A DNA stretch of 64,000 nt from Nostoc sp. B(2019) (GTDB taxonomy: Bacteria > Cyanobacteriota > Cyanobacteriia > Cyanobacteriales > Nostocaceae): positions 141,775-205,774 of the forward strand of contig NZ_WVID01000006.1 of NCBI RefSeq assembly GCF_010091925.1, given 5' to 3'. Made by a program: the position numbers and the translations under genes. The notes below the pieces were generated by a model. The model was given only the letters and a program-made list of their open reading frames with translations. It searched no databases and was not told the origin of the DNA. Position 1 is the stretch's first letter, and each line of letters opens with the position of its first letter. This document shows positions 1 to 64,000 of this stretch, piece after piece.

Positions 1-69
1 AAAAGTAAAGGGTTAAGAGTTATTATTCTTCCTCTGCTCCCTCATTTTTCTCATCTTTTAAGTTCCTTT

Positions 70-1197
70 TTAATGTGCTCTAGCAGCCCCATTAGCACCA
101 GGTTTTACACCTGCTTGTGGTGTAGCAGTGCCGATGAGACGTTGGATTTCATCTGGCTTAGAAGTCTTAGACATCGCTGCTTCAAAGGAGATCGTTCCAG
201 CTTTGTAAAAATCGGCTAAAACTTTCTCCAGCGTTTGCATTCCCAATTTGCCGCCAGTCTGAATAGCTGAGTAAATTTGAGATGTTTTGCCTTCTCGAAT
301 CAAGTTGGAAATAGCGGGGGTAACGATCAGAATTTCTTGAGCCATTACTCGACCATACTCACCAGGCTTGGGGTTTTTCTTTGATACCAAGGTTTGGCTA
401 AATACCGCCACTAAAGAGTTAGACAACTGCACTCGCACTTGGGTTTGTCTTTCATGCGGGAAAACGTCGATAATCCGGTCAACAGTTTGTGCAGCAGAAC
501 TGGTGTGTAGCGTACCAAATACCAAGTGTCCTGTTTCTGCCGCGGAAATCGCCAAGGAAATCGTTTCCAAATCGCGCATTTCTCCCACCAGAACAATATC
601 TGGATCTTCCCGCAAGGCTGCTTTCAAGGCATTAGCAAAGCTCTTGGTATCTTCACCCAGTTGCCGCTGGTGAACTAAGCTTTTGATTGGTTCGTAGACA
701 AATTCAATCGGGTCTTCCACCGTTAAAATATGCTCTGCTTTGGTGCGGTTAATCAAGTCGATCATTGCCGCTAGAGTAGTTGTCTTCCCAGAACCCGTAG
801 GGCCTGTCACCAGAATTAGTCCTCTGGGCTTATCTGACATTTCCCGCACCACATCTGGTAGACCTAATTTTTCAAAGTTAGGAATTTTGGAACTTAACGC
901 CCGTAAGCAAGCAGCATAAGCACCACGCTCTTTATAGACATTGACCCGGAAACGAGCCAAACCCTTAACACCATAAGAACAATCTAACTCCCAGGTCTGT
1001 TCCAAGGTTTTACGCTGGGTGTTGTTGAGCATACTAAAAATTAGCCTTTGACACTGATCAGCTGTCAACACCTCCTCGCCAATAGGTGTGAGTTTACCAC
1101 TGATGCGGAAATAGGGAGGCAAACCAGCGGATAAATGCATATCCGAGCCACCCATTTCAACCAACTGCTCCATCAGGTCTTCGATCATCATTTCCAT
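70..1197 (-). CDS. pilT: Type IV pilus retraction ATPase PilT
   Basis: Cytoplasmic hexameric motor that depolymerises type IV pili for twitching/gliding motility and DNA uptake. The 375 residues match the usual PilT length. Visible motifs are Walker A (GPTGSGKTTTLA, about residue 130), the Asp box (EDPIEF), Walker B (DPDIVLVGEMRD), the His box (TGHLVFGTLHT) and the C-terminal retraction motif around IREGKTSQI that marks PilT rather than PilB. It lies about 0.3 kb downstream of pilB on the same strand, the usual cyanobacterial pilB-pilT(-pilC) order; pilC would be beyond the left edge. The Ala-rich tail after residue 355 is variable in the family. Confidence 0.96.
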   Translation of the reverse strand: MEMMIEDLMEQLVEMGGSDMHLSAGLPPYFRISGKLTPIGEEVLTADQCQRLIFSMLNNTQRKTLEQTWELDCSYGVKGLARFRVNVYKERGAYAACLRALSSKIPNFEKLGLPDVVREMSDKPRGLILVTGPTGSGKTTTLAAMIDLINRTKAEHILTVEDPIEFVYEPIKSLVHQRQLGEDTKSFANALKAALREDPDIVLVGEMRDLETISLAISAAETGHLVFGTLHTSSAAQTVDRIIDVFPHERQTQVRVQLSNSLVAVFSQTLVSKKNPKPGEYGRVMAQEILIVTPAISNLIREGKTSQIYSAIQTGGKLGMQTLEKVLADFYKAGTISFEAAMSKTSKPDEIQRLIGTATPQAGVKPGANGAARAH

Positions 1198-1506
1198 AGT
1201 TCTACTTCCTTTTGTTATTCGTTATTTGTCCTCTGTTACAAAGTTGAGCCAGTCGCTTGGGCGGGTTCCCCGACTTGAGGAGCCACTGCGTTGGACGGGT
1301 TTCCCGGTGAGACAGCCCTGAAGGAGGGTTTCCCTCCGTAGGGGACTGCGAACCCGTTCGCGTAGCGTCTCCTACAGGAGAAGGGCTTAAAGCAAGTGGC
1401 GTCGAACTGGCGTCTGTTCGCCGTAAGCCGGCGCACCCTGCGCGGGATCTTGCTACAGACTTTGCGCTTTGTCATTTGTTTAAAGTTACTGACCATCGGT
1501 TAATGA
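1198..1506. repeat. Intergenic composite repeat between pilB and pilT
   Basis: A G/C-rich mosaic of short dispersed repeats typical of Nostoc intergenic DNA, from about 1250 to 1460. It includes blocks such as GGCGGGTTCCC, GTTCGCGTAGCGTCTCC and AAGCAAGTGGCGT. Related blocks recur at 3640-3760. An 86-codon open frame on the minus strand (1236-1496) covers it, but its translation is Arg/Pro-rich and driven by the repeat, so I do not call it a gene. Confidence 0.6.
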
Positions 1507-3519
1507 CTAATCCTGAAAACGAGATGTCATACAGTAAGGGCAATCTAGCCATTCTGGTTTTAATTCAGCATGACAAGTCCGGCAGGTAAGACCACTTTTG
1601 CGTTTGGCTTTTAACTCTGCTTCTAAACCCGTATCAGTAAACGTCACTCGATCTACTTCTTCCAGAGTGGTAGCACCTTGTTTCACTAAGTCCAGGCTAT
1701 AAGCCAGCAAGGTTTTCATTCCTTCTTCAACTGCAACTTCCTTAATGCGTTCCGTTGGTGCATCTTCGTTGATCAGGGTTTGCAGGTTTTCAGTCACTCG
1801 CATGACTTCATAAACACCACAACGTCCCTTGTAGCCAGCACCATTACACGTTGGGCAAAGTTGATTTTTGGCTTTGGCTTGGGCGATCGCTTCTAATGTC
1901 AAACTGTTAGCTTTATAAAAGGTGACTCCCACATCTTGGGTTGCTGATAAACCATAGCGAGCTAGTTCCTCAGTTGTAGGAGTGTAGGGAATGCGGCAAT
2001 CGGAACATACACGCCGCACCAAACGTTGAGCCAAAACGCCAATCAGGGAACTAGAAACCATGAAAGGCTCAATACCCATTTCTCCCAAACGAGCGATCGC
2101 TCCTGGGGCATCATTGGTATGTAAAGTAGTTAATACTAAGTGACCCGTCAAGGCAGCCTCAATCGCTGTTTTCGCCGTTTCCTTGTCCCGTGTTTCACCT
2201 ACGAGTAGCACATCTGGGTCTTGCCGCAAGAAAGCCCGCAACGCGGTAGCAAAATCCAGCCCTTTTTCCCGAATCACCTGTACTTGAGTAATCCCTGGAA
2301 GACTATACTCGATTGGGTCTTCCACAGTACTAATATTAATTCCAGGAGAATTCTTTTCTGAGAGTGCTGAATACAGCGAGGTTGTTTTCCCAGAACCAGT
2401 TGGCCCAGTTACCAAAATTAGACCAAAAGGACGACTTACCATATCCTGGACAATCTGCAAAGTTTCAGGATCAGTGATTAACTTATTCAATCCGAGTTGG
2501 GTGGAGGAGTTATCCAAAATCCGTAGCACCACTTTTTCCCCGTAACGACTGGGTAAGGTACTTACGCGGAAGTCTACCTTCCGTCCTTCAAACATCCGGC
2601 GGATGCGTCCATCTTGGGGTAAACGCCGTTCAGCAATATCTAGATTGGAGATGATTTTAAACCGGGCTGTTACTGCCGGAATGATTTTTTTTGGTAGATT
2701 AGGGAATGCTTCACCCAGTACCCCATCTTTGCGAAAACGAATGCGTAAGCTTTCTTCCTGTGGTTCAATGTGAATGTCGGAAACCTTTTCATGCAAGGCT
2801 TTAGCCAAGATCCTATTGACAAGATTGATCACCGGGGCATCCTCTGCACCTTTCATTGCAGCCCCTAGATCAGCCTCCATATCATCAGGGGCATCTTCTA
2901 AGTCGAGATTACCAAGATTTTCTAAATCCTGACTAATATCTGTAGAGTTTTCTCGTTCCAGATGCTTTTGCCGAACAGCTAGTTCATCTAAGTATTGGTT
3001 GATTAGCTGCTGGTAGTCTTCCTGTGTAATCACCATCCGCTGCAATGCCAAGCCTTGTGGGCGCAAGATGCGGTTTAGGTCATCGGAAGCCTCTAGATTA
3101 TCTGGAGCGACCATCGCCACTAAAACAGAGGGTGGGGTTTGGTCTTCGTGTTTTGATAGTGGTACTAAACGATGGCGACGACAGATATCCACTGGGATCA
3201 GGGTTTCAATCAGGTTCCCCACCATTGTGTTGCCAACCTGGTTGACTTCCGGATCGAGGAATTCAACACCGTATAGGATTTTAAGTTCAAATAGCTGCTG
3301 TTTTTTGTATTGCCTGAGCAACTCAGGTGATAGTTGTTGCCCAGTGATTGACTCTAGTACTTCCGTCAAGGGTCTGCCAGATTTGCGGCTTTCAATTAGT
3401 GCCTGCCTCATCTGTTCGCTATTGACATAGCCAGATTGCACTAGCTTATTGCCAAAGGGCGAAAACTCTGTTCTGGTAGTTAGAGCGGTACTGCGCCGTT
3501 GTGGTGACGAGTAAGTCAT
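1507..3519 (-). CDS. pilB: Type IV pilus extension ATPase PilB (GspE family)
   Basis: Cytoplasmic ATPase that powers pilus assembly, antagonist of PilT. The 670-residue protein has an N-terminal MshEN-like domain (about 20-180), an acidic linker (about 195-225), then the ATPase core with Walker A (GPTGSGKTTSLY), Walker B (DPDVLLVGETRD) and His box (TGHLVLTTLHTNDA). A four-cysteine zinc motif (CSDC...CPTC) lies near residue 515-565. An extra C-terminal zinc-ribbon-like end (CRTC...CPYC, last 30 residues) is not in standard PilB. The ATG at 3519 gives a normal family N-terminus. It is probably co-transcribed with pilT. Confidence 0.95.
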   Translation of the reverse strand: MTYSSPQRRSTALTTRTEFSPFGNKLVQSGYVNSEQMRQALIESRKSGRPLTEVLESITGQQLSPELLRQYKKQQLFELKILYGVEFLDPEVNQVGNTMVGNLIETLIPVDICRRHRLVPLSKHEDQTPPSVLVAMVAPDNLEASDDLNRILRPQGLALQRMVITQEDYQQLINQYLDELAVRQKHLERENSTDISQDLENLGNLDLEDAPDDMEADLGAAMKGAEDAPVINLVNRILAKALHEKVSDIHIEPQEESLRIRFRKDGVLGEAFPNLPKKIIPAVTARFKIISNLDIAERRLPQDGRIRRMFEGRKVDFRVSTLPSRYGEKVVLRILDNSSTQLGLNKLITDPETLQIVQDMVSRPFGLILVTGPTGSGKTTSLYSALSEKNSPGINISTVEDPIEYSLPGITQVQVIREKGLDFATALRAFLRQDPDVLLVGETRDKETAKTAIEAALTGHLVLTTLHTNDAPGAIARLGEMGIEPFMVSSSLIGVLAQRLVRRVCSDCRIPYTPTTEELARYGLSATQDVGVTFYKANSLTLEAIAQAKAKNQLCPTCNGAGYKGRCGVYEVMRVTENLQTLINEDAPTERIKEVAVEEGMKTLLAYSLDLVKQGATTLEEVDRVTFTDTGLEAELKAKRKSGLTCRTCHAELKPEWLDCPYCMTSRFQD

Positions 3520-4126
3520 AAATGAGCAATGAGTACGGGAAACCTCTGATTAAAGTATTCCCAGCCTGTGACACAGAATTCTCATTGACACTGATTAAAT
3601 TCAATACTCACTTCTCAACACAAGTATTCCGTCAAGGGGAGCCACTGCCTTGCAAAGGAAAATCGCGTAGGCGGGTTCCCACGGCAGTCCGCTCAAGTTG
3701 GTAAACCCGTCCACGCGGCTGCCTCCCCGTTGTAGCAAGTGGCGTGAGACGCCCGCCGTAGGATGCCTGTAGGGCTGTAGGACGAACAGAACTTCAGTAC
3801 TTTTGACCTTGGACTGCTCGAAGGAGTTCAATGGTTAAATTTTAAGTAGTAATTCGTTAAAAAACTGACTTATGACTAATGGAGGAGCGAACAAGATTAA
3901 GCGCCACTCTTCCAAAAGACTTACTCCTAGAGCTACCTAAATCTTCGGCTTACCACTCTAGGGGCGTCTACGCTAATGCGTTCGTCATTTGTCACAATAA
4001 GAGGACGGTGACATTACTCCAGGAAAATATCGGCAACAAAATCAGCCTCAATTGCAAGCTTTTAATGGCAATGGTTGTAATTTGTGGTGACACACTGCCG
4101 TAAAAAGTATCTGGGAAGATTAGACA
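3520..4126. other. Intergenic region pilB/grpE with dispersed repeats
   Basis: About 600 bp between the divergent pilB and grpE genes. The stretch 3640-3790 holds GC-rich dispersed repeats (GGCGGGTTCCC, AAACCCGTCC, AAGCAAGTGGCGTGAGACGCC) related to those at 1250-1460. Another small repeat block (GGGGCGTCTACGCTAATGCGTTCG) is at 3960-3985. The short open frames here are repeat-driven. I find no CIRCE operator (TTAGCACTC-N9-GAGTGCTAA) upstream of grpE. Both promoters should lie here but I cannot place them. Confidence 0.5.
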
Positions 4127-4876
4127 ATGATGGACGAAAATAAACAGGTAAACTATACAAGCCAGCAATTGGGTGAACCAATAGAGGTAAAGCAAGCAAT
4201 GATGAGCGACTCCCCAGCCCAAATCAACTCCAACGAATCTGGCAGCGAGGTTAGTGAGCAAGTGGCAGCCCAAACTAATGTACCGGGAGATACAGCTACT
4301 CTCAATCAAGAAAATGGCGTCGCTGCGACTGAGAAAACAGAAGTAGAAACGGCAGCTTTAACAGGATTGACTCAACAAATTGAAGCTCTCAAAGCACAAC
4401 TAGAGGAGCGTAGTACTCAATATATGCGGATTGCCGCAGATTTTGAGAATTACCGCAAACGTACAAGCAAAGAAAAAGAAGACCTAGAGGCGCTAGTGAA
4501 GCGGAATACGATTACTGAATTGCTGCCAGTGGTCGATAATTTTGAGCGGGCCCGATCGCACCTCAAACCGCAAAGCGATGGCGAGATGACAATTCACAAA
4601 AGTTACCAAGGTGTTTATAAACAATTAGTGGATAGCCTCAAGCGCCTCGGTGTGTCACCAATGCGTCCTGAAGGTCAAGAATTTGATCCCAACCTCCACG
4701 AAGCAGTAATGCGGGAACCTACGGATGAACATCCTGAAGGAACAGTGTTAGAAGAGTTAGTGCGCGGATATTTCTTAGGCGATCGCGTGCTACGCCATGC
4801 AATGGTCAAAGTAGCTGCTCCAAAGGAAGATACACCTCCTATGGAAGAAAATCAGTCGAGTCCAGCCAACAGTTAA
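4127..4876 (+). CDS. grpE: Nucleotide exchange factor GrpE
   Basis: Co-chaperone that releases ADP from DnaK. The 249-residue protein has a long acidic, low-complexity N-terminus (1-75), typical of cyanobacterial GrpE. The long helical dimerisation region follows (about 80-125, [20 protein letters not shown] then [14 protein letters not shown]). The C-terminal beta domain holds the GrpE signature ([62 protein letters not shown]). ATG at 4127 or the next codon 4130 could be the start. It is followed 276 bp later by dnaK in the same direction. Confidence 0.95.
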
Positions 4877-5152
4877 GCTGTAGTTGCTCGCCTCGCTGAC
4901 CATAAGTGCCTTGGTTCTGGCAAGGGCGAGCATCGTAACTGAGGCATAGGAAATGATGAAGAAGATGAGGGAAATCCAGAAGACACTAGAAAGCTTGGGA
5001 CGTGCGGTGACGCACAGAAAAAGACTCTCTGTGTCTTCTATCTCTATTTCCCCATTTTTAACAAATTTTATCTTTTGCCTTCAGTTCGAAGCGAAAAAAG
5101 TTAGTCCGCCACATAATTACAGCATAAAGATTCAGTAAAAATACTGCCAAGT

Positions 5153-7111
5153 ATGGGAAAAGTTATTGGGATCGACTTAGGCACTACTAATAGTTGCGTC
5201 GCAGTATTGGAAGGTGGTCAACCACTTGTGATCTCCAATTCTGAAGGCGGACGAACTACTCCTAGTATTGTGGGATTTGGGAAAGGCGGCGATCGCTTGG
5301 TGGGTCAACTGGCAAAGCGCCAAGCTGTAACCAATGCCGAAAACACGATATACAGTATTAAACGATTCATCGGGCGACGTTGGGAAGACACCGAAATAGA
5401 ACGCGATCGCGTACCCTATAACTGTGTCAAAGGTCGAGACGATACTGTAGATGTCCAAATTCGCGGACGAAACTACACACCACAAGAACTATCCGCCATG
5501 ATCCTCCAGAAGCTCAAACAGGATGCGGAGAACTTCTTAGGTGAATCTGTTACTCAAGCAGTGATCACCGTACCAGCTTATTTCACAGATGCCCAAAGAC
5601 AGGCAACCAAAGATGCTGGCACTATTGCCGGATTAGAAGTCCTGCGAATCATCAATGAACCAACCGCAGCTGCTTTAGCTTTCGGGTTGGATAAACAAGA
5701 GCAAGAGCAGCTAATTTTAGTATTTGACCTCGGAGGCGGTACCTTCGACGTATCCATTCTCCAACTTGGGGATGGAGTTTTTGAAGTTAAGGCTACTTGT
5801 GGCAACAACCACTTAGGTGGAGACGATTTTGATAATGCGATCGTCCGCTGGATGAGTGAACGCTTTCAGCAACAAGAGCAGCTCGACCTTTCTCCAGATA
5901 AAATGGCACTGCAACGCCTGCGGGAAGCAGCGGAAAAAGCAAAAATTGAACTTTCCAGTATGGCGAGTACTTCAATCAACTTGCCATTTATCACCGCCGA
6001 TGAAACTGGCCCGAAGCATCTAGAAATGGAACTCAGCCGCTCTAAATTTGAAGAGTTGGCAGGGAATTTAATTGCAGCTACCATCGAACCGATGATCCAA
6101 GCGCTCAAAGACGCAGATCTCAAACCACAAGACATAGATCGGATTATTTTGGTGGGTGGTTCTACACGCATTCCCGCAGTCCAAAACGCGCTGATCAAGT
6201 TTTTCAATGGCAAAGCTCCTGATCGCTCTGTCAACCCTGACGAAGCCGTAGCACTGGGAGCTGCTATCCAAGCTGGTGTGTTGGGTGGCGAAGTCGATAA
6301 TCTTTTACTATTGGATGTCACCCCCCTGTCTCTAGGAATTGAAACTTTGGGTGAAGTGTTCACCAAAATTATTGAACGTAATACTACAATTCCTACGAGT
6401 AAGTCCCAAGTCTTTTCTACAGCAGTTGATGGACAAACCTCGGTGGAAATTCACGTTCTCCAAGGTGAACGAGCAATGGCACGGGATAACAAGAGTCTCG
6501 GCAAGTTTCTACTGGCAGGAATTCCCCCATCTCCTCGTGGTGTGCCCCAAATTGAAGTATCTTTTGAAATCGATGTCAACGGTATTCTCAAAGTTTCTGC
6601 CCAAGATAAAGGCACAGGTAGAGAGCAGAGTATTCGGATTACCAATACAGGTGGGTTGAGTACTAACGAAGTTGAACGGATGCGGCAAGAAGCTGAATTA
6701 TTTGCTGAAGAAGACAAAAGACGCAAAGAACTGGTGGAACTTAAAAACCAAGGGGATAATCTGTTGTTCAGTTATGAATCCACCATAAAGGACAATGGCG
6801 ACTTAATCGGCGAGCAGATGAAAGCCTTGGCCAGTGAAAAAGTTGCACAACTTCAAACTGCTATGAATGATTCCAGTATTTCTACAGCAGAATTTAAGCA
6901 GCGTTTAGAAGATTTCCAACAAACTCTGTTTGCAATTGGTGCCGATGTTTACAACCGCGCTAACAACCAAAGTGACGAGGTTGACGAGGCTTCAGCTAGT
7001 CTCATTAACTCAGAACTAGACCAACCGATGAATGGCACGCTAATACCACAATTCAACTTTGATTTTGACGAAGAAAGTACCGCTCAGGCTGATTACGAGG
7101 CGATAGACTAA
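5153..7111 (+). CDS. dnaK: Molecular chaperone DnaK (Hsp70)
   Basis: ATP-dependent Hsp70 chaperone working with the flanking GrpE and DnaJ. The 652-residue protein starts [15 protein letters not shown]. It has the Hsp70 signatures IDLGTTNS (residues 6-13), [14 protein letters not shown] (about 190-203) and [12 protein letters not shown] (about 333-344), the linker [11 protein letters not shown], and the substrate-binding domain to about 510. A helical lid follows. The tail is acidic but does not end in the EEVD/VDEDK-type motif, a variation common among the several DnaK paralogues of cyanobacteria. Confidence 0.97.
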
Positions 7112-7112
7112 A

Positions 7113-7173
7113 GTTTGGCATTTGGGTATTGGGCATTGAAATTTCTCCATGCCTCATCTCCCAAATGCCAAAC
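7113..7173 (+). terminator. Long hairpin just after dnaK
   Basis: GTTTGGCATTTGGG (7113-7126) is the exact reverse complement of 7160-7173: a 14-bp perfect stem with a 33-nt loop starting 1 nt after the dnaK stop. No T-run follows, so it may act as a 3'-end stabiliser or a weak terminator. The sequence belongs to the GGCATTGGG-type STRR family. Confidence 0.5.
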
Positions 7174-7826
7174 ATGGTGTTATCAAGGTGAAATTGAGTT
7201 TAATATATCTAAATATTATTGATAATCAATTTAGCGAAGTTTCACAAGACCCCAGTGGTTTGTTAGATTGTAGAAGCGAATGCCGTAGGCTAGACGATAT
7301 TCCAGTACATAGAGAAGTCTGATCGTCTGTGAGACAGCGCTCTTGGTAGGGTTAGCCCGACCCAGGCGACTGCGATAGCGTAGCGTGAGCGACGTTAGGA
7401 GCGTCACCCGAAGGGCTTCCGACTATCGGAACTTCGGATCCGACCCAATACAGATGGAGGGTTTTCCACACCTAATAGTGCGGCTAGCTCCTCTGGTTGG
7501 TGGGCGGGTTTTCTCCTCCTACGTAGCACAATTGTAAAAGAGACAGCCGACTCGACAGCGATAAATTTGAGCATAATCTTTCCATGCTCTGAAATTTCGT
7601 AGCTTTTGTCGTCTTCTACGAGGAAAGCATTTGTTGCTTAAAATCTGCTGGTGATTTTTGTAAAAGGTAAAAGGTAAAATCAATTATTAATAAAAATTAA
7701 CTTTCGCCTTATGCCTTACCGAACTTCTGATGTTTGACGATAAATCGCCCTACGGGCGTCTACGGCAAAAGCCGCCGCTCAGAGTTCTCTCTCTGCTTTC
7801 TTCCTTCTAACTTTTACCTTTGCTAT
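7174..7826. other. Intergenic region dnaK/dnaJ
   Basis: About 650 bp containing mosaic short repeats at about 7255-7460 (pieces such as GCGATAGCGTAGCGTGAGCGACG, CCCGAAGGGCTTCC, and ACTTCGGATCCGA) and at 7745-7780 (GGGCGTCTACGGCAAAAGCC). The unusually large gap within an otherwise compact chaperone group is largely repeat-derived. An upstream in-frame extension of dnaJ from 7734 is repeat DNA, not protein. Confidence 0.45.
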
Positions 7827-8957
7827 ATGGCCCGCGACTATTATGAAATTCTGGGTGTCTCCCGTGACGCCGACAAAGAAGAACTCAAACAAGCCTACCG
7901 CCGCTTAGCCCGAAAGTATCACCCAGACGTGAACAAAGAACCGGGAGCGGAAGAGCGCTTTAAAGAAATTAACCGCGCTTATGAGGTACTCTCAGAATCA
8001 GAAACCCGCGCTCGTTATGATCGCTTTGGCCCAGAGGGTGTGTCAAGTGGAGCTGGTGCAGGCTTCCAAGATATTGGCGACATGGGTGGCTTTGCCGATA
8101 TTTTTGAAAGCATCTTTAGTGGCTTCGCTGGCGGTATGGGTGGCCCAACACAACAAAGACGACGCAGTGGGCCTGTGCGAGGTGACGATCTGCGGCTAGA
8201 CCTGAAGTTAGACTTTCGGGAAGCTGTATTTGGCGGTGAGAAAGAAATTCGGATTTCGCATTTAGAAAACTGTGAAGTATGTAGCGGTTCGGGTGCGAAG
8301 CCTGGAACGCGCCCCAGGACTTGTTCGACTTGTGGCGGATCGGGTCAAGTACGTCGTGTCACCAGAACCCCCTTTGGCAGCTTTACCCAAGTCTCAACTT
8401 GTCCCACTTGTAATGGGACAGGGATGGTAATTGAAGATAAATGTGATGCGTGTGACGGTAAGGGCGCAAATCAGGTAACAAAGAAACTCAAAATTACTAT
8501 TCCCGCTGGTGTGGATAATGGTACACGCTTGCGAATTTCTAATGAAGGGGATGCTGGTCAACGGAGTGGCCCTCCTGGTGACTTGTACGTCTACTTGTTC
8601 GTGAATGAGGACGAAGAATTTCAACGAGATGGCATCAACATTCTCTCAGAAATCAAAATTAGCTATCTCCAGGCAATTCTAGGCTGCCGTTTAGAGGTAG
8701 ATACGGTAGATGGGCCAGTGGAGCTGATAATTCCTGCTGGAACTCAGCCAAATACGGTGATGAAGTTGGAAAATCGTGGCGTACCTCGCTTGGGGAATCC
8801 CGTAAGTCGGGGCGACCACATGCTGACGGTGTTAATTGATATTCCCAATAAAGTAACCCCAGATGAGAGGGAACTGTTGGAGAAGCTAGCTAAAATTAAG
8901 GGAGACCGTACTGGTAAAGGCGGTTTAGAAGGATTTTTGGGAAATCTGTTTAAGTGA
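7827..8957 (+). CDS. dnaJ: Chaperone DnaJ (Hsp40, type I)
   Basis: J-domain co-chaperone that stimulates DnaK ATP hydrolysis and delivers substrates. The start is placed at ATG 7827 ([15 protein letters not shown]), where every DnaJ begins; the frame stays open upstream to 7734 but encodes repeat DNA. It is 376 residues, the usual type I length. The order is J domain with HPD (YHPDVNK, about residue 33), a Gly-rich linker (about 75-115), four zinc-finger CxxCxGxG-type repeats ([32 protein letters not shown]) and the C-terminal substrate-binding domain. Its stop overlaps the next start. Confidence 0.96.
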
Positions 8958-9214
8958 TGAAGCCCTCCTCTGTTTCAATTCCTGATGCTCATCTCGATTT
9001 GCGCGGCACTCCTTGCCCAATTAATTTTGTGCGAACAAAATTACGTCTGGAGAAAATGCAGCCAGGAGGTTTGCTAGAAGTCTGGCTAGACCTTGGAGAG
9101 CCAATTGAGCAGGTTCCTGATAGTCTGACAATGGCAGGCTATCAGGTTGAACAAATTATAGATTGCACTAGTTATTTTTCCCTGTTAGTACGTCGTCCAG
9201 CTATTGGCCAATGA
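8954..9214 (+). CDS. TusA/SirA-like sulfurtransferase family protein
   Basis: An 86-residue protein of the TusA/YedF/SirA fold. The signature [12 protein letters not shown] (about residues 15-26) holds the conserved Cys that carries persulfide in TusA; the CPxP Pro is replaced (CPIN). It overlaps dnaJ by 4 nt (ATGA) and the downstream rsgA by 4 nt, so the three are translationally coupled. A role in sulfur relay to tRNA or cofactors is family knowledge. The substrate here is unknown. Confidence 0.85.
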
Positions 9215-10347
9215 GAGGGGAAGATTTTGTCGCTACAAGGCAGTTATTAGGTACGGTGCTGGCCGTGCAGGCTAATTTTTACCAGGTGCAGATGGATGCT
9301 GCACAGGAGGGAAGCAAAGGAGCGGAGGAAAAAATGGATTTAAATGCCCCTCTGCTCCCCTGCCCCTCTGCTCCCCTACCTCTTCATCCCCCCCTTCTCC
9401 TTTGTACTCGCAGAACACGCCTAAAAAAAATCGGACAACAGGTGATGGTAGGCGATCGCGTCGTTGTAGAAGAACCAGATTGGGCTGGAGGACGAGGGGC
9501 GATCGCGGATGTGCTACCCCGCCAAAGCGAATTAGATCGTCCAGCGATCGCTAATGTTAACCAAATTCTGTTGGTCTTTGCTGTCGCTGATCCGCCTCTG
9601 GAACCTTATCAGCTAAGTCGGTTTCTGATTAAGGCTGAGTCTACTGGTTTGGATGTGCTTTTATGCCTGAATAAAAGTGATTTAATTTCACCGCAGATGC
9701 AGCAACAAATCAGCGATCGCTTACTTGGTTGGGGCTATCAACCATTATTTATTAGCGTCAAACATGGTATAAATATCGACCAAGCAGCCAGTTATCTGAG
9801 CAATAAAATTACTGTAGTCGCTGGGCCTTCTGGCGTTGGGAAATCTAGCCTGATCAATGCGCTGATTTCTTCGGTTAACCTGCGAGTAGGAGAAGTTTCG
9901 GGCAAACTAGCTCGTGGTCGCCATACTACCCGCCATATAGAATTATTTACTTTGCCTAGCGGTGGCTTGCTAGCAGATACTCCCGGCTTTAATCAGCCTG
10001 ATCTGGATTGCACTCCTGAAGAATTAGTACATTATTTTCCAGAAGCCAGAAAGCGCTTAGCAGTTGCTAGCTGTCGGTTTAGCGATTGTCTGCATCGAGA
10101 TGAGCCTGATTGCGCCGTGCGGGGAGACTGGGAGCGGTATCAACATTATTTAGAATTTGTGACGGAAGCGATCGCCCTTCAAACTCAGCTTCACCAACAA
10201 GCCGATCCTGAATCTAACCTCAAGTTAAAAAGCAAAGGCAAAGGGCAAAGTCAATACGAACCCAAGTTGGAAAGTAAAAAATATCGCCGTGTTTCCCGGC
10301 GGACTCAACTGCAAGCATTACAAGATTTGTATCAGGACGAGGAGTAA
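9211..10347 (+). CDS. rsgA: Ribosome small-subunit GTPase RsgA, copy 1
   Basis: Circularly permuted GTPase for late 30S maturation. The order is OB-fold N-domain, then G4 (NKSD, about residue 151), G1 (GPSGVGKSS, about 203), G3 (DTPG, about 253), then the zinc motif C-x5-C-x-H-x5-C (CRFSDCLHRDEPDC). The OB domain is interrupted at residues about 29-65 by an insertion rich in Leu/Pro/Ala/Cys. It is encoded by an A/G-rich then C-rich STRR (about 9303-9413), lengthening the protein to 378 residues. It overlaps the TusA-like gene by 4 nt. A diverged second copy lies at 41421-42482. Confidence 0.93.
   Translation: MRGEDFVATRQLLGTVLAVQANFYQVQMDAAQEGSKGAEEKMDLNAPLLPCPSAPLPLHPPLLLCTRRTRLKKIGQQVMVGDRVVVEEPDWAGGRGAIADVLPRQSELDRPAIANVNQILLVFAVADPPLEPYQLSRFLIKAESTGLDVLLCLNKSDLISPQMQQQISDRLLGWGYQPLFISVKHGINIDQAASYLSNKITVVAGPSGVGKSSLINALISSVNLRVGEVSGKLARGRHTTRHIELFTLPSGGLLADTPGFNQPDLDCTPEELVHYFPEARKRLAVASCRFSDCLHRDEPDCAVRGDWERYQHYLEFVTEAIALQTQLHQQADPESNLKLKSKGKGQSQYEPKLESKKYRRVSRRTQLQALQDLYQDEE
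9303..9413. repeat. In-frame repeat insertion inside rsgA
   Basis: Low-complexity DNA: GGAGGGAAGCAAAGGAGCGGAGG followed by repeated CCCCTCTGCTCCCCTGCCC units. Similar G-rich units in the opposite orientation occur in cobN (48120-48198 and 51073-51225). It keeps the rsgA frame open and falls in a surface loop region of the OB fold. Confidence 0.7.
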
Positions 10348-10652
10348 AAGTTTTACTTAGGTGTGGAGCATATATGTAGGTACACCACACAAATAGTAGT
10401 TATCTTTTTTAAAGATTTATCTATTATGTAAGTTATAAGTCAGATCTGCCGACGGCAGTTACATCAGTTAAGAAACCAATCCTCAGATTTATCTGTGCAA
10501 CGCAATTGCTCCGTAGCACTGTATTCTAGTGTGGAACGGGATAAATTGTGAATAAATAACTAATCATTATAACAATCTCCATAAAGTCTTAAAATATTGT
10601 TAATTTCTGCCAAACCTCTCGACCTTCAACTTACAAGTACCACCAAATCATT
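10348..10652. other. Intergenic region upstream of the GH57 gene
   Basis: About 305 bp, AT-rich after 10540. I see no gene, only a short repeat fragment at 10445-10475 (CTGCCGACGGCAGTTAC). A promoter for the downstream GH57 gene is expected here but not identified. Confidence 0.4.
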
Positions 10653-12245
10653 ATGGCTATCGGCTACGTCGCTCTTGTACTCCACGCACACCTACCCTTC
10701 GTTCGTCACCCAGAAAGCGACTATGTGCTTGAGGAAGAATGGCTTTATGAAGCCATCACCGAAACATACATTCCTTTACTGAAAGTATTTGAAGGCTTAA
10801 AGCGAGACGGCATCGACTTTAAAATCACGATGAGTATGACACCGCCTTTAGTGTCAATGCTTCGTGACCCTCTGTTGCAAGAACGCTATGACGCACACTT
10901 AGCTCAACTCGAAGAACTGATAGAACTGGAGGCCGAGCGAAATGCCCACAACGGACATATTCGTTATTTAGCCGAACATTACGCTACCGAGTTTAATGAA
11001 GCGCGTCAGTTATGGGAACGCTACAACGGGGATTTGGTAACAGCTTTTAAACAGTTCCAAGACACTAATAACTTAGAAATTATCACTTGCGGTGCTACCC
11101 ACGGCTATTTGCCGCTGATGAAAATGTATCCGCAAGCTGTTTGGGCGCAAATTCAAGTAGCGTGCGAACACTATGAGCAAACCTTTGGACAAGCACCCAG
11201 AGGTATTTGGTTGCCTGAATGCGCCTACTATGAAGGTGTCGAGCGGATGCTAGCAGATGCCGGGTTACGCTACTTCCTCACCGATGGGCATGGCATTCTT
11301 TACGCCCGTCCTCGTCCGCGTTTTGGTACTTATGCCCCGATTTTTACAGAGACCGGTGTTGCAGCCTTTGGTCGAGATCATGAATCTTCCCAGCAGGTAT
11401 GGTCTTCTGAAGTGGGTTATCCAGGTGCAGCAGAATATCGAGAATTTTACAAAGATTTGGGCTGGGAAGCAGAATATGAGTATATCAAGCCCTATATCAT
11501 GCCCAACGGCCAACGTAAAAACACGGGCATTAAGTATCATAAAATCACTGGACGCGGCTTAGGGCTTGCAGATAAAGCACTTTACGATCCTTATTGGGCA
11601 AAGGAAAAGGCAGCGGAACATGCTGCTAACTTTATGTATAATCGAGAGCGGCAATCTGAGCATCTTTATGGTATAATGCAGCGCCCGCCAGTGATTGTTT
11701 CGCCCTACGATGCAGAGTTATTTGGACATTGGTGGTATGAAGGGCCTTGGTTTATAGATTACTTGTTCCGCAAGTCATGGTATGACCAAAAAACATATCA
11801 AATGACCCATTTGGCAGACTATTTACGAGCACAACCAACTCAGCAAGTCTGCCGTCCTTCGCAATCAAGCTGGGGTTTTAAGGGATTTCATGAGTATTGG
11901 TTGAACGAGACGAATGCGTGGATTTACCCCCATTTGCACAAAGCCGCAGAACGCATGATTGAAATCTCGCACTTGGAACCGGAAGATGAATTGGGGTGGA
12001 AAGCACTGAACCAAGCAGCGCGGGAACTGTTATTGGCACAATCTTCCGACTGGGCGTTTATCATGCGGACGGGAACTATGGTACCTTATGCAGTCAGACG
12101 GACGCGATCGCACTTGATGCGGTTCAATAAACTCTACGAAGACGTTAAAATTGGCAAAATCGACAGCGGTTGGCTGGAAAAAGTTGAGTTAATGGACAAT
12201 ATTTTCCCCAAAATTAACTATCGCGTCTACCGTCCGTTGTCCTAG
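10653..12245 (+). CDS. GH57 1,4-alpha-glucan branching-type enzyme (DUF1957)
   Basis: A 530-residue glycoside hydrolase family 57 protein, most like the GH57 glycogen branching enzymes. The conserved regions are HAHLP (11-15), GATHGYLPL (147-155), WLPECAY with the likely nucleophile Glu189, and PYDAELFGHWWYEGP with the likely acid/base Asp353. A C-terminal helical region holds SSWGFKGFHEYWLNE. It probably forms alpha-1,6 branches in glycogen in the cytoplasm. The specificity is inferred from the family; an amylase or 4-alpha-glucanotransferase activity is an alternative. Confidence 0.88.
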   Translation: MAIGYVALVLHAHLPFVRHPESDYVLEEEWLYEAITETYIPLLKVFEGLKRDGIDFKITMSMTPPLVSMLRDPLLQERYDAHLAQLEELIELEAERNAHNGHIRYLAEHYATEFNEARQLWERYNGDLVTAFKQFQDTNNLEIITCGATHGYLPLMKMYPQAVWAQIQVACEHYEQTFGQAPRGIWLPECAYYEGVERMLADAGLRYFLTDGHGILYARPRPRFGTYAPIFTETGVAAFGRDHESSQQVWSSEVGYPGAAEYREFYKDLGWEAEYEYIKPYIMPNGQRKNTGIKYHKITGRGLGLADKALYDPYWAKEKAAEHAANFMYNRERQSEHLYGIMQRPPVIVSPYDAELFGHWWYEGPWFIDYLFRKSWYDQKTYQMTHLADYLRAQPTQQVCRPSQSSWGFKGFHEYWLNETNAWIYPHLHKAAERMIEISHLEPEDELGWKALNQAARELLLAQSSDWAFIMRTGTMVPYAVRRTRSHLMRFNKLYEDVKIGKIDSGWLEKVELMDNIFPKINYRVYRPLS

Positions 12246-12291
12246 TCTCGCTTGTAGATGCCACGGACATGACGCCAGTTGCTTTGCTTAG

Positions 12292-12308
12292 GGTGGGCAA
12301 TGCCCACC
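12292..12308. repeat. Short palindromic repeat GGTGGGC-AAT-GCCCACC
   Basis: A perfect 7-bp stem with an AAT loop, 47 bp after the GH57 stop. The same kind of element (GTGGGCGCTGCCCGCC) recurs near 33580. It could form a small hairpin at the 3' end of the GH57 transcript, but no T-run follows. Confidence 0.5.
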
Positions 12309-12326
12309 TTATATTAGAAGTGAGGA

Positions 12327-12524
12327 GTGTTTATTTTAACAACAACAGAGCAAGCCTTAGCCTGTGTACGGGTTTGTCAAATGTTGTCAAATCTGTACAA
12401 AGACATCCGCTTATTTCGATTTGACGACAAAACAGGAGAAGTTTACATTTTATCTGCGGATGAACTTCAAATTATTGTGTATCCCAACGGCGAATGGGAG
12501 TTTGTCAATGAACCCGAATTATGA
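12327..12524 (+). CDS. Small protein, DUF6888-like
   Basis: A 65-residue hypothetical protein starting with GTG at 12327. The sequence has the pattern of a small cyanobacterial family: an N-terminal helix (TEQALACVRVCQMLSNLY), then a beta-rich half (IRLFRFDDKTGEVYILSADELQIIVYPNGEWEF). I assign the family from memory of that pattern. Function is unknown. It overlaps the next small gene by 17 nt, which supports co-translation and a joint role. Confidence 0.7.
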   Translation: MFILTTTEQALACVRVCQMLSNLYKDIRLFRFDDKTGEVYILSADELQIIVYPNGEWEFVNEPEL

Positions 12525-12705
12525 GCAAATGAGTTTTACAGAATTGAGAGCTTACGTCATTGAAAACCGTCAGGATATTGAAGCTTTACGTTTTTTGATG
12601 AGCAAACGCGATCCTAATGCTCCAAAATATCCCATGCCTATAACAGAAGCCGATATGCAGGCACAGATGGAAATCATCAGGCGTAAGATTAATGGAGAGC
12701 TTTAG
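12508..12705 (+). CDS. Small protein, DUF6887-like
   Basis: A 65-residue protein starting at ATG 12508, inside the end of the preceding gene in another frame. The frame is open further upstream to 12364, but that part only shadows the first gene. The sequence is helical: MSFTELRAYVIENRQDIEALRFLMSKR, then a Pro-rich turn (PNAPKYPMP), then MQAQMEIIRRKIN. Families of this kind are found next to DUF6888-type genes in cyanobacteria. Function is unknown; the two-gene overlap resembles toxin-antitoxin layouts but nothing proves that. Confidence 0.7.
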   Translation: MNPNYEQMSFTELRAYVIENRQDIEALRFLMSKRDPNAPKYPMPITEADMQAQMEIIRRKINGEL

Positions 12706-12818
12706 TAGGGTTGTTGCCCAGTAAATGCAGGTGAGCGATCGCTGTATTCTATATTTATTATCAGTAATAAAATTAGCCGACTTTTCAAAAAATTCAGAAC
12801 GCCAGTTAAGTTCTTGGC

Positions 12819-15521
12819 TTATAACGGTAGCTTGATTGTGAAAGTAGCTCCTTGTCCAACGCCGGGACTAGCGGCTTGAATAGTGCCGCCATGTAGTTCT
12901 ACTAAATGACGAGCGATCGCTAAACCTAGTCCTAAACCGCCTTGTTTGTGAGTAGAATTTCCCTGATGATAGCGTTCAAAAACATAAGGTAGTAACTCTG
13001 CGCTGATGCCGATACCTGTATCAGTTACTTGTATGATTGCTGAGTCGGGATTTGATTCAGGATAAGCTGATAACCGCACTTCTACCCGTCCTTCTGGCGG
13101 AGTAAACTTAATGGCATTCGAGAGTATATTTCCCAAAACTTGCAGTAAGCGGTTGATATCGCCAGAAATTGCTGGAATTGACCTGTCAAGTATAGACTCT
13201 AAACTAATATTCTTAGCATTTGCAGATGGGTAGACAGTTTCGATCGCTACCCCTATAATCGCCCCAAGATTTACTTGAGTGATCTCAAGCTGTAGCTTAC
13301 CTCGGATGATGCGGGACATATCCAGCAGGTCTTCCAAAAGTTTTGCTTGACACTTGGCATTGCTTTCGATGGTTTCGAGAGCACGGGTCATATTCTCTGG
13401 ATCAAATTGCCGAGTCCGCAGTAGTTTCGCCCAGCCAAGAATGGCATTGAGTGGCGATCGCAGGTCATGGGATACCATTGCAACAAACTCATCTTTAGTG
13501 CGATTAGCGGCCTCAGCTTCAGCGCGGGCGGTTTGCTCAAGTTGCAAAAGCAGATGACGTTCAACTTCTAACTGTTTGCGATCGTCAATATCTGTACTTG
13601 TGCCAAACCATTTCATAACACGTCCTTGCTCATCCTTGATCGGCAAACCTCTGGCTAAATGCCAACGATATACGCCGTCAAACCTTCGATAACGCATTTC
13701 ATGTTCGTAAAGTTCCCCTGTCTGCAAGGCTTCTGTCCATGTCTGGATAGCTGGTTGAATGTCCTCTGGATGTAAAACTTTTGTCCAACCAAACCCCAAC
13801 GCTTCCTCAATTGGTTGTCCAGTAAATTCACACCAGCGTTGATTGACATGCTCGTATTCACCGCTAGGATTGCAAATCCAGACGAGTTGTGGCATGGCAT
13901 CAGATAAGTAGCGGTAACGTTCCTCGCTTTGACGCAAGGCGACTTCTGCAAGTTTGCGATCGCTAATATCCGTTGTACTGCCAACTGCCCTTACTGGTTG
14001 CCCATTGGCATCTCTTTTAATCACTCCTTGATCTAGCACATACCGATATTGCTGATCTTTGTGACGCGTTCTATACTCAACAGCGTAGTGGTCTTGATTG
14101 GCAGACATTGCCCGAAAGTAGTTACCCAAAAGCTCTCTATCTTCAGGATGGGTCTGCTCTCTCCACCATTGATGAGTTGCTTGTGTCTCTTCTAAGGAGT
14201 AACCCAAAATTCTGGTTAGCCCCTCAGTTCTATCAACCGTATTTTTTTCAATATCCCAGTCATAAATTAAACAATTGACCGCTGCCGCCGCCAGTTGGAA
14301 ACGCTCATTGCTTAAGCGTAGCTTTTCCTCCACTTGCTTGCGTTCTGTGATGTCAAAGGTTGTACCAATAATCTGGTGGGGTGAACCGTCAACATTCCTG
14401 GTGAATACAGTATCTCGACTACAAAACCAGCGCCATTCCCCATTAGCGTGTCGCATCCGATACTCATGTTCTAGAATGTCACCATCCTTAGCTGAGTCAA
14501 ATCGTGTATCCATAACAGGCGAGCAAGCTAAATCATCAGGATGCATTAAATTGACAAGAAACTCGGTTCCCATATCTTGGATTTGTTGAGGAGTGTAGCC
14601 AAGCAATTTAGCAACCTGGCCATTAAGATAAATATTCCGCGCTTCTGGTAGGTCGTAAACGTACAAAATCCCTGGAGTTGTTTCGGCAATGCGTTCGATG
14701 AAACGTTGACTCTCCTGCAACCGTTGCTCTGCCTGCTTTTTTTCAGTCACATCCCGCCAAGAAGCGACAAAGCCATCTGCCATTTTGGTAATCCGAATAT
14801 CAACGGCTTTGGTTAACTGCTGCTTGCTATCAAAGGAAGTATAGGTAAGTGATTCTTTCGCTAAAGGCTTGCCTGTTTTCACAACTTGGCAACACTCATT
14901 AAACAAGCCACTTTCTCGAAAATTAAGTAGAATTTTGCACAAGCTTTTGTTTTGCTGTTCCTCCTGACTCATTCGGTTAAATTCACAAGCAGCAGCATTC
15001 ACATAATCAACCTGAAAGTCTACTATTTCACCTGTCTCATTCCGAATAGCTGAATAAATACCAAAACAATCCAGCATATTCTCAACCGAGGTGCGGAAAC
15101 GCTCCTCACTGCGTTGTAGTTCCTGACGTAACTGAGCATTTTTGATTGCCGAGTGGATAGTAGAGCGCAAACGCTCCGCCGTCGTCTGTCCTTTAACCAG
15201 ATAGTCTTGAACGCCACTTTTCATCGCCTGGACAGCCACAACTTCGTTGCCATACCCAGTTAACATGATCACAGCAGGCATGGCTCCCTGTGTCTGCTGT
15301 TTTAATTCCGCCATAAATTCTAGCCCGTCCAAGTCAGGCAGCAGAAAGTCTAATAAAATTCCATCAGGCTGAAACTGCCGACATAATACCAGCGCTCCTT
15401 CTCCCGATTCTTCTTCAAGAATTGTGTAGCTGTGTTCCCGGTCTTGCAGCAGATAGCGACGATAAGCCTGGCGGTCTTCAGGAGAATCATCGATGATTAA
15501 AATGGTTAGCGGTTGTGCCAT
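12819..15521 (-). CDS. Hybrid sensor kinase: receiver, four PAS, histidine kinase
   Basis: A 900-residue cytoplasmic signalling protein with no membrane segment. An N-terminal receiver domain (about 5-125) has IIDDS, the phospho-acceptor context LLDFLLPDLDG and a VKG ending. Four PAS/PAC units follow (about 140-265, 275-395, 400-525, 530-655). Then come a HisKA domain with VSHDLRSPLNAI and an HATPase domain with N (LSNAIKF), G1 (VTDTGIGI) and G2 (GGLGLGLAIAR) boxes. It is the third gene of a tight operon, 2 nt after the Rcp1-like regulator. It may take phosphate from the phytochrome through its N-terminal receiver (inference). Confidence 0.93.
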   Translation of the reverse strand: MAQPLTILIIDDSPEDRQAYRRYLLQDREHSYTILEEESGEGALVLCRQFQPDGILLDFLLPDLDGLEFMAELKQQTQGAMPAVIMLTGYGNEVVAVQAMKSGVQDYLVKGQTTAERLRSTIHSAIKNAQLRQELQRSEERFRTSVENMLDCFGIYSAIRNETGEIVDFQVDYVNAAACEFNRMSQEEQQNKSLCKILLNFRESGLFNECCQVVKTGKPLAKESLTYTSFDSKQQLTKAVDIRITKMADGFVASWRDVTEKKQAEQRLQESQRFIERIAETTPGILYVYDLPEARNIYLNGQVAKLLGYTPQQIQDMGTEFLVNLMHPDDLACSPVMDTRFDSAKDGDILEHEYRMRHANGEWRWFCSRDTVFTRNVDGSPHQIIGTTFDITERKQVEEKLRLSNERFQLAAAAVNCLIYDWDIEKNTVDRTEGLTRILGYSLEETQATHQWWREQTHPEDRELLGNYFRAMSANQDHYAVEYRTRHKDQQYRYVLDQGVIKRDANGQPVRAVGSTTDISDRKLAEVALRQSEERYRYLSDAMPQLVWICNPSGEYEHVNQRWCEFTGQPIEEALGFGWTKVLHPEDIQPAIQTWTEALQTGELYEHEMRYRRFDGVYRWHLARGLPIKDEQGRVMKWFGTSTDIDDRKQLEVERHLLLQLEQTARAEAEAANRTKDEFVAMVSHDLRSPLNAILGWAKLLRTRQFDPENMTRALETIESNAKCQAKLLEDLLDMSRIIRGKLQLEITQVNLGAIIGVAIETVYPSANAKNISLESILDRSIPAISGDINRLLQVLGNILSNAIKFTPPEGRVEVRLSAYPESNPDSAIIQVTDTGIGISAELLPYVFERYHQGNSTHKQGGLGLGLAIARHLVELHGGTIQAASPGVGQGATFTIKLPL

Positions 15522-15523
15522 GA

Positions 15524-15979
15524 CTACTTGCTAGCAGCATTAGGGAGAATCGCAATATCCAACCAATAAGTTATGAAGCTTTGAATTGTTTGTACTAGTC
15601 TGTTGATATCGATTGGTTTCAGAATATAACTAGCAACACAGGAGCGGTAACATATTTCAATATCTCTAGGGTTAGAAGAGGTGGTAAATACAACTACAGG
15701 AATAATTTTCAAGTCTTTATCTTGCTTAATTTGCTCTAAGACTTCTCGTCCATCGGTTCCCGGTAAATTTAGGTCGAGCAAAATAATTGAGGGACAGGGG
15801 AACTTTTGAGCATCGCTGTAGGGGCCCTTGTGATAGAGAAAATCCAGCGCCTCATCGCCATCGGTACAGCGAAAGACAGGATTGATTACGGCCTGTCGTT
15901 GCATGACTCGACGCAGAGCTTCAAAGTCTTCGTCGCTATCTTCAATCACCAATAAAGGTTGAGCGGTTTTGCAAATCAT
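15524..15979 (-). CDS. Response regulator, Rcp1 type
   Basis: A 151-residue stand-alone receiver domain of the Rcp1 family that partners cyanobacterial phytochromes. It shows acidic residues IEDSDED (12-18), phospho-acceptor Asp69 ([10 protein letters not shown]), TT at the switch position (VVFTTS) and the KP motif (YILKPID). There is no output domain. It lies 3 nt after the phytochrome gene and 2 nt before the hybrid kinase, so it is almost certainly the phytochrome's phosphotransfer target. The frame reads [15 protein letters not shown] from the ATG at 15979. Confidence 0.93.
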
Positions 15980-15982
15980 GGG

Positions 15983-18241
15983 TCAGTCCACTTCCTGCAA
16001 TGTGAAATAGAAGGTACTACCTTGGCCATAAGTTGACTCCACCCAGATTTTACCGCCATGTCGTTCCACAATTTTTTTTGCAATGGTCAATCCCGCCCCT
16101 GTACCACCGCCGTATTTGTTTGGCCCGTGCAGTCGTTTGAAGATACGGAAAATTGACTCAAAGTGTTTTTCTCGAATACCAATGCCGTTATCTCGCACGT
16201 AAAATATCACTGGTGCTGTGGGATGGTCAACATAGCCAATTTCAATCCATTTTTCGGATTTATCGTTGTATTTAATGGCGTTGGCAATCAGATTACTGAA
16301 AACTTCACCTACCTGAATGCGATCGCAATAAACTGTTGGTAGTGGTCTAGGAATGCGAATCTCTACCCCCATCTCTTCAATTCGGGCGCTCAACAAGTCT
16401 AAACTTCGATTTACAATATTATTAATGTCGGTTTGCTGCATAGAAAGATCCACCCTTCCCAAGCGCGAAAAATGCAGCAGCGAATCGATTAAATCTTCCA
16501 TCCTCTGGGTAAGACGAATTAAGGTTCTTAACTTTTCCATGCCTTCGTCGTTCAGGATTTCGCCGTAGTCTTCAATTAGGAAATTGGAATAATTATGAAT
16601 ACCGCGCAGTGGTTCTTTTAAATCATGAGAAGCAATATAGGCAAAAGCATCCAATTCGTTATTACTACGTTCCAGTTCGATGTTGAGCTGGGCTAGTTCA
16701 TCTGCTTTTCGCAGTACCACGCCAACAATCGCGCTTCTCAATTCCAATGCTGCATTTACTTCACAAGGTTTCCAGGGAAGAGATTTTAACCTTACTGTTT
16801 CTTTCCATAACTCAAATGACTTGCGGGGTGATAGATGCAAATCGCCATTTGCCTTCACTTCTACAAGCTTATTCGGATTACCTCCCCAATTTACAGTTTG
16901 CACCACCTCTGGACGAAACCACAAAACATAGTTTTTCTGAGTTTTGGAAAAGGAAAGCGCCATCAATCCGCTAGCCACATCTCGAAATTTTTCTGCCTCT
17001 GGATAAATTTGTGATAGTGCATCAGTGTAAAAGATTTCCTCATGCAAGTTTTGATGTATCCATTCCACCAAATCTTTCATATCCTGTTTTTGTGGAGTAT
17101 TCCCAACGGTAAGATATTCTTTTTCAAAATAGACTGCTGCTCCTTGAGCATTAACAAGATTAAGTATGTTTGGCTGATTATTAATTAACCCCTCAATAAA
17201 ATTATTTTCTGCTGACATATACTCTACTAATTTGCTATTAATAGATTTCAACTGAATCTTATATTCAATATCTTCATTATCTTCTTTTGCACTTAGTTCT
17301 AAAGATGTCATTTGCCCCAAAAATTCACAGGCATTACGAATTTCATAGGGAAGAAATTGAGGTGATTGGTGATGGCAAGCAATGAGTCCCCAAAGTTTTT
17401 TGTTTTTCATAATGGAAATTGACATTGATGCCGTCACACCCATATTGTGCAAATACTCAATGTGGCAAGGCGAAACACTCCGCAACACCGACCTGCTTAA
17501 ATTCAAAGGCTGCTCAGTCAAAGGATTATTTGCAGGTATAATTGCTGCTGGTTCGTAGTCAGCATTGGGTATCAGCCTCAGCCAGTTTTGGCTGAAGAGT
17601 TCTCTAGCTTGTGGGGGAATATCTAAAGCGGGGTAGTGTAAACCTAAATAGGAAGCGAGATATTCTGGCTTATCGTCAGCAATAACTATACCGTTAGAAT
17701 TCTCATCAAATCGATAGACCATTACCCGATCAAAGCCAGTAATTTTTTTTACTTCTTTGACAAGAATTTGGCTGATTTCTGTGACAGATGATGCAACCTG
17801 CAACTTAGATATAGCCTGTTTAACTAAGTGATAAAATCTGAAGAATGCGTTACTTTTTTCTACAAGTGCAGGTTCTAACTCTAAAATTAAAACTTGATCA
17901 CTGCGATGAATAATGCCATCAAAGTGTACATACTGATCACCTGATTTGATTGTAAATTCAATAGGGTTGGCAAATTGTAAATCTTCTTGTAATAAACAAT
18001 CTTGCAAGAAATTGATTTGCTCAGGTTCAAGTAATTTACTCAAAGGTTGATTTAGCAATTCTTCTGGACTCACACCCAAAAAATGGGAGATATTATTGCT
18101 ACTTTGTAGGATGGTTAACTCTGGCTCTTTTAATGCCAAAAGGACTCCATGAGGTTGAATCGAGCCAGGAATATGAATCGGCTTTAAGTCATAGTTGGTG
18201 AGTTCAACTTGGAAAGGAGTGATAATATCTTTAGCGTTCAC
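15983..18241 (-). CDS. Cph1-type phytochrome histidine kinase
   Basis: A 752-residue red/far-red photoreceptor kinase with PAS (about 15-130), GAF (about 140-315), PHY (about 325-510), HisKA with His539 (IASHDLKEPLRG) and HATPase domains. The key bilin-site residues keep Cph1 numbering: Cys259 followed by His260 (SVSPCHIEYL), Asp207 of the DIP motif and His290. The PHY tongue has WFRPE (441-445) and PRKSF (472-476). The N-terminus lacks the Cys used by biliverdin-binding phytochromes, so phycocyanobilin attached at Cys259 is the expected chromophore. First gene of a three-gene operon. Confidence 0.95.
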   Translation of the reverse strand: MNAKDIITPFQVELTNYDLKPIHIPGSIQPHGVLLALKEPELTILQSSNNISHFLGVSPEELLNQPLSKLLEPEQINFLQDCLLQEDLQFANPIEFTIKSGDQYVHFDGIIHRSDQVLILELEPALVEKSNAFFRFYHLVKQAISKLQVASSVTEISQILVKEVKKITGFDRVMVYRFDENSNGIVIADDKPEYLASYLGLHYPALDIPPQARELFSQNWLRLIPNADYEPAAIIPANNPLTEQPLNLSRSVLRSVSPCHIEYLHNMGVTASMSISIMKNKKLWGLIACHHQSPQFLPYEIRNACEFLGQMTSLELSAKEDNEDIEYKIQLKSINSKLVEYMSAENNFIEGLINNQPNILNLVNAQGAAVYFEKEYLTVGNTPQKQDMKDLVEWIHQNLHEEIFYTDALSQIYPEAEKFRDVASGLMALSFSKTQKNYVLWFRPEVVQTVNWGGNPNKLVEVKANGDLHLSPRKSFELWKETVRLKSLPWKPCEVNAALELRSAIVGVVLRKADELAQLNIELERSNNELDAFAYIASHDLKEPLRGIHNYSNFLIEDYGEILNDEGMEKLRTLIRLTQRMEDLIDSLLHFSRLGRVDLSMQQTDINNIVNRSLDLLSARIEEMGVEIRIPRPLPTVYCDRIQVGEVFSNLIANAIKYNDKSEKWIEIGYVDHPTAPVIFYVRDNGIGIREKHFESIFRIFKRLHGPNKYGGGTGAGLTIAKKIVERHGGKIWVESTYGQGSTFYFTLQEVD

Positions 18242-18626
18242 GTCTTAGTACCATTGATTACAAGTATGTTTTGATTAGATATAATCTCTGATTTAGTTCT
18301 GAAATTAGAGGTTTGATATATCTATGGAAATACGCCTAAAGTTAGATGTAATTAGATTTAAATAAAATTTTCTCATTAGTCTCCTGTTTATCAAAGAGAA
18401 ATTTATAAATATCAATGAATAGAAATATACATAGAATTCAAAATAGGAAGGAATTACAAATACTCACAAGCAATTAGCCGCAAAGAGGATCATGGCTAGA
18501 TAAATTGAGTGATTTTCTCGGTAAAATTGCCGCGATCGCAGTAAAATTGCCAATGGTATGTTACTAGACAAAAACAACTAGTTCATTAGCAATTATTCTC
18601 ATTTTTCCAACGTTAATGGAGATGTT
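18242..18626. other. Divergent promoter region, phytochrome operon / response regulator
   Basis: About 385 bp, very AT-rich, between divergently transcribed genes. The phytochrome operon leaves leftward and the receiver gene at 18627 rightward. A HIP1-like site (GCGATCGC) is at 18532-18539, next to a small direct repeat of GTAAAATTGCC (about 18521 and 18541). No gene is seen. Confidence 0.45.
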
Positions 18627-19031
18627 ATGGAACCTCCTCTCTCGCTTGCTGGCTTAAATATCCTTGTAGTTGATGACGATGATGATACTCGCTTTTATAT
18701 TACTACCGTATTGGAAGCAGATGGAGCCACCGTCATGGCAGTTGCATCAGCAGCAGCAGCACGACAAGTATTACCTGAATTGCAACCCGATGTATTGATT
18801 TCTGATATTGCTATGCCTGGTGAAGATGGTTACACTCTAATCCGCAAGGTAAGGGCGCAAAAGCCAGATAATGGTGGACAAGTCCCCGCCATTGCCTTAA
18901 CAGCCTATGGCGATAGTGAGGATCGTATCCGCGCTTTAGAAGCTGGCTTTCATACTCATGTTTCTAAACCCATTGATCCAGAAGAACTAGTTGCGATCGT
19001 TGCTGGTTTAGTTGCTTCTTGTAATTGGTAA
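18627..19031 (+). CDS. Single-domain response regulator
   Basis: A 134-residue receiver domain: acidic pocket VVDDDDD (14-20), phospho-acceptor Asp60 (VLISDIAMPGEDG), Thr at the switch (IALTAYG) and Lys114 (VSKPID). There is no output domain. It is transcribed away from the phytochrome operon and converges on the protease gene with only 16 bp between. A partner kinase is not evident; one of the nearby kinases is possible. Confidence 0.88.
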   Translation: MEPPLSLAGLNILVVDDDDDTRFYITTVLEADGATVMAVASAAAARQVLPELQPDVLISDIAMPGEDGYTLIRKVRAQKPDNGGQVPAIALTAYGDSEDRIRALEAGFHTHVSKPIDPEELVAIVAGLVASCNW

Positions 19032-19047
19032 TTATTACCCTTGGGAT

Positions 19048-20262
19048 TTATTTTTTCCAAGAACCATTTTCGCACTTCACTAAACGCTCAAGCGTATTAA
19101 TATCTTTTTGATTCCCCGAAGTACGGATTTGCTTTTCAACAGCGATGTTAATTAGTTCCATCTCCAGACGTTTGAGATCAGCTTGCTGTTCATCGGTTTG
19201 AATTTTTTGGCTATTTACACTATTCAAGCTTTGCAAAACAGGCTTTTGCTTATCTAACTCAAACCTATTAACTAAAGAATTAACTACGTAGCTTTGTTCT
19301 GGACGAGCAGTCTGTAAAATCTGGCTAATTGATTGACTTAAAATTGTTTTTTCTGGTTTTCCAGAAAATTTGTTTTGTAACCAAGCTTCAGAGGTAGATA
19401 TTGGTAAATCTATCGATTTTTCATCGACTTTAGCGAACGCATGAGCTTCAGCATAGGCAATTCGTCCATCTTTATTATAGTCGGCTGAACTAACAGCTTT
19501 ACCTGTGCGATCGCGTCCACTCAAACCAGCAAAAAAACTAGAACTATAATCTCGATAATCAGCTTCGTTTACCTCTGGCGTACAGCCTACTGAAGGTAAA
19601 GTTTTAATGGTAGCAAAGAAACCACAACGCGTCTGAAGTGCGACGGGACGCTTTGGATCTCCCCCCTCGTAAATAAAATTAGCAAAAGAACCAGAAAAGC
19701 ACTGAGCCATCATTGCAACAACAGGTGTTTTTGGAGACATTTTATCTAGCATTTGAGAAAACTGTCTCACACTCATCTGTTGCTTATTCCACAAGTAAAA
19801 AGAATTATTATCTAAATCTTGTTCATTCAATCCTCCATGTCCTGTGAAGTATAAAAATGAAGTTTTAGGTTTTTTTTGTTGTGCTAGCTGTTGGAAATAA
19901 CGCTCTAAGTTACTTAAAGTTATAGCACCTTTAAGGTAAGGAATATTTGGTCGTTTAAATTGCTGTCTTCCCTGCTGGTCAATATAGCGGATAGAGGCTT
20001 GTCCATCATTACCATTTGCAAAGAAAATCGATGCAACTTGCTTTGGTTCGTATCCCATGAATTGCAGAGTGCGCTGAAAGAAAAGCACATTTTTCTCTAA
20101 AGCAATTTCGTTGAAAGAAGGTGCACCACCACCACCCACAACTAAAAATTTTGGTGCTGACTGAGTACTTTGACAAATATGAGACTGTTGTGGACTCGCT
20201 TCGCTAGAGAGTGGAACTACTATTAGCAAGCCACAGGTAAAACTGACTAATAAGCGACGCAT
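19048..20262 (-). CDS. Secreted caspase-like (clan CD) protease with EF-hand loop
   Basis: A 404-residue protein with a signal peptide (about 1-22, MRRLLVSFTCGLLIVVPLSS). The clan CD cysteine-peptidase core shows VVGGGG (41-46), the catalytic His in FTGHGG (His142) and the catalytic Cys in MAQCFSGSF (Cys188). Clan CD includes caspase-like and legumain (C13) families, and I cannot firmly separate them by eye. At 261-272, DYNKDGRIAYAE is a complete canonical EF-hand loop, which suggests calcium binding. The C-terminal 100 residues are helical. It probably acts outside the cytoplasmic membrane. Confidence 0.8.
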   Translation of the reverse strand: MRRLLVSFTCGLLIVVPLSSEASPQQSHICQSTQSAPKFLVVGGGGAPSFNEIALEKNVLFFQRTLQFMGYEPKQVASIFFANGNDGQASIRYIDQQGRQQFKRPNIPYLKGAITLSNLERYFQQLAQQKKPKTSFLYFTGHGGLNEQDLDNNSFYLWNKQQMSVRQFSQMLDKMSPKTPVVAMMAQCFSGSFANFIYEGGDPKRPVALQTRCGFFATIKTLPSVGCTPEVNEADYRDYSSSFFAGLSGRDRTGKAVSSADYNKDGRIAYAEAHAFAKVDEKSIDLPISTSEAWLQNKFSGKPEKTILSQSISQILQTARPEQSYVVNSLVNRFELDKQKPVLQSLNSVNSQKIQTDEQQADLKRLEMELINIAVEKQIRTSGNQKDINTLERLVKCENGSWKK

Positions 20263-20386
20263 CTGAGAAATATGCTATATGGATTTATTCCATTACAGCA
20301 CTTCTAGTAGAGGGTCTGCTGTGACACAGATACTATTGACGAATGTACTACAAAAACGTTATTAAAAAATTACAGATATTTAAGCA

Positions 20387-21289
20387 TTATTGCTTTCCAG
20401 TCTCAAAGCTAATGTGCTCAGACTTATATGCAGGTGGCTCGACGTGAATTAAAATTCTCACGGGACTGAAGCGCTCTGATAGCCGGCTTTCTACTTCTTC
20501 GGTGATGTGGTGAGCGGTTTCGACATCTGGTGCATCTACTATTAAATGCATTTCTATGAAAACTTGGCGACCAAGAACACCGCGAGAGGCGATATCATGA
20601 CAGTTAACCACGCCAGGAACAGAAGTAGCGATCGCATGTATTGCTTCTGGTGCGATCGCCATTTGATCCACCAACCAAGGCAAATTCTCTTTTAAAACTG
20701 ACCAACCACTCCAAAATACCAACAAAGCGACGGGAAAGGCTAACACTATATCCATCCATTGATAACCTAGCCAAACCCCGATCAAACCACCAATTACAGA
20801 TATTGTCACCCAAATATCGCTCATAGTATGTGTCGCGTCAGCGATTAAAATTGGGCTACCTACCCGCTTACCCACGCTACGCTCGTAAAACGCCACAAAA
20901 ATATTTACACCCAGCACAATTAGTAATAACCACAACTCAGGTAGTGAAATTCTCACAGGTTCGCCACCTTTGATAATTCGTTCAATGGCTCCTTGTAGAA
21001 TTTCAAAGCAGGCTATTCCTAAAAAAGCAGCAATTCCTAAAGCTCCTACAGCTTCAAATTTGTGGTGTCCGTACGGATGTTCGCGATCGGGTTGTGGAGA
21101 AGAAAACTTACTAGCAACTAATCCTAAAATATTATTTGCACTATCGGTAACACTATGCAAAGCATCAGCTAACAAGCTTAAAGAACCTGTCCAATACCCT
21201 ACAACTGCTTTCAAGCTCATTACAAACAAATTGAGCAGTAGAGTGATAATCAAAACCTTTCGCACTTCGGCGCGGTTATCGTAAGTCAT
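20387..21289 (-). CDS. Cation diffusion facilitator (CDF) metal transporter
   Basis: A 300-residue inner-membrane divalent metal/H+ antiporter. About six hydrophobic segments span residues 10-205. TM2 carries the metal-site motif H-x3-D (ADALHSVTDSANN) and TM5 carries ADATHTMSD. The cytoplasmic C-terminal domain (about 210-290) has the CDF ferredoxin-like fold pattern and HHITEEVE. The exact metal (Zn, Fe, Mn or Co) cannot be read from the sequence. It is monocistronic and preceded by a long AT-rich region. Confidence 0.92.
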   Translation of the reverse strand: MTYDNRAEVRKVLIITLLLNLFVMSLKAVVGYWTGSLSLLADALHSVTDSANNILGLVASKFSSPQPDREHPYGHHKFEAVGALGIAAFLGIACFEILQGAIERIIKGGEPVRISLPELWLLLIVLGVNIFVAFYERSVGKRVGSPILIADATHTMSDIWVTISVIGGLIGVWLGYQWMDIVLAFPVALLVFWSGWSVLKENLPWLVDQMAIAPEAIHAIATSVPGVVNCHDIASRGVLGRQVFIEMHLIVDAPDVETAHHITEEVESRLSERFSPVRILIHVEPPAYKSEHISFETGKQ

Positions 21290-21823
21290 AGAGAATTTAT
21301 AACATCAAGTTCTATGAATTCTAATGTAAAACCTAAAACACAAATAAATACAAATAAAATGTATCAAAGTCTTACGCAATAAGGATTAAAGCTCTCTATA
21401 ACCTCTAAGTTTATCTAGAATTATTGAGATTATTTTTAACTAACAGTAGCTACAAGCTTGATATAGGCTGATAATGACTTTGCTAACAACAGCATATTTT
21501 TAGCATTAATAGTAAGGTAATTTTAATTAATTTTCTATGTCTCTAAATGCTCTAGTCAGCTTACAGCACTGTGTCAAAACTAGCTCTATGTAACGGATTT
21601 TGTTTAAACTAGCGCTACCCAAAGAAAAACTATCATTTTGCTCTGTAATTGGTCTGTTTTATAACTCATTAAGCAAATTCTGCATTTCCGGTTCTATACG
21701 TCCGTTACCGTTTTCTTGAATAGACGCTTTTTGAATTATCTCTACCTCTGGTCTGAAAGCATCAGGCTTGAACACCTATTTTGGTAAAATTAGTAATTAT
21801 CAAGAAGTTTTAATAAAAAACTG
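21290..21823. other. AT-rich intergenic region with a 38-codon remnant
   Basis: About 530 bp without a clear gene. On the minus strand, 21659-21775 is an open frame starting at GTG. It reads FKPDAFRPEVEIIQK then EPEMQNLLNEL before a stop. Its composition is protein-like and it may be the degraded end of a former gene, but I do not recognise it. Confidence 0.35.
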
Positions 21824-22177
21824 ATGTCTTCAACTCCTCTAACACTCAATCTAATTGAAGGTTCTGTCTCCTTTAGTTTTTCAGCCCAAGCAGCACGGGA
21901 ATTAAAAGCAGCAACAGATCAATTAATGGAGCGTCTAAAAGCTGTCGCCGCTAAACCCACTCCTGGCGGTGGTAAAGTTACTCCCCAGCCTCCCCTGGAA
22001 TATCGTTACACAGGTGAGGTATTTTTAGAAGTTTTCTGCAATCCTAATATCTGGCCGACTCCCTTCGCTGCGAAAGTCCTACTTACCGTCCGCAATGTCA
22101 ATATCCGTTTAACTACGGAAGCTGAACTTACTCGCATCATTGATGATATTAATCAATATTTAGATCAAGTAGGATAA
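21824..22177 (+). CDS. Conserved hypothetical protein
   Basis: A 117-residue soluble protein that I do not recognise as a named family. It starts at ATG 21824 with a beta-rich segment (LTLNLIEGSVSFSFS). A helix follows (AARELKAATDQLMERLKAVAAK), then a Pro/Gly linker (PTPGGGKVTPQPP) and a second beta-rich part (YTGEVFLEVFCNPNIWPTPFAAKVLLTVRNVNIRL) ending in a helix. The good codon use and ordered pattern argue for a real gene. There are no catalytic motifs. Confidence 0.6.
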   Translation: MSSTPLTLNLIEGSVSFSFSAQAARELKAATDQLMERLKAVAAKPTPGGGKVTPQPPLEYRYTGEVFLEVFCNPNIWPTPFAAKVLLTVRNVNIRLTTEAELTRIIDDINQYLDQVG

Positions 22178-22558
22178 TCCGAAAAGTACTGGGACTTAGC
22201 CTTAAGGCGATGTAGATAGATAATACTTCTAAAAAAATGACCGGAGCAGCTCTACATTGAGAACAGCCCCGGACAGGGAATCTACATAGTAAATTCAAGT
22301 TGTAGAAACGGATACACACCGCAACTGGTTCCGATGCATTCGCCATTAGCAATAGGCTTTGGCGAAACCCAGGCTAATTTGAAAAATTGTATAAATTCAG
22401 ACTCTAATGCTTCTGCGTTTACGGAAAATGGAAGATTGTGGTTCGGGCAATGTTAACAAAAACAGAGATTATCCCTCAGATTGGGCGTTAAATTTTTTAT
22501 GCTGCAATCCAAACATCGAAAATAAACTCCCAACCAAAATCCGAAATCAAAGATTGAT
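22178..22558. other. Intergenic region with several inverted repeats
   Basis: About 380 bp with no convincing gene. It contains nested complementary segments. ATGTAGAT at about 22210 pairs with ATCTACAT at about 22280, enclosing a GC-rich core (GACCGGAGCAGC...GCCCCGG). TTCGCCA at about 22340 pairs with TGGCGAA at about 22362. These could belong to an untranslated structured RNA or to decayed repeats. No tRNA, tmRNA or known riboswitch consensus was recognised. Confidence 0.35.
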
Positions 22559-22795
22559 TTAGTCGTTATCCCATTCTTCACGACCAATCAGGTCGCCAAT
22601 GCGATCGCGCAACAGAAAGTCACATTTCTCTAATTCACATTCAACACAAACCCACTCTCTGGCTGGAATGTATTGGCAGAGTGTATATATTGGTTGTTGT
22701 CGGCTGACCATTCCCTTTTGCACCAGTCGGCGTGCTTCGTCCTGGATCACGTCTAGAGAGTAGTAATTGATAGAGGGCACCGTATTGACACTCAT
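22559..22795 (-). CDS. DUF4327 family protein
   Basis: A 78-residue protein typical of the cyanobacterial DUF4327 family. The pattern is Y-S-L-D-V-I-Q-D-E-A-R-R-L-V-x-K-G, then SRQQPIYTLCQYIPAREWVC, ending in LLRDRIGDLI. It is soluble and acidic at the C-terminus. Function is unknown. It is monocistronic, with an AT-rich leader upstream. Confidence 0.85.
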   Translation of the reverse strand: MSVNTVPSINYYSLDVIQDEARRLVQKGMVSRQQPIYTLCQYIPAREWVCVECELEKCDFLLRDRIGDLIGREEWDND

Positions 22796-23599
22796 GGTTT
22801 TTACTCACAAATTTACACGTAAATAGTGTTCCCGTTATCTATTGAGAACAAACATAGCAAAGTTAGACTTGTGGCTAGGGTTTTGTAGTTTGCTATACGG
22901 AACTGTTTCCATTTTGACGCTACAGACCCTAAAATTATTTAAAGATATGTTAATAAAGTCAACGTTTCCTGACATTTGCCTAACATCTGCTTCACATTCA
23001 GAATGTCAGAGTAGTTAACTTAACCTGCTAGGCTGGCTATGTGATTCCGATTCAACAGGTCTGAAAGTTTTGCTGTAGCTGGCTAAAGACATAATTTGGT
23101 GCGCGGGAATAATTCATCTGGCGATCGCTTAATATACCAACTTAATCACCGTAAAGCTCTAGATAGGGCTAATAGTGTTTGTCCAAAAGAAAACAAGTCA
23201 GAAATATGTGCCACTAGGCAAGGTATAAACTATTGCACAACATAATTTTTTAACGTACACCATGAAAGCTCTTAGCCTAGCATCTGTTATCAATTTTTTC
23301 AATAATTACTTAACCCCTCGGTTAATTTCAACACTTTCATTACACAGGCTATTCTGGATAAACACTTGTTTCGCATCACAAATTAGGGAAAGTTCGCTTA
23401 TATCAAGTAATCTCAGAATTTTTCTGTAAAAAACTTTACTATGAACTACGGTAATACTCACACTATTTAAGTATTTGTCTAGAAGGGCTAGTGCGTCAAC
23501 CACCTGAAAAGTGCATCCCTTGCATTAAAGTAAGGGCGCAAACCGAAACAAACAGAAAGCGTATATATGCAGCTACCGAAACCTGAAATAGGTATAGTC
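22796..23599. other. Long intergenic region DUF4327/rbfA
   Basis: About 800 bp with no supported gene. The 65-codon minus-strand frame at 23306-23503 starts with GTG without a Shine-Dalgarno and has no recognisable pattern. A short imperfect inverted pair (CTGACATTTGCC / ATTCAGAATGTCAG) is at 22970-23010. The rest is AT-rich leader DNA. Confidence 0.35.
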
Positions 23600-23632
23600 A
23601 AATTAAAACAGACGCGATTTAGTCACGTCTGT
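23600..23632 (-). terminator. Rho-independent-type terminator of rbfA
   Basis: On the minus strand ACAGACG (23626-23632) and CGTCTGT (23608-23614) form a 7-bp stem with an 11-nt loop. It is followed directly by TTTTAATTT. It lies about 75 bp downstream of the rbfA stop. Confidence 0.65.
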
Positions 23633-23705
23633 AAACTGTTTGGCGAATTCCTAGAGACTAATTGTTCTAAAGTTACATTGTTATTTAAGTTACTTATTCA
23701 CAGAA

Positions 23706-24119
23706 TTACTCATCATCTTCATTTGTATTTGTACCTTCCTCTACCGCAGCAAAATCTTCTGGTGGACGCTCATGCTGGAGTTGGTTCAACAGCGACAGTA
23801 CTTTATTACCCCGTTCAATGGAGCGGTCTTCGATAAAAACTACCTCTGGTGTCCGACGTAGCCTCACCCGCGCACCAAGTTCGCTACGGACAAAACCAGT
23901 AGCAGACTTTAAACCTGCCATTGTTTCTGCTTTAGCCTCGTCTGTACCATAGATACTGACATAAATTTTGGCGTGTTGAAGATCGCCAGAAACGTCAACA
24001 TCGGTAACGCTCACCATTCCCGTAGCCACACGGTCATCCTTAATGCCATTGAGCAGCATTTGGCTAACTTCCCGTTTGATTAATTCAGCAACGCGGGAAA
24101 CGCGGCGATTTGTAGCCAT
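23706..24119 (-). CDS. rbfA: Ribosome-binding factor A
   Basis: A 137-residue 30S assembly/cold-shock factor with a KH-like fold. The start is chosen at ATG 24119 ([19 protein letters not shown]), where family members begin; the frame extends upstream to 24206 but that part has no family similarity. Visible features are ISLILNG-like LLNGIKDDR, the V-x-V-T-x-V-x-V-S-x-D-L strand and the helix ending [17 protein letters not shown]. The C-terminal tail is acidic (NTNEDDE). The DUF751 gene lies upstream on the same strand, a common cyanobacterial pairing. Confidence 0.93.
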
Positions 24120-24253
24120 AATAATTTCGCCTCCACACAGAGGTTGTGTAACATAATATAGATGCAAATTGGGTAGACAGTATTTGGTGATGCCTAAGTT
24201 GGGCAAAAACTACGCAACACTAAAAGCAACTGTCCGCGGGGCAAAGCCTTAGT

Positions 24254-24460
24254 CTAAATTGTACTCAAGCCCAGCATTGCACGTAGGGTAAAAGTAATAA
24301 ATACTAGGCTACCCACAAATAAACCTAAGATAGCAATCAAGGTGATGGGACGCTTTAACAGCGGCATCAATGGCTCAAAGGTGTTCAAAAACACGCCTAA
24401 GAGCACAGTAATGAAGTAGCGGGGGTAGCGAAATACGTTATCCCAAAATCCGTCAAACAT
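24254..24460 (-). CDS. DUF751 (Ycf33-like) small membrane protein
   Basis: A 68-residue protein with two hydrophobic segments (about 13-29 and 40-60) and the family pattern MFDGFWDNVFRYPRYFITVLLGV...PLMPLLKRPIT. DUF751/Ycf33 proteins are conserved in cyanobacteria and plastids and are of unknown function; they are probably in thylakoid or plasma membrane. The gene is 134 bp upstream of rbfA and co-directional. Confidence 0.88.
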   Translation of the reverse strand: MFDGFWDNVFRYPRYFITVLLGVFLNTFEPLMPLLKRPITLIAILGLFVGSLVFITFTLRAMLGLSTI

Positions 24461-24624
24461 CTGAATTTAAACTGCCTTGTTATATACTTACGTTTGTTTT
24501 GATATGCTTTATCCATTCAATTGTAATATATATGGCTAGAAAATTAGCCAGTTAATATAAAATATGGTTCGTCAGTTATATTAGCTATATTTAGTAGCGA
24601 TTATTTCAGTTAAATCAGAAGTAA

Positions 24625-25458
24625 ATGGTAATTCAAATCCCTAATGATACTTGCTCGCGTCCATTTTTGAAGTGGGCAGGGGGTAAAAGTAGGTTAATTC
24701 AACAATATATTCCTTATTTCCCAAAAAATTATCAAACTTACTATGAGCCATTTTTAGGTGGCGGTGCTGTTTTTTTCTATCTCCAACCAACCGCAGCAAT
24801 TTTAACTGATATTAACGCCGAATTAATCACTACGTATCGTTGTGTTAGAGATAAAGTTGAAGAATTAATTTCTATTCTGAAAGAGCATAAAATCCGACAT
24901 AATAGAGATTATTACTATAATATGCGAGCCAATTTTGAGTTAAGTGATTTAGAACAAGCTGCTCGTCTGATTTATCTCAATAAAACTTGTTTTAATGGTC
25001 TATATCGCGTAAATTCACAAGGAAAATTTAATGTGCCATTAGGTAGATATGAAAATCCCAATATCTGCCCTGAAGGCTTACTGCGAGCAGCTTCAGTAGC
25101 ACTTTCTACATCTGAGATTAAACAAGCAGATTTTGCAGATATGCTAAATTATGCAACCAGCAATAATGATTTTGTTTTCTGCGACCCACCTTATCATCCT
25201 ATAAGTAGCACTAGTTATTTTACTGGTTATAGTCAAAATTCTTTTGATGAAAAAGACCAAGAATTTTTGAGAGATACTTGTGCTGAACTAGCAAGTCGTG
25301 GTGTCAAAGTTATGGTATGTAATTCTGATTGCGAATATATTAGAACGTTGTACAAGCAAATTAATTTTAATATCTACCCTATAGTAGCAGCCCGCTCAAT
25401 AAATTCTAATACAAAAAAGAGGGGGATGATTTATGAGTTATTAATTACATCATATTAG
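24625..25458 (+). CDS. Dam-family DNA adenine methyltransferase
   Basis: A 277-residue alpha-class N6-adenine methyltransferase. The SAM-binding region has FLKWAGGKSRL (14-24) and YEPFLGGGAVFF (40-51). The catalytic motif IV is DPPY (187-190). The family segment TCFNGLYRVNSQGKFNVPLG is at 121-140. Most close relatives methylate GATC, but some (EcoRV-type) read other sites, so the target is not fixed by sequence. It ends tail-to-tail, with a 4-nt overlap, with a PD-(D/E)XK nuclease, which suggests a type II restriction-modification pair. Confidence 0.93.
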   Translation: MVIQIPNDTCSRPFLKWAGGKSRLIQQYIPYFPKNYQTYYEPFLGGGAVFFYLQPTAAILTDINAELITTYRCVRDKVEELISILKEHKIRHNRDYYYNMRANFELSDLEQAARLIYLNKTCFNGLYRVNSQGKFNVPLGRYENPNICPEGLLRAASVALSTSEIKQADFADMLNYATSNNDFVFCDPPYHPISSTSYFTGYSQNSFDEKDQEFLRDTCAELASRGVKVMVCNSDCEYIRTLYKQINFNIYPIVAARSINSNTKKRGMIYELLITSY

Positions 25459-25931
25459 AAATGTTTATTTGCCCAAGCAATAAATCTATCTAAACTATAA
25501 ACTGCTAATAAATTCTGATTAGATGTAACTTGTTTTCTCAACCATTTAATTGCTCCTTCTCTCATCCCTTCACCTCCTATAACTACAACAGTAGGTGCTG
25601 GGTAAGAGTACTGGATATTCATGCTTAAATAAGGAAATTTTTCATCAACAGAACCACCGCTTTCTTGCCATTTGCACTCGATAATTAATCCCGATGGCAT
25701 GATAGGTAAACCAACAATATAAAAGTCAACTTTCAGGGTAGTTTGATAAATTCCTGTTCCAATATAAACTTGCTTGGCATAGCGTTTTGGTAATAAACTA
25801 GCAGTTAATAAAAATTCTTTTTGGATATAGTTCCCGACTTGGAAATAATTATGCCCATTCAAGATTGCTTCTACATTACTTTCTAGAATTTTTCCTGCCT
25901 GATTTGCCCGTCCGCCTTGAGTCAGAGCCAT
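25455..25931 (-). CDS. PD-(D/E)XK nuclease, probable restriction endonuclease
   Basis: A 158-residue protein with a clear PD-(D/E)XK core: Asp69 (LKVDFYIVG), then Glu85 and Lys87 (LIIECKWQ), a Gln/Glu-rich follow-on and an upstream conserved helix Glu (KILESNVE, about 17). The context GGRANQAGKILE at the N-terminus is typical of small type II enzymes. It converges on and overlaps the Dam-type methylase by 4 nt. Function as its restriction partner is inferred from position; a repair or phage-defence nuclease is possible. Confidence 0.75.
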   Translation of the reverse strand: MALTQGGRANQAGKILESNVEAILNGHNYFQVGNYIQKEFLLTASLLPKRYAKQVYIGTGIYQTTLKVDFYIVGLPIMPSGLIIECKWQESGGSVDEKFPYLSMNIQYSYPAPTVVVIGGEGMREGAIKWLRKQVTSNQNLLAVYSLDRFIAWANKHF

Positions 25932-26097
25932 TCTACTAAATCCTTATGCCAAAAATCCCGTTTATCCTAGGATTCCACGGAAGCAGTAGCGAATGGTTAG
26001 CTGCTTAATATGAATTCTTGATTTTTGATGCGAAAGGCTTGATTAATAGCTAGAAAATAAAAAATATTTGGTACTCTTGTACTAAATAAATACAAAT

Positions 26098-26244
26098 TTA
26101 TTAAGTAGAAGGGTTTAATTGAACGAGAGCTAGTAGTAAGCGGCTCTAGCCCTTTAAAAGCTTATACAGAGCGATAAATCGCTCTCTCCGAGACGCTACG
26201 CGAACACTACGAACAGAATTTTTACTTTACATTCTACTTAATAA
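26098..26244. mobile_element. MITE-like repeat element, copy A
   Basis: A 147-bp element bounded by the perfect inverted repeat TTATTAAGTAGAA / TTCTACTTAATAA. Internal features are AGAGC...GCTCT, a perfect 8-bp hairpin AGAGCGAT-AA-ATCGCTCT (26168-26185), and the common Nostoc repeat GAGACGCTACGCGAAC. A second, very similar copy lies at about 41206-41375. There is no coding capacity. Size, terminal repeats and copy number fit a non-autonomous transposable element. Confidence 0.65.
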
Positions 26245-26454
26245 TTTAGATAAATAATGAGTAGTTAAGAGATTGTAAATTAAATAAAGCGCGATTGATT
26301 TAGTTTATATTGACCTTACTTTGACCGCTCTTTTGGATAAGAATCTAAAGCGGGAAATAATTAGAAAAGATTTTTATGGTCAGATAATGGGGAAATTTAT
26401 CTGTATGTAACAACTGGGATCAAGCTTGAGCAAATTCAATAATTTTGCTTTGGC

Positions 26455-27675
26455 TTAACCTGCTTGAGCATCAGTATTACCGTTGCGGATAGCCCACGCT
26501 AGTTCTAACAGTTGAGTCCAGCGCTTTTGTAGCTGTTTTGGTGTGCATTTGATGACTTTGGCGATCGCCTGGTCATTTTGTCGGGCAGTTTTCAATTGTA
26601 AAATTTGCTGTTGCTGTTCTGTTAGTTGGTTTACAAAGGCTTCCCATTGTTGAGAAGATAGACCCAACTTTTGTTCTAAACCCGCGCCTAACCATTGATG
26701 TACTAATTGCCAGTGGTGTTGCTTGGCAAACTTTTCTACATGGTATTTAAACCGCTGTTGCAGATAGTCGCGCTGACGGCTAGTTAAACCGAGAATTTGG
26801 TCAATTTCTGGTGCTGAGAGGTCTTGGAGTTTGAGACTGAGGTAGTTCATACAGTCAGATTGACCTTGAGACTCCAGATATTTCATTAATTCTGAGATCA
26901 CGCGATCGCGTTCTGACTCTTCAGATGGATCAAAATTAGTTTGTGCAATCATTTGCGATCTCAGCTGTTGCACCGCTGAGTTACGCTGGTAAGATTCTGC
27001 TTCTTCACCCTTCGCAGACTCCACCGCCATTTCAATATCCACAGTGGTTTCCTGGGGTTGGCGACGAGCAAAACCTTGAGCACGTAAGATAATCAATTGC
27101 TGATTTGCACCACCTGGTAAATTGATGCGGCGTTTGGCATACTGCTCTGTAAATGCCATATATTCCGCTAATTGCAACTGAGTGCGCGGTGTGTGATTTT
27201 CAGGTAGTTCGTTTTCTCTGCGGAAAGCTTTGATAGCTTCGATATAAAATGCTTGCAGAAAATCTTCAATCAGGTTGTAACGAGCCTCAAACCCTAACTC
27301 AGATCCCGATATAGTTACGTGGCGGTAAACCATAGCGCCTAAAGTGCTGTGTAACTCCACACGCCCTTGTTTTGAACCTAGTTGGTAGTAACGTAAGCAC
27401 TTTTGCAGACGATGCCTTCCCAAGGTAATTTGCCAAGACTTGATTTGCCCAGATGTTTGGATCCGAGAGCTTTTATCACAAATGCGTTCTACTTCTTTGG
27501 CTATGCGCTTTGCTAAAGCTTCTACACACCTGGGTGCTGCTTTCACTTGATCTGGTATTTCCTGACATAGCAGCTCGATCAAACTATCAGTTTTACTGGC
27601 TGATAATTCTTCGGTCGAAACGTGGTTCTCAAAAGCGGGTGTAGAGTTTGGTAGATTGACGACGTTAGCTTTCAT
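26455..27675 (-). CDS. HetZ-related protein (heterocyst regulator family)
   Basis: A soluble protein of about 406 residues resembling the HetZ-related proteins of filamentous cyanobacteria, where HetZ is a DNA-binding regulator of heterocyst differentiation. The start is placed at ATG 27675 (MKANVVNLPNS); upstream codons to 27756 look non-homologous. Visible features are a central region IKSWQITLGRHRLQKCLRYYQLGSKQ, a Glu/Ser-rich linker, and two C-terminal helical segments with sigma-region-4-like helix-turn-helix character (LTSRQRDYLQQRFKYHVEKFA, and LTEQQQQILQLKTARQ...IAKVIKC). The family call is from memory and moderately sure. No hetZ-patU3 neighbours are present. Confidence 0.6.
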   Translation of the reverse strand: MKANVVNLPNSTPAFENHVSTEELSASKTDSLIELLCQEIPDQVKAAPRCVEALAKRIAKEVERICDKSSRIQTSGQIKSWQITLGRHRLQKCLRYYQLGSKQGRVELHSTLGAMVYRHVTISGSELGFEARYNLIEDFLQAFYIEAIKAFRRENELPENHTPRTQLQLAEYMAFTEQYAKRRINLPGGANQQLIILRAQGFARRQPQETTVDIEMAVESAKGEEAESYQRNSAVQQLRSQMIAQTNFDPSEESERDRVISELMKYLESQGQSDCMNYLSLKLQDLSAPEIDQILGLTSRQRDYLQQRFKYHVEKFAKQHHWQLVHQWLGAGLEQKLGLSSQQWEAFVNQLTEQQQQILQLKTARQNDQAIAKVIKCTPKQLQKRWTQLLELAWAIRNGNTDAQAG

Positions 27676-28070
27676 AACTTTTGTAGGGAGTAGTATTGCA
27701 CCGTAATTACAACGCAGACACAGCAGTTTTTGGCTGAAAAATCTTTTGGGATTCATCCATCAAGACTCGCTGTATGTACTGCTCACATATCAGGTTCATA
27801 TATAAGACTGTAGTAAATCCGAAAAAGTTACAGGGATAGCAATGTGTCGGTTTTTTCACAAGTTACTATCTCGACACTGATACAGATGTATCCACGATTT
27901 TTTCAAAGTTGTCAAATGTCTTGTTCTGCCGACTTTTACCGCCATTACGCTCTATACCTTGCGTAGGCGTAGACCATCGTAGACATCGCCTCGAAGTATG
28001 ACAATTTCAAAACTGGAGCCTTTTTATAATATTTTCCGAAACTGAGGGATGTGCTGATGAAGTATAGTTT
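27676..28070. other. Intergenic region, HetZ-related gene / Sua5
   Basis: About 395 bp upstream of the HetZ-related gene. A dispersed-repeat fragment (GCGTAGGCGTAGACCATCGTAGACATCGCC) is at about 27961-27992. The rest is AT-rich leader. No gene or clear regulatory site is seen. Confidence 0.4.
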
Positions 28071-28730
28071 TTATACCCATGCGGCTGCTGCTTCCCAACC
28101 TAAACCTCGTCGTGTAATCATTGCTTCCTCTCCTGTCAAGTCCAAAATAGTAGACACTTCATAAGTTGGTTCCTCGCCAGTATCTACAATTACATCTACC
28201 AGGCTGTTCAAACGGTCAAATAGCTCCACCCGTGACAGAATAGGTTCTGGATCTACTCGATCTATCTCATCATCTGCCTCATCTGGTGGCAGGTGTGCTG
28301 AAGTCGAAATAATCGGATTACCTAACGCTGCCAACAAAGCTAAACACGCATTATGATTTGGCACTCGAATCCCAGTAGTTTTTCGCTTGGGATTTTGCGC
28401 TAATCGCGGTACTAACTTGGTCGCTGGGAGCAAAAATGTATATGGGCCAGGTATTAGGCGCTTCATAATCCGATAGGCTGTGTCACTTACGGAGGCATAA
28501 GTTGCCACGTTTGAAAGCGAAGGACATAAAAATGTCAGTGGTTTATCATTCGCTAGCTGCTTAATTTGCCGCACTCGTTCTACCGCCGACTTAGCATTCA
28601 AATCACAACCAATCGCATAAACTGTATCAGTAGGATAAAGCATGACTGCGCCACTAGAGAGCGCCGACTTTATTTCCTCTATTCGACGAATTTGAGGATT
28701 GTCCGGATGAACAGGGAAAATTTTTGCCAT
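28071..28730 (-). CDS. L-threonylcarbamoyladenylate synthase family (Sua5/YciO/YrdC)
   Basis: A 219-residue protein of the Sua5/YciO/YrdC fold. Members make threonylcarbamoyl-AMP for the t6A37 modification of ANN-decoding tRNAs. Conserved pieces are GAVMLYPTDTVYAIGCDL (about 33-50), the KPLTFLCP strand, GPYTFLLPAT, TTGIRVPNH and NPIISTSAHL. The 219-residue length lacks the extra Sua5 C-terminal domain, so it is nearest YrdC/YciO. YciO-type paralogues may have other roles. Confidence 0.88.
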   Translation of the reverse strand: MAKIFPVHPDNPQIRRIEEIKSALSSGAVMLYPTDTVYAIGCDLNAKSAVERVRQIKQLANDKPLTFLCPSLSNVATYASVSDTAYRIMKRLIPGPYTFLLPATKLVPRLAQNPKRKTTGIRVPNHNACLALLAALGNPIISTSAHLPPDEADDEIDRVDPEPILSRVELFDRLNSLVDVIVDTGEEPTYEVSTILDLTGEEAMITRRGLGWEAAAAWV

Positions 28731-28820
28731 AGAACGGGGATTTGGGAATTGGGCAAGGGGGAATGGAGAATGGGGAATGGGGGAAGTAATTTAATGACTA
28801 ATGACCATTGACAAATGACT

Positions 28821-30098
28821 ATGAATAAAATAGCTTATCTTCAATGTCCGACAGGAATTTCTGGTGATATGTGCCTGGGAGCCTTGGTAAGTCTGGGGGT
28901 TCCTGTAGAGTATTTAGTTGAAAAACTTAATAGGTTGGGGATTGAACAGGAGTACCATTTAAGAGCGGAACTTGTCCAACGTAATGGTCAGGAGGCGACT
29001 AAAGTTCATGTGGATTTAGCTCATCACCACGACCATGATCATGAACATAGTCATCAGCATGGACGCCACCTGCCAGAAATAGAGCGGATGATTCTCAAAG
29101 CGGGGTTGCCATCACGGGCAGAAGCTTGGAGTTTGGCAGTATTCCGACAGCTAGCAGTAGCAGAAGGGGCAGTACATGGCATTGCTCCAGAAAAAGTTCA
29201 TTTCCATGAGGTGGGTGCAGTAGATGCGATCGCGGATATCGTTGGTACTTGCCTGGGATTGGATTGGTTAGGTATTGAAAGTAATAATGAAGGATTGCCC
29301 TTACTATACTGCTCAGCATTCCCGACAGGTGGCGGCACTGTTCGGGCAGCACATGGTCAGATGGCAGTACCAGTACCAGCGGTGTTGAAGTTGTGGGAAA
29401 TGCGGGGTTGTCCGGTTTATAGCAATGGCATTGAACGGGAACTGGTGACACCAACGGGAGCTGCGATCGCCACTACTTTGGCAAGAGACTTTGGTGCGCC
29501 ACCTGCGATCGCCATCAAGCAAGTAGGACTGGGAGCAGGTTCCCTAAATTTAGCTATCCCCAACATCCTACGCCTTTGGTTGGGTGAAAGCACCAGTCTA
29601 GAGTCCAATGTTACTGATTCTGAAACTACTAGCCCTACTTTAGAAACCATATCGGTTCTAGAAACTCAAATTGATGACTTAAATCCGCAGGCGATCGGCT
29701 ATGTGTTTGAAGCCTTGTTTACCGCTGGTGCGGTAGATGTTTTTACCCAGCCAATAGGCATGAAAAAATCTCGTCCAGGGATTTTACTAACCGTGATTTG
29801 TCATCCAGAAAATCTAGTAAGTTGTGAAGCTGTTTTATTCCGTGAAACCACTACTTTAGGTATTCGGCGAACAACTGGACAACGCGCCATCTTGCAACGA
29901 GAAATTCAACAAGTGGAAACTAAATATGGCAAAGTGCGCGTCAAGGTGGCATGGCGAGGAAAATTACAAGATAAACTGATTACTAATGTGCAGCCAGAGT
30001 ATGAAGATTGTGCAGAATTAGCGCTAAAACATAATATTCCCTGGCGAGAAATTCAGCGGTTGGCGCTGCATAGTTGGTATTTAGAAAATCAAAATTAG
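28821..30098 (+). CDS. larC: Nickel-pincer cofactor metallochaperone LarC
   Basis: A 425-residue protein (from ATG 28821) that inserts nickel into the pyridinium-dithiocarboxylate cofactor of lactate racemase-type enzymes. It starts MNKIAYLQCPTGISGDM. Residues about 55-75 form a His-rich metal-binding stretch (HHHDHDHEHSHQHGRH). Later pieces are VHFHEVGAVDAIADIVG, ERELVTPTGAAIATTL, LETQIDDLNPQ and FRETTTLGIR. ATG 28815 is possible but lies in an STRR (TGACTAATGACCATTGACAAATGACT), so I prefer 28821. larA and larB are not in the window. Confidence 0.9.
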   Translation: MNKIAYLQCPTGISGDMCLGALVSLGVPVEYLVEKLNRLGIEQEYHLRAELVQRNGQEATKVHVDLAHHHDHDHEHSHQHGRHLPEIERMILKAGLPSRAEAWSLAVFRQLAVAEGAVHGIAPEKVHFHEVGAVDAIADIVGTCLGLDWLGIESNNEGLPLLYCSAFPTGGGTVRAAHGQMAVPVPAVLKLWEMRGCPVYSNGIERELVTPTGAAIATTLARDFGAPPAIAIKQVGLGAGSLNLAIPNILRLWLGESTSLESNVTDSETTSPTLETISVLETQIDDLNPQAIGYVFEALFTAGAVDVFTQPIGMKKSRPGILLTVICHPENLVSCEAVLFRETTTLGIRRTTGQRAILQREIQQVETKYGKVRVKVAWRGKLQDKLITNVQPEYEDCAELALKHNIPWREIQRLALHSWYLENQN

Positions 30099-30147
30099 AC
30101 CCCAAAAACATCTGTTTTGAAAAAAGATTATTTCATTAACCTAACCT

Positions 30148-30187
30148 GAAATCCCCTTTAAGCATTTTCTAAAGGGGTTTCTTTAAT
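30148..30187 (+). terminator. Rho-independent terminator of larC
   Basis: CCCCTTTA (30153-30160) pairs with TAAAGGGG (30170-30177), extended by GAAA/TTTC around a one-base bulge. The loop is about 9 nt, followed by a T-rich tail (TTTCTTTAATATA). It is 50 bp after the larC stop. Confidence 0.75.
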
Positions 30188-30369
30188 ATAACTAACAATA
30201 TATTATTATATATCAAAGTGCTGAGTGCTGAAGCGCGGTAGCGGGGCGTTTAGCCCGTGCTGAGTTAAAATCCAGTTAGTAAAAGTTTTTGAGTAATCAA
30301 GATTGTCCTAACCTATACTTCGACTGTTATATTATTAGTTTGATTTTAAAATGCTATACAAAAGCTAAT

Positions 30370-30813
30370 TTAGAAAATTAACGTTTCTAACTTTGCTTGC
30401 ACTTCTTCTATTAAATCTGTTGAAACAGTTTCAACAAATTTTACTTTTCTAGCTTTCCAGTCAAGTGTTTTAATTTGATCGGCTAGCACAATTCCCTCTG
30501 TTTTCATGTCTTCAGTAAGCGGAACTTCAAATTTAAGCCCTTTTGATTTACTAGTTATGGGACACGCCAAAACTAGAGAAGACATTTGATTGTATCTAAT
30601 TGGAGATATAACGAGAACAGGGCGGTAGCCCTGTTGCTCGCGTCCTTGTTGTTGAAGCTCATTATTCAGCGTTACAGCAATGTCTTCAAATGACATTCCA
30701 GCTTTGTGAAGGGCAAATGCACGCTGAATTGAATCAACAGTAAACTGTTTCTCTGCTCCAAATTCTAACTTTATAATATCTCCTCTTTCAGGAAAATATG
30801 GTTTAACTACCAA
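30370..30813 (-). CDS. PemK/MazF-type toxin with an internal insertion
   Basis: A 147-residue MazF/PemK-family ribonuclease toxin, probable partner of the upstream MazE. It starts with TTG 30813, with GGAG 10 nt upstream, overlapping mazE by 7 nt. The N-terminal strand PERGDIIKLEF and the later GREQQGYRPVLVISP, ACPITSKSKGLKFEVPL and LADQIKTLDW are canonical. Between them (about residues 19-56) sits an extra helical segment (TVDSIQRAFALHKAGMSFED) that ordinary MazF (about 110 residues) lacks. Confidence 0.88.
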   Translation of the reverse strand: MVVKPYFPERGDIIKLEFGAEKQFTVDSIQRAFALHKAGMSFEDIAVTLNNELQQQGREQQGYRPVLVISPIRYNQMSSLVLACPITSKSKGLKFEVPLTEDMKTEGIVLADQIKTLDWKARKVKFVETVSTDLIEEVQAKLETLIF

Positions 30814-31049
30814 TCTTCATTCTCCACAGCATTGCCAGTTTCAAATTCAGAATGAAAATTCTCAGGAGTCATTCCTTCCAATAACTCATCAAGAGTATAT
30901 TTTCTTCTTTTTTGTGGCGTGATAATAATGCTGTTTCCTTCTACGGAAAAATCTATGCCGATGCCTTCAGTTACGTGTGCTTGTTCAGCTATCGATTTTG
31001 GAATCCTGATAGCTAAACTATTTCCCCATTTAGCAACAACAGCTGTCAT
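30807..31049 (-). CDS. MazE/AbrB-type antitoxin
   Basis: An 80-residue antitoxin. The swapped-hairpin AbrB domain is MTAVVAKWGNSLAIRIPKSIAEQAH with the follow-on VEGNSIIITPQ. An acidic C-terminal toxin-binding tail ends VENEDW. ATG 31049 is preferred: GGAG lies 7 nt before it, whereas the longer frame would need a TTG at 31061 inside that site. It precedes and overlaps the MazF-like gene, the standard antitoxin-first order that usually goes with autorepression. Confidence 0.9.
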   Translation of the reverse strand: MTAVVAKWGNSLAIRIPKSIAEQAHVTEGIGIDFSVEGNSIIITPQKRRKYTLDELLEGMTPENFHSEFETGNAVENEDW

Positions 31050-31404
31050 AGTTAGCTCCAAAATAATTTCGTTAAAACCTATACGTTTAGGCTTCAGCTT
31101 TCTTAGTTAAAGCAAAATGCTGTTATATGTCTGACGTATATACTTTGAATATACACATTAATCTACAGGGTGTCTACACCCTCGTATTTATTTATAAATT
31201 ATCAGTATAAAAAATACTGTATTTCAAAATTTAGCCATTACCGAGCAACAGAGATGCTTGGCATTGGTTTAATACTTTTGCCTAATGCCAGCCACGATCG
31301 CGCAAGAAAGGTGTACAGTATTGGCTTACGAAAAGCCCGCGTGTCATTAGTTTCACTCTATGTAACATGCAGGCTTTCTTACTTTTTTCTTTCCTAAAGT
31401 GAAT
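31050..31404. other. Intergenic region mazE / SDR gene
   Basis: About 350 bp, AT-rich, holding the mazEF promoter region. An open frame at 31170-31397 (+) is composition-driven (Ser/Leu/Tyr-rich, no pattern) and rejected. A small inverted pair (GCCCGCGTG / CATGCAGGCTT) near 31338-31376, followed by TTTTTTCTTTCC, may form a weak hairpin. Confidence 0.35.
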
Positions 31405-32262
31405 CTATAAACCCATTGAATATAACATTAGACGGTCATAAACTTTGTCGGGCAAAAAACGCTTGAGGACTGCTGCGATTTTGGCATCTTGTCCAACCAG
31501 ATAGCGGGTTTTTGGCTGCTTGGCAGTGAGTGCATGAACAACAGCTTGAGCTACAATATCCGCAGAAATGCCTTTAGATGCGATAATTCCCACTTTCTTA
31601 CGTACAGCATTCATTGCATGGCCGTAGAGATAGTTTGCCGAATCGGGTAAATTCTGCTGTGCTATGTCAGCTTGAGTTAAGGACTTGTCCCAAATTGGAG
31701 TAGCGATCGCACCAGGTTCAATAATTGAAACCGAGATTCCCCAAGGTCGTAATTCCATACGCAACACATCAGTAATTGCTTCCAGCGCAAATTTTGAAGC
31801 ATTGTAAGCTCCAAGCAACGGGGCGGCACTTCTACCACTAATCGAACCCATATTGACAATTCGACCATGACCTTGGCGTAATAGTCCGAGAAATGCTTGT
31901 GTTACTGCTAGTTGCCCGGTGACGTTAACCTCCATCTGCTGTTGAAATTCGGCAATGGGTACTAATTCTAACGGGCCTGGAACGGCAATTCCAGCGTTAT
32001 TTACTAAACCTAAAATTCCACTACTACCAACTGCGTTTGTTAATGTTTCAACTGCAAATGTAATTGAATCAGCGTCAGTAACATCTAAAAAAATAGGAAT
32101 GAGTTTTTGTGATGCTTTCTGTTTTAGCTTTTGAGCATCAATATCTTTACGCACGCCAGCAAAGACAGAGAAACCTAACTTATCTAAAAGCAAAGCACAG
32201 GCCTCACCAATTCCTGTTGATGCGCCTGTAATCACAACTGTACGTTGAATTTCTGCAACCAT
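31405..32262 (-). CDS. Short-chain dehydrogenase/reductase
   Basis: A 285-residue classical SDR oxidoreductase with an NAD(P)-binding Rossmann fold. The motifs are TGASTGIG (residues 13-20), NNAG (about 90), the catalytic Ser in MGSISGRSA and Y-N-A-S-K (YNASKFALEA). The C-terminal segment is extended relative to the 250-residue norm (TKARYLVGQDAKIAAVL-like region), as in retinol-dehydrogenase-type SDRs. The substrate is unknown. Confidence 0.9.
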   Translation of the reverse strand: MVAEIQRTVVITGASTGIGEACALLLDKLGFSVFAGVRKDIDAQKLKQKASQKLIPIFLDVTDADSITFAVETLTNAVGSSGILGLVNNAGIAVPGPLELVPIAEFQQQMEVNVTGQLAVTQAFLGLLRQGHGRIVNMGSISGRSAAPLLGAYNASKFALEAITDVLRMELRPWGISVSIIEPGAIATPIWDKSLTQADIAQQNLPDSANYLYGHAMNAVRKKVGIIASKGISADIVAQAVVHALTAKQPKTRYLVGQDAKIAAVLKRFLPDKVYDRLMLYSMGL

Positions 32263-33421
<1,159 letters not shown>

Positions 33422-33430
33422 AAAGCTCAA

Positions 33431-33545
33431 TGCTGAGTACTGAGTACTGAGTGCTAAGTACTAAGTGCTGAAACAAGAAGTAAGAGCAAATAATTTCTTA
33501 ATTCTTCACTCAGGACTCAAAACTCAGCACTCAAGACTTTTTTAA
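33431..33545. repeat. Heptameric STRR array after psaC
   Basis: Tandem 7-mers of the type CTGAGTA/CTGAGTG/CTAAGTA (33433-33470), then complementary units ACTCAGG, ACTCAAA, ACTCAGCACTC (33507-33534) and TTTTTTT. The two halves can pair imperfectly, so the array may also act as the psaC terminator. Confidence 0.6.
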
Positions 33546-33828
33546 AGTGTCTCAATAGCAAGTATTTTTAGCATTGTAGAGTGGGCGCTGCCCGCCTTGC
33601 AAAATCTGACTTTTAGATTGGGGATGTAATCTCTGGATATCCAACTCCTAGAAACTGCTCTGATACCGTAGGCTTAAGAGCAGAAAATTAGCTGTAAAAG
33701 CCCAAAATCTATAACAATACCTAGTGGCAGAGGGAGCATACGGCTCCCTTTTTCCTTTGCCAAAACGCTACGTTTGTGGTAAGAACTATACTGGATTTAA
33801 TGATCCTAAAAACAAAGTGGTGTGAGCA
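33546..33828. other. Upstream region of glmS
   Basis: About 280 bp with a palindromic repeat (GTGGGCGCTGCCCGCC, about 33580) and an imperfect hairpin GGCAGAGGGAGCATACGGCTCCCTTTTTCC at about 33726-33753. The second may be a terminator or part of the glmS leader. No ribozyme consensus is recognised. Confidence 0.4.
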
Positions 33829-35733
33829 ATGTGCGGAATCGTTGGATATATAGGCACTCAAGCAGCGACAGAAATTTTATTGGCTGGGCTAGAAAAACTT
33901 GAGTATAGAGGTTACGATTCCGCTGGAATCGCCACCATTTGGGAAGGTGAAGTGAATTGTGTGCGGGCAAAAGGTAAACTACATAACCTGCGTTCTAAAC
34001 TCGAACAAATAGAAACACCCGCTCAAATTGGTATTGGTCATACACGCTGGGCAACTCATGGTAAACCAGAAGAGTACAACGCCCATCCCCATTTGGATAC
34101 AGCAAAGCGAGTAGCAGTGATCCAAAATGGTATTATTGAAAATTACCGCGAATTACGCGAAGAACTTAAACAAAAGGGACACCAGTTTCGTTCTGAAACT
34201 GACACAGAAGTCATTCCCCACCTAATCGCTGAATTCTTAAAAAACCCTCCCTCTTCCCCTCTAACTCACTCCCCTTCTCCCTTCCTAGAAGCAGTTCGCC
34301 AAGCTGTTAACCGTTTGAAGGGGGCGTTTGCACTGGCAATTATTTCTGCTGACTATCCAGATGAACTAATTGCTGTCCGCCAAAATGCGCCCTTGGTGAT
34401 TGGTTTTGGTCAAGGCGAGTTCTTTTGTGCTTCTGACACACCGGCGATCGTTGCCCATACCTGTGCAGTGTTACCACTGGAAAATGGTGAAATTGCCCGT
34501 CTGACACCATTGGGCGTTGAGATTTATAACTTTGCTGGCGACAGGTTGAAAAAACAGCCCCGAATGCTCAACTTGAATCCCACGATGGTAGAAAAACAGG
34601 GATTCAAACACTTCATGCTCAAGGAAATTCACGAGCAACCAGGGGTAGTAAGAGCCAGTTTAGAAGCTTACTTTAATCCTGATGTCAATCCAGCCATTAC
34701 ATCTACTCAATCGCCAATTAATCTTGGTTTGCCTGAGAAATTCTATACTGATTTAGAACAAATTCATATTGTCGCCTGCGGTACAAGTTGGCACGCAGCA
34801 TTAGTAGGAAAATATTTAATCGAACAGTTAGCAGGAATCTCTACTCAAGTACATTATGCTTCTGAGTATCGCTATGCACCATCACCACTAACGCCCAATA
34901 CATTAATTATTGGTGTTACTCAATCAGGTGAAACTGCTGATACCTTGGCGGCTTTAGCGATGGAAAAAGAACGTCGCCAAGACACAGAACCCAAATATCA
35001 AGCCCGACTGCTAGGTATTACTAATCGTCCAGAAAGCAGCCTTGGTAACATGGTATCGCACATTATCAATACCCTAGCGGGAATTGAAATTGGGGTGGCG
35101 GCGACAAAAACTTTTACCGCTCAACTGATGGCGTTTTATGCTTTAGCATTAGATTTAGCTTATCGCCGCCAGACGGTTTCTCCAGATGCTTTAGAGAAGA
35201 TTATCAACGGATTACGACAAATTCCCAAAGATATTGAAGCAACTTTGGAAACTCAAGAAAGTTTAACCGAACATCTAGCCCACGAATTTGCTGAAACTAC
35301 AGATTTCATCTTTGTAGGAAGGGGGATTAACTTTCCCATAGCTTTGGAAGGAGCATTGAAATTAAAAGAAATTAGCTACATTCACGCCGAAGGGTATCCT
35401 GCTGGAGAAATGAAGCACGGGCCCATAGCCCTTTTAGATGCGAAAGTACCAGTAGTTGCGATCGCAATTCCTGGTAGTGTTTACGAAAAAGTTATTTCTA
35501 ACGCCCAAGAAGCAAAAGCCAGAGATTCTCGTTTAATTGGCGTTACTCCCGTTAACGATGGCGAAGCAGCAGAAATCTTTAACGACTTACTCCCAGTTTC
35601 AAATGTGGAAGAGTTACTTTCTCCCATTCTCACGGTAGTTCCCTTACAATTATTGGCTTATCATATTGCTGCTCGTCGCGGTTTAGATGTCGATCAGCCA
35701 AGGAATTTAGCCAAGTCCGTAACGGTAGAATAA
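33829..35733 (+). CDS. glmS: Glutamine-fructose-6-phosphate aminotransferase GlmS
   Basis: Makes glucosamine-6-phosphate from fructose-6-phosphate and glutamine, the first step to UDP-GlcNAc for peptidoglycan. The 634-residue protein has an N-terminal glutaminase domain with nucleophile Cys after Met (MCGIVGYIGT), GHTRWATHGKP and the oxyanion region. Two SIS isomerase domains follow (CGTSWHA, TQSGETADTL; later GRGINFPIALEGALKLKEISYIHAEGYPAGEMKHGP). The terminal DVDQPRNLAKSVTVE is invariant. A Pro/Ser-rich insert (PPSSPLTHSPSPF, about 143-155) in the glutaminase domain is encoded by a pyrimidine-rich repeat. Confidence 0.96.
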   Translation: MCGIVGYIGTQAATEILLAGLEKLEYRGYDSAGIATIWEGEVNCVRAKGKLHNLRSKLEQIETPAQIGIGHTRWATHGKPEEYNAHPHLDTAKRVAVIQNGIIENYRELREELKQKGHQFRSETDTEVIPHLIAEFLKNPPSSPLTHSPSPFLEAVRQAVNRLKGAFALAIISADYPDELIAVRQNAPLVIGFGQGEFFCASDTPAIVAHTCAVLPLENGEIARLTPLGVEIYNFAGDRLKKQPRMLNLNPTMVEKQGFKHFMLKEIHEQPGVVRASLEAYFNPDVNPAITSTQSPINLGLPEKFYTDLEQIHIVACGTSWHAALVGKYLIEQLAGISTQVHYASEYRYAPSPLTPNTLIIGVTQSGETADTLAALAMEKERRQDTEPKYQARLLGITNRPESSLGNMVSHIINTLAGIEIGVAATKTFTAQLMAFYALALDLAYRRQTVSPDALEKIINGLRQIPKDIEATLETQESLTEHLAHEFAETTDFIFVGRGINFPIALEGALKLKEISYIHAEGYPAGEMKHGPIALLDAKVPVVAIAIPGSVYEKVISNAQEAKARDSRLIGVTPVNDGEAAEIFNDLLPVSNVEELLSPILTVVPLQLLAYHIAARRGLDVDQPRNLAKSVTVE

Positions 35734-35806
35734 TCTATTGATAGAGGTAGTAGCGTTATAAGCTCTGAGGACTACCTCAAAAAAACCATTTATTAGAGGT
35801 TACGCC

Positions 35807-36379
35807 ATGACACAGATAACTACAGAGCGTGCATACTCTTTTGAAGAATATCTTGCTTATGACGATGGTACTGATAACCGTTATGAACTAGTGGATGGGA
35901 AACTTGAACGTATGAATCCACCTACTTTCAGACATCTACTACTTGCTAAATTTCTTGAACAGACATTTGACACAGAAATCAATCGCTTGAGTTTACCTTG
36001 GCTATGCTTTAGAGAGGCGGGGGTGAGAACGGGATGGCGGAAGTCAAGATTGCCTGATGTTTATGTTGTAACAGCTGAACAGGTAATGGAATTTCTTGAT
36101 GAGTCTGCTGTTTGTCAATCTGCGCCGATATTAGTAGTGGAAGTTGTCAGTCTTGATTCAGTGAAACGTGATTATCGCCACAAGCGTTCTGAATATGCAG
36201 CGCTGGAGATTCCTGAGTATTGGATTGTAGACCCAATCAAGTCAAAAATTACGATTTTATTGTTGGAAGAAGGATTGTACGAGGAAAAAGAGTTTAGCGG
36301 AAGTCAGCAAATTGTGTCTGCAACTTTCCCAGAAATTGCGCTTACAGTTGAACAAGTTTTAGCTGCGGGTAATAAGTGA
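35807..36379 (+). CDS. Uma2 family (DUF820) putative endonuclease
   Basis: A 190-residue member of the PD-(D/E)XK-like Uma2/DUF820 family, hugely expanded in cyanobacteria. The pattern is YELVDGKLERMNPPT (25-39), the acidic site SRLPDVYVVT, ILVVEVVSLDSVKRDYRHKRSEYAALEIPEYWIVDP with the Glu-x-Val and a later Lys, and the C-terminal strand. Its biological role is unknown; many members sit near mobile DNA. It is followed by 26 bp and a convergent response regulator gene. Confidence 0.88.
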   Translation: MTQITTERAYSFEEYLAYDDGTDNRYELVDGKLERMNPPTFRHLLLAKFLEQTFDTEINRLSLPWLCFREAGVRTGWRKSRLPDVYVVTAEQVMEFLDESAVCQSAPILVVEVVSLDSVKRDYRHKRSEYAALEIPEYWIVDPIKSKITILLLEEGLYEEKEFSGSQQIVSATFPEIALTVEQVLAAGNK

Positions 36380-36405
36380 GTGCTATCCATAAATTGTGCA
36401 GCTTG

Positions 36406-37110
36406 TCAATCAATTAAACCTGCTTCTCTGGCTCGGATTTGAGTTATGATTCGCAGATTTTTTCCTTGATTTTTTAATTCTTCACCATCAATACCTAAAG
36501 CGTTTTGCAGCTTATCCCAGTAGTGACGTACCATGCGTTCAGATACACTAATACGTTGAGCGATCGCCTTATCTTGTAATCCTTCTTGAAACGCTAGAGT
36601 CAGCAGTATTCGCCACTCTGGTTTGACTTCTAATTCCGAATAAATATCTTTAATATCTTTCGTATGAGTTAATCCCTGTAATGCCCATTTAACTCTGGCA
36701 AGCATTTCCTGACTAGAAAGACTTTTATCAGCAACAGTAAAGCCTCCTTTGTAGGCGTCAATCTCAGGCTTCATCCTCACCAATGTCCGAATATGGGCGC
36801 TTTGAACAACGATATTCAAGTTGGAATAATTCTCCATCAAATTTCTAAGGAGTTGCATACCTGTGTTAGTTGATGCTATCTTCCCAGGCTTTTCTGGAAT
36901 ATAAATATCAATTACAACAAGATCGGGCTGCAAAACCGACACTTGATTTAAAGCGCTTTCGGCAGTTTGAGCAGTGAAAATTTTAGCATCTGGGTACTGA
37001 GAGCGTAGCACCTCGATGGTTCCATTTAGACATATCTCGTGACAATCAATTAAAAACAGTTTAAGTGATGCCTTTTCTGGTAAATTTTGGCTCATACTGC
37101 TGTCTCTCAT
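36406..37110 (-). CDS. Response regulator with HTH output
   Basis: A 234-residue two-domain regulator. The receiver (about 15-145) has FLIDCHE and the probable phospho-acceptor Asp68 (LVVIDIYIPEKPG). The C-terminal NarL/LuxR-like helix-turn-helix is LTLAFQEGLQDKAIAQRISVSERMVRHYWDKLQNALGI (about 168-205). The start could be Met1 or Met6. No cognate kinase is adjacent. The long C-terminal helix after the HTH (QIRAREAGLID) is common in cyanobacterial versions. Confidence 0.85.
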   Translation of the reverse strand: MRDSSMSQNLPEKASLKLFLIDCHEICLNGTIEVLRSQYPDAKIFTAQTAESALNQVSVLQPDLVVIDIYIPEKPGKIASTNTGMQLLRNLMENYSNLNIVVQSAHIRTLVRMKPEIDAYKGGFTVADKSLSSQEMLARVKWALQGLTHTKDIKDIYSELEVKPEWRILLTLAFQEGLQDKAIAQRISVSERMVRHYWDKLQNALGIDGEELKNQGKNLRIITQIRAREAGLID

Positions 37111-37153
37111 TTGAATGCTTTTCCGATCAGGCTTGATATCTGATATTCACCGC

Positions 37154-37351
37154 CTATGAATACTTCATCTTGTTAATGTGATTTTCCTGACGCCGCCAGT
37201 ATTTAATCGTAGGTGGTGACTCTAAATCTTGGAAAATATCAACATCATCGTTTATAATTCCAGGTTTGTGATATACTGCGGGTGCAATAATCGCAACTTG
37301 CTGCTGTGGGCTTTTTAGAACAGCTTGGCTTTTCCTAACAGAGCATTTCAC
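37154..37351 (-). CDS. Possible small hypothetical protein
   Basis: A 65-codon frame (MKCSVRKSQAVLKSPQQ..., ending HINKMKYS) 43 bp upstream of the response regulator on the same strand. It might be the first gene of that transcript or a relic. I do not recognise it, and no convincing Shine-Dalgarno is seen, so support is weak. Confidence 0.25.
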   Translation of the reverse strand: MKCSVRKSQAVLKSPQQQVAIIAPAVYHKPGIINDDVDIFQDLESPPTIKYWRRQENHINKMKYS

Positions 37352-37656
37352 TGTTTAATGCGTAGTTTACCGCCGTAGGCATCGCCTATTTCATCCAAAA
37401 TTTGTTGAAAAAATTGGCGTTTAGATATCGATTCTTTTTCTATAGAGATAAAATGCACATAAGCTAAATAAATATTGAATGTACGCAGATATAAATCTGC
37501 TTAAGATTTACTTGGAACTTTTAACCACATCATGGCGATAATGAGACAAATTATTAGATATGATTGTAAAACCCGTTTCCGTTAATAAAAGCAGCCCAAA
37601 TAATCATAAAACTTAGAGATACTGAAATTATTTAACTTAATTACTTCTCTATAAAA
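37352..37656. other. Intergenic region upstream of the DNA glycosylase gene
   Basis: About 305 bp, AT-rich, with a small repeat piece (GCCGTAGGCATCGCC, about 37372). It holds divergent promoters for the response regulator side and the glycosylase. No gene is seen. Confidence 0.35.
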
Positions 37657-38286
37657 ATGTTAGAAACATTGAATAATCAAAACTTTGCTTATGGTTTGAA
37701 AGTTATTGCTTCACGCGATTCAGACTTAGCAGATATTCTTCAATCTTTGGGTTATCCACCTCTTTGGGTACGCGAACCAGGCTTTGCAACACTGATTCAA
37801 ATCATCCTAGAACAACAAGTATCTTTAGCATCAGCTAAAGCAGTTTTTGAGCGGTTGCAACAAAGTTTATTGCCAATTACTCCAGAGCGATTTTTGACTT
37901 TAAATGATGACCAAATCAAAAAAATTGGATTCAGCAGGCAAAAAGCTCTTTACGGGCGCTTGTTAGCAGAGTCTATAATTACTGGACAGCTTGATTTACT
38001 TACTCTTAGCGGAATGGATGATGAGGATGTACGTTCTGTTCTCAAAAAGAGTAAAGGTATTGGAGACTGGACAGTTGATATATATTTATTGATGGCATTG
38101 CGGCGACCAGATAGTTTACCAAAGGGAGACTTAGGGTTAGCATTGGCAATACAGAAAGTGAAACGATTGCAACAAAGACCCACACCACAGGAAATAGAGA
38201 GTATTGCCGAAAACTGGCGACCGTGGAGAGCATTAGCCACTCGTTTATTATGGCACTATTATTTGAGTGAGCGATCGCTAAAGTAA
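37657..38286 (+). CDS. HhH-GPD DNA glycosylase, AlkA-like
   Basis: A 209-residue DNA-3-methyladenine glycosylase II-type base-excision enzyme. Helix-hairpin-helix: LKKSKGIGDWTVDIYLLMAL (about 128-147). The GPD loop with the catalytic Asp is LPKGDLGL (about 153-160). The N-terminal part contains IILEQQVSLASAKAVFERL, the usual AlkA family helix. It lacks the extra N-terminal AlkA beta domain of E. coli and is a minimal version. It removes alkylated purines from DNA. Confidence 0.92.
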   Translation: MLETLNNQNFAYGLKVIASRDSDLADILQSLGYPPLWVREPGFATLIQIILEQQVSLASAKAVFERLQQSLLPITPERFLTLNDDQIKKIGFSRQKALYGRLLAESIITGQLDLLTLSGMDDEDVRSVLKKSKGIGDWTVDIYLLMALRRPDSLPKGDLGLALAIQKVKRLQQRPTPQEIESIAENWRPWRALATRLLWHYYLSERSLK

Positions 38287-38379
38287 TGAGATTATGTACC
38301 ACTGGCAGCAGTGCGATCGCAGATAATTTTAATATAGTAATACCAATTTAAAAAAATAATGCGACAGATAAACCATTGT

Positions 38380-38404
38380 AGAGACGTTGCATTGCAACGT
38401 CTCT
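38380..38404. terminator. Bidirectional hairpin repeat between convergent genes
   Basis: AGAGACGTTGCA-T-TGCAACGTCTCT: a perfect 12-bp inverted repeat followed by TTATTTT on the plus strand. It lies between the glycosylase (+) and the methyltransferase (-) and can serve both as terminator. This GTAGAGACGTTGCA palindrome is a common dispersed Nostoc repeat. Confidence 0.65.
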
Positions 38405-38444
38405 TTATTTTGATCTGCGATGAAAAATCGTCAGAACAAATTAT

Positions 38445-39347
38445 TTAATCAAGTTGAGTACTGTAAGCACTAAAACCATAAGCCAAAGTTCCTTTCAAAG
38501 CATCTGATGGCTTGAGACTTCTGTTAATAGCTTTAGCAAAAGGCATTGGAATCCCTTTGATGGTTTCCGGTAAAATTGCATATTCTTCTGTGGGTTCGAC
38601 AGTGTACTGCGGACACTTCGTTTTTATGCCAGCATCAGCCAACATTTCCTCAATTTCAATGGCTGAATATTGCTTAAGATAAACCGGGTTTCTTGAAAAT
38701 AGGTTCAGCCTTCTAATAAAGTTGTGAATAATATGAGAAGGACAGAACTTGTTGTGAAAAGAATGATTGAAAACAAAAATTCCACCAGGCTTGAGTACGC
38801 GAGATATTTCAGCCAACAGATTTCTTAATTGTGCATCTGGTATATGCATAAAGACGCAGTTAGAAATTACCAAATCTATAGAATTATCTTCTAGAGGCAA
38901 GATTTCCGCAGAAGTGCAAATTAAGTTAAATTCAGAACCAGGGAAAAAATCATATTCTTGTTTAACCTTAATTAAACGACGTAACAGAGGTTCAGAAATA
39001 TCAATCCCATAATATTTTTGGCATCTCAAATTTTTATCTTTAGAGAGATGTAAAGGAGCGCGACCGTAACCACAACCTAGTTCTAGAATAGAATCTACAG
39101 ATTTATTTAGAGGGAATTTATTCCAAGTACCTCCAGGCCTGCCAGTTAATAGAGTGTAATCTTCTTTAATAGGTGAAGTTTCTGCAAGTTGCTCAATTTT
39201 TTGGGAACCATAGTATGTTTTACCAATTTTGTCCCATGTTTGTTTGTGTTTAGTCTTATTTAACTGTTCGTAGTCACTAGGAAAATAAATTCCATCTTGT
39301 AATTCAAAGTCATTCAGACTGAATTTAGCATTTGCTAATTGAGTCAT
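38445..39347 (-). CDS. Class I SAM-dependent methyltransferase
   Basis: A 300-residue protein with a methyltransferase-11-type core: motif I ILELGCGYGRAPLHL (about 87-101), motif II YGIDISEPLLRRL, motif IV VISNCVFMHIPD and the post-IV region VLKPGGIFVFNHSF. The N-terminal 60 residues resemble a methyltransferase that works on a larger acceptor. The substrate is unknown. It is divergent from the flavoenzyme at 39539. Confidence 0.85.
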   Translation of the reverse strand: MTQLANAKFSLNDFELQDGIYFPSDYEQLNKTKHKQTWDKIGKTYYGSQKIEQLAETSPIKEDYTLLTGRPGGTWNKFPLNKSVDSILELGCGYGRAPLHLSKDKNLRCQKYYGIDISEPLLRRLIKVKQEYDFFPGSEFNLICTSAEILPLEDNSIDLVISNCVFMHIPDAQLRNLLAEISRVLKPGGIFVFNHSFHNKFCPSHIIHNFIRRLNLFSRNPVYLKQYSAIEIEEMLADAGIKTKCPQYTVEPTEEYAILPETIKGIPMPFAKAINRSLKPSDALKGTLAYGFSAYSTQLD

Positions 39348-39538
39348 TAGGATTATGCCTCATGAAGAGTTAAGTCTGTTCTCTGTTATACTCTCAACTC
39401 AGCATTATCAGCAAGTATCATTTACTTAGTCGCCTAGAATGAGTCGATAAAAGAAAGAATTATTTTTCTAAAGTCTAATAACCTCCTGAAGCTTATCTGA
39501 ACGCAAGTTCGGATACATTAGTTGATGGGCTACAACAA

Positions 39539-41059
39539 TTGGAGGCTAGGATGATAGAAGAGTCACAAAAAAAACGAGTGGTAGTTGTAGGTGCAGGTTG
39601 GGCTGGTTTAGGAGCAACCTACCATTTGTCAAGACAAGGTTATGATGTGACACTTCTAGAAGCTGGCCCCTATCCTGGTGGACTGGTAGCAGGTTGGAAA
39701 ACAGGAGCAGGAAAATCTGTAGAAGCGGGTATTCATGGTTTCTGGTATCCTTACAGAAATATTTTTTCTTTAATCAATGAATTAGGAATTAACCCCTTTA
39801 CTACTTGGACTCGTTCCTCGCAATATTCGCCAGCTGGTTTGGAAGTTGAATCACCGATTTTTCAAGACTTACCTAGACTTCCCTCCCCAGTAGGAACTTT
39901 TCTCTACACTCAGTTTAAACGGCTACCACTAATTGACCGTCTCAGTGCCCTGCCTTTACTTTATGCTGTTGTAGATTTTGACAATACTGATGCAGCTTGG
40001 CGACGTTATGACTTTGTAACTGCCCGTGAGTTGTTCAAAGATTTTGGCGTTTCTGCGCGACTTTACCGAGAAGCCTTTGAACCAATGTTGTTAGTAGGCT
40101 TGTTTGCCCCTGGCGAACAATGTTCAGCTGCCGCAACTTTAGGGATGCTTTACTTTTTTATTTTGGCGCATCAACCAGATTTTGATGTGGTTTGGTGTCG
40201 AGGAACTGTAGGGGAAAAGATATTTCGTCCTTGGGTGGAACGTATTGAAACTGATGCACGAGTTCTTCCCCAGCGCCGGGTTACAGACTTAATTATTGAT
40301 AATAATCAGCGAGCAACAGGTGTAGTTTGCGGTGACGAAGTATTTGATGCCGATGCTGTAATTTTTGCAGTAGGTATTACTGGCATGAAGAAAATTGTCT
40401 CAACTAGCCCTAACTTACAAAGCCGTGAAGAATTCCGCAATTTGAGCAATTTAGGGGCAATTGATGTTTTAGCAACTCGGTTGTGGTTTGACCGTAAAAT
40501 TGATATACCTCGTCCTTCTAATGCTTGCTTTGGGTTCGACACAACTACAGGATGGACGTTTTTTGACTTGAATGCTCTACATGATGAATATAAAAATGAG
40601 CCAGGAACAGTTATTGAAGCTGACTTCTATCATGCAAATCAGTTTCTAAGTTTGAGTGATGAGGAAATTGTGACAATAGTTCAGCGTTATTTAGCAACTT
40701 GTGTGCCAGCATTTCGGGAGGCGAAGGTAATTGATAGCAGTGTGATTCGGCTACCAAATGCGGTGACTCACTTTGCACCTGGTAGCTATCGTTATATGTT
40801 GCCAGCTAAGACGAGTTTTGAAAATGTGTTTATGAGTGGGGATTGGATTGCAAACCGTCACGGTTCCTGGTCACAGGAAAAGGCTTATGTTACTGGTTTG
40901 GAGGCGGCAAATTTAGTAGTGTCCTATTTGGGTCAAGGCACAACCGCGGAAATTTTACCAGTTGAGGAGGATGAGGTACATATACAAGTGGCAAGAACAC
41001 TCAACCAAACAGTACGTAACTTGGGTAAATCTATTCTGCCTGACTTTTGGTTGCCGTAA
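39539..41059 (+). CDS. FAD-dependent oxidoreductase, carotenoid desaturase-like
   Basis: A 506-residue amine-oxidase/phytoene-desaturase superfamily flavoprotein. The dinucleotide motif is VVVVGAGWAGLGATYHLSRQGYDVTLLEAGPYPGG (about 14-48), and FAD is closed by the C-terminal MSGDWIANRHGSWSQEKAYVTGLEAAN. It resembles zeta-carotene desaturase and CrtU/CruE-type enzymes, but the exact substrate cannot be set. ATG at 39539 or the Met4 codon 39551 could be used. The gene is isolated, not with other carotenoid genes. Confidence 0.8.
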   Translation: MEARMIEESQKKRVVVVGAGWAGLGATYHLSRQGYDVTLLEAGPYPGGLVAGWKTGAGKSVEAGIHGFWYPYRNIFSLINELGINPFTTWTRSSQYSPAGLEVESPIFQDLPRLPSPVGTFLYTQFKRLPLIDRLSALPLLYAVVDFDNTDAAWRRYDFVTARELFKDFGVSARLYREAFEPMLLVGLFAPGEQCSAAATLGMLYFFILAHQPDFDVVWCRGTVGEKIFRPWVERIETDARVLPQRRVTDLIIDNNQRATGVVCGDEVFDADAVIFAVGITGMKKIVSTSPNLQSREEFRNLSNLGAIDVLATRLWFDRKIDIPRPSNACFGFDTTTGWTFFDLNALHDEYKNEPGTVIEADFYHANQFLSLSDEEIVTIVQRYLATCVPAFREAKVIDSSVIRLPNAVTHFAPGSYRYMLPAKTSFENVFMSGDWIANRHGSWSQEKAYVTGLEAANLVVSYLGQGTTAEILPVEEDEVHIQVARTLNQTVRNLGKSILPDFWLP

Positions 41060-41205
41060 TCAGTAGACTTCTTGCAGAAATCGTAACGTAAGACTAAAGG
41101 GAACCATAGATGAACACAGAGAAAAGTCAGAGCGGCAAAAGCCACCGCTTTTAACTCCAGTATAAACACTGATATTTGTCTGTGGTTCGATTTAATAAAT
41201 CTCGA

Positions 41206-41375
41206 CTTAAAAGTAGAAGGGCTTAATTAAACGAGAGCTAGTAGTAAGCGGCTCTAGCCCTTAAGAACCTTATCTTATATAAAGCTATAGAGCGATAAAT
41301 CGCTCTCTCCGAGACGCTACGCGAACACTACGAACAAAAGTTTTATCTTACATTTAATTACGTCTACCTACTTAC
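41206..41375. mobile_element. MITE-like repeat element, copy B
   Basis: Nearly identical to the element at 26098-26244 over the core: AGTAGAAGGGCTTAATTAAACGAG, AGCTAGTAGTAAGCGGCTCTAGCCCTT, the AGAGCGATAAATCGCTCT hairpin and GAGACGCTACGCGAACACTACGAAC. It has a slightly longer spacer (ACCTTATCTTATATAAAGC) and a degraded right end (CTACCTACTTACG). It has no coding capacity and lies between the flavoenzyme gene and rsgA copy 2. Confidence 0.6.
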
Positions 41376-41420
41376 GAGAGGTCTAATTATCAATCATCAG
41401 CCTAATTTACTGTTCACTGT

Positions 41421-42482
41421 TTAACGCTTGTTGTGATATCGCATAGCTTTATGAATCTTCTTCCATCGTTCTTTCTCAACTAGCTGCGCCCTTTGGTCTT
41501 GTTTACGAGTCAGGTAGTTGAGTTCTTTTTGCAGTTTTTGGTAGCTGAGAAACCTAGAGTAGTCAAGTTTCCCCTCTGCTAATGCCTGCTGCACTGCACA
41601 ATCAGGTTCGTTATCATGCTGACAATTGCGGAAACGGCACTCTTGCGCTAGAGTCTCGATGTCTGCAAAAGTCTCTTGCAAACCCTCATCACCTGCCCAA
41701 ATTTGGATTTCCCGCATTCCTGGGGTATCCATAATTAAGCCACCAGCCGACAGCAAAATTAACTCGCGATGAGTTGTCGTGTGTCTACCTCGGTCATCGC
41801 CTTGTCGCACTGCTTGCACAGCTTGTACAGATGTTCCCTGAAGTTGGTTAGTGATGGTGGATTTACCAACACCAGAAGACCCCAACAAAGCAACTGTCTG
41901 TCCTAGTTGTAAATAAGGTTTCAAGGCATCCAATCCTTGATGATTAGTGGCACTTAAGAAAACAATGGGTACACCTAAAGCAACTGCTTCCACTTCAGCT
42001 AAGCACTTTTCCAGCGAGTTGCATAAATCTGATTTGTTTAAGACAATGACCGGATTTGCACCACTTTCCCAAGCCAGAATTAGATAACGCTCAATTCTTC
42101 TGGGGTTAAAGTTGCCATCTAGCCCTGAGACTAAGAAGACAGTATCAATGTTAGTTGCAACAATTTGTTCTTCCATTTTACTACCCACCGTCTTACGAGA
42201 AAATTTGCTTTTTCTGGGCAAAATCTCGTGGATAGTTGCTCGTTTTTCAGACTCTCTCACACTAATAACAACCCAATCTCCTACTGCTGGAAAGTCTTGA
42301 GCTTGAGAAGCCCGATGCCGCAGTTTTCCTGTAACTTCTGCTGAAAGTTCTCCGTTTTCAGTATAGAGGATGTAAGTATTTCTGTATTCGATAGCAACCC
42401 TACCAACGTGAAATTCTTGTTGACGATAGGGTTCAAAGCTGTGAGCAAAAACGTCACTCCAGCCTAAGTAATTCAAATTCAT
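41421..42482 (-). CDS. rsgA: Ribosome small-subunit GTPase RsgA, copy 2
   Basis: A second, diverged RsgA/YjeQ. The start is placed at ATG 42482 ([16 protein letters not shown]), the family start; the upstream in-frame extension to 42545 is not conserved. Circularly permuted order: OB fold, G4 (LNKSDLC), G1 ([10 protein letters not shown]), G3 (DTPGMRE), then the zinc motif ([14 protein letters not shown]) and a basic tail ([23 protein letters not shown]) ending like bacterial members. It is 353 residues. Many cyanobacteria carry both forms; copy 1 is at 9211. Confidence 0.92.
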
Positions 42483-42661
42483 TGATGTTTCCTCGATGTG
42501 TGCTGCTTGTTTTGCACAAGGCTGCACAGAGGAGAACACTTCCATACTTTTCTTTCCGACCCAGACGACTGCTATGGCTCTGCGAATTTGTAGACGCCTG
42601 GTAGACGCAAAGCGGCTTCTCGAAGTCTAGTAATTGATATGAAAGTGTCTGTATCTGGTTT

Positions 42662-42760
42662 TCATTCCTGTAAGAAGGAGGACTGAACAAGAATCTCTGT
42701 GCCTTGTGTCCGTTGGATTGGGATGGTCAAAGTAACCCGGACTGCTAGAAACTCAGTCAT
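42662..42760 (-). CDS. Possible 32-residue small protein or leader with a strong RBS
   Basis: An open frame of 32 codons (MTEFLAVRVTLTIPIQRTQG...SSFLQE). It is preceded by an almost ideal Shine-Dalgarno AAGGAGG with a 7-nt spacer to the ATG at 42760. It lies about 180 bp upstream of rsgA copy 2, same strand, and repeat DNA follows. It could be a leader peptide, a small protein, or the 5' remnant of a gene cut by repeats. Not recognised. Confidence 0.35.
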   Translation of the reverse strand: MTEFLAVRVTLTIPIQRTQGTEILVQSSFLQE

Positions 42761-43254
42761 AGTTCTTCCTCCTTTTGTACTACAAAAATAATCTACATTA
42801 TTACATCAGCTTATTGTACAGGACTTACGCAAAATTATGAAAAAAACGTAGACGGTTAGCGACTTGCCGTAGGCTACTGCGTTTGGTAAAGCTGTTTTCG
42901 TAGTGTAGGACTTGTTTTGTACCCCTACAGGGAAGTTCGCTACACTAACAGAATGAAAAAATATATCTTAATCAAACTTGTCACACTACACAAACCTTTT
43001 ACTACTTCACGACTGCGATAGAGGCTTCTGTGATGGCTAACGCGTTAGTTATGGGTGACTTCGCGCTATAAAAAGAATAATCAAGACTAAAAAGAATGTG
43101 TATTATTATAAGCGCTAAACCGTCCTTTATCTTGTGTCCACCGCTGCGCGGAGTCTAGGATTAAAAGTCCAGAGTCCGAAGTAATTTAGACTCTTAACTA
43201 TTGATTCTTGACTATTGGCTCTTGACTCTTGACTACTGACAAAAAGTAACACTC
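42761..43254. repeat. Intergenic repeats upstream of the ABC ATPase gene
   Basis: About 500 bp of mosaic repeats (GCCGTAGGCTACTGCG, TTCGTAGTGTAGG, GGGAAGTTCGC) to about 43080. Then comes an STRR array of TTGACTC/TTGACTA units at about 43195-43240 just before the GTG start of the ABC ATPase. No gene is supported. Confidence 0.45.
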
Positions 43255-44541
43255 GTGACGCAAGTTGTTTTAGAAAACGTTTATAAAAGTTTCTCCTCGC
43301 GTAAAGGGGAAAATGTTGTCTCACCTAACCAACTCCCACTCAAACATGGGGAGGAGACTGATGCAGCGCGAGAACGTGCAGAAAGCGTCAATGTCTTGCG
43401 GCGGATTAACCTGACGATCGCAGATGGGGAGTTCATGGTGCTGGTGGGGCCTTCTGGTTGTGGTAAAAGCACTCTTTTGCGGTTAATTGCTGGCTTGGAA
43501 GTAATGACAGGCGGCAATATTTGGGTAGGCGATCGCTTAATCAATGACTTACCACCCAAAGAACGAGATATCGCAATGGTGTTTCAAAATTACGCCCTCT
43601 ACCCGCACATGACGGTGTACGACAATATTGCCTTTGGACTGCGCCGCCGGGGAGGAGGGGGAGCAGGGGAGGAAGGAATTGCCAAATGGACAGAAAATTT
43701 ACTTGTGGGTGTAACCAGAAAGTTGCCTAAAGGACTCCGCTACATTTCTGACAAGGAACGAGTGGTGAATGAGCAGGTGCGTAGTGTTGCTCAACTGTTG
43801 CAAATTGAAACTTTGTTGAATCGCTTACCCAAACAACTGTCTGGGGGGCAAAGACAACGAGTTGCACTAGGACGAGCGATCGCGCGTAATCCCCAAGTGT
43901 TTTTAATGGATGAACCGCTTTCAAACTTAGATGCCAAACTGCGTGCAGAAACCCGCGCCCAAATTGTCAAATTACAACGCCATCTAGGTACAACGACGAT
44001 TTACGTCACCCATGACCAAACAGAAGCGATGACAATGGGCGATCGCATCGCCATTATGTCTGAGGGGAAGATTCAACAAGTTGCTGCACCATTGGAACTT
44101 TACAACTACCCTGCTAACCGTTTTGTGGCAGAGTTCATTGGCTCACCGCCGATGAATTTCATTCCTGTGGAATTTCATGCTCCCCTGCTAATTACTCATT
44201 CTCAGTTTCGTTTGACACTTCCAGAAGTCTGGGGAAAAGCTCTGCAAAAATACGATGGGCAAACCCTAATTTTAGGTATTCGTCCAGAACACTTAAGTTT
44301 GAGTGCGCCTGCTACTAAGAATCTACCAGCGCAAGTAGACGTGGTGGAGAACCTTGGCAACGATAGTTTTCTTAGCGTCAGACTTGCCGAACCAGGTTCT
44401 AATGCCAATACAGGCAATTATCTGCAAGTGCGAGTACCACCAGACCGATTAGTACGTACGGGTGAGCAATTGTGGTTATCGCTGAGTCCCGATAAAATTC
44501 ACTTTTTTGAGCCGGAAACTGAACTAGCGATATTTCCTTAA
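43255..44541 (+). CDS. Sugar-type (MalK/UgpC) ABC transporter ATPase with insertion
   Basis: A 428-residue ATP-binding subunit. Motifs: Walker A GPSGCGKSTLL (about 72-82), Q-loop VFQNYALYPHMTVYDNIAFGL, signature LSGGQRQRVALGRAI, Walker B VFLMDEPLSNLDA and H-loop YVTHDQTEA. A C-terminal TOBE-like regulatory domain (LGIRPEHLSL) is present. About 40 extra residues (GGGGAGEEGIAKWTENLL... to VNEQ) lie between Q-loop and signature, beginning in a G-rich repeat. The N-terminus also has a linker insert (about 17-45). GTG start. It probably energises sugar or glycerol-phosphate uptake; membrane partners are not nearby. Confidence 0.88.
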   Translation: MTQVVLENVYKSFSSRKGENVVSPNQLPLKHGEETDAARERAESVNVLRRINLTIADGEFMVLVGPSGCGKSTLLRLIAGLEVMTGGNIWVGDRLINDLPPKERDIAMVFQNYALYPHMTVYDNIAFGLRRRGGGGAGEEGIAKWTENLLVGVTRKLPKGLRYISDKERVVNEQVRSVAQLLQIETLLNRLPKQLSGGQRQRVALGRAIARNPQVFLMDEPLSNLDAKLRAETRAQIVKLQRHLGTTTIYVTHDQTEAMTMGDRIAIMSEGKIQQVAAPLELYNYPANRFVAEFIGSPPMNFIPVEFHAPLLITHSQFRLTLPEVWGKALQKYDGQTLILGIRPEHLSLSAPATKNLPAQVDVVENLGNDSFLSVRLAEPGSNANTGNYLQVRVPPDRLVRTGEQLWLSLSPDKIHFFEPETELAIFP

Positions 44542-44679
44542 AATCTGTCTTTTATTTGACGTTTGATGTCAACCAATCCCGAACAGCGTTGCAAGGCAAT
44601 CGCACCATCCAAAAGTGCTTACTAGCCAAGCATTTCACGTACAATGCTTGTGCTATTTATTAGGTTTTTGATGCTTAAC

Positions 44680-45372
44680 TCAGGCATCAATACTAAGCAC
44701 AGATTTATAAGCTTTAACTTGCAAATCAATTCCTGTAATGGCTGTGCCAACTACAACAGCGTAAGCCCCTAAATCTAATGCTTTACGAGCCATTTCAGGT
44801 GAAGAAATACCGCCTTCACAAATCGCGGGAATGTCTAACTGTTGCACTATCTGCGTGAGGAGTTCCCAGCCAGGAGGACGGTAATTACTTTCGAGAGTGT
44901 AGCCGTAAAGAGTTGTGCCCACAATATCAGCACCGGCATCTGCGGCTGCTTTTGCCGCCTCAATTGTATCCACATCTGCCATCACTGGTTTACTCAATTC
45001 CTGATGAATTCGGGCAATAATATCTGCAATTTTTTCACCACCAGGACGCTTTCTGCATGTTGCATCTATGGCAATAATATCCGCTCCTGCTTTTGCAACA
45101 GCAGCCGCATGGTGAAACTGTGGCGTAATGTATACATCAGATTCAGCTATTACTTGCTTCCATAGACCAATAATTGGCACTTTCACCCTTTCACGCACGG
45201 CACTAATGTGACTTGGCGTGTCAATCCGCACACCTGCCGCACCATTATTTACGGCAGCTTTTGCCATTGCTGCGATTATTACTGGCTCATGCAATGGTGA
45301 ATCAACAGGTGCTTGACAGGATATAATCAGTCCCCTGCTTAAGCTTTGAATTGGGCATTGGGCATTGGGCAT
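44680..45372 (-). CDS. nanE: N-acetylmannosamine-6-phosphate 2-epimerase NanE-like
   Basis: A 230-residue TIM-barrel epimerase converting ManNAc-6-P to GlcNAc-6-P. Family pieces are GLIISCQAPVDSPLHEPVIIAAMAKAAVNNGAAGVRID, IIGLWKQ, the catalytic region ADIIAIDATCRKRPGG and VDTIEAAKAAADAGADIVGTTLYGYT, and EGGISSPEMARKALDLGAYAVVVG. The only upstream Met is in the STRR GGGCATT x3 (45355-45374). The repeat therefore supplies ATG and about 10 leading codons (MPNAQCPIQSL). It lies beside glmS-linked amino-sugar metabolism in function but not in position. Confidence 0.85.
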   Translation of the reverse strand: MPNAQCPIQSLSRGLIISCQAPVDSPLHEPVIIAAMAKAAVNNGAAGVRIDTPSHISAVRERVKVPIIGLWKQVIAESDVYITPQFHHAAAVAKAGADIIAIDATCRKRPGGEKIADIIARIHQELSKPVMADVDTIEAAKAAADAGADIVGTTLYGYTLESNYRPPGWELLTQIVQQLDIPAICEGGISSPEMARKALDLGAYAVVVGTAITGIDLQVKAYKSVLSIDA

Positions 45373-45405
45373 TGGGCAAAAACTTTTGGACTCTTGACTG
45401 TTGAC

Positions 45406-47490
45406 TCAACACTCAGCACTCCTATGTATTGGTATCCATATAGTAAAAATTGAACCAATACCTACAGTGGATTCTACTTCAATCCGACCCCGATGGAGTT
45501 CCACGAGTTGTTTAGTTAAAGCCAAACCAAGTCCAGTCCCTTCGTAGCGGCGGCGATAGGGTGTATCGAGTTGCTGGAATTTTTCAAACATTAGTGGTAA
45601 CTGTTCTTCAGGAATACCAATCCCGGTGTCTTCGACTTGGAATATAGCGGTATTGTCTTCCACCCAAAGGCGTAAAGTAACACTACCACCTTCGGGAGTA
45701 AACTTAATGGCATTGGTTAATAGATTCCAGAGAACTTGCTCTACTCGCCCTGCATCCGCAGTAAAGCGATCGCGCCGTGGGTCAATTTGCAAATCGAGTT
45801 TAAGACTGACTTGCTCGCTAGTCGCTTTTTCTAGCAGTGATTCCACAGTATTTTCTGCAATTTTTGTCAAGGAAAATTCTGAAATATTTAAAACTGCCTT
45901 ACCAGCCTCGATTTGAGATAAATCCAGGATGTCATTAATCATGTCTAATAAATGTTCTCCACTGTCGTGGATTGTTTGCAGATAACCCCTTTGTCGTTGA
46001 CTCAACTCACCCAAAGGCCAACGTAACAAAGTCGAAGACATACCAATGACGTAAGTTAAAGGAGTAAGCAATTCATGGCTGATGGTGGCGAGAAATTCAC
46101 TTTTGAGGCGACTAGCGGCTTCGGCGGCGAGTAAGGCGTCACGTAGTGCCATTGTGCGCTCAATCACTCGTTGTTCGAGAGTTTGTTTTTCTTGGGTGAG
46201 CGTTCGCGCAGCGTCTCGTAGCGATCGCATTAACTCAGTTTGGTGAATTGCGATCGCTAATTGCTCTGCGATCGAGGTCAGCAAGCTCTTTTCGCTCTCA
46301 GTCCACTGATGTGGTGAATTGCACTGATGAGCAATCAGCAGCCCCCACAATTTTTCTTCCAATATAATTGGTGCTGCTAACTTAGCCCGGACTTGACTTT
46401 CCCTTAAAAAATTTAACAAACACTCCTCCAGAGCGTAAGTTTTTTCCACATCATCCACAGCTAAGGTAAAGCCTCGGTTATACTTCTCCCAACATTGGGA
46501 GGTTCGCATAAAGCAATTTTGTTCCTTGTAATTCAATACTGATGGGATAGCATCTCTAGCACGGGCTTCGTAAACAATACAACCCCCATAATCTTGGTAG
46601 TCCTCAAGTGGGGGTTGGGGATTGATTGACACAGAAGATGAGTTTTGACCATTGAGTGTTGAAGCGCTAGGTACGTGAGTAGAGAAGTCAGAATACGCGT
46701 TAGCAGCACTTTGAACTAACGACTGCTTTCCGTTGAGATTGTGGCGTCTCGTTGTCGCAACTACCGTTCCATTGAGGGATGTGACCTCGGACTGGTGTTG
46801 TTGAGCCTTGACTTTGGAACCCTCAAATCTATAGATTACTAATCTGTCTAATTCTAAAAACTCACGCACCTGTGTAATGGCCGTTGCCATAATTACCGAC
46901 AAATCTAGACTTTTGCGGATTTGAGTTGTCACCTGATTCAACAACCGCTCTTGGGAAATCTGTTTTTTCAGGGCATCTTCCACAGGCTGACAGATATAAA
47001 CTTCAGGTTTAGTTGCGCTTGAAGATTCTGTCACTTCTGTGTTTTGCTGCGGTAGGAGATACTCTAATAACAACAACGTGAATTTACTTTGGAGCGTGGC
47101 ATCATTAAAACCCAGAATTTGACGATAGCGTTCAAGGTTTTGGTGAGTGTAGGAATCACGCCCAAACAAGTCTCTCAATTTCGAGATAAAGGAGGCGATC
47201 GCCTCTGAATTAAATGTCAACCTAACATTTAGACCTGAGTAAACTTCTTGCTCCCTCTGCTCTATCTTTCCCACCAAAAGCGCACTAAACCGCTCAGAAA
47301 CAACCAGTGTAAACTTTTGCCCCTGCCACTCTACAGGTAGACGAATCCGCGCCAGCACAGCTTCCGTGAGTATCAAAACTTCAGTTTCTACTGCTTGAGC
47401 CATCTGCTGGAACAATTCCCCAAGCTGATTAAATACAACTAAAGGCAAGTTTCGAGAAAAGCTCAAATCAGGAGAACTAAGCATTTTCAA
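45406..47490 (-). CDS. GAF-domain sensor histidine kinase
   Basis: A 694-residue cytoplasmic histidine kinase. A first region (about 12-145, LPLVVFNQLGELFQQM...) is not a domain I recognise. A GAF-type domain (about 185-420) follows, with a roughly 70-residue low-complexity insertion (about 225-295). Then come a coiled linker, HisKA with His472 (ATISHELLTPLTYVIG), and HATPase with N box (NLLTNAIKF), G1 (VEDTGIGIP) and G2 (GTGLGLALTK). No receiver. The GAF lacks a clear bilin Cys-His pair, so it is not obviously a cyanobacteriochrome. It is divergent from cobN with an 87-bp gap. Confidence 0.9.
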   Translation of the reverse strand: MKMLSSPDLSFSRNLPLVVFNQLGELFQQMAQAVETEVLILTEAVLARIRLPVEWQGQKFTLVVSERFSALLVGKIEQREQEVYSGLNVRLTFNSEAIASFISKLRDLFGRDSYTHQNLERYRQILGFNDATLQSKFTLLLLEYLLPQQNTEVTESSSATKPEVYICQPVEDALKKQISQERLLNQVTTQIRKSLDLSVIMATAITQVREFLELDRLVIYRFEGSKVKAQQHQSEVTSLNGTVVATTRRHNLNGKQSLVQSAANAYSDFSTHVPSASTLNGQNSSSVSINPQPPLEDYQDYGGCIVYEARARDAIPSVLNYKEQNCFMRTSQCWEKYNRGFTLAVDDVEKTYALEECLLNFLRESQVRAKLAAPIILEEKLWGLLIAHQCNSPHQWTESEKSLLTSIAEQLAIAIHQTELMRSLRDAARTLTQEKQTLEQRVIERTMALRDALLAAEAASRLKSEFLATISHELLTPLTYVIGMSSTLLRWPLGELSQRQRGYLQTIHDSGEHLLDMINDILDLSQIEAGKAVLNISEFSLTKIAENTVESLLEKATSEQVSLKLDLQIDPRRDRFTADAGRVEQVLWNLLTNAIKFTPEGGSVTLRLWVEDNTAIFQVEDTGIGIPEEQLPLMFEKFQQLDTPYRRRYEGTGLGLALTKQLVELHRGRIEVESTVGIGSIFTIWIPIHRSAEC

Positions 47491-47577
47491 TTTTCTGGTT
47501 AGAGAGGGCTGGATGCTGTGCTGAAAGGTTGTTTTGATTATGTACTAACCAACAGTTTAAAACGGTAATACAAAATT

Positions 47578-50500
47578 ATGCATCGTATAAGTGCCACATC
47601 AGGCGGATGGGATCAGTCAGAAGGTTTAGTTTTTCTAGAACAAACTCCAGCGGACTTCGTATTAATTACGGCTGCTGATACCGATATTCAAACCCTTGCG
47701 GCTGCGGTGACAAAATTACCACCAACATTTCCGACATTAAGAGTTGCCAACCTATTGCAGTTGCAACAACAAATCAGTATAGATGCTTACGGAGAGCAAG
47801 TTTTGGAACTTGCCCAAGTAATTATTTTGCGCCTATTAGGAGGACGTTCTTACTGGGCTTATGGCTTAGAAGTAGTTCAGGAAATTGTGCAACGTAATGG
47901 CACAACCCTCATTGTAATGCCAGGAGACGACGCTCTTGATCCCGACTTAATCTCTCAATCTACCCTGCCTTTAAATATTGTTAACCAGGTATGGCAGTAC
48001 TTTAGTCAAGGTGGCATAGAAAATTTCGTTAACGCGCTCCAATTTATCGCCGATACTTGCTTATTAACGTCATTCAATCCCCTACCACCTCAACCGATTC
48101 CTCGTGTGGGATTGTATGAATGGGGGCTGGGGGCTGGGGACTGGGGAGCAGGGGAGCAGGGGAGCAGGGGGGCAGAGGGGCAGAGGGGCAGGGGAGAGTT
48201 AGAACTGGATTCATCCACCTTGGAACTGGATTCATCCACCTTGGAACTGGATTCATCCACCTTAGAACTGGATTCATCCACCTTAGAACTGGATTCATCC
48301 ACCTTAGAACTGGATTCATCCACCTTGGAACTGGATTCATCCACCTTGGAACTAGATTCATCCACCTTGGAACTAGATTCATCCACCTTGGAACTAGATT
48401 CATCCACCTTAGAACTGGATTCATCCACCTTGGAACTAGATTCATCCACCTCAGAACCTCAAAGCTTCCAATGCCCCATGCCCAAAGTCGGCATCCTGTT
48501 CTACCGCGCCCATTATCTAGCGGGAAATACTAAGGTAATTGATGCTTTATGTGCAGCTTTGTCTGAGAGAAATTTACAACCATTGCCAGTGTTTGTTTCT
48601 TCGTTGCGTGACACTGATGTCCAAGCAGAGTTGACCGAATTTTTCCAGCCCAAAGACTCTGAGCAAATTGCACTACTGCTGAATACTACTAGTTTTTCTC
48701 TAGCACGGTTGGAAACAGACACGCCCCAAATCGACCTGTGGGAAAAATTAGATGTGCCGGTGTTGCAGGTTATCCTTAGCGGCGGGTCAATTGATCAGTG
48801 GGAATTACAGTTTCAAGGGCTGTCTCCCCGCGATATAGCGATGAATGTGGCGCTACCAGAAGTAGATGGACGAATTATTAGCCGTGCTGTGTCTTTTAAA
48901 GCAGTGCACACTCGTAATCCCAACCTAGAGACAGATGTGGTAATTTATGAACCAGTGAGCGATCGCATCGATTTTGTGGCTAATCTAGCAGCTAATTGGG
49001 TGCGTCTACGTTCCAAACCACCTCAAGAGCGGAGAATTGCCCTGATTTTGGCAAATTACCCCAACCGTAATGGACGCCTAGCTAATGGTGTGGGTCTGGA
49101 TACTCCAGCTAGTTGTGTGGAAATCCTTCAGGCTTTGGACTCGGCTGGGTATGAGGTGGAAAATCTACCTACTCAAGGAGATGAGTTGATTCAACGTCTG
49201 ACAGCTGGCGTAACAAATGATCCGGAAGGTCGAGAATGGCGTCCGGTACAGCAAAGTGTTTCTTTGGCAGATTATCAAGAGTATTTTGCTTCTTTGCCGC
49301 CAGCAGTGCAGCAGGGTATTGGTGAGCGTTGGGGAGATTCTGAGCAGGGAAGCAGTGAACAATTCTTCCCCTCTACCTCTTTTCCCGTTCCCGGAATTCA
49401 ACTCGGTAACGTCTTCGTGGGAATTCAGCCAGCAAGAGGCTATGATATCGACCCCAGTTTGAATTATCATGCGCCGGATTTGCAACCAACTCATGCTTAT
49501 TTAGCTTTTTATTATTGGGTCAGGGAATGTTTTGGGGCTGATGCTGTGGTTCATGTGGGAAAACATGGAAATCTAGAATGGCTGCCCGGTAAAAGTGTAG
49601 CTTTATCTAGTAATTGTTATCCAGAAGTGGCTTTTGGAGCACTTCCCCACCTGTATCCGTTTATTGTGAATGACCCTGGTGAGGGTTCACAAGCAAAACG
49701 TCGCGCTCAGGCAGTGATTATAGATCACTTGACACCACCCATGACTCGTGCAGAACTCTATGGTTCTTTGCAACAGTTAGAAAATTTAATTGATGAGTAT
49801 TATGAGGCAGAAAGTTTAGATCCTTCGCGTTTGCCAGCTATTTGCGATCGCATCCGCAAACTGGTAATCACAGAGAATCTTTACCGGGATTTGGGAATTC
49901 AAAATGAAGACGAAATTGGAAATTTAGAATCTTTAATTTTGAAGTCTATAGATGGTTATCTTTGCGAATTAAAAGAAGCCCAAATCCGTGATGGCTTGCA
50001 CATTTTTGGGCAATGTCCTCAAGGACGCCAACTGCGAGATTTAATAGTTGCGATCGCCCGGACACCCAATCGCTATTCTTCAGGTCTAACCCGCGCCATA
50101 GCTGAAGATTGGGGTCTAGATTTCGACCCTCTCACAGCCGATTTGTCAATGTCTAGTGAGCAGTGGAAAGTAGTCAATGGCAAAGACTGTCGCACCATCG
50201 GCGATGTCGTTGAAGTGCTAGAAGAACACGCAGCCGAGTTAGTAGAACAACTTATCGCTCAGCACTCAAAACTCAGCACTCAGCACTCAAAACTCAGCAC
50301 TGTTCTTGATTGGATACGCGATCGCCTCCTCCCCACTGTCCAACAAACTCACCAAGAAATCACCAACTTATTACACGGACTCGATGGCGGATACGTCCAG
50401 AGTGCTCCATCTGGCGCACCCACACGCGGACGCCCGGAAGTCCTACCAACTGGGAGAAACTTTTATTCTGTAGATATTCGTGCCATTCCTACAGAAACAG

Positions 50501-51795
50501 CTTGGGATGTAGGTAGAAAAGCCGCTGAAACCCTCATTGAATGTTACACTCAAGAACACGGTGAGTATCCGAAGACACTAGGATTATCATTGTGGGGAAC
50601 TGCCACCATGCGGACTGGGGGTGATGACATTGCTGAGGCGTTGGCTTTACTCGGAGTGCAACCTGTGTGGGATGGAGCAGGGCGACGGGTAGTAGATTTT
50701 GAGATTTTGCCACTTGCGATTGTGGGGCGTCCCCGTGTAGATGTAACCTTGCGAATTTCTGGGTTCTTCCGGGATGCTTTTCCCAATTTAATTGATTTAT
50801 TTGCTCAAGCAGTCGCAGCAGTAGCAAACTTGGATGAGCCACCAGAACAAAACCCCCTCGCAGTTGCAGTCCGCCAAGAAACTGAGTTGTGGACTACACA
50901 AGGTTTAACTTTAGAAGCAGCACAAGAGCGATCGCGCTATCGAATCTTTGGATCTGCCCCCGGTGCTTACGGTGCTGGACTGCAAGGTTTAATTGAATCG
51001 CAAAACTGGACAGATGACCAGGATTTAGCTCGTGCCTACATCAACTGGAGTTGTTACGCCTACTCTTCGGGAAGCGGAGCAGAGGGGCAGAGGTCTACGG
51101 CAGAAACTCCTAACGCGGGACGGGGGGGCAACGAGGCAGAGGGGCAGGGGAGCAGGGGGGCAGAGGGGGAAAATAAAAGAATTTCTTCCCAGTCCCCAGC
51201 CCCCAATTCCCAATCCCCAGTCGCCGCACCCGAAGCATTTGAGCAGCGCTTGGCACAAATGCAAATTGTGCTGCACAATCAAGACAATCGCGAACACGAC
51301 TTGCTCGATTCTGACGATTATTACCAGTTTCAGGGTGGGTTAACAGCGGCGGTGCGTTCTCTACAAGGAAAAAATCCCCAAACCTATTTTGGTGATAATT
51401 CCATTCCTGCCCAACCACGCGTTCGCCAACTGAGAGAAGAAATTGCCCGCGTGTATCGTTCTCGCGTAGTTAATCCCAAGTGGATTGCAGGGGCGATGCG
51501 CCACGGTTACAAAGGTGCATTTGAAATGGCGGCAACGGTGGATTATCTATTTGCCTACGATGCTACAGCTAAATGTGTGGAAGATCACATGTATCAAGGG
51601 ATAGTACAAGCGTATTTGCTTGATCCATCTGTCTCAGAATTCATTCAACAAAATAACCCCTGGGCGTTGCGTGATATGGCTGAAAGATTATTAGAAGCAC
51701 ACAAGCGCGGTTTATGGCAGGATGTAAATATACGGACATTAGAAATTTTGCGGAACCTAGTACATCAAGCTGAAGCAACTATCGAAGAAAAATAA
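47578..51795 (+). CDS. cobN: Cobaltochelatase subunit CobN
   Basis: A 1405-residue large chelatase subunit of the CobN/ChlH family. The start MHRISATSGGWDQ and the gene context favour CobN (cobalt insertion, cobalamin pathway) over the magnesium chelatase ChlH. Conserved stretches are HVGKHGNLEWLPGKSVALS, NDPGEGSQAKRRAQAVIIDHL, SGAPTRGRPEVLPTGRNFYSVD, LWGTATMRTGGDDIAEAL and RHGYKGAFEMAATVDYLFAYDAT. It is longer than the roughly 1250-residue norm because of in-frame repeats, mainly at residues 181-295, 585-600, 893-907 and 1165-1215. The PG-binding gene follows after 18 nt. Confidence 0.88.
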   Translation: MHRISATSGGWDQSEGLVFLEQTPADFVLITAADTDIQTLAAAVTKLPPTFPTLRVANLLQLQQQISIDAYGEQVLELAQVIILRLLGGRSYWAYGLEVVQEIVQRNGTTLIVMPGDDALDPDLISQSTLPLNIVNQVWQYFSQGGIENFVNALQFIADTCLLTSFNPLPPQPIPRVGLYEWGLGAGDWGAGEQGSRGAEGQRGRGELELDSSTLELDSSTLELDSSTLELDSSTLELDSSTLELDSSTLELDSSTLELDSSTLELDSSTLELDSSTLELDSSTLELDSSTSEPQSFQCPMPKVGILFYRAHYLAGNTKVIDALCAALSERNLQPLPVFVSSLRDTDVQAELTEFFQPKDSEQIALLLNTTSFSLARLETDTPQIDLWEKLDVPVLQVILSGGSIDQWELQFQGLSPRDIAMNVALPEVDGRIISRAVSFKAVHTRNPNLETDVVIYEPVSDRIDFVANLAANWVRLRSKPPQERRIALILANYPNRNGRLANGVGLDTPASCVEILQALDSAGYEVENLPTQGDELIQRLTAGVTNDPEGREWRPVQQSVSLADYQEYFASLPPAVQQGIGERWGDSEQGSSEQFFPSTSFPVPGIQLGNVFVGIQPARGYDIDPSLNYHAPDLQPTHAYLAFYYWVRECFGADAVVHVGKHGNLEWLPGKSVALSSNCYPEVAFGALPHLYPFIVNDPGEGSQAKRRAQAVIIDHLTPPMTRAELYGSLQQLENLIDEYYEAESLDPSRLPAICDRIRKLVITENLYRDLGIQNEDEIGNLESLILKSIDGYLCELKEAQIRDGLHIFGQCPQGRQLRDLIVAIARTPNRYSSGLTRAIAEDWGLDFDPLTADLSMSSEQWKVVNGKDCRTIGDVVEVLEEHAAELVEQLIAQHSKLSTQHSKLSTVLDWIRDRLLPTVQQTHQEITNLLHGLDGGYVQSAPSGAPTRGRPEVLPTGRNFYSVDIRAIPTETAWDVGRKAAETLIECYTQEHGEYPKTLGLSLWGTATMRTGGDDIAEALALLGVQPVWDGAGRRVVDFEILPLAIVGRPRVDVTLRISGFFRDAFPNLIDLFAQAVAAVANLDEPPEQNPLAVAVRQETELWTTQGLTLEAAQERSRYRIFGSAPGAYGAGLQGLIESQNWTDDQDLARAYINWSCYAYSSGSGAEGQRSTAETPNAGRGGNEAEGQGSRGAEGENKRISSQSPAPNSQSPVAAPEAFEQRLAQMQIVLHNQDNREHDLLDSDDYYQFQGGLTAAVRSLQGKNPQTYFGDNSIPAQPRVRQLREEIARVYRSRVVNPKWIAGAMRHGYKGAFEMAATVDYLFAYDATAKCVEDHMYQGIVQAYLLDPSVSEFIQQNNPWALRDMAERLLEAHKRGLWQDVNIRTLEILRNLVHQAEATIEEK
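48120..48198. repeat. G-rich STRR inside cobN
   Basis: Tandem heptamer-like units GGGGGCT, GGGGAGCA and GGGGCAGA, in frame. It encodes a Gly/Ala/Glu/Gln-rich stretch (WGLGAGDWGAGEQGSRGAEG). The same units occur in rsgA (9303-9413, inverted) and later in cobN (51073-51225). Confidence 0.75.
48199..48450. repeat. 21-bp minisatellite, 12 copies, inside cobN
   Basis: Twelve head-to-tail copies of a 21-bp unit (TTRGAACTRGATTCATCCACC, R = A or G). It encodes 12 repeats of LELDSST at cobN residues 208-291. Only two synonymous third-position sites vary between copies (TTA/TTG and CTG/CTA), so all 12 encode the same heptapeptide. Because the unit is a multiple of three, the frame is kept for any copy number. 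Confidence 0.95.
50258..50300. repeat. STRR inside cobN (QHSKLST repeat)
   Basis: Units CAGCACTCAAAACTCAGCACT, a fused AGCACTC/AAAACTC heptamer array, encoding QHSKLST twice in frame at about residues 894-907. The same heptamers occur after psaC and near the gpsA start, which shows insertion of a mobile-type STRR into the gene. Confidence 0.75.
51073..51225. repeat. G-rich/C-rich STRR inside cobN, 3' part
   Basis: An in-frame stretch of GAGGGGCAGAGG, GGGGGGCAACGAGG, GGGGAGCAGGGGGG units, then CCCAGTCCCCAGCCCCCAATTCCCAATCCCCAGT heptamers. It encodes about 50 hydrophilic Gly/Glu/Arg/Ser/Pro-rich residues not expected in CobN. The C-rich end is complementary to the G-rich units used elsewhere. 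Confidence 0.75.
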
Positions 51796-51813
51796 ACGGT
51801 GTAGGAAATAAAT

Positions 51814-52965
51814 ATGGAAAACCTTGCGTATTTGCACTTAGCTTTCGCCTACGAAGACAGCGAACCCAATGAATTAGTCTCTCTCAGTTCTTTGTTAAAC
51901 AGAGCAGCAGCGCCAGACTGGAAACGGCTTTCTAGTAAGGCGTGGAAGTATATGCTTCCCCTTGCTATAGCCTTGTCCATTCTCAGTGCTGTTAGCAGTG
52001 TCATGGCACTGGAAAGAGGCGATCAAGGCCCTTCTGTCAGGAATCTACAACAACAGTTGAAAAGAGCAGGCTTTTATCCAGCACCAGTCACCCAAGTGTA
52101 TGACTTCTCCACAGAAGATGCTGTGCGACGCTTTCAAAAAGCCGCTGGCTTACCAGTGGATGGCATGGTTGGAGCAACAACCCTACAAAAATTAGAACGC
52201 TGGCGGACAACGCCTGCGAGTACACAAGCCAACAAACCTAGTACTACGAGAACACAAGCCAAAAAACCCAGTACTACGAGGACACAAGCCAAAACAACTA
52301 GTACTGCTAAATCAGCGACTAACCAGCGCCGTAACTCCAACTACCTTGTTAAGGGTGATGAAGGTGAAAACGTCAGAGTTTTACAAGAACGGTTACGAGT
52401 CGCAGGCTTTTATTACGGGAATGCCACGGGGATATTTGGGCCAATTACCGAAGAAGCTGTTAAGCGGTTTCAAAATTCTTATAAATTAGACGCTGACGGG
52501 ATTGTCGGCCCAGCAACACTAAGTAAATTACCGCCAACAAGTATTGGTGATGGAGAAGATTCTCCTAAACGGGTAGTTGATCGAAATAAACTCCGCATTG
52601 GTGATCGCGGCGAGCCAGTTAGAGTTCTTCAACAACATTTAATCCAAGCAGGATATTTAGAAGGAGAGCCAAATGGCTACTATGGCCCCTATACCGCAGA
52701 TGCCGTACGTCGATTCCAGGCATCAAATTATTTGGCGGCAAGTGGTGTTGCCGGCCCAACGACCAGAGGTAAGTTATATAACCTAGTTAATACTGCTCCC
52801 AAAAGTGAGTTTAACGTCCTGGAAATCCAAACGCGACTGCGGGAGCGAGGTTTTTATAAAGGCGAGCTAAACGGCGTGATGGCATCTGACACCAAAAAAG
52901 CGATTAAACAAGCCCAGGAATTCTACGGTATCAGTCTCAATGATCTCAAGAGCGGACGCTTTTAG
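51814..52965 (+). CDS. Membrane-anchored peptidoglycan-binding-domain protein
   Basis: A 383-residue protein with an N-terminal cytoplasmic part, one membrane segment (about 47-67, WKYMLPLAIALSILSAVSSVMAL) and then three PG_binding_1 domains. Each holds the repeat (V)RxLQxxLxxAGFY...GxxxxxTxxAVxRFQ...G(V/I)VGPxT (about 69-128, 178-238, 264-325). A fourth diverged unit lies at about 335-383. The linker 130-165 contains a roughly 30-bp tandem repeat (STTRTQAKKP). It is 18 nt after cobN and convergent with furA, the arrangement known as alr1690-furA in Anabaena. Confidence 0.88.
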   Translation: MENLAYLHLAFAYEDSEPNELVSLSSLLNRAAAPDWKRLSSKAWKYMLPLAIALSILSAVSSVMALERGDQGPSVRNLQQQLKRAGFYPAPVTQVYDFSTEDAVRRFQKAAGLPVDGMVGATTLQKLERWRTTPASTQANKPSTTRTQAKKPSTTRTQAKTTSTAKSATNQRRNSNYLVKGDEGENVRVLQERLRVAGFYYGNATGIFGPITEEAVKRFQNSYKLDADGIVGPATLSKLPPTSIGDGEDSPKRVVDRNKLRIGDRGEPVRVLQQHLIQAGYLEGEPNGYYGPYTADAVRRFQASNYLAASGVAGPTTRGKLYNLVNTAPKSEFNVLEIQTRLRERGFYKGELNGVMASDTKKAIKQAQEFYGISLNDLKSGRF

Positions 52966-53095
52966 CATCCGCTTAGGAGTTGTTAGCATGAGTTCCCAAA
53001 TGGTTATTTGCCTCCGATAACAGCGAACACAAATAGCTCAAAATTCCACTTATTTGGTTAATTGAGTAGTTTCGCATTGTTATCCTACTCAGGAA

Positions 53096-53551
53096 CTAAA
53101 GCGGCATCAGTGCTCTTTGGCACTTGGGACAAACCGCATGGATTGTCATTTGACAATCAAGCAGATGAAAACCTTCTTTTTGTGCAGTTTTAGCTCCTAT
53201 TTTTAAAATAGAGTCGTTTTTGAACTCAATAGTTGAGTTACACCTAACACAGATTAGGTGATGGTGATGATGCGGGTAGGGCTGGTTGAGTTCATAATGC
53301 TTATGTCCCTCTCCCAGTTCTAGTTCCCGCAGAATTCCCATTCTTGCCATCAACTTCAAAGTCCGATAGATAGTTGACAGACTTATTCCCTCACCGTCAG
53401 TTTCTAGACGATGATAAAGATCTTCCGCACTGAGATGTTCACCTTGTGGAAGTTCCTGGAAAATGTGTAAAATTGTTTCGCGCTGGGGAGTTAAACGCCA
53501 GCCTCGCTCATTTAGTTCTGCCTTAAGTGAAGTAGTTGTGTAGACAGTCAT
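53096..53551 (-). CDS. furA: Ferric uptake regulator FurA
   Basis: A 151-residue master iron regulator. Start at ATG 53551 (MTVYTTTSLKAELNERGW), where FurA begins; ATG 53569 is an upstream alternative. It has the winged-helix (LSTIYRTLKLMARMGIL) and the metal/dimer domain with HHHHHLIC. Five cysteines sit at 101, 104 (CVRC), 133, 141 and 144 (CPKC), the Anabaena FurA signature. This includes Cys133 and the two CxxC redox pairs; the Cys141-Pro context is linked to haem binding in that protein (family knowledge). Gene order with sigC upstream and a convergent PG-binding gene also matches. Confidence 0.95.
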   Translation of the reverse strand: MTVYTTTSLKAELNERGWRLTPQRETILHIFQELPQGEHLSAEDLYHRLETDGEGISLSTIYRTLKLMARMGILRELELGEGHKHYELNQPYPHHHHHLICVRCNSTIEFKNDSILKIGAKTAQKEGFHLLDCQMTIHAVCPKCQRALMPL

Positions 53552-53876
53552 ACTAATTTTTCTCAACAAAGCTTGTTAGTTGAGAATATAACAAATATTT
53601 TGGGCAATTTGCAACAATCATTGCTTATTGATAAAGTTTATTAAATACTGAAGTGCAGTTAATGAAATCTTAATGAGAAATTAGGTAATACGTGATCCCC
53701 ACCCTAAACATATCCTGAGAATAAGTCTGGAGACAATTCGGTTAAATTAAATGCAAATAATTTGCTATAGCCTCTTATGAGGCTATAGCTTTGGGGATCA
53801 AATCAGTTAATTGTCCTTAGTCATTTGTCATTTGCGGTTTTCTAATGACAAATGACAAATGACAAATGACCATTGA
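53552..53876. promoter_or_regulatory. sigC/furA intergenic region
   Basis: About 325 bp. A perfect 11-bp hairpin GCTATAGCCTC-TTAT-GAGGCTATAGC (53764-53789) can terminate sigC transcription. A TGACAAA-type STRR array (53841-53876: four or so AATGACAAATGAC units) lies at the sigC 3' end. The A/T-rich stretch 53570-53640 near furA is the probable furA promoter; a Fur box cannot be assigned with confidence. Confidence 0.45.
53764..53789 (-). terminator. Hairpin downstream of sigC
   Basis: A perfect inverted repeat, 11-bp stem and TTAT loop. The minus-strand tail is AAATTATTT (weakly T-rich); the plus-strand tail is TTTGGGG. It lies between sigC and furA and would be expected to separate the two transcription units. 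Confidence 0.55.
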
Positions 53877-55157
53877 CTAACTTAGAGACTCCAAGTAGTC
53901 GCGGATGAGGTTACGTCGCTTGGGTTGGCGCAGCTTTTGCAAAGCTTTAGACTCAATTTGCCGTACTCGTTCCCGCGATAAATCTAGAGCGCGTCCAATT
54001 TCGGCTAATGAGTAAGGATGACCATCTGCTAAACCAAACCGCATCAGAATTACGTCGCGCTCCCGGCTAGTTAAGTCTGACAAAAGATGATGCAAATCTC
54101 TTTGTAAAGATTCTCGCATTAACATCTCTTCTGGAGTTACACTGTCGGTTTCGAGTAATTCACCTAACTCAGTGTCCTTATCCTTTCCGACCTTGGTTTC
54201 TAGAGAAACGGAGCGAGGAACCCGTAACAAAACTTCACGTACTTGGGTAGGTGTCATTTCTAGCTCAATTGCTAAATCTTCTAAGGTGGGAGTGCGACCT
54301 TTTTCTTGAGCAATTTTGCGTTGAGCTTTTTTGATTTTGTTCAGCTTTTCTGTAATATGAACAGGTAGGCGGATCGTGCGGCTAGAAGTAGCGATCGCTC
54401 GTGTAATACCCTGACGAATCCACCAGTAGGCATAAGTACTAAAGCGATAACCCTTAGTTGGGTCAAATTTCTCCACAGCTCGCTCTAAACCTAGTGTGCC
54501 TTCTTGAACTAAATCCAACAATTCCAAGCCGCGATTTTGATACTTCTTAGCGACAGACACAACTAGGCGAAGATTAGCCTTAATCATGTGTTCTTTTGCC
54601 TGGAGTCCTTGGGACTGAATTTGCTCCAGTTCTTCTACCGTCAACTTGGCAATTTCAGCCCAGCGACGTTTACCATCTGCTAAAGTCGGTCTGAGATCCG
54701 ATACCATCACTCCAGCAGTAGCAGCCCACCTTTCTAACGAGGGGCGATGTCCCAGTTCAGAAGCCAGACGCTCCTGAACTTCAACTAATCGGAGATAGGG
54801 TGAAATCACTTCATCCCCTTGCTTTGCGGCATTAGCAAGTACTATCCGCATCCGCAAGTAGCGCTGGACTTTTTGGGCTTCTGAAACCTCTTCATCCCGC
54901 CCTAACAACCGAACCCGACCAATTTCCTGAAGATATAGACGTACCAGGTCAGTACTGCGACGGTTAGTGTTAGCAGCAAAGTTAACAGGGTCAACAGAAG
55001 CCATCTCCAGTTCCTGTAGATCATCTGCCGGTAACTCACTATCATCAATCGTGAGATCCGGGTCTAAGACCTGTCGGGATTTTCGGGTATTGTAGGCGGC
55101 ATCTGCGTAAAAAGATGTTGCTGGCATAGGGATCGTCTCAATGGCTCCAGGTAACAA
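53877..55157 (-). CDS. sigC: RNA polymerase sigma factor SigC (group 2)
   Basis: A 426-residue sigma-70 family group 2 factor. Region 1.2 (DLVRLYLQEIGRVRLL), region 2 (LRLVVSVAKKYQNRGLELLDLVQEGTLGLERAVEKFDPTKGYRFSTYAYWWIRQGITRAI), region 3 (LPVHITEKLNKIKKAQR...) and region 4 with DLSRERVRQIESKALQKLR are all present. The long N-terminus (about 100 residues, DSELPADDLQELE) is like SigC of Nostocales. The true start may be Met11 (55127). Upstream of furA in the same direction, as in Anabaena all1692-all1691. Confidence 0.88.
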   Translation of the reverse strand: MLPGAIETIPMPATSFYADAAYNTRKSRQVLDPDLTIDDSELPADDLQELEMASVDPVNFAANTNRRSTDLVRLYLQEIGRVRLLGRDEEVSEAQKVQRYLRMRIVLANAAKQGDEVISPYLRLVEVQERLASELGHRPSLERWAATAGVMVSDLRPTLADGKRRWAEIAKLTVEELEQIQSQGLQAKEHMIKANLRLVVSVAKKYQNRGLELLDLVQEGTLGLERAVEKFDPTKGYRFSTYAYWWIRQGITRAIATSSRTIRLPVHITEKLNKIKKAQRKIAQEKGRTPTLEDLAIELEMTPTQVREVLLRVPRSVSLETKVGKDKDTELGELLETDSVTPEEMLMRESLQRDLHHLLSDLTSRERDVILMRFGLADGHPYSLAEIGRALDLSRERVRQIESKALQKLRQPKRRNLIRDYLESLS

Positions 55158-55884
55158 TAGATTACGGTCAGCTAAGATTTACGTTCAGCTATTTAACTGT
55201 TGCTATTGTTCCCGTGATTCAAGATGAACTAACACGGTTAAGGATTCCATTACAGTTTTTTTTGAAAATACTTGCAATGGTTTTATTAGATACAGTATTA
55301 CTGAACTTAATTAGCTACTGAGCTTTTGATTGAACCAATAGCTATTCAAATCTAGAGCTAGGTTTTTAATTCCAAACTACCTAGTCAATAGCTCAAGTTT
55401 GACGGCTTTTGGATGTTATTTTTGTAACTATGTATAAACATATTTCAGTAAAAATCATGCTTATAATTGGCATAGTCATATTTACATGGCTATAAAAGTA
55501 ATTTCCTGACGATTTACAATTTTTCCCTAGAGAATATTCGGAAATAAGTATAGCTAATAGGTTTACTGGTAACAGATTAGTAATAACGCTAAAAATCCCA
55601 CTGTTAGCTAGTTACTGATTAACTGTTCTTATTAGTACTGCTACCCTGCGTAAGACAAAACTTAAAAACCCTTTTTTCTGCTGAGCTTTTTAGGGAGATT
55701 TAATGAGACAGTCCTGTCACCTACAAGGAAATAGGGTTTTACGCGCGAACAATAAAAGTCAATGCTTTTTTCTGGCAGTGTCAACACTCGTTCTGGCAAT
55801 CTACTGAATTAAAAAATAAAACTTTATTAAGTTAATTTAAAGTAAATGGTAATTAAAGAGTTTAATTAAAAAAAATTAAAGATA
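55158..55884. promoter_or_regulatory. Long sigC upstream region
   Basis: About 730 bp, AT-rich, with no supported gene. It carries an internal imperfect hairpin (AAAAACCCTTTTTTCTGCTGAGCTTTTTAGGG, about 55665-55697). It should contain the sigC promoter(s). Small RNA genes are possible but not recognisable. Confidence 0.4.
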
Positions 55885-55946
55885 AAAAAATTAGCCCAGC
55901 CGTATTAGAGGATGTTTTAGCAAAGCGACGGCTGGGCTAATTTTTT
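55885..55946 (-). terminator. Strong terminator of the lipA-gpsA operon
   Basis: A perfect 19-bp inverted repeat (AAAAAATTAGCCCAGCCGT / ACGGCTGGGCTAATTTTTT) with a 24-nt loop. The minus strand ends in a run of six T after the GC stem. It lies 60 bp beyond the gpsA stop; the symmetry makes it functional for both strands. Confidence 0.85.
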
Positions 55947-56005
55947 ATTTGCAAGTGTCTTACCTTTTGTCAGATAAGAAGTTCGTTTGCGCCTACAAGT
56001 ACTAA

Positions 56006-56974
56006 TTAATAGTTGTACTCTGGTTTGATATTTCGCAGCATAAGTTCATCAAGGGCTTGTCGGGGAGAGACTTCGTTCTGAAGCAACCGATAAACTTGCT
56101 CGGTAATTGGCATAGCAATATTTTGCTGCTGGGCTATTTGCACCAAAACTCGGCAGGTGTTGACTCCTTCAGCGGTTCCTTGTAACTTTGCGAGAATTTC
56201 TGTAAGTGTCTGACCACCAGCTAGTTGGTAGCCAACTTGATAATTACGACTTAGGGGGCTGTTGCAGGTTGCTAGCAAATCTCCTAAACCTGACAAGCCG
56301 TAAAATGTTTCCGTATTTGCACCCCAAAGATTACCAATACGAACCATTTCTGTTAGCCCACGGGTAACTAAAGCAGCTTTGGCATTTGTTCCTAGTTGTA
56401 AACCATCACATACACCTGATGCGATCGCAATTACATTTTTCAGTGTTCCCCCTAGTTCCACACCTAGGGGATCGGGATTGGTATATACCCGAAACAGATG
56501 AGAAGAAAATACCAACTGCACTACTTGGGCCGCAGTGGGGACGTTGCTGGCTACTACCGTTGCAGCTGGTAATCCCAGTTCTATTTCTTTAGATAAATTT
56601 GGCCCTGACAGAACAACCACTGCATGATCAGGGAAAGCTGTTTGCCAAATTTGCGACGGCGTGCATCTGGTTTCTGGATCTAAGCCCTTTGTCGCCGTGA
56701 CAAAAATCGTCTCAGGAGAAAGGGGGAAAGAATGTACTTGGGAAGTAACATCACTCACACCTTTCATCGAAATAGCAGACAGGACTATTTGGGCATTTTC
56801 TAGCACGGCTTCCAAGGTGTGTGGCCCCTGACGCGACCACACACGCACTCTATGACCATTAGCCGTTGCTAGATTTGCCAAAGCCATACCCCAAGCACCA
56901 GCACCCAGAATTGCAATGGAAAGTTTTGAGTTTTGAGTTTTGAGTTTTGAGGTGGAGTAAATCTGATCACTCAT
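56006..56974 (-). CDS. gpsA: Glycerol-3-phosphate dehydrogenase GpsA
   Basis: A 322-residue NAD(P)-dependent enzyme making sn-glycerol-3-phosphate for membrane lipids. Rossmann motif AILGAGAWGMALAN (about 20-33); catalytic region GGTLKNVIAIASGVCDGLQLGTNAKAALVTRG; then FYGLSGLGDLLATC. The N-terminal 18 residues (STSKLKTQNSKLS) precede the conserved start and are encoded by an AAAACTC x3 STRR, so the gene runs through a repeat at its 5' end. It is 10 nt downstream of lipA and co-transcribed, followed by a strong terminator. Confidence 0.94.
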   Translation of the reverse strand: MSDQIYSTSKLKTQNSKLSIAILGAGAWGMALANLATANGHRVRVWSRQGPHTLEAVLENAQIVLSAISMKGVSDVTSQVHSFPLSPETIFVTATKGLDPETRCTPSQIWQTAFPDHAVVVLSGPNLSKEIELGLPAATVVASNVPTAAQVVQLVFSSHLFRVYTNPDPLGVELGGTLKNVIAIASGVCDGLQLGTNAKAALVTRGLTEMVRIGNLWGANTETFYGLSGLGDLLATCNSPLSRNYQVGYQLAGGQTLTEILAKLQGTAEGVNTCRVLVQIAQQQNIAMPITEQVYRLLQNEVSPRQALDELMLRNIKPEYNY

Positions 56975-56984
56975 AACTCATAAC

Positions 56985-57872
56985 TTATAACTCATCACTT
57001 TTTGAGCGGGGGTAACGTTCCATTAATTCCCTCACCTGCTCTGCATGATATGAGCTTCTTGTCAATGGGGAAGAAACGACTTGTAAAAATCCCAGTTCCT
57101 CGCCGAATGCCTTCCAACCAGTAAATTGTTCTGGATGGATAAATTCATCTACTTTTAAGTGTTTTTGGCTGGGCTGGAGGTATTGCCCAATTGTCAAAAT
57201 ATCACAATCAACTGTTCGCAAGTCTTGCATAACTTGGCGGATTTCTGCATCGGTTTCGCCTAGTCCGACCATGATACCGGATTTAGTATATGTCCAAGGA
57301 GCCATTTGACGCGATCGCTTGAGCAATTCTAGTGTGCGATCGTAGTTCCCTTGGGGACGCACCCGGCGGTAAAGGCGTGGAACCGTTTCCGTATTGTGAT
57401 TTAGTACCTCTGGTGAAGCTTCTAGAATTATCTCCAGAGCATCCCAATTACCGCACAAGTCAGGAATTAGCACTTCAATTGTAGTATGTGGCGAGGTAGT
57501 ACGAACCGCTTCAATACACTGCACAAATTGCGATGCACCACCATCCGGCAAATCATCTCGGTTCACAGAAGTGATAACCAGATGATTGAGTCTCATCCGG
57601 CGAATGGCTTCTGCCAATCGTCCTGGTTCGGTAGGGTCTAGTGGTTTGGGTTTTTTCTCAAAGTCAATATCACAATAGGGACAGGCGCGTGTACAAGCTG
57701 GCCCCATAATTAAAAAAGTGGCAGTACCAGCGTTGAAACACTCACCAATATTCGGACAGGACGCTTCCTCGCAAACCGTATTGAGGGCTAAATCCCGCAA
57801 AATTTCTTTAACGTTACCAACGCGCTCCCGCTGAGGCGCTTTCACCCGCAACCAGTCTGGTTTTACAGTCAC
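56985..57872 (-). CDS. lipA: Lipoyl synthase LipA
   Basis: A 295-residue radical-SAM enzyme inserting two sulfurs into octanoyl-lipoyl domains. The auxiliary cluster uses C34, C39 and C45 ([12 protein letters not shown]). The radical-SAM cluster is CxxxCxxC at C60, C64, C67 (ACTRACPYC). It has the conserved [27 protein letters not shown] and the C-terminal RSSYHAEQ motif. Many cyanobacteria have two LipA copies and this is one. It is first in the lipA-gpsA operon. Confidence 0.95.
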
Positions 57873-58007
57873 AATCCACTTTCATTACTAAAGTTATCTA
57901 CATCTAATCGTAGCAAGCAAAGCCCTTGGGGAAGTAATTTATATAGATGTAGTTTTGTCATTTACTACTGGTTGTGATATTTTAAGTGTACAGTGCCATC
58001 TTTATGG

Positions 58008-58081
58008 CGGGATGTAGCGCAGCTTGGTAGCGCACTTCGTTCGGGACGAAGGGGCCGCTGGTTCGAATCCAGTCATCCCGA
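58008..58081 (+). tRNA. tRNA-Pro (CGG)
   Basis: A 74-nt cloverleaf. Acceptor stem CGGGATG/CATCCCG, discriminator A. The D arm contains AGCGCAGCTTGGTAGCGC. The anticodon stem CTTCG/CGAAG has loop TTCGGGA, so the anticodon is CGG (reads CCG, Pro). The T arm has GGTTCGAATCC. CCA is not encoded. It lies in an intergenic region upstream of the lasso cluster. Confidence 0.95.
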
Positions 58082-58814
58082 TTTTAATGTAATTAGCGAT
58101 AAAAGCAGACTTACTATTGCGCTGTTGACTATATTTTTGTAGCGGAAATTTTGGTTCACCGCATGCTGCGTTGGAATACATTTGGAGCTTAGTGCGATCG
58201 CGCTCATACAACACACTAGGTAACACGATCAATAGTCAGCATTGGGGTAAATTCTACAACAGTTTGCACTCATTCTTACTAGTGCAAGTACCTCTGACGC
58301 TGCAAAATGACCTTCATTCGGCTTTTGGAAATCATTTTGTCAAACAGTTTGCAAATCCGCTAAAACACCAGTTAGAAAGCCAGTGGCGAGATATTGCTTA
58401 CCAACAGCCTGGTAATAAATACCGAGAAATTCTCAAAAACATATTTTCCAGTCGCCGAAAGCCAGAAGGTTTAGTTGCAGGGGGTAGTTTCTTTGACTTT
58501 TGCATAAATGCTTTCAACTATCGGCAATTTCAAGACAAGCTACTGATTTTAGAAACATTAGAGTTTTTTTGATTCTACAGGTTACGATTATCGATGCTTT
58601 TGTAAGTTTTGCGATCGCACCGCTCAAGTAGACTTAGAATCATCTGCATTTTGAGCTTTGCCTTATCATCTATTAATAGTTATTTAACAAGTTAATAGCT
58701 GCTTAATATGTACCTATCTATGGAGAGAAGACATATAACTACTTATAAAGTAGTACGGTATATTTTTAATTAGGATAGTAGCTAAACATTTTAAGTAATT
58801 AGGAGCAAATAAGA
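58082..58814. other. Region between tRNA-Pro and the lasso cluster
   Basis: About 730 bp. It contains a 133-codon open frame at 58171-58572 (see the next entry) and AT-rich DNA after 58620. Beyond that no gene is supported. Confidence 0.35.
58171..58572 (+). CDS. Hypothetical protein or remnant (TTG start)
   Basis: An open frame of 133 codons with only a TTG start and no Shine-Dalgarno. The C-terminal half (SQWRDIAYQQPGNKYREIL then EGLVAGGSFFDFCINAFNYR) has protein-like composition; the N-terminus looks random. It is either a decayed gene or a real small protein. Not recognised. Confidence 0.3.
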   Translation: MEYIWSLVRSRSYNTLGNTINSQHWGKFYNSLHSFLLVQVPLTLQNDLHSAFGNHFVKQFANPLKHQLESQWRDIAYQQPGNKYREILKNIFSSRRKPEGLVAGGSFFDFCINAFNYRQFQDKLLILETLEFF

Positions 58815-58892
58815 ATGTCTGAATCTCAAAACTTAGTAATTTACAGCGAAAAACTCATGTTTCATTTTGTTTACTTTACAGATACTTTATAA
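58815..58892 (+). CDS. Possible 25-residue small ORF upstream of the lasso genes
   Basis: MSESQNLVIYSEKL then a hydrophobic/aromatic end (MFHFVYFTDTL). It has a good Shine-Dalgarno AGGAG about 9 nt before the ATG. It is too short for ordinary gene calls. It lacks the lasso leader motif and is therefore not a second precursor of the same kind. It may be a leader peptide or chance. Confidence 0.3.
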   Translation: MSESQNLVIYSEKLMFHFVYFTDTL

Positions 58893-59009
58893 AATTAGGG
58901 ATAATTTAAAACAATAAGTAAAGATACTATCGTTGTATAGCAGTAATTTTTATGAGATGTTATAAATTAACCTAAGCATAAACAAAAGTGCATAGAAAAT
59001 TTACTGAAA

Positions 59010-59312
59010 ATGCCTGTAAACTTATCGACCGATTATTCCAAGGTAGTAGCAGCCAAGAATCAGATTTTTTCTGAACTGCAAGGAGAAGCAGTTATTCTTG
59101 ATATCAACTCCGGGGTTTACTACGGTTTAAATCAAGTAGGAGCCAGTATTTGGAATTTGATTCAAGCTCCGAAAACTGTAAAAGAAATTCGGGATGCCTT
59201 GTTGACAGAGTATGAAGTTGATTCCCAAGCATGTGAAACTGACATTTTGGTATTGCTTGAAGACTTAGCAACAAAAGGACTGATCGAGATAAAACATGAA
59301 GCAGGTGCTTAA
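59010..59312 (+). CDS. Lasso-peptide PqqD-like leader-binding protein (B1)
   Basis: A 100-residue PqqD-fold (RRE) protein. The pattern is ELQGEAVILDINSGVYYGLNQVGASIWNLIQAPKTVKEIRDALLTEYEVD, then the helical C-terminus with LVLLEDLATKGLIEI. B1 proteins bind the precursor leader and present it to protease B2 and cyclase C. It is first in the cluster and overlaps B2 by 17 nt, which argues for coupled translation. ATG 59010 has no obvious Shine-Dalgarno. Confidence 0.9.
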   Translation: MPVNLSTDYSKVVAAKNQIFSELQGEAVILDINSGVYYGLNQVGASIWNLIQAPKTVKEIRDALLTEYEVDSQACETDILVLLEDLATKGLIEIKHEAGA

Positions 59313-59733
59313 GTTACTGCGCCTCATAAACAAAGATCGCAATCTTTTGATAAATACTTTTATTTTGTTGGGATTAATCAAATTAGGATTGTGGTTACTG
59401 CCATTTCAGACATTACGGCAAATCCTGGGTAGCATTAGTCAGCCAAACGCCAAACTAGACCAAACCTCCCTTAGCAAAATTATCTGGGCTGTTAATGTAA
59501 GTACTCGTTATATGCCTAGTGGTGCTAAATGTCTCGCCCGTGCTTTAGCTTGCCAGGTACTCATGACTCGACGAGGTTACTCACCAGAACTCCGTATAGG
59601 AGTTGCCAAAAGTGACGAAGGGAAATTAGAAGCCCATGCTTGGGTTGAAAGTCAAGGACAGGTTGTAATTGGCTATCTACAAGATCTTCCACGCTTTACC
59701 CAACTGCCATCTTTGCCAGGAAACAGACTATGA
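59296..59733 (+). CDS. Lasso-peptide transglutaminase-like leader protease (B2)
   Basis: A 145-residue cysteine protease of the lasso B2 family. It has a hydrophobic N-terminal segment (about 18-38), then the transglutaminase-like site with Cys79 (GAKCLARALACQ) and His114 (LEAHAWVESQG). A third triad residue (Asp130 or a nearby one) is expected. It removes the leader after the conserved Thr-x dipeptide. The start overlaps B1 and the stop overlaps the cyclase gene (ATGA), so B1, B2 and C form a compact operon. Confidence 0.92.
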   Translation: MKQVLKLLRLINKDRNLLINTFILLGLIKLGLWLLPFQTLRQILGSISQPNAKLDQTSLSKIIWAVNVSTRYMPSGAKCLARALACQVLMTRRGYSPELRIGVAKSDEGKLEAHAWVESQGQVVIGYLQDLPRFTQLPSLPGNRL

Positions 59734-61709
59734 GTGGTATCATCGGCATCTACAACCTTGATGGCAAGCTGGTTAATTATCAGCAACTTAAGGATATGGT
59801 CAATATTCTTGCCCATAGGGGGCCAGATGGGTCAGATGCCTGGTGTGCTGGCTCTGTTGGGTTGGGTCATCGAATGTTATGGACTACTCCTGAATCATTG
59901 TTGGAAAAGTTACCTCTAGTTAATCAAACTGAAGATTTAGTTATTACAGCAGATCTTCGTATAGATAACCGAGATGAACTGATTCATGCGTTACAGCTTA
60001 ATAACTATCCACCTGAAAAAATAACTGATAGCCAGCTAGTGTTGGCTGCTTACGAAAAATGGGGTGAGCAATGCCCAAAAAACCTATTAGGTGATTTTGC
60101 TTTTGCTATTTGGGATAGGCAAAAGCAAATAATATTTTGTGCCAGAGATCATTTTGGCATTAAACCTTTCTACTACTATGCATCTGAACAAGCTTTTATT
60201 TTTGCTAGCGAAATCAAAGCTATCTTTTGTGTGCTTGATGTTCCTCGTCAAATCAATGAAGTGAGGATAGGTGACTATCTTGCATCAATGTTTCACGAGG
60301 CAGATATTACCTCCTACAAGGATATCTTCAGGCTACCTCCTGCTCACAGCATGACAGTAAGCCTTGAAGGAATCAAATTACAGTCATACTGGTCTATTGA
60401 CCCTAATCGGGAATTGCGTTTAGGTTCGGATGAAGAATACGCTGAAGCATTTCGTGAAATTTTTAGCAAAGCAGTGGAGTGCCGACTGCGTAGTGCCTTT
60501 CCGATTGGCTCTCATTTGAGTGGTGGACTAGATTCCTCTTCAATTACTTGTATGGCGCGGAAACTGCTTGCTGAAAATGGAGGGCGGCGTCTGCATACAT
60601 TCTCAGCAGTCTTTGATGAGTTGGCTGAATGTGATGAACGCCCATATATCAACGCAGTTGTAGCTCAGGGCGGACTTGAGCCGCACTATATCAAGGGAGA
60701 TCAAATCAGTCCGTTGAAGAACATAGACCAGATGTTTTGGCATCAAGATGAAGCCTTTTACGCACCCAATTGGTCTATGAGTTGGGCTTTGTATGAAGCG
60801 ATTAAAGCGCAAGGTGTTCGTGTCGTCTTCGATGGTTTTGATGGTGATAATGTCGTATCGGATGGTTATGGTTACTTAAGTGAACTAGCACGAGCAGGTC
60901 GCTGGCTAGCTTTGACTAGAGAAATCAAAGAACTAGCTAAAACCTTTGATATGAATTTTTGGAGATGGCTATGGAGTTATGTAAAACAATATGGAATTAA
61001 GCCGACATTTTCCAAATACCCACCTTTGAGGTTTTTTCAAGGGAGTTTGCAAGCACTGACTCGGTTAGGCTCTCGCCAATCTGATAAATCTGCAAACCAG
61101 CCTATTTGGAGTGCAACCTTGAATGCTGAGTTTGTCGAGCGTGTAGGTCTCCAAGAGCGCTATCAGGCTTGGCAAAAAGTTCAAAGTAACTTTGGTCAAA
61201 ACGAAAGAGAACGGCACTACCGTAATATCACCCAAGGTTTAGTGTCATTTGCTGCTGAGATGCAAGATAAGACTTGTGCTGCCTTTTCGGTTGAGCAACG
61301 CTACCCTTTTTGGGACAAGCGTTTAGTAGAGTTCTGCCTCTCCTTGCCTGCTGAGCAAAAGCTGCACATGGGCTGGAACCGGGTCGTCATGCGCCGTGCA
61401 ATGGCTAATATTTTGCCGATGGAAGTGCAATGGCGTCGAGGCAAAGCAAATTTTTCTCCAAATCTCGTCCACGGTTTGTTGTCTTTTGAGCGAGAGCGTT
61501 TGGACAAGTTAATTCTGCATGATTTAGGAGTCCTTGCAGAATATATAGATGTTACTGACCTCAAGCAGACATATCAAAGATTTATCTGTTCACAATCTCC
61601 AACAACAGGAAAGGATGTCCACACAATTTGGATAGCTGTTTCTTTAGCTCTATGGTTGCAGTATGCTGCACAGGACAGATCTAATGAATTTGCCAGAGAA
61701 GGAGTTTAA
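59730..61709 (+). CDS. Lasso-peptide cyclase, asparagine-synthase-like (C)
   Basis: A 659-residue macrolactam synthetase that adenylates an Asp/Glu side chain and closes the ring on the core N-terminus. The N-terminal glutaminase-like domain starts MSGIIGIY: the nucleophilic Cys of true asparagine synthetases is Ser2, so it cannot hydrolyse glutamine, as in other lasso cyclases. It keeps AHRGPDG and FAFAIWDR. The ATP pyrophosphatase motif is SGGLDSS (264-270). The C-terminal synthetase domain has RYPFWDKRLVEFCLSLP. It overlaps B2 by 4 nt. Confidence 0.94.
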   Translation: MSGIIGIYNLDGKLVNYQQLKDMVNILAHRGPDGSDAWCAGSVGLGHRMLWTTPESLLEKLPLVNQTEDLVITADLRIDNRDELIHALQLNNYPPEKITDSQLVLAAYEKWGEQCPKNLLGDFAFAIWDRQKQIIFCARDHFGIKPFYYYASEQAFIFASEIKAIFCVLDVPRQINEVRIGDYLASMFHEADITSYKDIFRLPPAHSMTVSLEGIKLQSYWSIDPNRELRLGSDEEYAEAFREIFSKAVECRLRSAFPIGSHLSGGLDSSSITCMARKLLAENGGRRLHTFSAVFDELAECDERPYINAVVAQGGLEPHYIKGDQISPLKNIDQMFWHQDEAFYAPNWSMSWALYEAIKAQGVRVVFDGFDGDNVVSDGYGYLSELARAGRWLALTREIKELAKTFDMNFWRWLWSYVKQYGIKPTFSKYPPLRFFQGSLQALTRLGSRQSDKSANQPIWSATLNAEFVERVGLQERYQAWQKVQSNFGQNERERHYRNITQGLVSFAAEMQDKTCAAFSVEQRYPFWDKRLVEFCLSLPAEQKLHMGWNRVVMRRAMANILPMEVQWRRGKANFSPNLVHGLLSFERERLDKLILHDLGVLAEYIDVTDLKQTYQRFICSQSPTTGKDVHTIWIAVSLALWLQYAAQDRSNEFAREGV

Positions 61710-61915
61710 ATCAACGTCTTCATCTTCTAGAAAAGTTTCCACGATATGTCAAATCATTGTCCTGTTGGTTGTTCTCTTTTAGGCAACACCCAACAGCACA
61801 GCGAGTTTGATTGTTACCCAGCTAGATGGCGTGATATCACACTTAGCTGCTCCTTGGTTCTGAATAGAGCCAACATTGAAAGTAAACAAAACACCAAAAA
61901 ACAATGGAGAAAATT

Positions 61916-62062
61916 ATGACTACTAACAAAAAGGCCTACACCCAACCCAAACTGACTGTTTATGGCGAAGTTGAAGTCCTGACCCAAGGTCTTGGCTTAG
62001 GCTTGTTTACAGATAAAGAATTTCCCATCTCGACTCCCAAAGACGATGTGACTTTCTCCTAA
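61916..62062 (+). CDS. Lasso-peptide precursor (A)
   Basis: A 48-residue precursor with Shine-Dalgarno GGAG about 8 nt before ATG 61916. The leader has the lasso motif Y8-x2-P11-x-L13-x3-G17-x5-T23. After Gln24 the core (residues 25-48) begins G-L-G-L-G-L-F-T-D, with Gly as residue 1 and Asp at core position 9, giving a nine-residue ring. The tail continues through Pro13, Pro17 and Asp19-Asp20 to C-terminal Ser24. All three criteria (Thr at -2, Gly1, acidic residue at 7-9) are met. Confidence 0.93.
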   Translation: MTTNKKAYTQPKLTVYGEVEVLTQGLGLGLFTDKEFPISTPKDDVTFS

Positions 62063-62190
62063 TGAGAGTTTGGAATAACAAATTAGGTAGATTAGGATAC
62101 CCAAGTTTTTAGAACATATACATTCCTAATTATCTACCACTAAATCTGATACATAGGCTTCACAAGCTTAGAAAGTCCAGATGATTCACT

Positions 62191-62223
62191 TACCTCTGTT
62201 TAGGTTACAACTAAGCAGAGGTA
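62191..62223 (+). terminator. Hairpin between lasso precursor and kinase genes
   Basis: TACCTCTGTTTAG (62191-62203) and CTAAGCAGAGGTA (62211-62223) form a 13-bp stem with one G-U pair and a 7-nt loop. It is followed by TTTACTC. It sits about 130 nt after the precursor stop and may raise precursor mRNA level over the downstream genes or terminate part of the transcripts. Confidence 0.6.
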
Positions 62224-62297
62224 TTTACTCGACTTTGAATAAAGAATTAGTTTGTGTGAGTAAGTAATTTATGGGTATTGAATATGGAGTTTATGAG

Positions 62298-63224
62298 ATG
62301 TACAGTTACATTGCTTATGGCTTGAATATCTGCTCTGCTTTATCTCTACCAGAGCTACAAAGTTCAACACATATAGAAGCAGATGTAGTTATCCGCTATG
62401 GAGAAGTAAATTGGTTATTACCTACACCTGCACCATCATGGAGTTACTTTCAGATTGATGGTGAATATACTTACTTGTACTGGAAAGTGGTAGGTAAATT
62501 TTTAGTACGTTCTGGAAAGGAAATTATTATCGAGCCGCTTCCAGGTGTCGAAGAGAGCGTTATTCGTCTACCTCTGTTAGGAGCAGTCTTAGGAATGTTG
62601 CTTCATCAACGGCAGTTTTTGGTGTTGCATGGTAGCGCTGTCGCAGTGGATGGTAATGCTGTCGTTTTTTTGGGGCGATCGGGGCAAGGTAAGTCTACTA
62701 TGGCAGCAACTCTCTATGGACGGGGTCATAAACTGATGGCAGATGATGTAGCTGCTGTAGATGTTGACAGTGCGATCGCTCCCATATTAATTCCAGGCTT
62801 TCCGCGAATCAAGCTTTGGCCAGACGCAGCCACAGCCGCATTAGGAGACAATCCAGAAACATTGAGGAAGATTCACCCTAACGCTGAGAAACGCGATCGC
62901 CCTACTGTCGATAACTTTTTACAAACACCCCTAAGCATCAAGCGAATCTATGTACTTTCTGTAGGTTCAACTCTTCAAATCAAACCTCTCACACCTACAG
63001 AAGCCATAACTCAGCTAATTGCTAATTCTTATATCCCCATGTTAGTTGGTAAGCAATTTATCCAGAGTGCTAAGGCATCTGTGCATTTGCATCAATGTAC
63101 CAGTTTAGTTAACAATCTACCTATCTATAATCTGGAACGGCCCCGTTCTCTAAACTTGTTGGCTGATGTAGCACGTTTGGTAGAAGAAGATTTGGCAGGT
63201 GAAAACCAACCAGTAACAGCATAG
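62298..63224 (+). CDS. HPr-kinase-like lasso-peptide kinase
   Basis: A protein of about 308 residues resembling HPr kinase domains used as lasso tailoring kinases (PadeK-like). The P-loop is GRSGQGKST (residues 126-134 from this start), preceded by HGSAVAVDGNAVVFL. The acidic site LMADDVAAVDVD lies downstream. It probably phosphorylates the core peptide, whose last residue is Ser. ATG 62298 is chosen because GGAG lies about 9 nt upstream; ATG 62271 has no Shine-Dalgarno. It follows the precursor in the same orientation. Confidence 0.85.
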   Translation: MYSYIAYGLNICSALSLPELQSSTHIEADVVIRYGEVNWLLPTPAPSWSYFQIDGEYTYLYWKVVGKFLVRSGKEIIIEPLPGVEESVIRLPLLGAVLGMLLHQRQFLVLHGSAVAVDGNAVVFLGRSGQGKSTMAATLYGRGHKLMADDVAAVDVDSAIAPILIPGFPRIKLWPDAATAALGDNPETLRKIHPNAEKRDRPTVDNFLQTPLSIKRIYVLSVGSTLQIKPLTPTEAITQLIANSYIPMLVGKQFIQSAKASVHLHQCTSLVNNLPIYNLERPRSLNLLADVARLVEEDLAGENQPVTA

Positions 63225-63282
63225 ATTATCTGATTCAGCTTAATCTAACATTTAAAATTTTATTAACGTATAAAATTAAACT

Positions 63283-64000
63283 ATGCGAGCAGGCAAAAAC
63301 ATCAAACGAAAAATCCAGCAAACTTTACACCTTGTGCCTGCATTACGCCTAGTATGGCAAAGTAGTCCCGGTTGGACGATCGCTCGCATAGTACTATTAG
63401 TCATCCAAGGTATACTGCCCGTAATATCAATCTATCTCACCAAATTAATCATAGATGCAGTAGTTGCCAACCTCAACGTTACTGATAAAACAGTCGCCTT
63501 TCGTAATGTCATCCTCTGGGTTATCTTGGCTGGTGCAGTCACTCTTATAAGCAGTGTTTGCAGTTCATTAACAGAATTAGTAGTTACTGCCCATTCTCAG
63601 CAGGTAACTGACTATATGCAGGGAATTATTAATACTAAATCAATTGCTACTGACCTAGAGTACTATGAAAACGCTCAATACTTTGACGCCCTGCAACGAG
63701 CACAACGAGAAGCTCCTTACCGGCCTCCCGAAATCCTCAATCGTTTAGCACAAGTTGGTCAAAGTAGTATTTCCTTAGTGGCTATGGTGGGTTTACTGCT
63801 CTCACTCCACTGGGGAATTATCGGCATTCTTTTTGTCGCAGCTATTCCGGCTCTGCTAGTACGGGTAAAATATAGCCGTGTCATGTATCGTTGGCAGCGT
63901 AAACGTACACAGCCGGAACGGCAAGCAATGTACCTAGCTTGGATGCTGACATCAGACCAGTACGCTAAAGAAATTCGCTTATTTGATTTAGGTGAATACT
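63283..64000 (+). CDS. ABC transporter (exporter), 5' part cut by window end
   Basis: An open frame continuing beyond the right edge (239 codons seen). It starts at ATG 63283 with a basic N-terminus (MRAGKNIKRK), then a hydrophobic segment (IARIVLLVIQGILPVISIYL), a second one (VILWVILAGAVTLISSV) and more after about 165 (LVAMVGLLLSLHWGIIGILFVAAIPALLV). This is the pattern of an ABC exporter membrane domain; the ATPase part lies outside. As the D gene of the lasso cluster it should export, and give immunity to, the mature peptide. Confidence 0.85.
   Translation, partial: MRAGKNIKRKIQQTLHLVPALRLVWQSSPGWTIARIVLLVIQGILPVISIYLTKLIIDAVVANLNVTDKTVAFRNVILWVILAGAVTLISSVCSSLTELVVTAHSQQVTDYMQGIINTKSIATDLEYYENAQYFDALQRAQREAPYRPPEILNRLAQVGQSSISLVAMVGLLLSLHWGIIGILFVAAIPALLVRVKYSRVMYRWQRKRTQPERQAMYLAWMLTSDQYAKEIRLFDLGEY

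Follow-up and report, generated by a model that had tools for sequence, protein, structure and literature searches.

The 64,000-nucleotide stretch of Nostoc sp. B(2019) DNA analyzed here (the window) ends in a block of genes that resembles a lasso peptide cluster, with an HPr-kinase-like gene beside the precursor gene. The lasso kinases published so far are specific for a C-terminal Ser (PMC8498205). This locus raises the question of whether its product is a lasso peptide phosphorylated on the last residue, and whether the same C-terminal rule holds for the related kinases of cyanobacteria.

Organization of the lasso peptide locus

A first-pass annotation of the window had placed B1, B2, C, a 48-residue precursor, an HPr-kinase-like protein and an ABC transporter in one strand block. 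All of these were found on the + strand, as a six-gene block in the order B1-B2-C-A-K-D at 59010-65100, with the transporter extending beyond the window end. The features are listed below.

59010..59312, + strand: B1, PqqD-like RiPP recognition element, 100 aa; NF033536 lasso_PqqD_Bac at 83.0 bits (cut-off 80), PF05402
59296..59733, + strand: B2, transglutaminase-like leader peptidase, 145 aa, with Cys79/His114/Asp130; NF033537 lasso_biosyn_B2 at 120.4 bits (cut-off 33), PF13471
59730..61709, + strand: C, asparagine-synthetase-like lasso cyclase, 659 aa; NF033535 lass_lactam_cya at 973.8 bits (cut-off 525)
61916..62062, + strand: A, precursor, 48 aa; NF033528 lasso_cyano at 32.3 bits (cut-off 33), leader motif, kept in relatives
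61988..62059, + strand: core GLGLGLFTDKEFPISTPKDDVTFS, predicted ring Gly1-Asp9, predicted phospho-acceptor Ser24; Asp9 and the Ser of TFS invariant in the subfamily
61916..61987, + strand: leader MTTNKKAYTQPKLTVYGEVEVLTQ, Thr at -2; sequence and alignment with 142 unique cores under the same parsing rule
62298..63224, + strand: K, HPr-kinase-like lasso kinase, 308 aa; PF07475 at 35.4 bits (cut-off 33.3), structure model, His-Lys-Asp-Asp
63283..64000, cut by the window end, + strand: D, ABC exporter, 605 aa when complete; PF00664 and ABC models match the fragment weakly

Neighboring genes overlap at B1/B2 and at B2/C. The complete D reading frame spans 6058-7875 in L002, the 19 kb around the window cluster, with its stop at the window-equivalent position 65100, and is followed by a gene for an MTAP-like phosphorylase. 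B1, B2 with its Cys-His pair and an AsnB-like C occur together, the combination that defines a split-B lasso cluster. Chance is excluded by the family-model scores, the gene order shared with relatives and purifying selection, and the lasso-peptide cluster is real and complete.

The residues singled out earlier, Ser2 and SGGLDSS in C and Cys79/His114 in B2, were confirmed, the B2 pair at the positions given. The cyclase begins with MSGIIG, which supplies Ser2, and SGGLDSS starts at residue 264. Ser2 replaces Cys in 109/109 family cyclases examined; it is a family trait, fits a predicted loss of glutaminase activity and is not distinctive of the window locus. A promoter scan of the locus gave a site count no higher than in shuffles. 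Recent acquisition of the cluster by the window genome was considered and found unsupported: lipA and gpsA on the upstream side, and MTAP-like and lpdA-like genes on the downstream side, also flank the cluster in L021, L022 and L025.

The precursor and its predicted ring

The precursor ATG at 61916 is directly preceded by GGAG. The ATG at 61904 is a possible alternative that would give 52 aa, but GGAG spacing and conservation make it the less likely start. The 48-residue precursor scores 0.7 bits below the NF033528 cut-off and carries the leader motif Y-x2-P-x-L-x3-G-x5-L-T. A lasso precursor is recognized by its leader motif, a Thr at -2 and an acidic ring residue at core position 7-9, and the latter two are found here as Thr-Gln before Gly1 and as Asp9. 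The precursor ends in TFS, the terminal Ser being the end expected in the partner of a PadeK-type kinase.

An acidic residue stands at position 9 in 112 of the 142 unique cyanobacterial cores. Asp9 does not vary within the window subfamily, but residue 11 does (E, D or A), which argues for the Gly1-Asp9 ring proposed in the first-pass annotation; it is the best parse of the predicted 24-residue core. The calculated monoisotopic mass of the lasso form (dehydrated core) is 2565.300 Da, and 2645.267 Da with one phosphate. The core is identical, letter for letter, in five genomes (the window and four relatives), and the precursor genes of the window and L034 differ at 14 synonymous and 2 non-synonymous positions, none of them in the core.

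The kinase of the window locus

The likely start of K is the ATG at 62298, with GGAG 8 nt upstream and conservation of this start in relatives; a longer reading from 62271 was judged less likely by GGAG spacing and conservation. K has a P-loop, GRSGQGKS, and alignment with 40 relatives placed its residues His111, Lys132, Asp149 and Asp150 (308-aa numbering). The predicted structure, built from 40 relatives, has a mean pLDDT of 93.5 and a pTM of 0.91, and it matches PEPCK and HprK/P in the PDB with a probability of 1.00. A sequence search for a lasso kinase among solved structures returned HprK/P and PEPCK only. The model thus gives K the HprK/PEPCK fold, and its sequence carries the His-Lys-Asp-Asp set that mutation has shown lasso kinases to need (review PMC9266682). 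The fold with its P-loop and the catalytic tetrad are the two marks of a PadeK-type lasso kinase. K is under purifying selection, with dN/dS of 0.11-0.26 against relatives. The reading of the locus as a lasso cluster that includes a tailoring kinase of the HprK type is supported.

Prevalence of kinase-containing clusters

A cyclase above the model cut-off was found in 83/218 genomes of the family to which the window belongs, and 16/386 genomes in a phylum-wide draw contained one at a strict E-value. In all, 100 regions were collected. Of 109 cyclase genes, 108 are followed on their own strand by a kinase no more than 7 kb away; the single cyclase that has none (L133) sits at a contig end. One locus, L082, has two cyclases that share a kinase. 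The cluster is ordinary in this cyanobacterial family and the kinase is its standard component, so that the earlier remark that such clusters are rarely described in cyanobacteria understates their frequency. To our knowledge, cyanobacterial lasso peptides are almost uncharacterized.

Terminal serine in Bacillales and in cyanobacteria

As a control, 299 genomes from the order of Evansella were searched, and 63 of them had such a kinase. All 40 recognizable kinase-adjacent precursors of these Bacillales end in Ser (40/40), whereas among the cyanobacterial cores a terminal Ser is present in only 24 of the 142 unique sequences. Judged from these predicted cores, the C-terminal-Ser rule fails in cyanobacteria. 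Decay of the kinase where the core has no terminal Ser was rejected as an explanation, since His-Lys-Asp-Asp is intact in both groups; among 102 scorable cyanobacterial kinases, 100 have all four residues, and the other two have Glu for the first Asp. Kinases are thus kept where precursors have no terminal Ser, and the presence of a kinase alone is no proof of terminal phosphorylation.

The same retention in clusters without the accepted terminal Ser would fit an HprK-like protein that is not a peptide kinase at all and that regulates the cluster or phosphorylates another protein, leaving an unmodified lasso peptide as product. An assay of a cyanobacterial enzyme was not found in the literature searched, which leaves room for this explanation. 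We consider it improbable, given that the active-site residues are intact, selection is purifying, the kinase gene always adjoins the precursor, and homologous enzymes from Bacillota and Proteobacteria have been proven to phosphorylate precursors (PMC9266682, PMC8498205).

A tail Ser is always present in the subfamily of the window. The core ends in TFS in the window and the four relatives with the identical core, in both L109 cores and in one L114 core; the other two L114 cores end in TFSGTF, and the L091 core, LDRDFPDGTPRGDLTFS, ends in TFSETPMRG. Desulfocapsa L038 ends in RFSP, with one Pro after the Ser (...LDADFPVGTPFDDLRFSP). A near-identical tail, GTPREDLTWS, with Ser terminal, is found in three Bacillales cores, L179, L192 and L193 (...LDQTYPDGTPREDLTWS). 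The pattern L-D-x-x-(F/Y)-P/E-x-G-T-P-x-x-D-L-x-(F/W)-S is common to the window subfamily, these three Bacillales cores and Desulfocapsa L038. As parsed, the window subfamily is intermediate, its Ser being invariant and terminal in part of its members. With GTF (L114), ETPMRG (L091) or P (L038) following the Ser in the predicted cores, terminal position is apparently no fixed requirement.

The residues after the Ser could also be a follower peptide that a protease cuts off. The tail Ser would then mark a trimming site: TFSGTF, TFSETPMRG and RFSP would yield a window-like end, and the Ser would become terminal, phosphorylated or not. Relatives of the window with and without an extension agree in everything up to the Ser, and nearly all internal Ser residues fall between core positions 23 and 34, where the Ser-ending cores of Bacillales end, both of which are consistent with trimming. 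Against it, the few clusters that were inspected showed B2 as their only conserved peptidase, and the known lasso kinases use the linear precursor, before processing. Also, an Asp/Asn two residues past the Ser is conserved (see below), a feature that simple trimming would not call for. Overall, trimming is an unlikely explanation.

An internal serine motif and the kinase clades

The 118 cyanobacterial cores that do not end in Ser were aligned without reference to any motif. The ring Asp is the most conserved column (114/115), followed by the tail Ser (101/113), which is flanked by a preceding Gly (101/113) and by Asp/Asn two residues after it (107/114). The motif [G/D]-S-x-[D/N] is found in 85/118 cores; shuffling of the tails gave an expectation of 12.8 and, over 500 shuffles, no more than 24. 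Among representatives with less than 50% identity, 36 of 54 have the motif, where shuffles gave 6.4 (maximum 13). This conservation suggests that many cyanobacterial kinases may act on a conserved Ser other than the last residue. The open-access literature yielded nothing relevant on tails DLTFS/DLTWS or on internal Ser phosphorylation in lasso peptides.

In the kinase tree, the Bacillales enzymes, all with Ser-ending precursors, are separate from the cyanobacterial clades. The clade that contains K has 16 members, and in the clusters of 12 of them every core ends in Ser. In a third clade (clade C), 52 of 68 kinases occur with the internal motif. The L062 kinase of clade C, for example, accompanies the precursor ...NDIDSIDLECTGTAQNLNCVPN. 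Several positions set clade C apart from the window clade and the Bacillales alike. Gly8, Tyr245 and Pro282, for example, are common to K and the Bacillales kinases, a likeness that is confounded with phylogeny; in clade C they are replaced by Asn for Gly8 (52/52), Arg for Tyr245 (51/52) and Lys/Gln for Pro282.

A PF14907 nucleotidyltransferase, the annotation type of PsmN, is present in many clade C clusters; of the 53 loci whose precursors have only the motif, at least 34 contain one. In pseudomycoidin, PsmN adds a hexose to the phosphate of the phosphorylated lasso peptide. By analogy, the nucleotidyltransferase in clade C clusters suggests that a phosphate may be made there.

Conservation of the tail Ser second only to the ring Asp, the excess of the motif over shuffles, its tracking of clade C and the PsmN-type genes all fit an acceptor that is set by the local motif around the tail Ser, and not by the C-terminus. 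The Ser of the window would then happen to be last while being mostly internal elsewhere, and the recognition rule would differ with the chemistry in the window unchanged. Several points weigh against this rule: precursor, kinase and cyclase are inherited together, so that the association of motif and kinase is a correlation that may reflect mere cluster phylogeny; about one-fifth of loci fit neither pattern; and the published lasso kinases are specific for C-terminal Ser (PMC8498205). We place recognition by local motif just short of an even chance. The fuller proposal built on it is more tentative: the cyanobacterial lasso kinases may form a class that recognizes a conserved tail Ser through its sequence context rather than its place at the C-terminus, a large clade of which would phosphorylate the internal Ser in [G/D]-S-x-[D/N], with the small clade of the window between it and the terminal-Ser enzymes of Bacillota.

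Proposed biosynthetic pathway

For the window locus, phosphorylation of Ser24 is the best reading, because K groups with mostly Ser-ending clusters and shares residues with the Bacillales kinases. The phosphorylated C-terminal Ser of the first-pass annotation is retained in this form; the argument behind it is weaker than it looks, since in most cyanobacterial clusters an intact kinase accompanies a precursor with another last residue. We consider it probable that the genes form a lasso operon in which K phosphorylates Ser24 of the linear precursor, B1, B2 and C cut and cyclize it, and D exports the product. The observed basis comprises gene content, family membership, the fold and catalytic residues of K, purifying selection and the conservation of Asp9 and Ser24.

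In the proposed sequence of events, K would phosphorylate the Ser24 side chain before folding, with ATP as the donor; this is the conserved Ser in D-(L/V)-T-F-S. The leader would be bound by B1, and B2 would cleave after the Thr-Gln junction. C would then activate Asp9 with ATP and join it to Gly1, so that the ring closes around the tail and a threaded peptide of 24 residues results, to be exported by D. The order of these steps, the phosphorylation itself and the linear substrate are carried over from paeninodin biochemistry and would hold here by analogy.

Significance

Clusters of this type are present in more than one-third of the genomes of the window's family. The window locus itself belongs to a known kind of cluster; an internal-Ser acceptor class would be new. 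If internal-Ser kinases are real, the published C-terminal-Ser rule covers only part of the family, genome mining would have to change its mass predictions, and enzymes able to phosphorylate inside the tail would add a new tool. The window locus, whose core is the same in five genomes and whose tail resembles those of Bacillota, is a good terminal-Ser reference for such a comparison.

Comparison with known systems

The paeninodin cluster of Paenibacillus dendritiformis (padeACKB1B2D) agrees with the window locus in its split B1/B2, AsnB-like C, HprK-like K with His-Lys-Asp-Asp, ABC exporter, Ser-ending core and Asp in the ring, and differs in gene order (B1-B2-C-A-K-D in the window) and core sequence. 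Compared with a Bacillales kinase, K shows only about 30% identity, a figure that refers to the Evansella enzyme and not to PadeK. ThcoK of Thermobacillus, SyanK of Sphingobium and PsmK of pseudomycoidin are of the same kinase type as K and act on the C-terminal Ser of linear precursors. Nucleotidyltransferases of the pseudomycoidin PsmN type occur in many of the cyanobacterial sister clusters; PF14907 had no match in L002. The kinases and cyclases of L179, L192, L193 and Desulfocapsa L038 fall in other clades than those of the window, for all the likeness of their tails. A further comparison is with the cyanobacterial NF033535/NF033528 clusters, which share with the window a cyclase far above cut-off, the same leader type and a kinase in practically every case. 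Among them the window belongs to a small subfamily with a TFS end; the tail of most sister clusters is a different one, containing the internal [G/D]-S-x-[D/N].

Core tail and first core residue

The tail of the predicted lasso core at 61988-62059 of the window, LDxxxPxGTPxxDLT(F/W)S, was found to be near-identical across cyanobacteria, Bacillales (loci L179, L192 and L193) and a Desulfocapsa MAG (L038). The HPr-kinase-like lasso kinases paired with such tails fall in different clades, and the common tail despite this difference may mean that the peptides have a target in common or that precursors have been exchanged. At the other end of the core, parsing of 142 unique cyanobacterial cores by the Thr(-2) rule, which places Thr at leader position -2, gave Ile, Val, Phe, Gln or Leu as residue 1 in many of them, and not Gly or Ala. 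Either these cores begin with atypical residues, or the leader is cut at a different position from the one the rule assumes.

Locus organization and relatives

Several cyanobacterial loci carry multiple precursors (five in L139, three in L114) or tandem lasso clusters, with two cyclases each in L082, L097 and L100. Outside cyanobacteria, cyclases with 47-55% identity to that of the window occur in Rubrobacter (L035), a Sumerlaeota MAG (L036) and a Nitrospira MAG (L037), which may reflect horizontal transfer or, for the MAGs, wrong binning. One tRNA gene lies upstream of the window's cluster:

58008-58081, + strand, tRNA-Pro (cgg), ~0.9 kb upstream of B1

Considered as a mark of recent insertion, this gene was rejected because the flanking genes are common to relatives.

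Neighbouring candidate tailoring genes

Proteins of ~400 residues beside two lasso clusters combine a weak phosphoribosyltransferase-like match with a C-terminal PqqD domain, and may represent an additional tailoring enzyme that carries its own domain for binding the leader:

L069:1844-3118
L103:2749-3957

The window's lasso cluster has no adjoining PF14907 nucleotidyltransferase. Such a gene adjoins more than half of the retrieved cyanobacterial loci, for example:

L045:1305-2432
L062:261-1496
L069:3-968

Its annotation resembles that of PsmN, the pseudomycoidin nucleotidyltransferase, which works on a phosphorylated lasso peptide.
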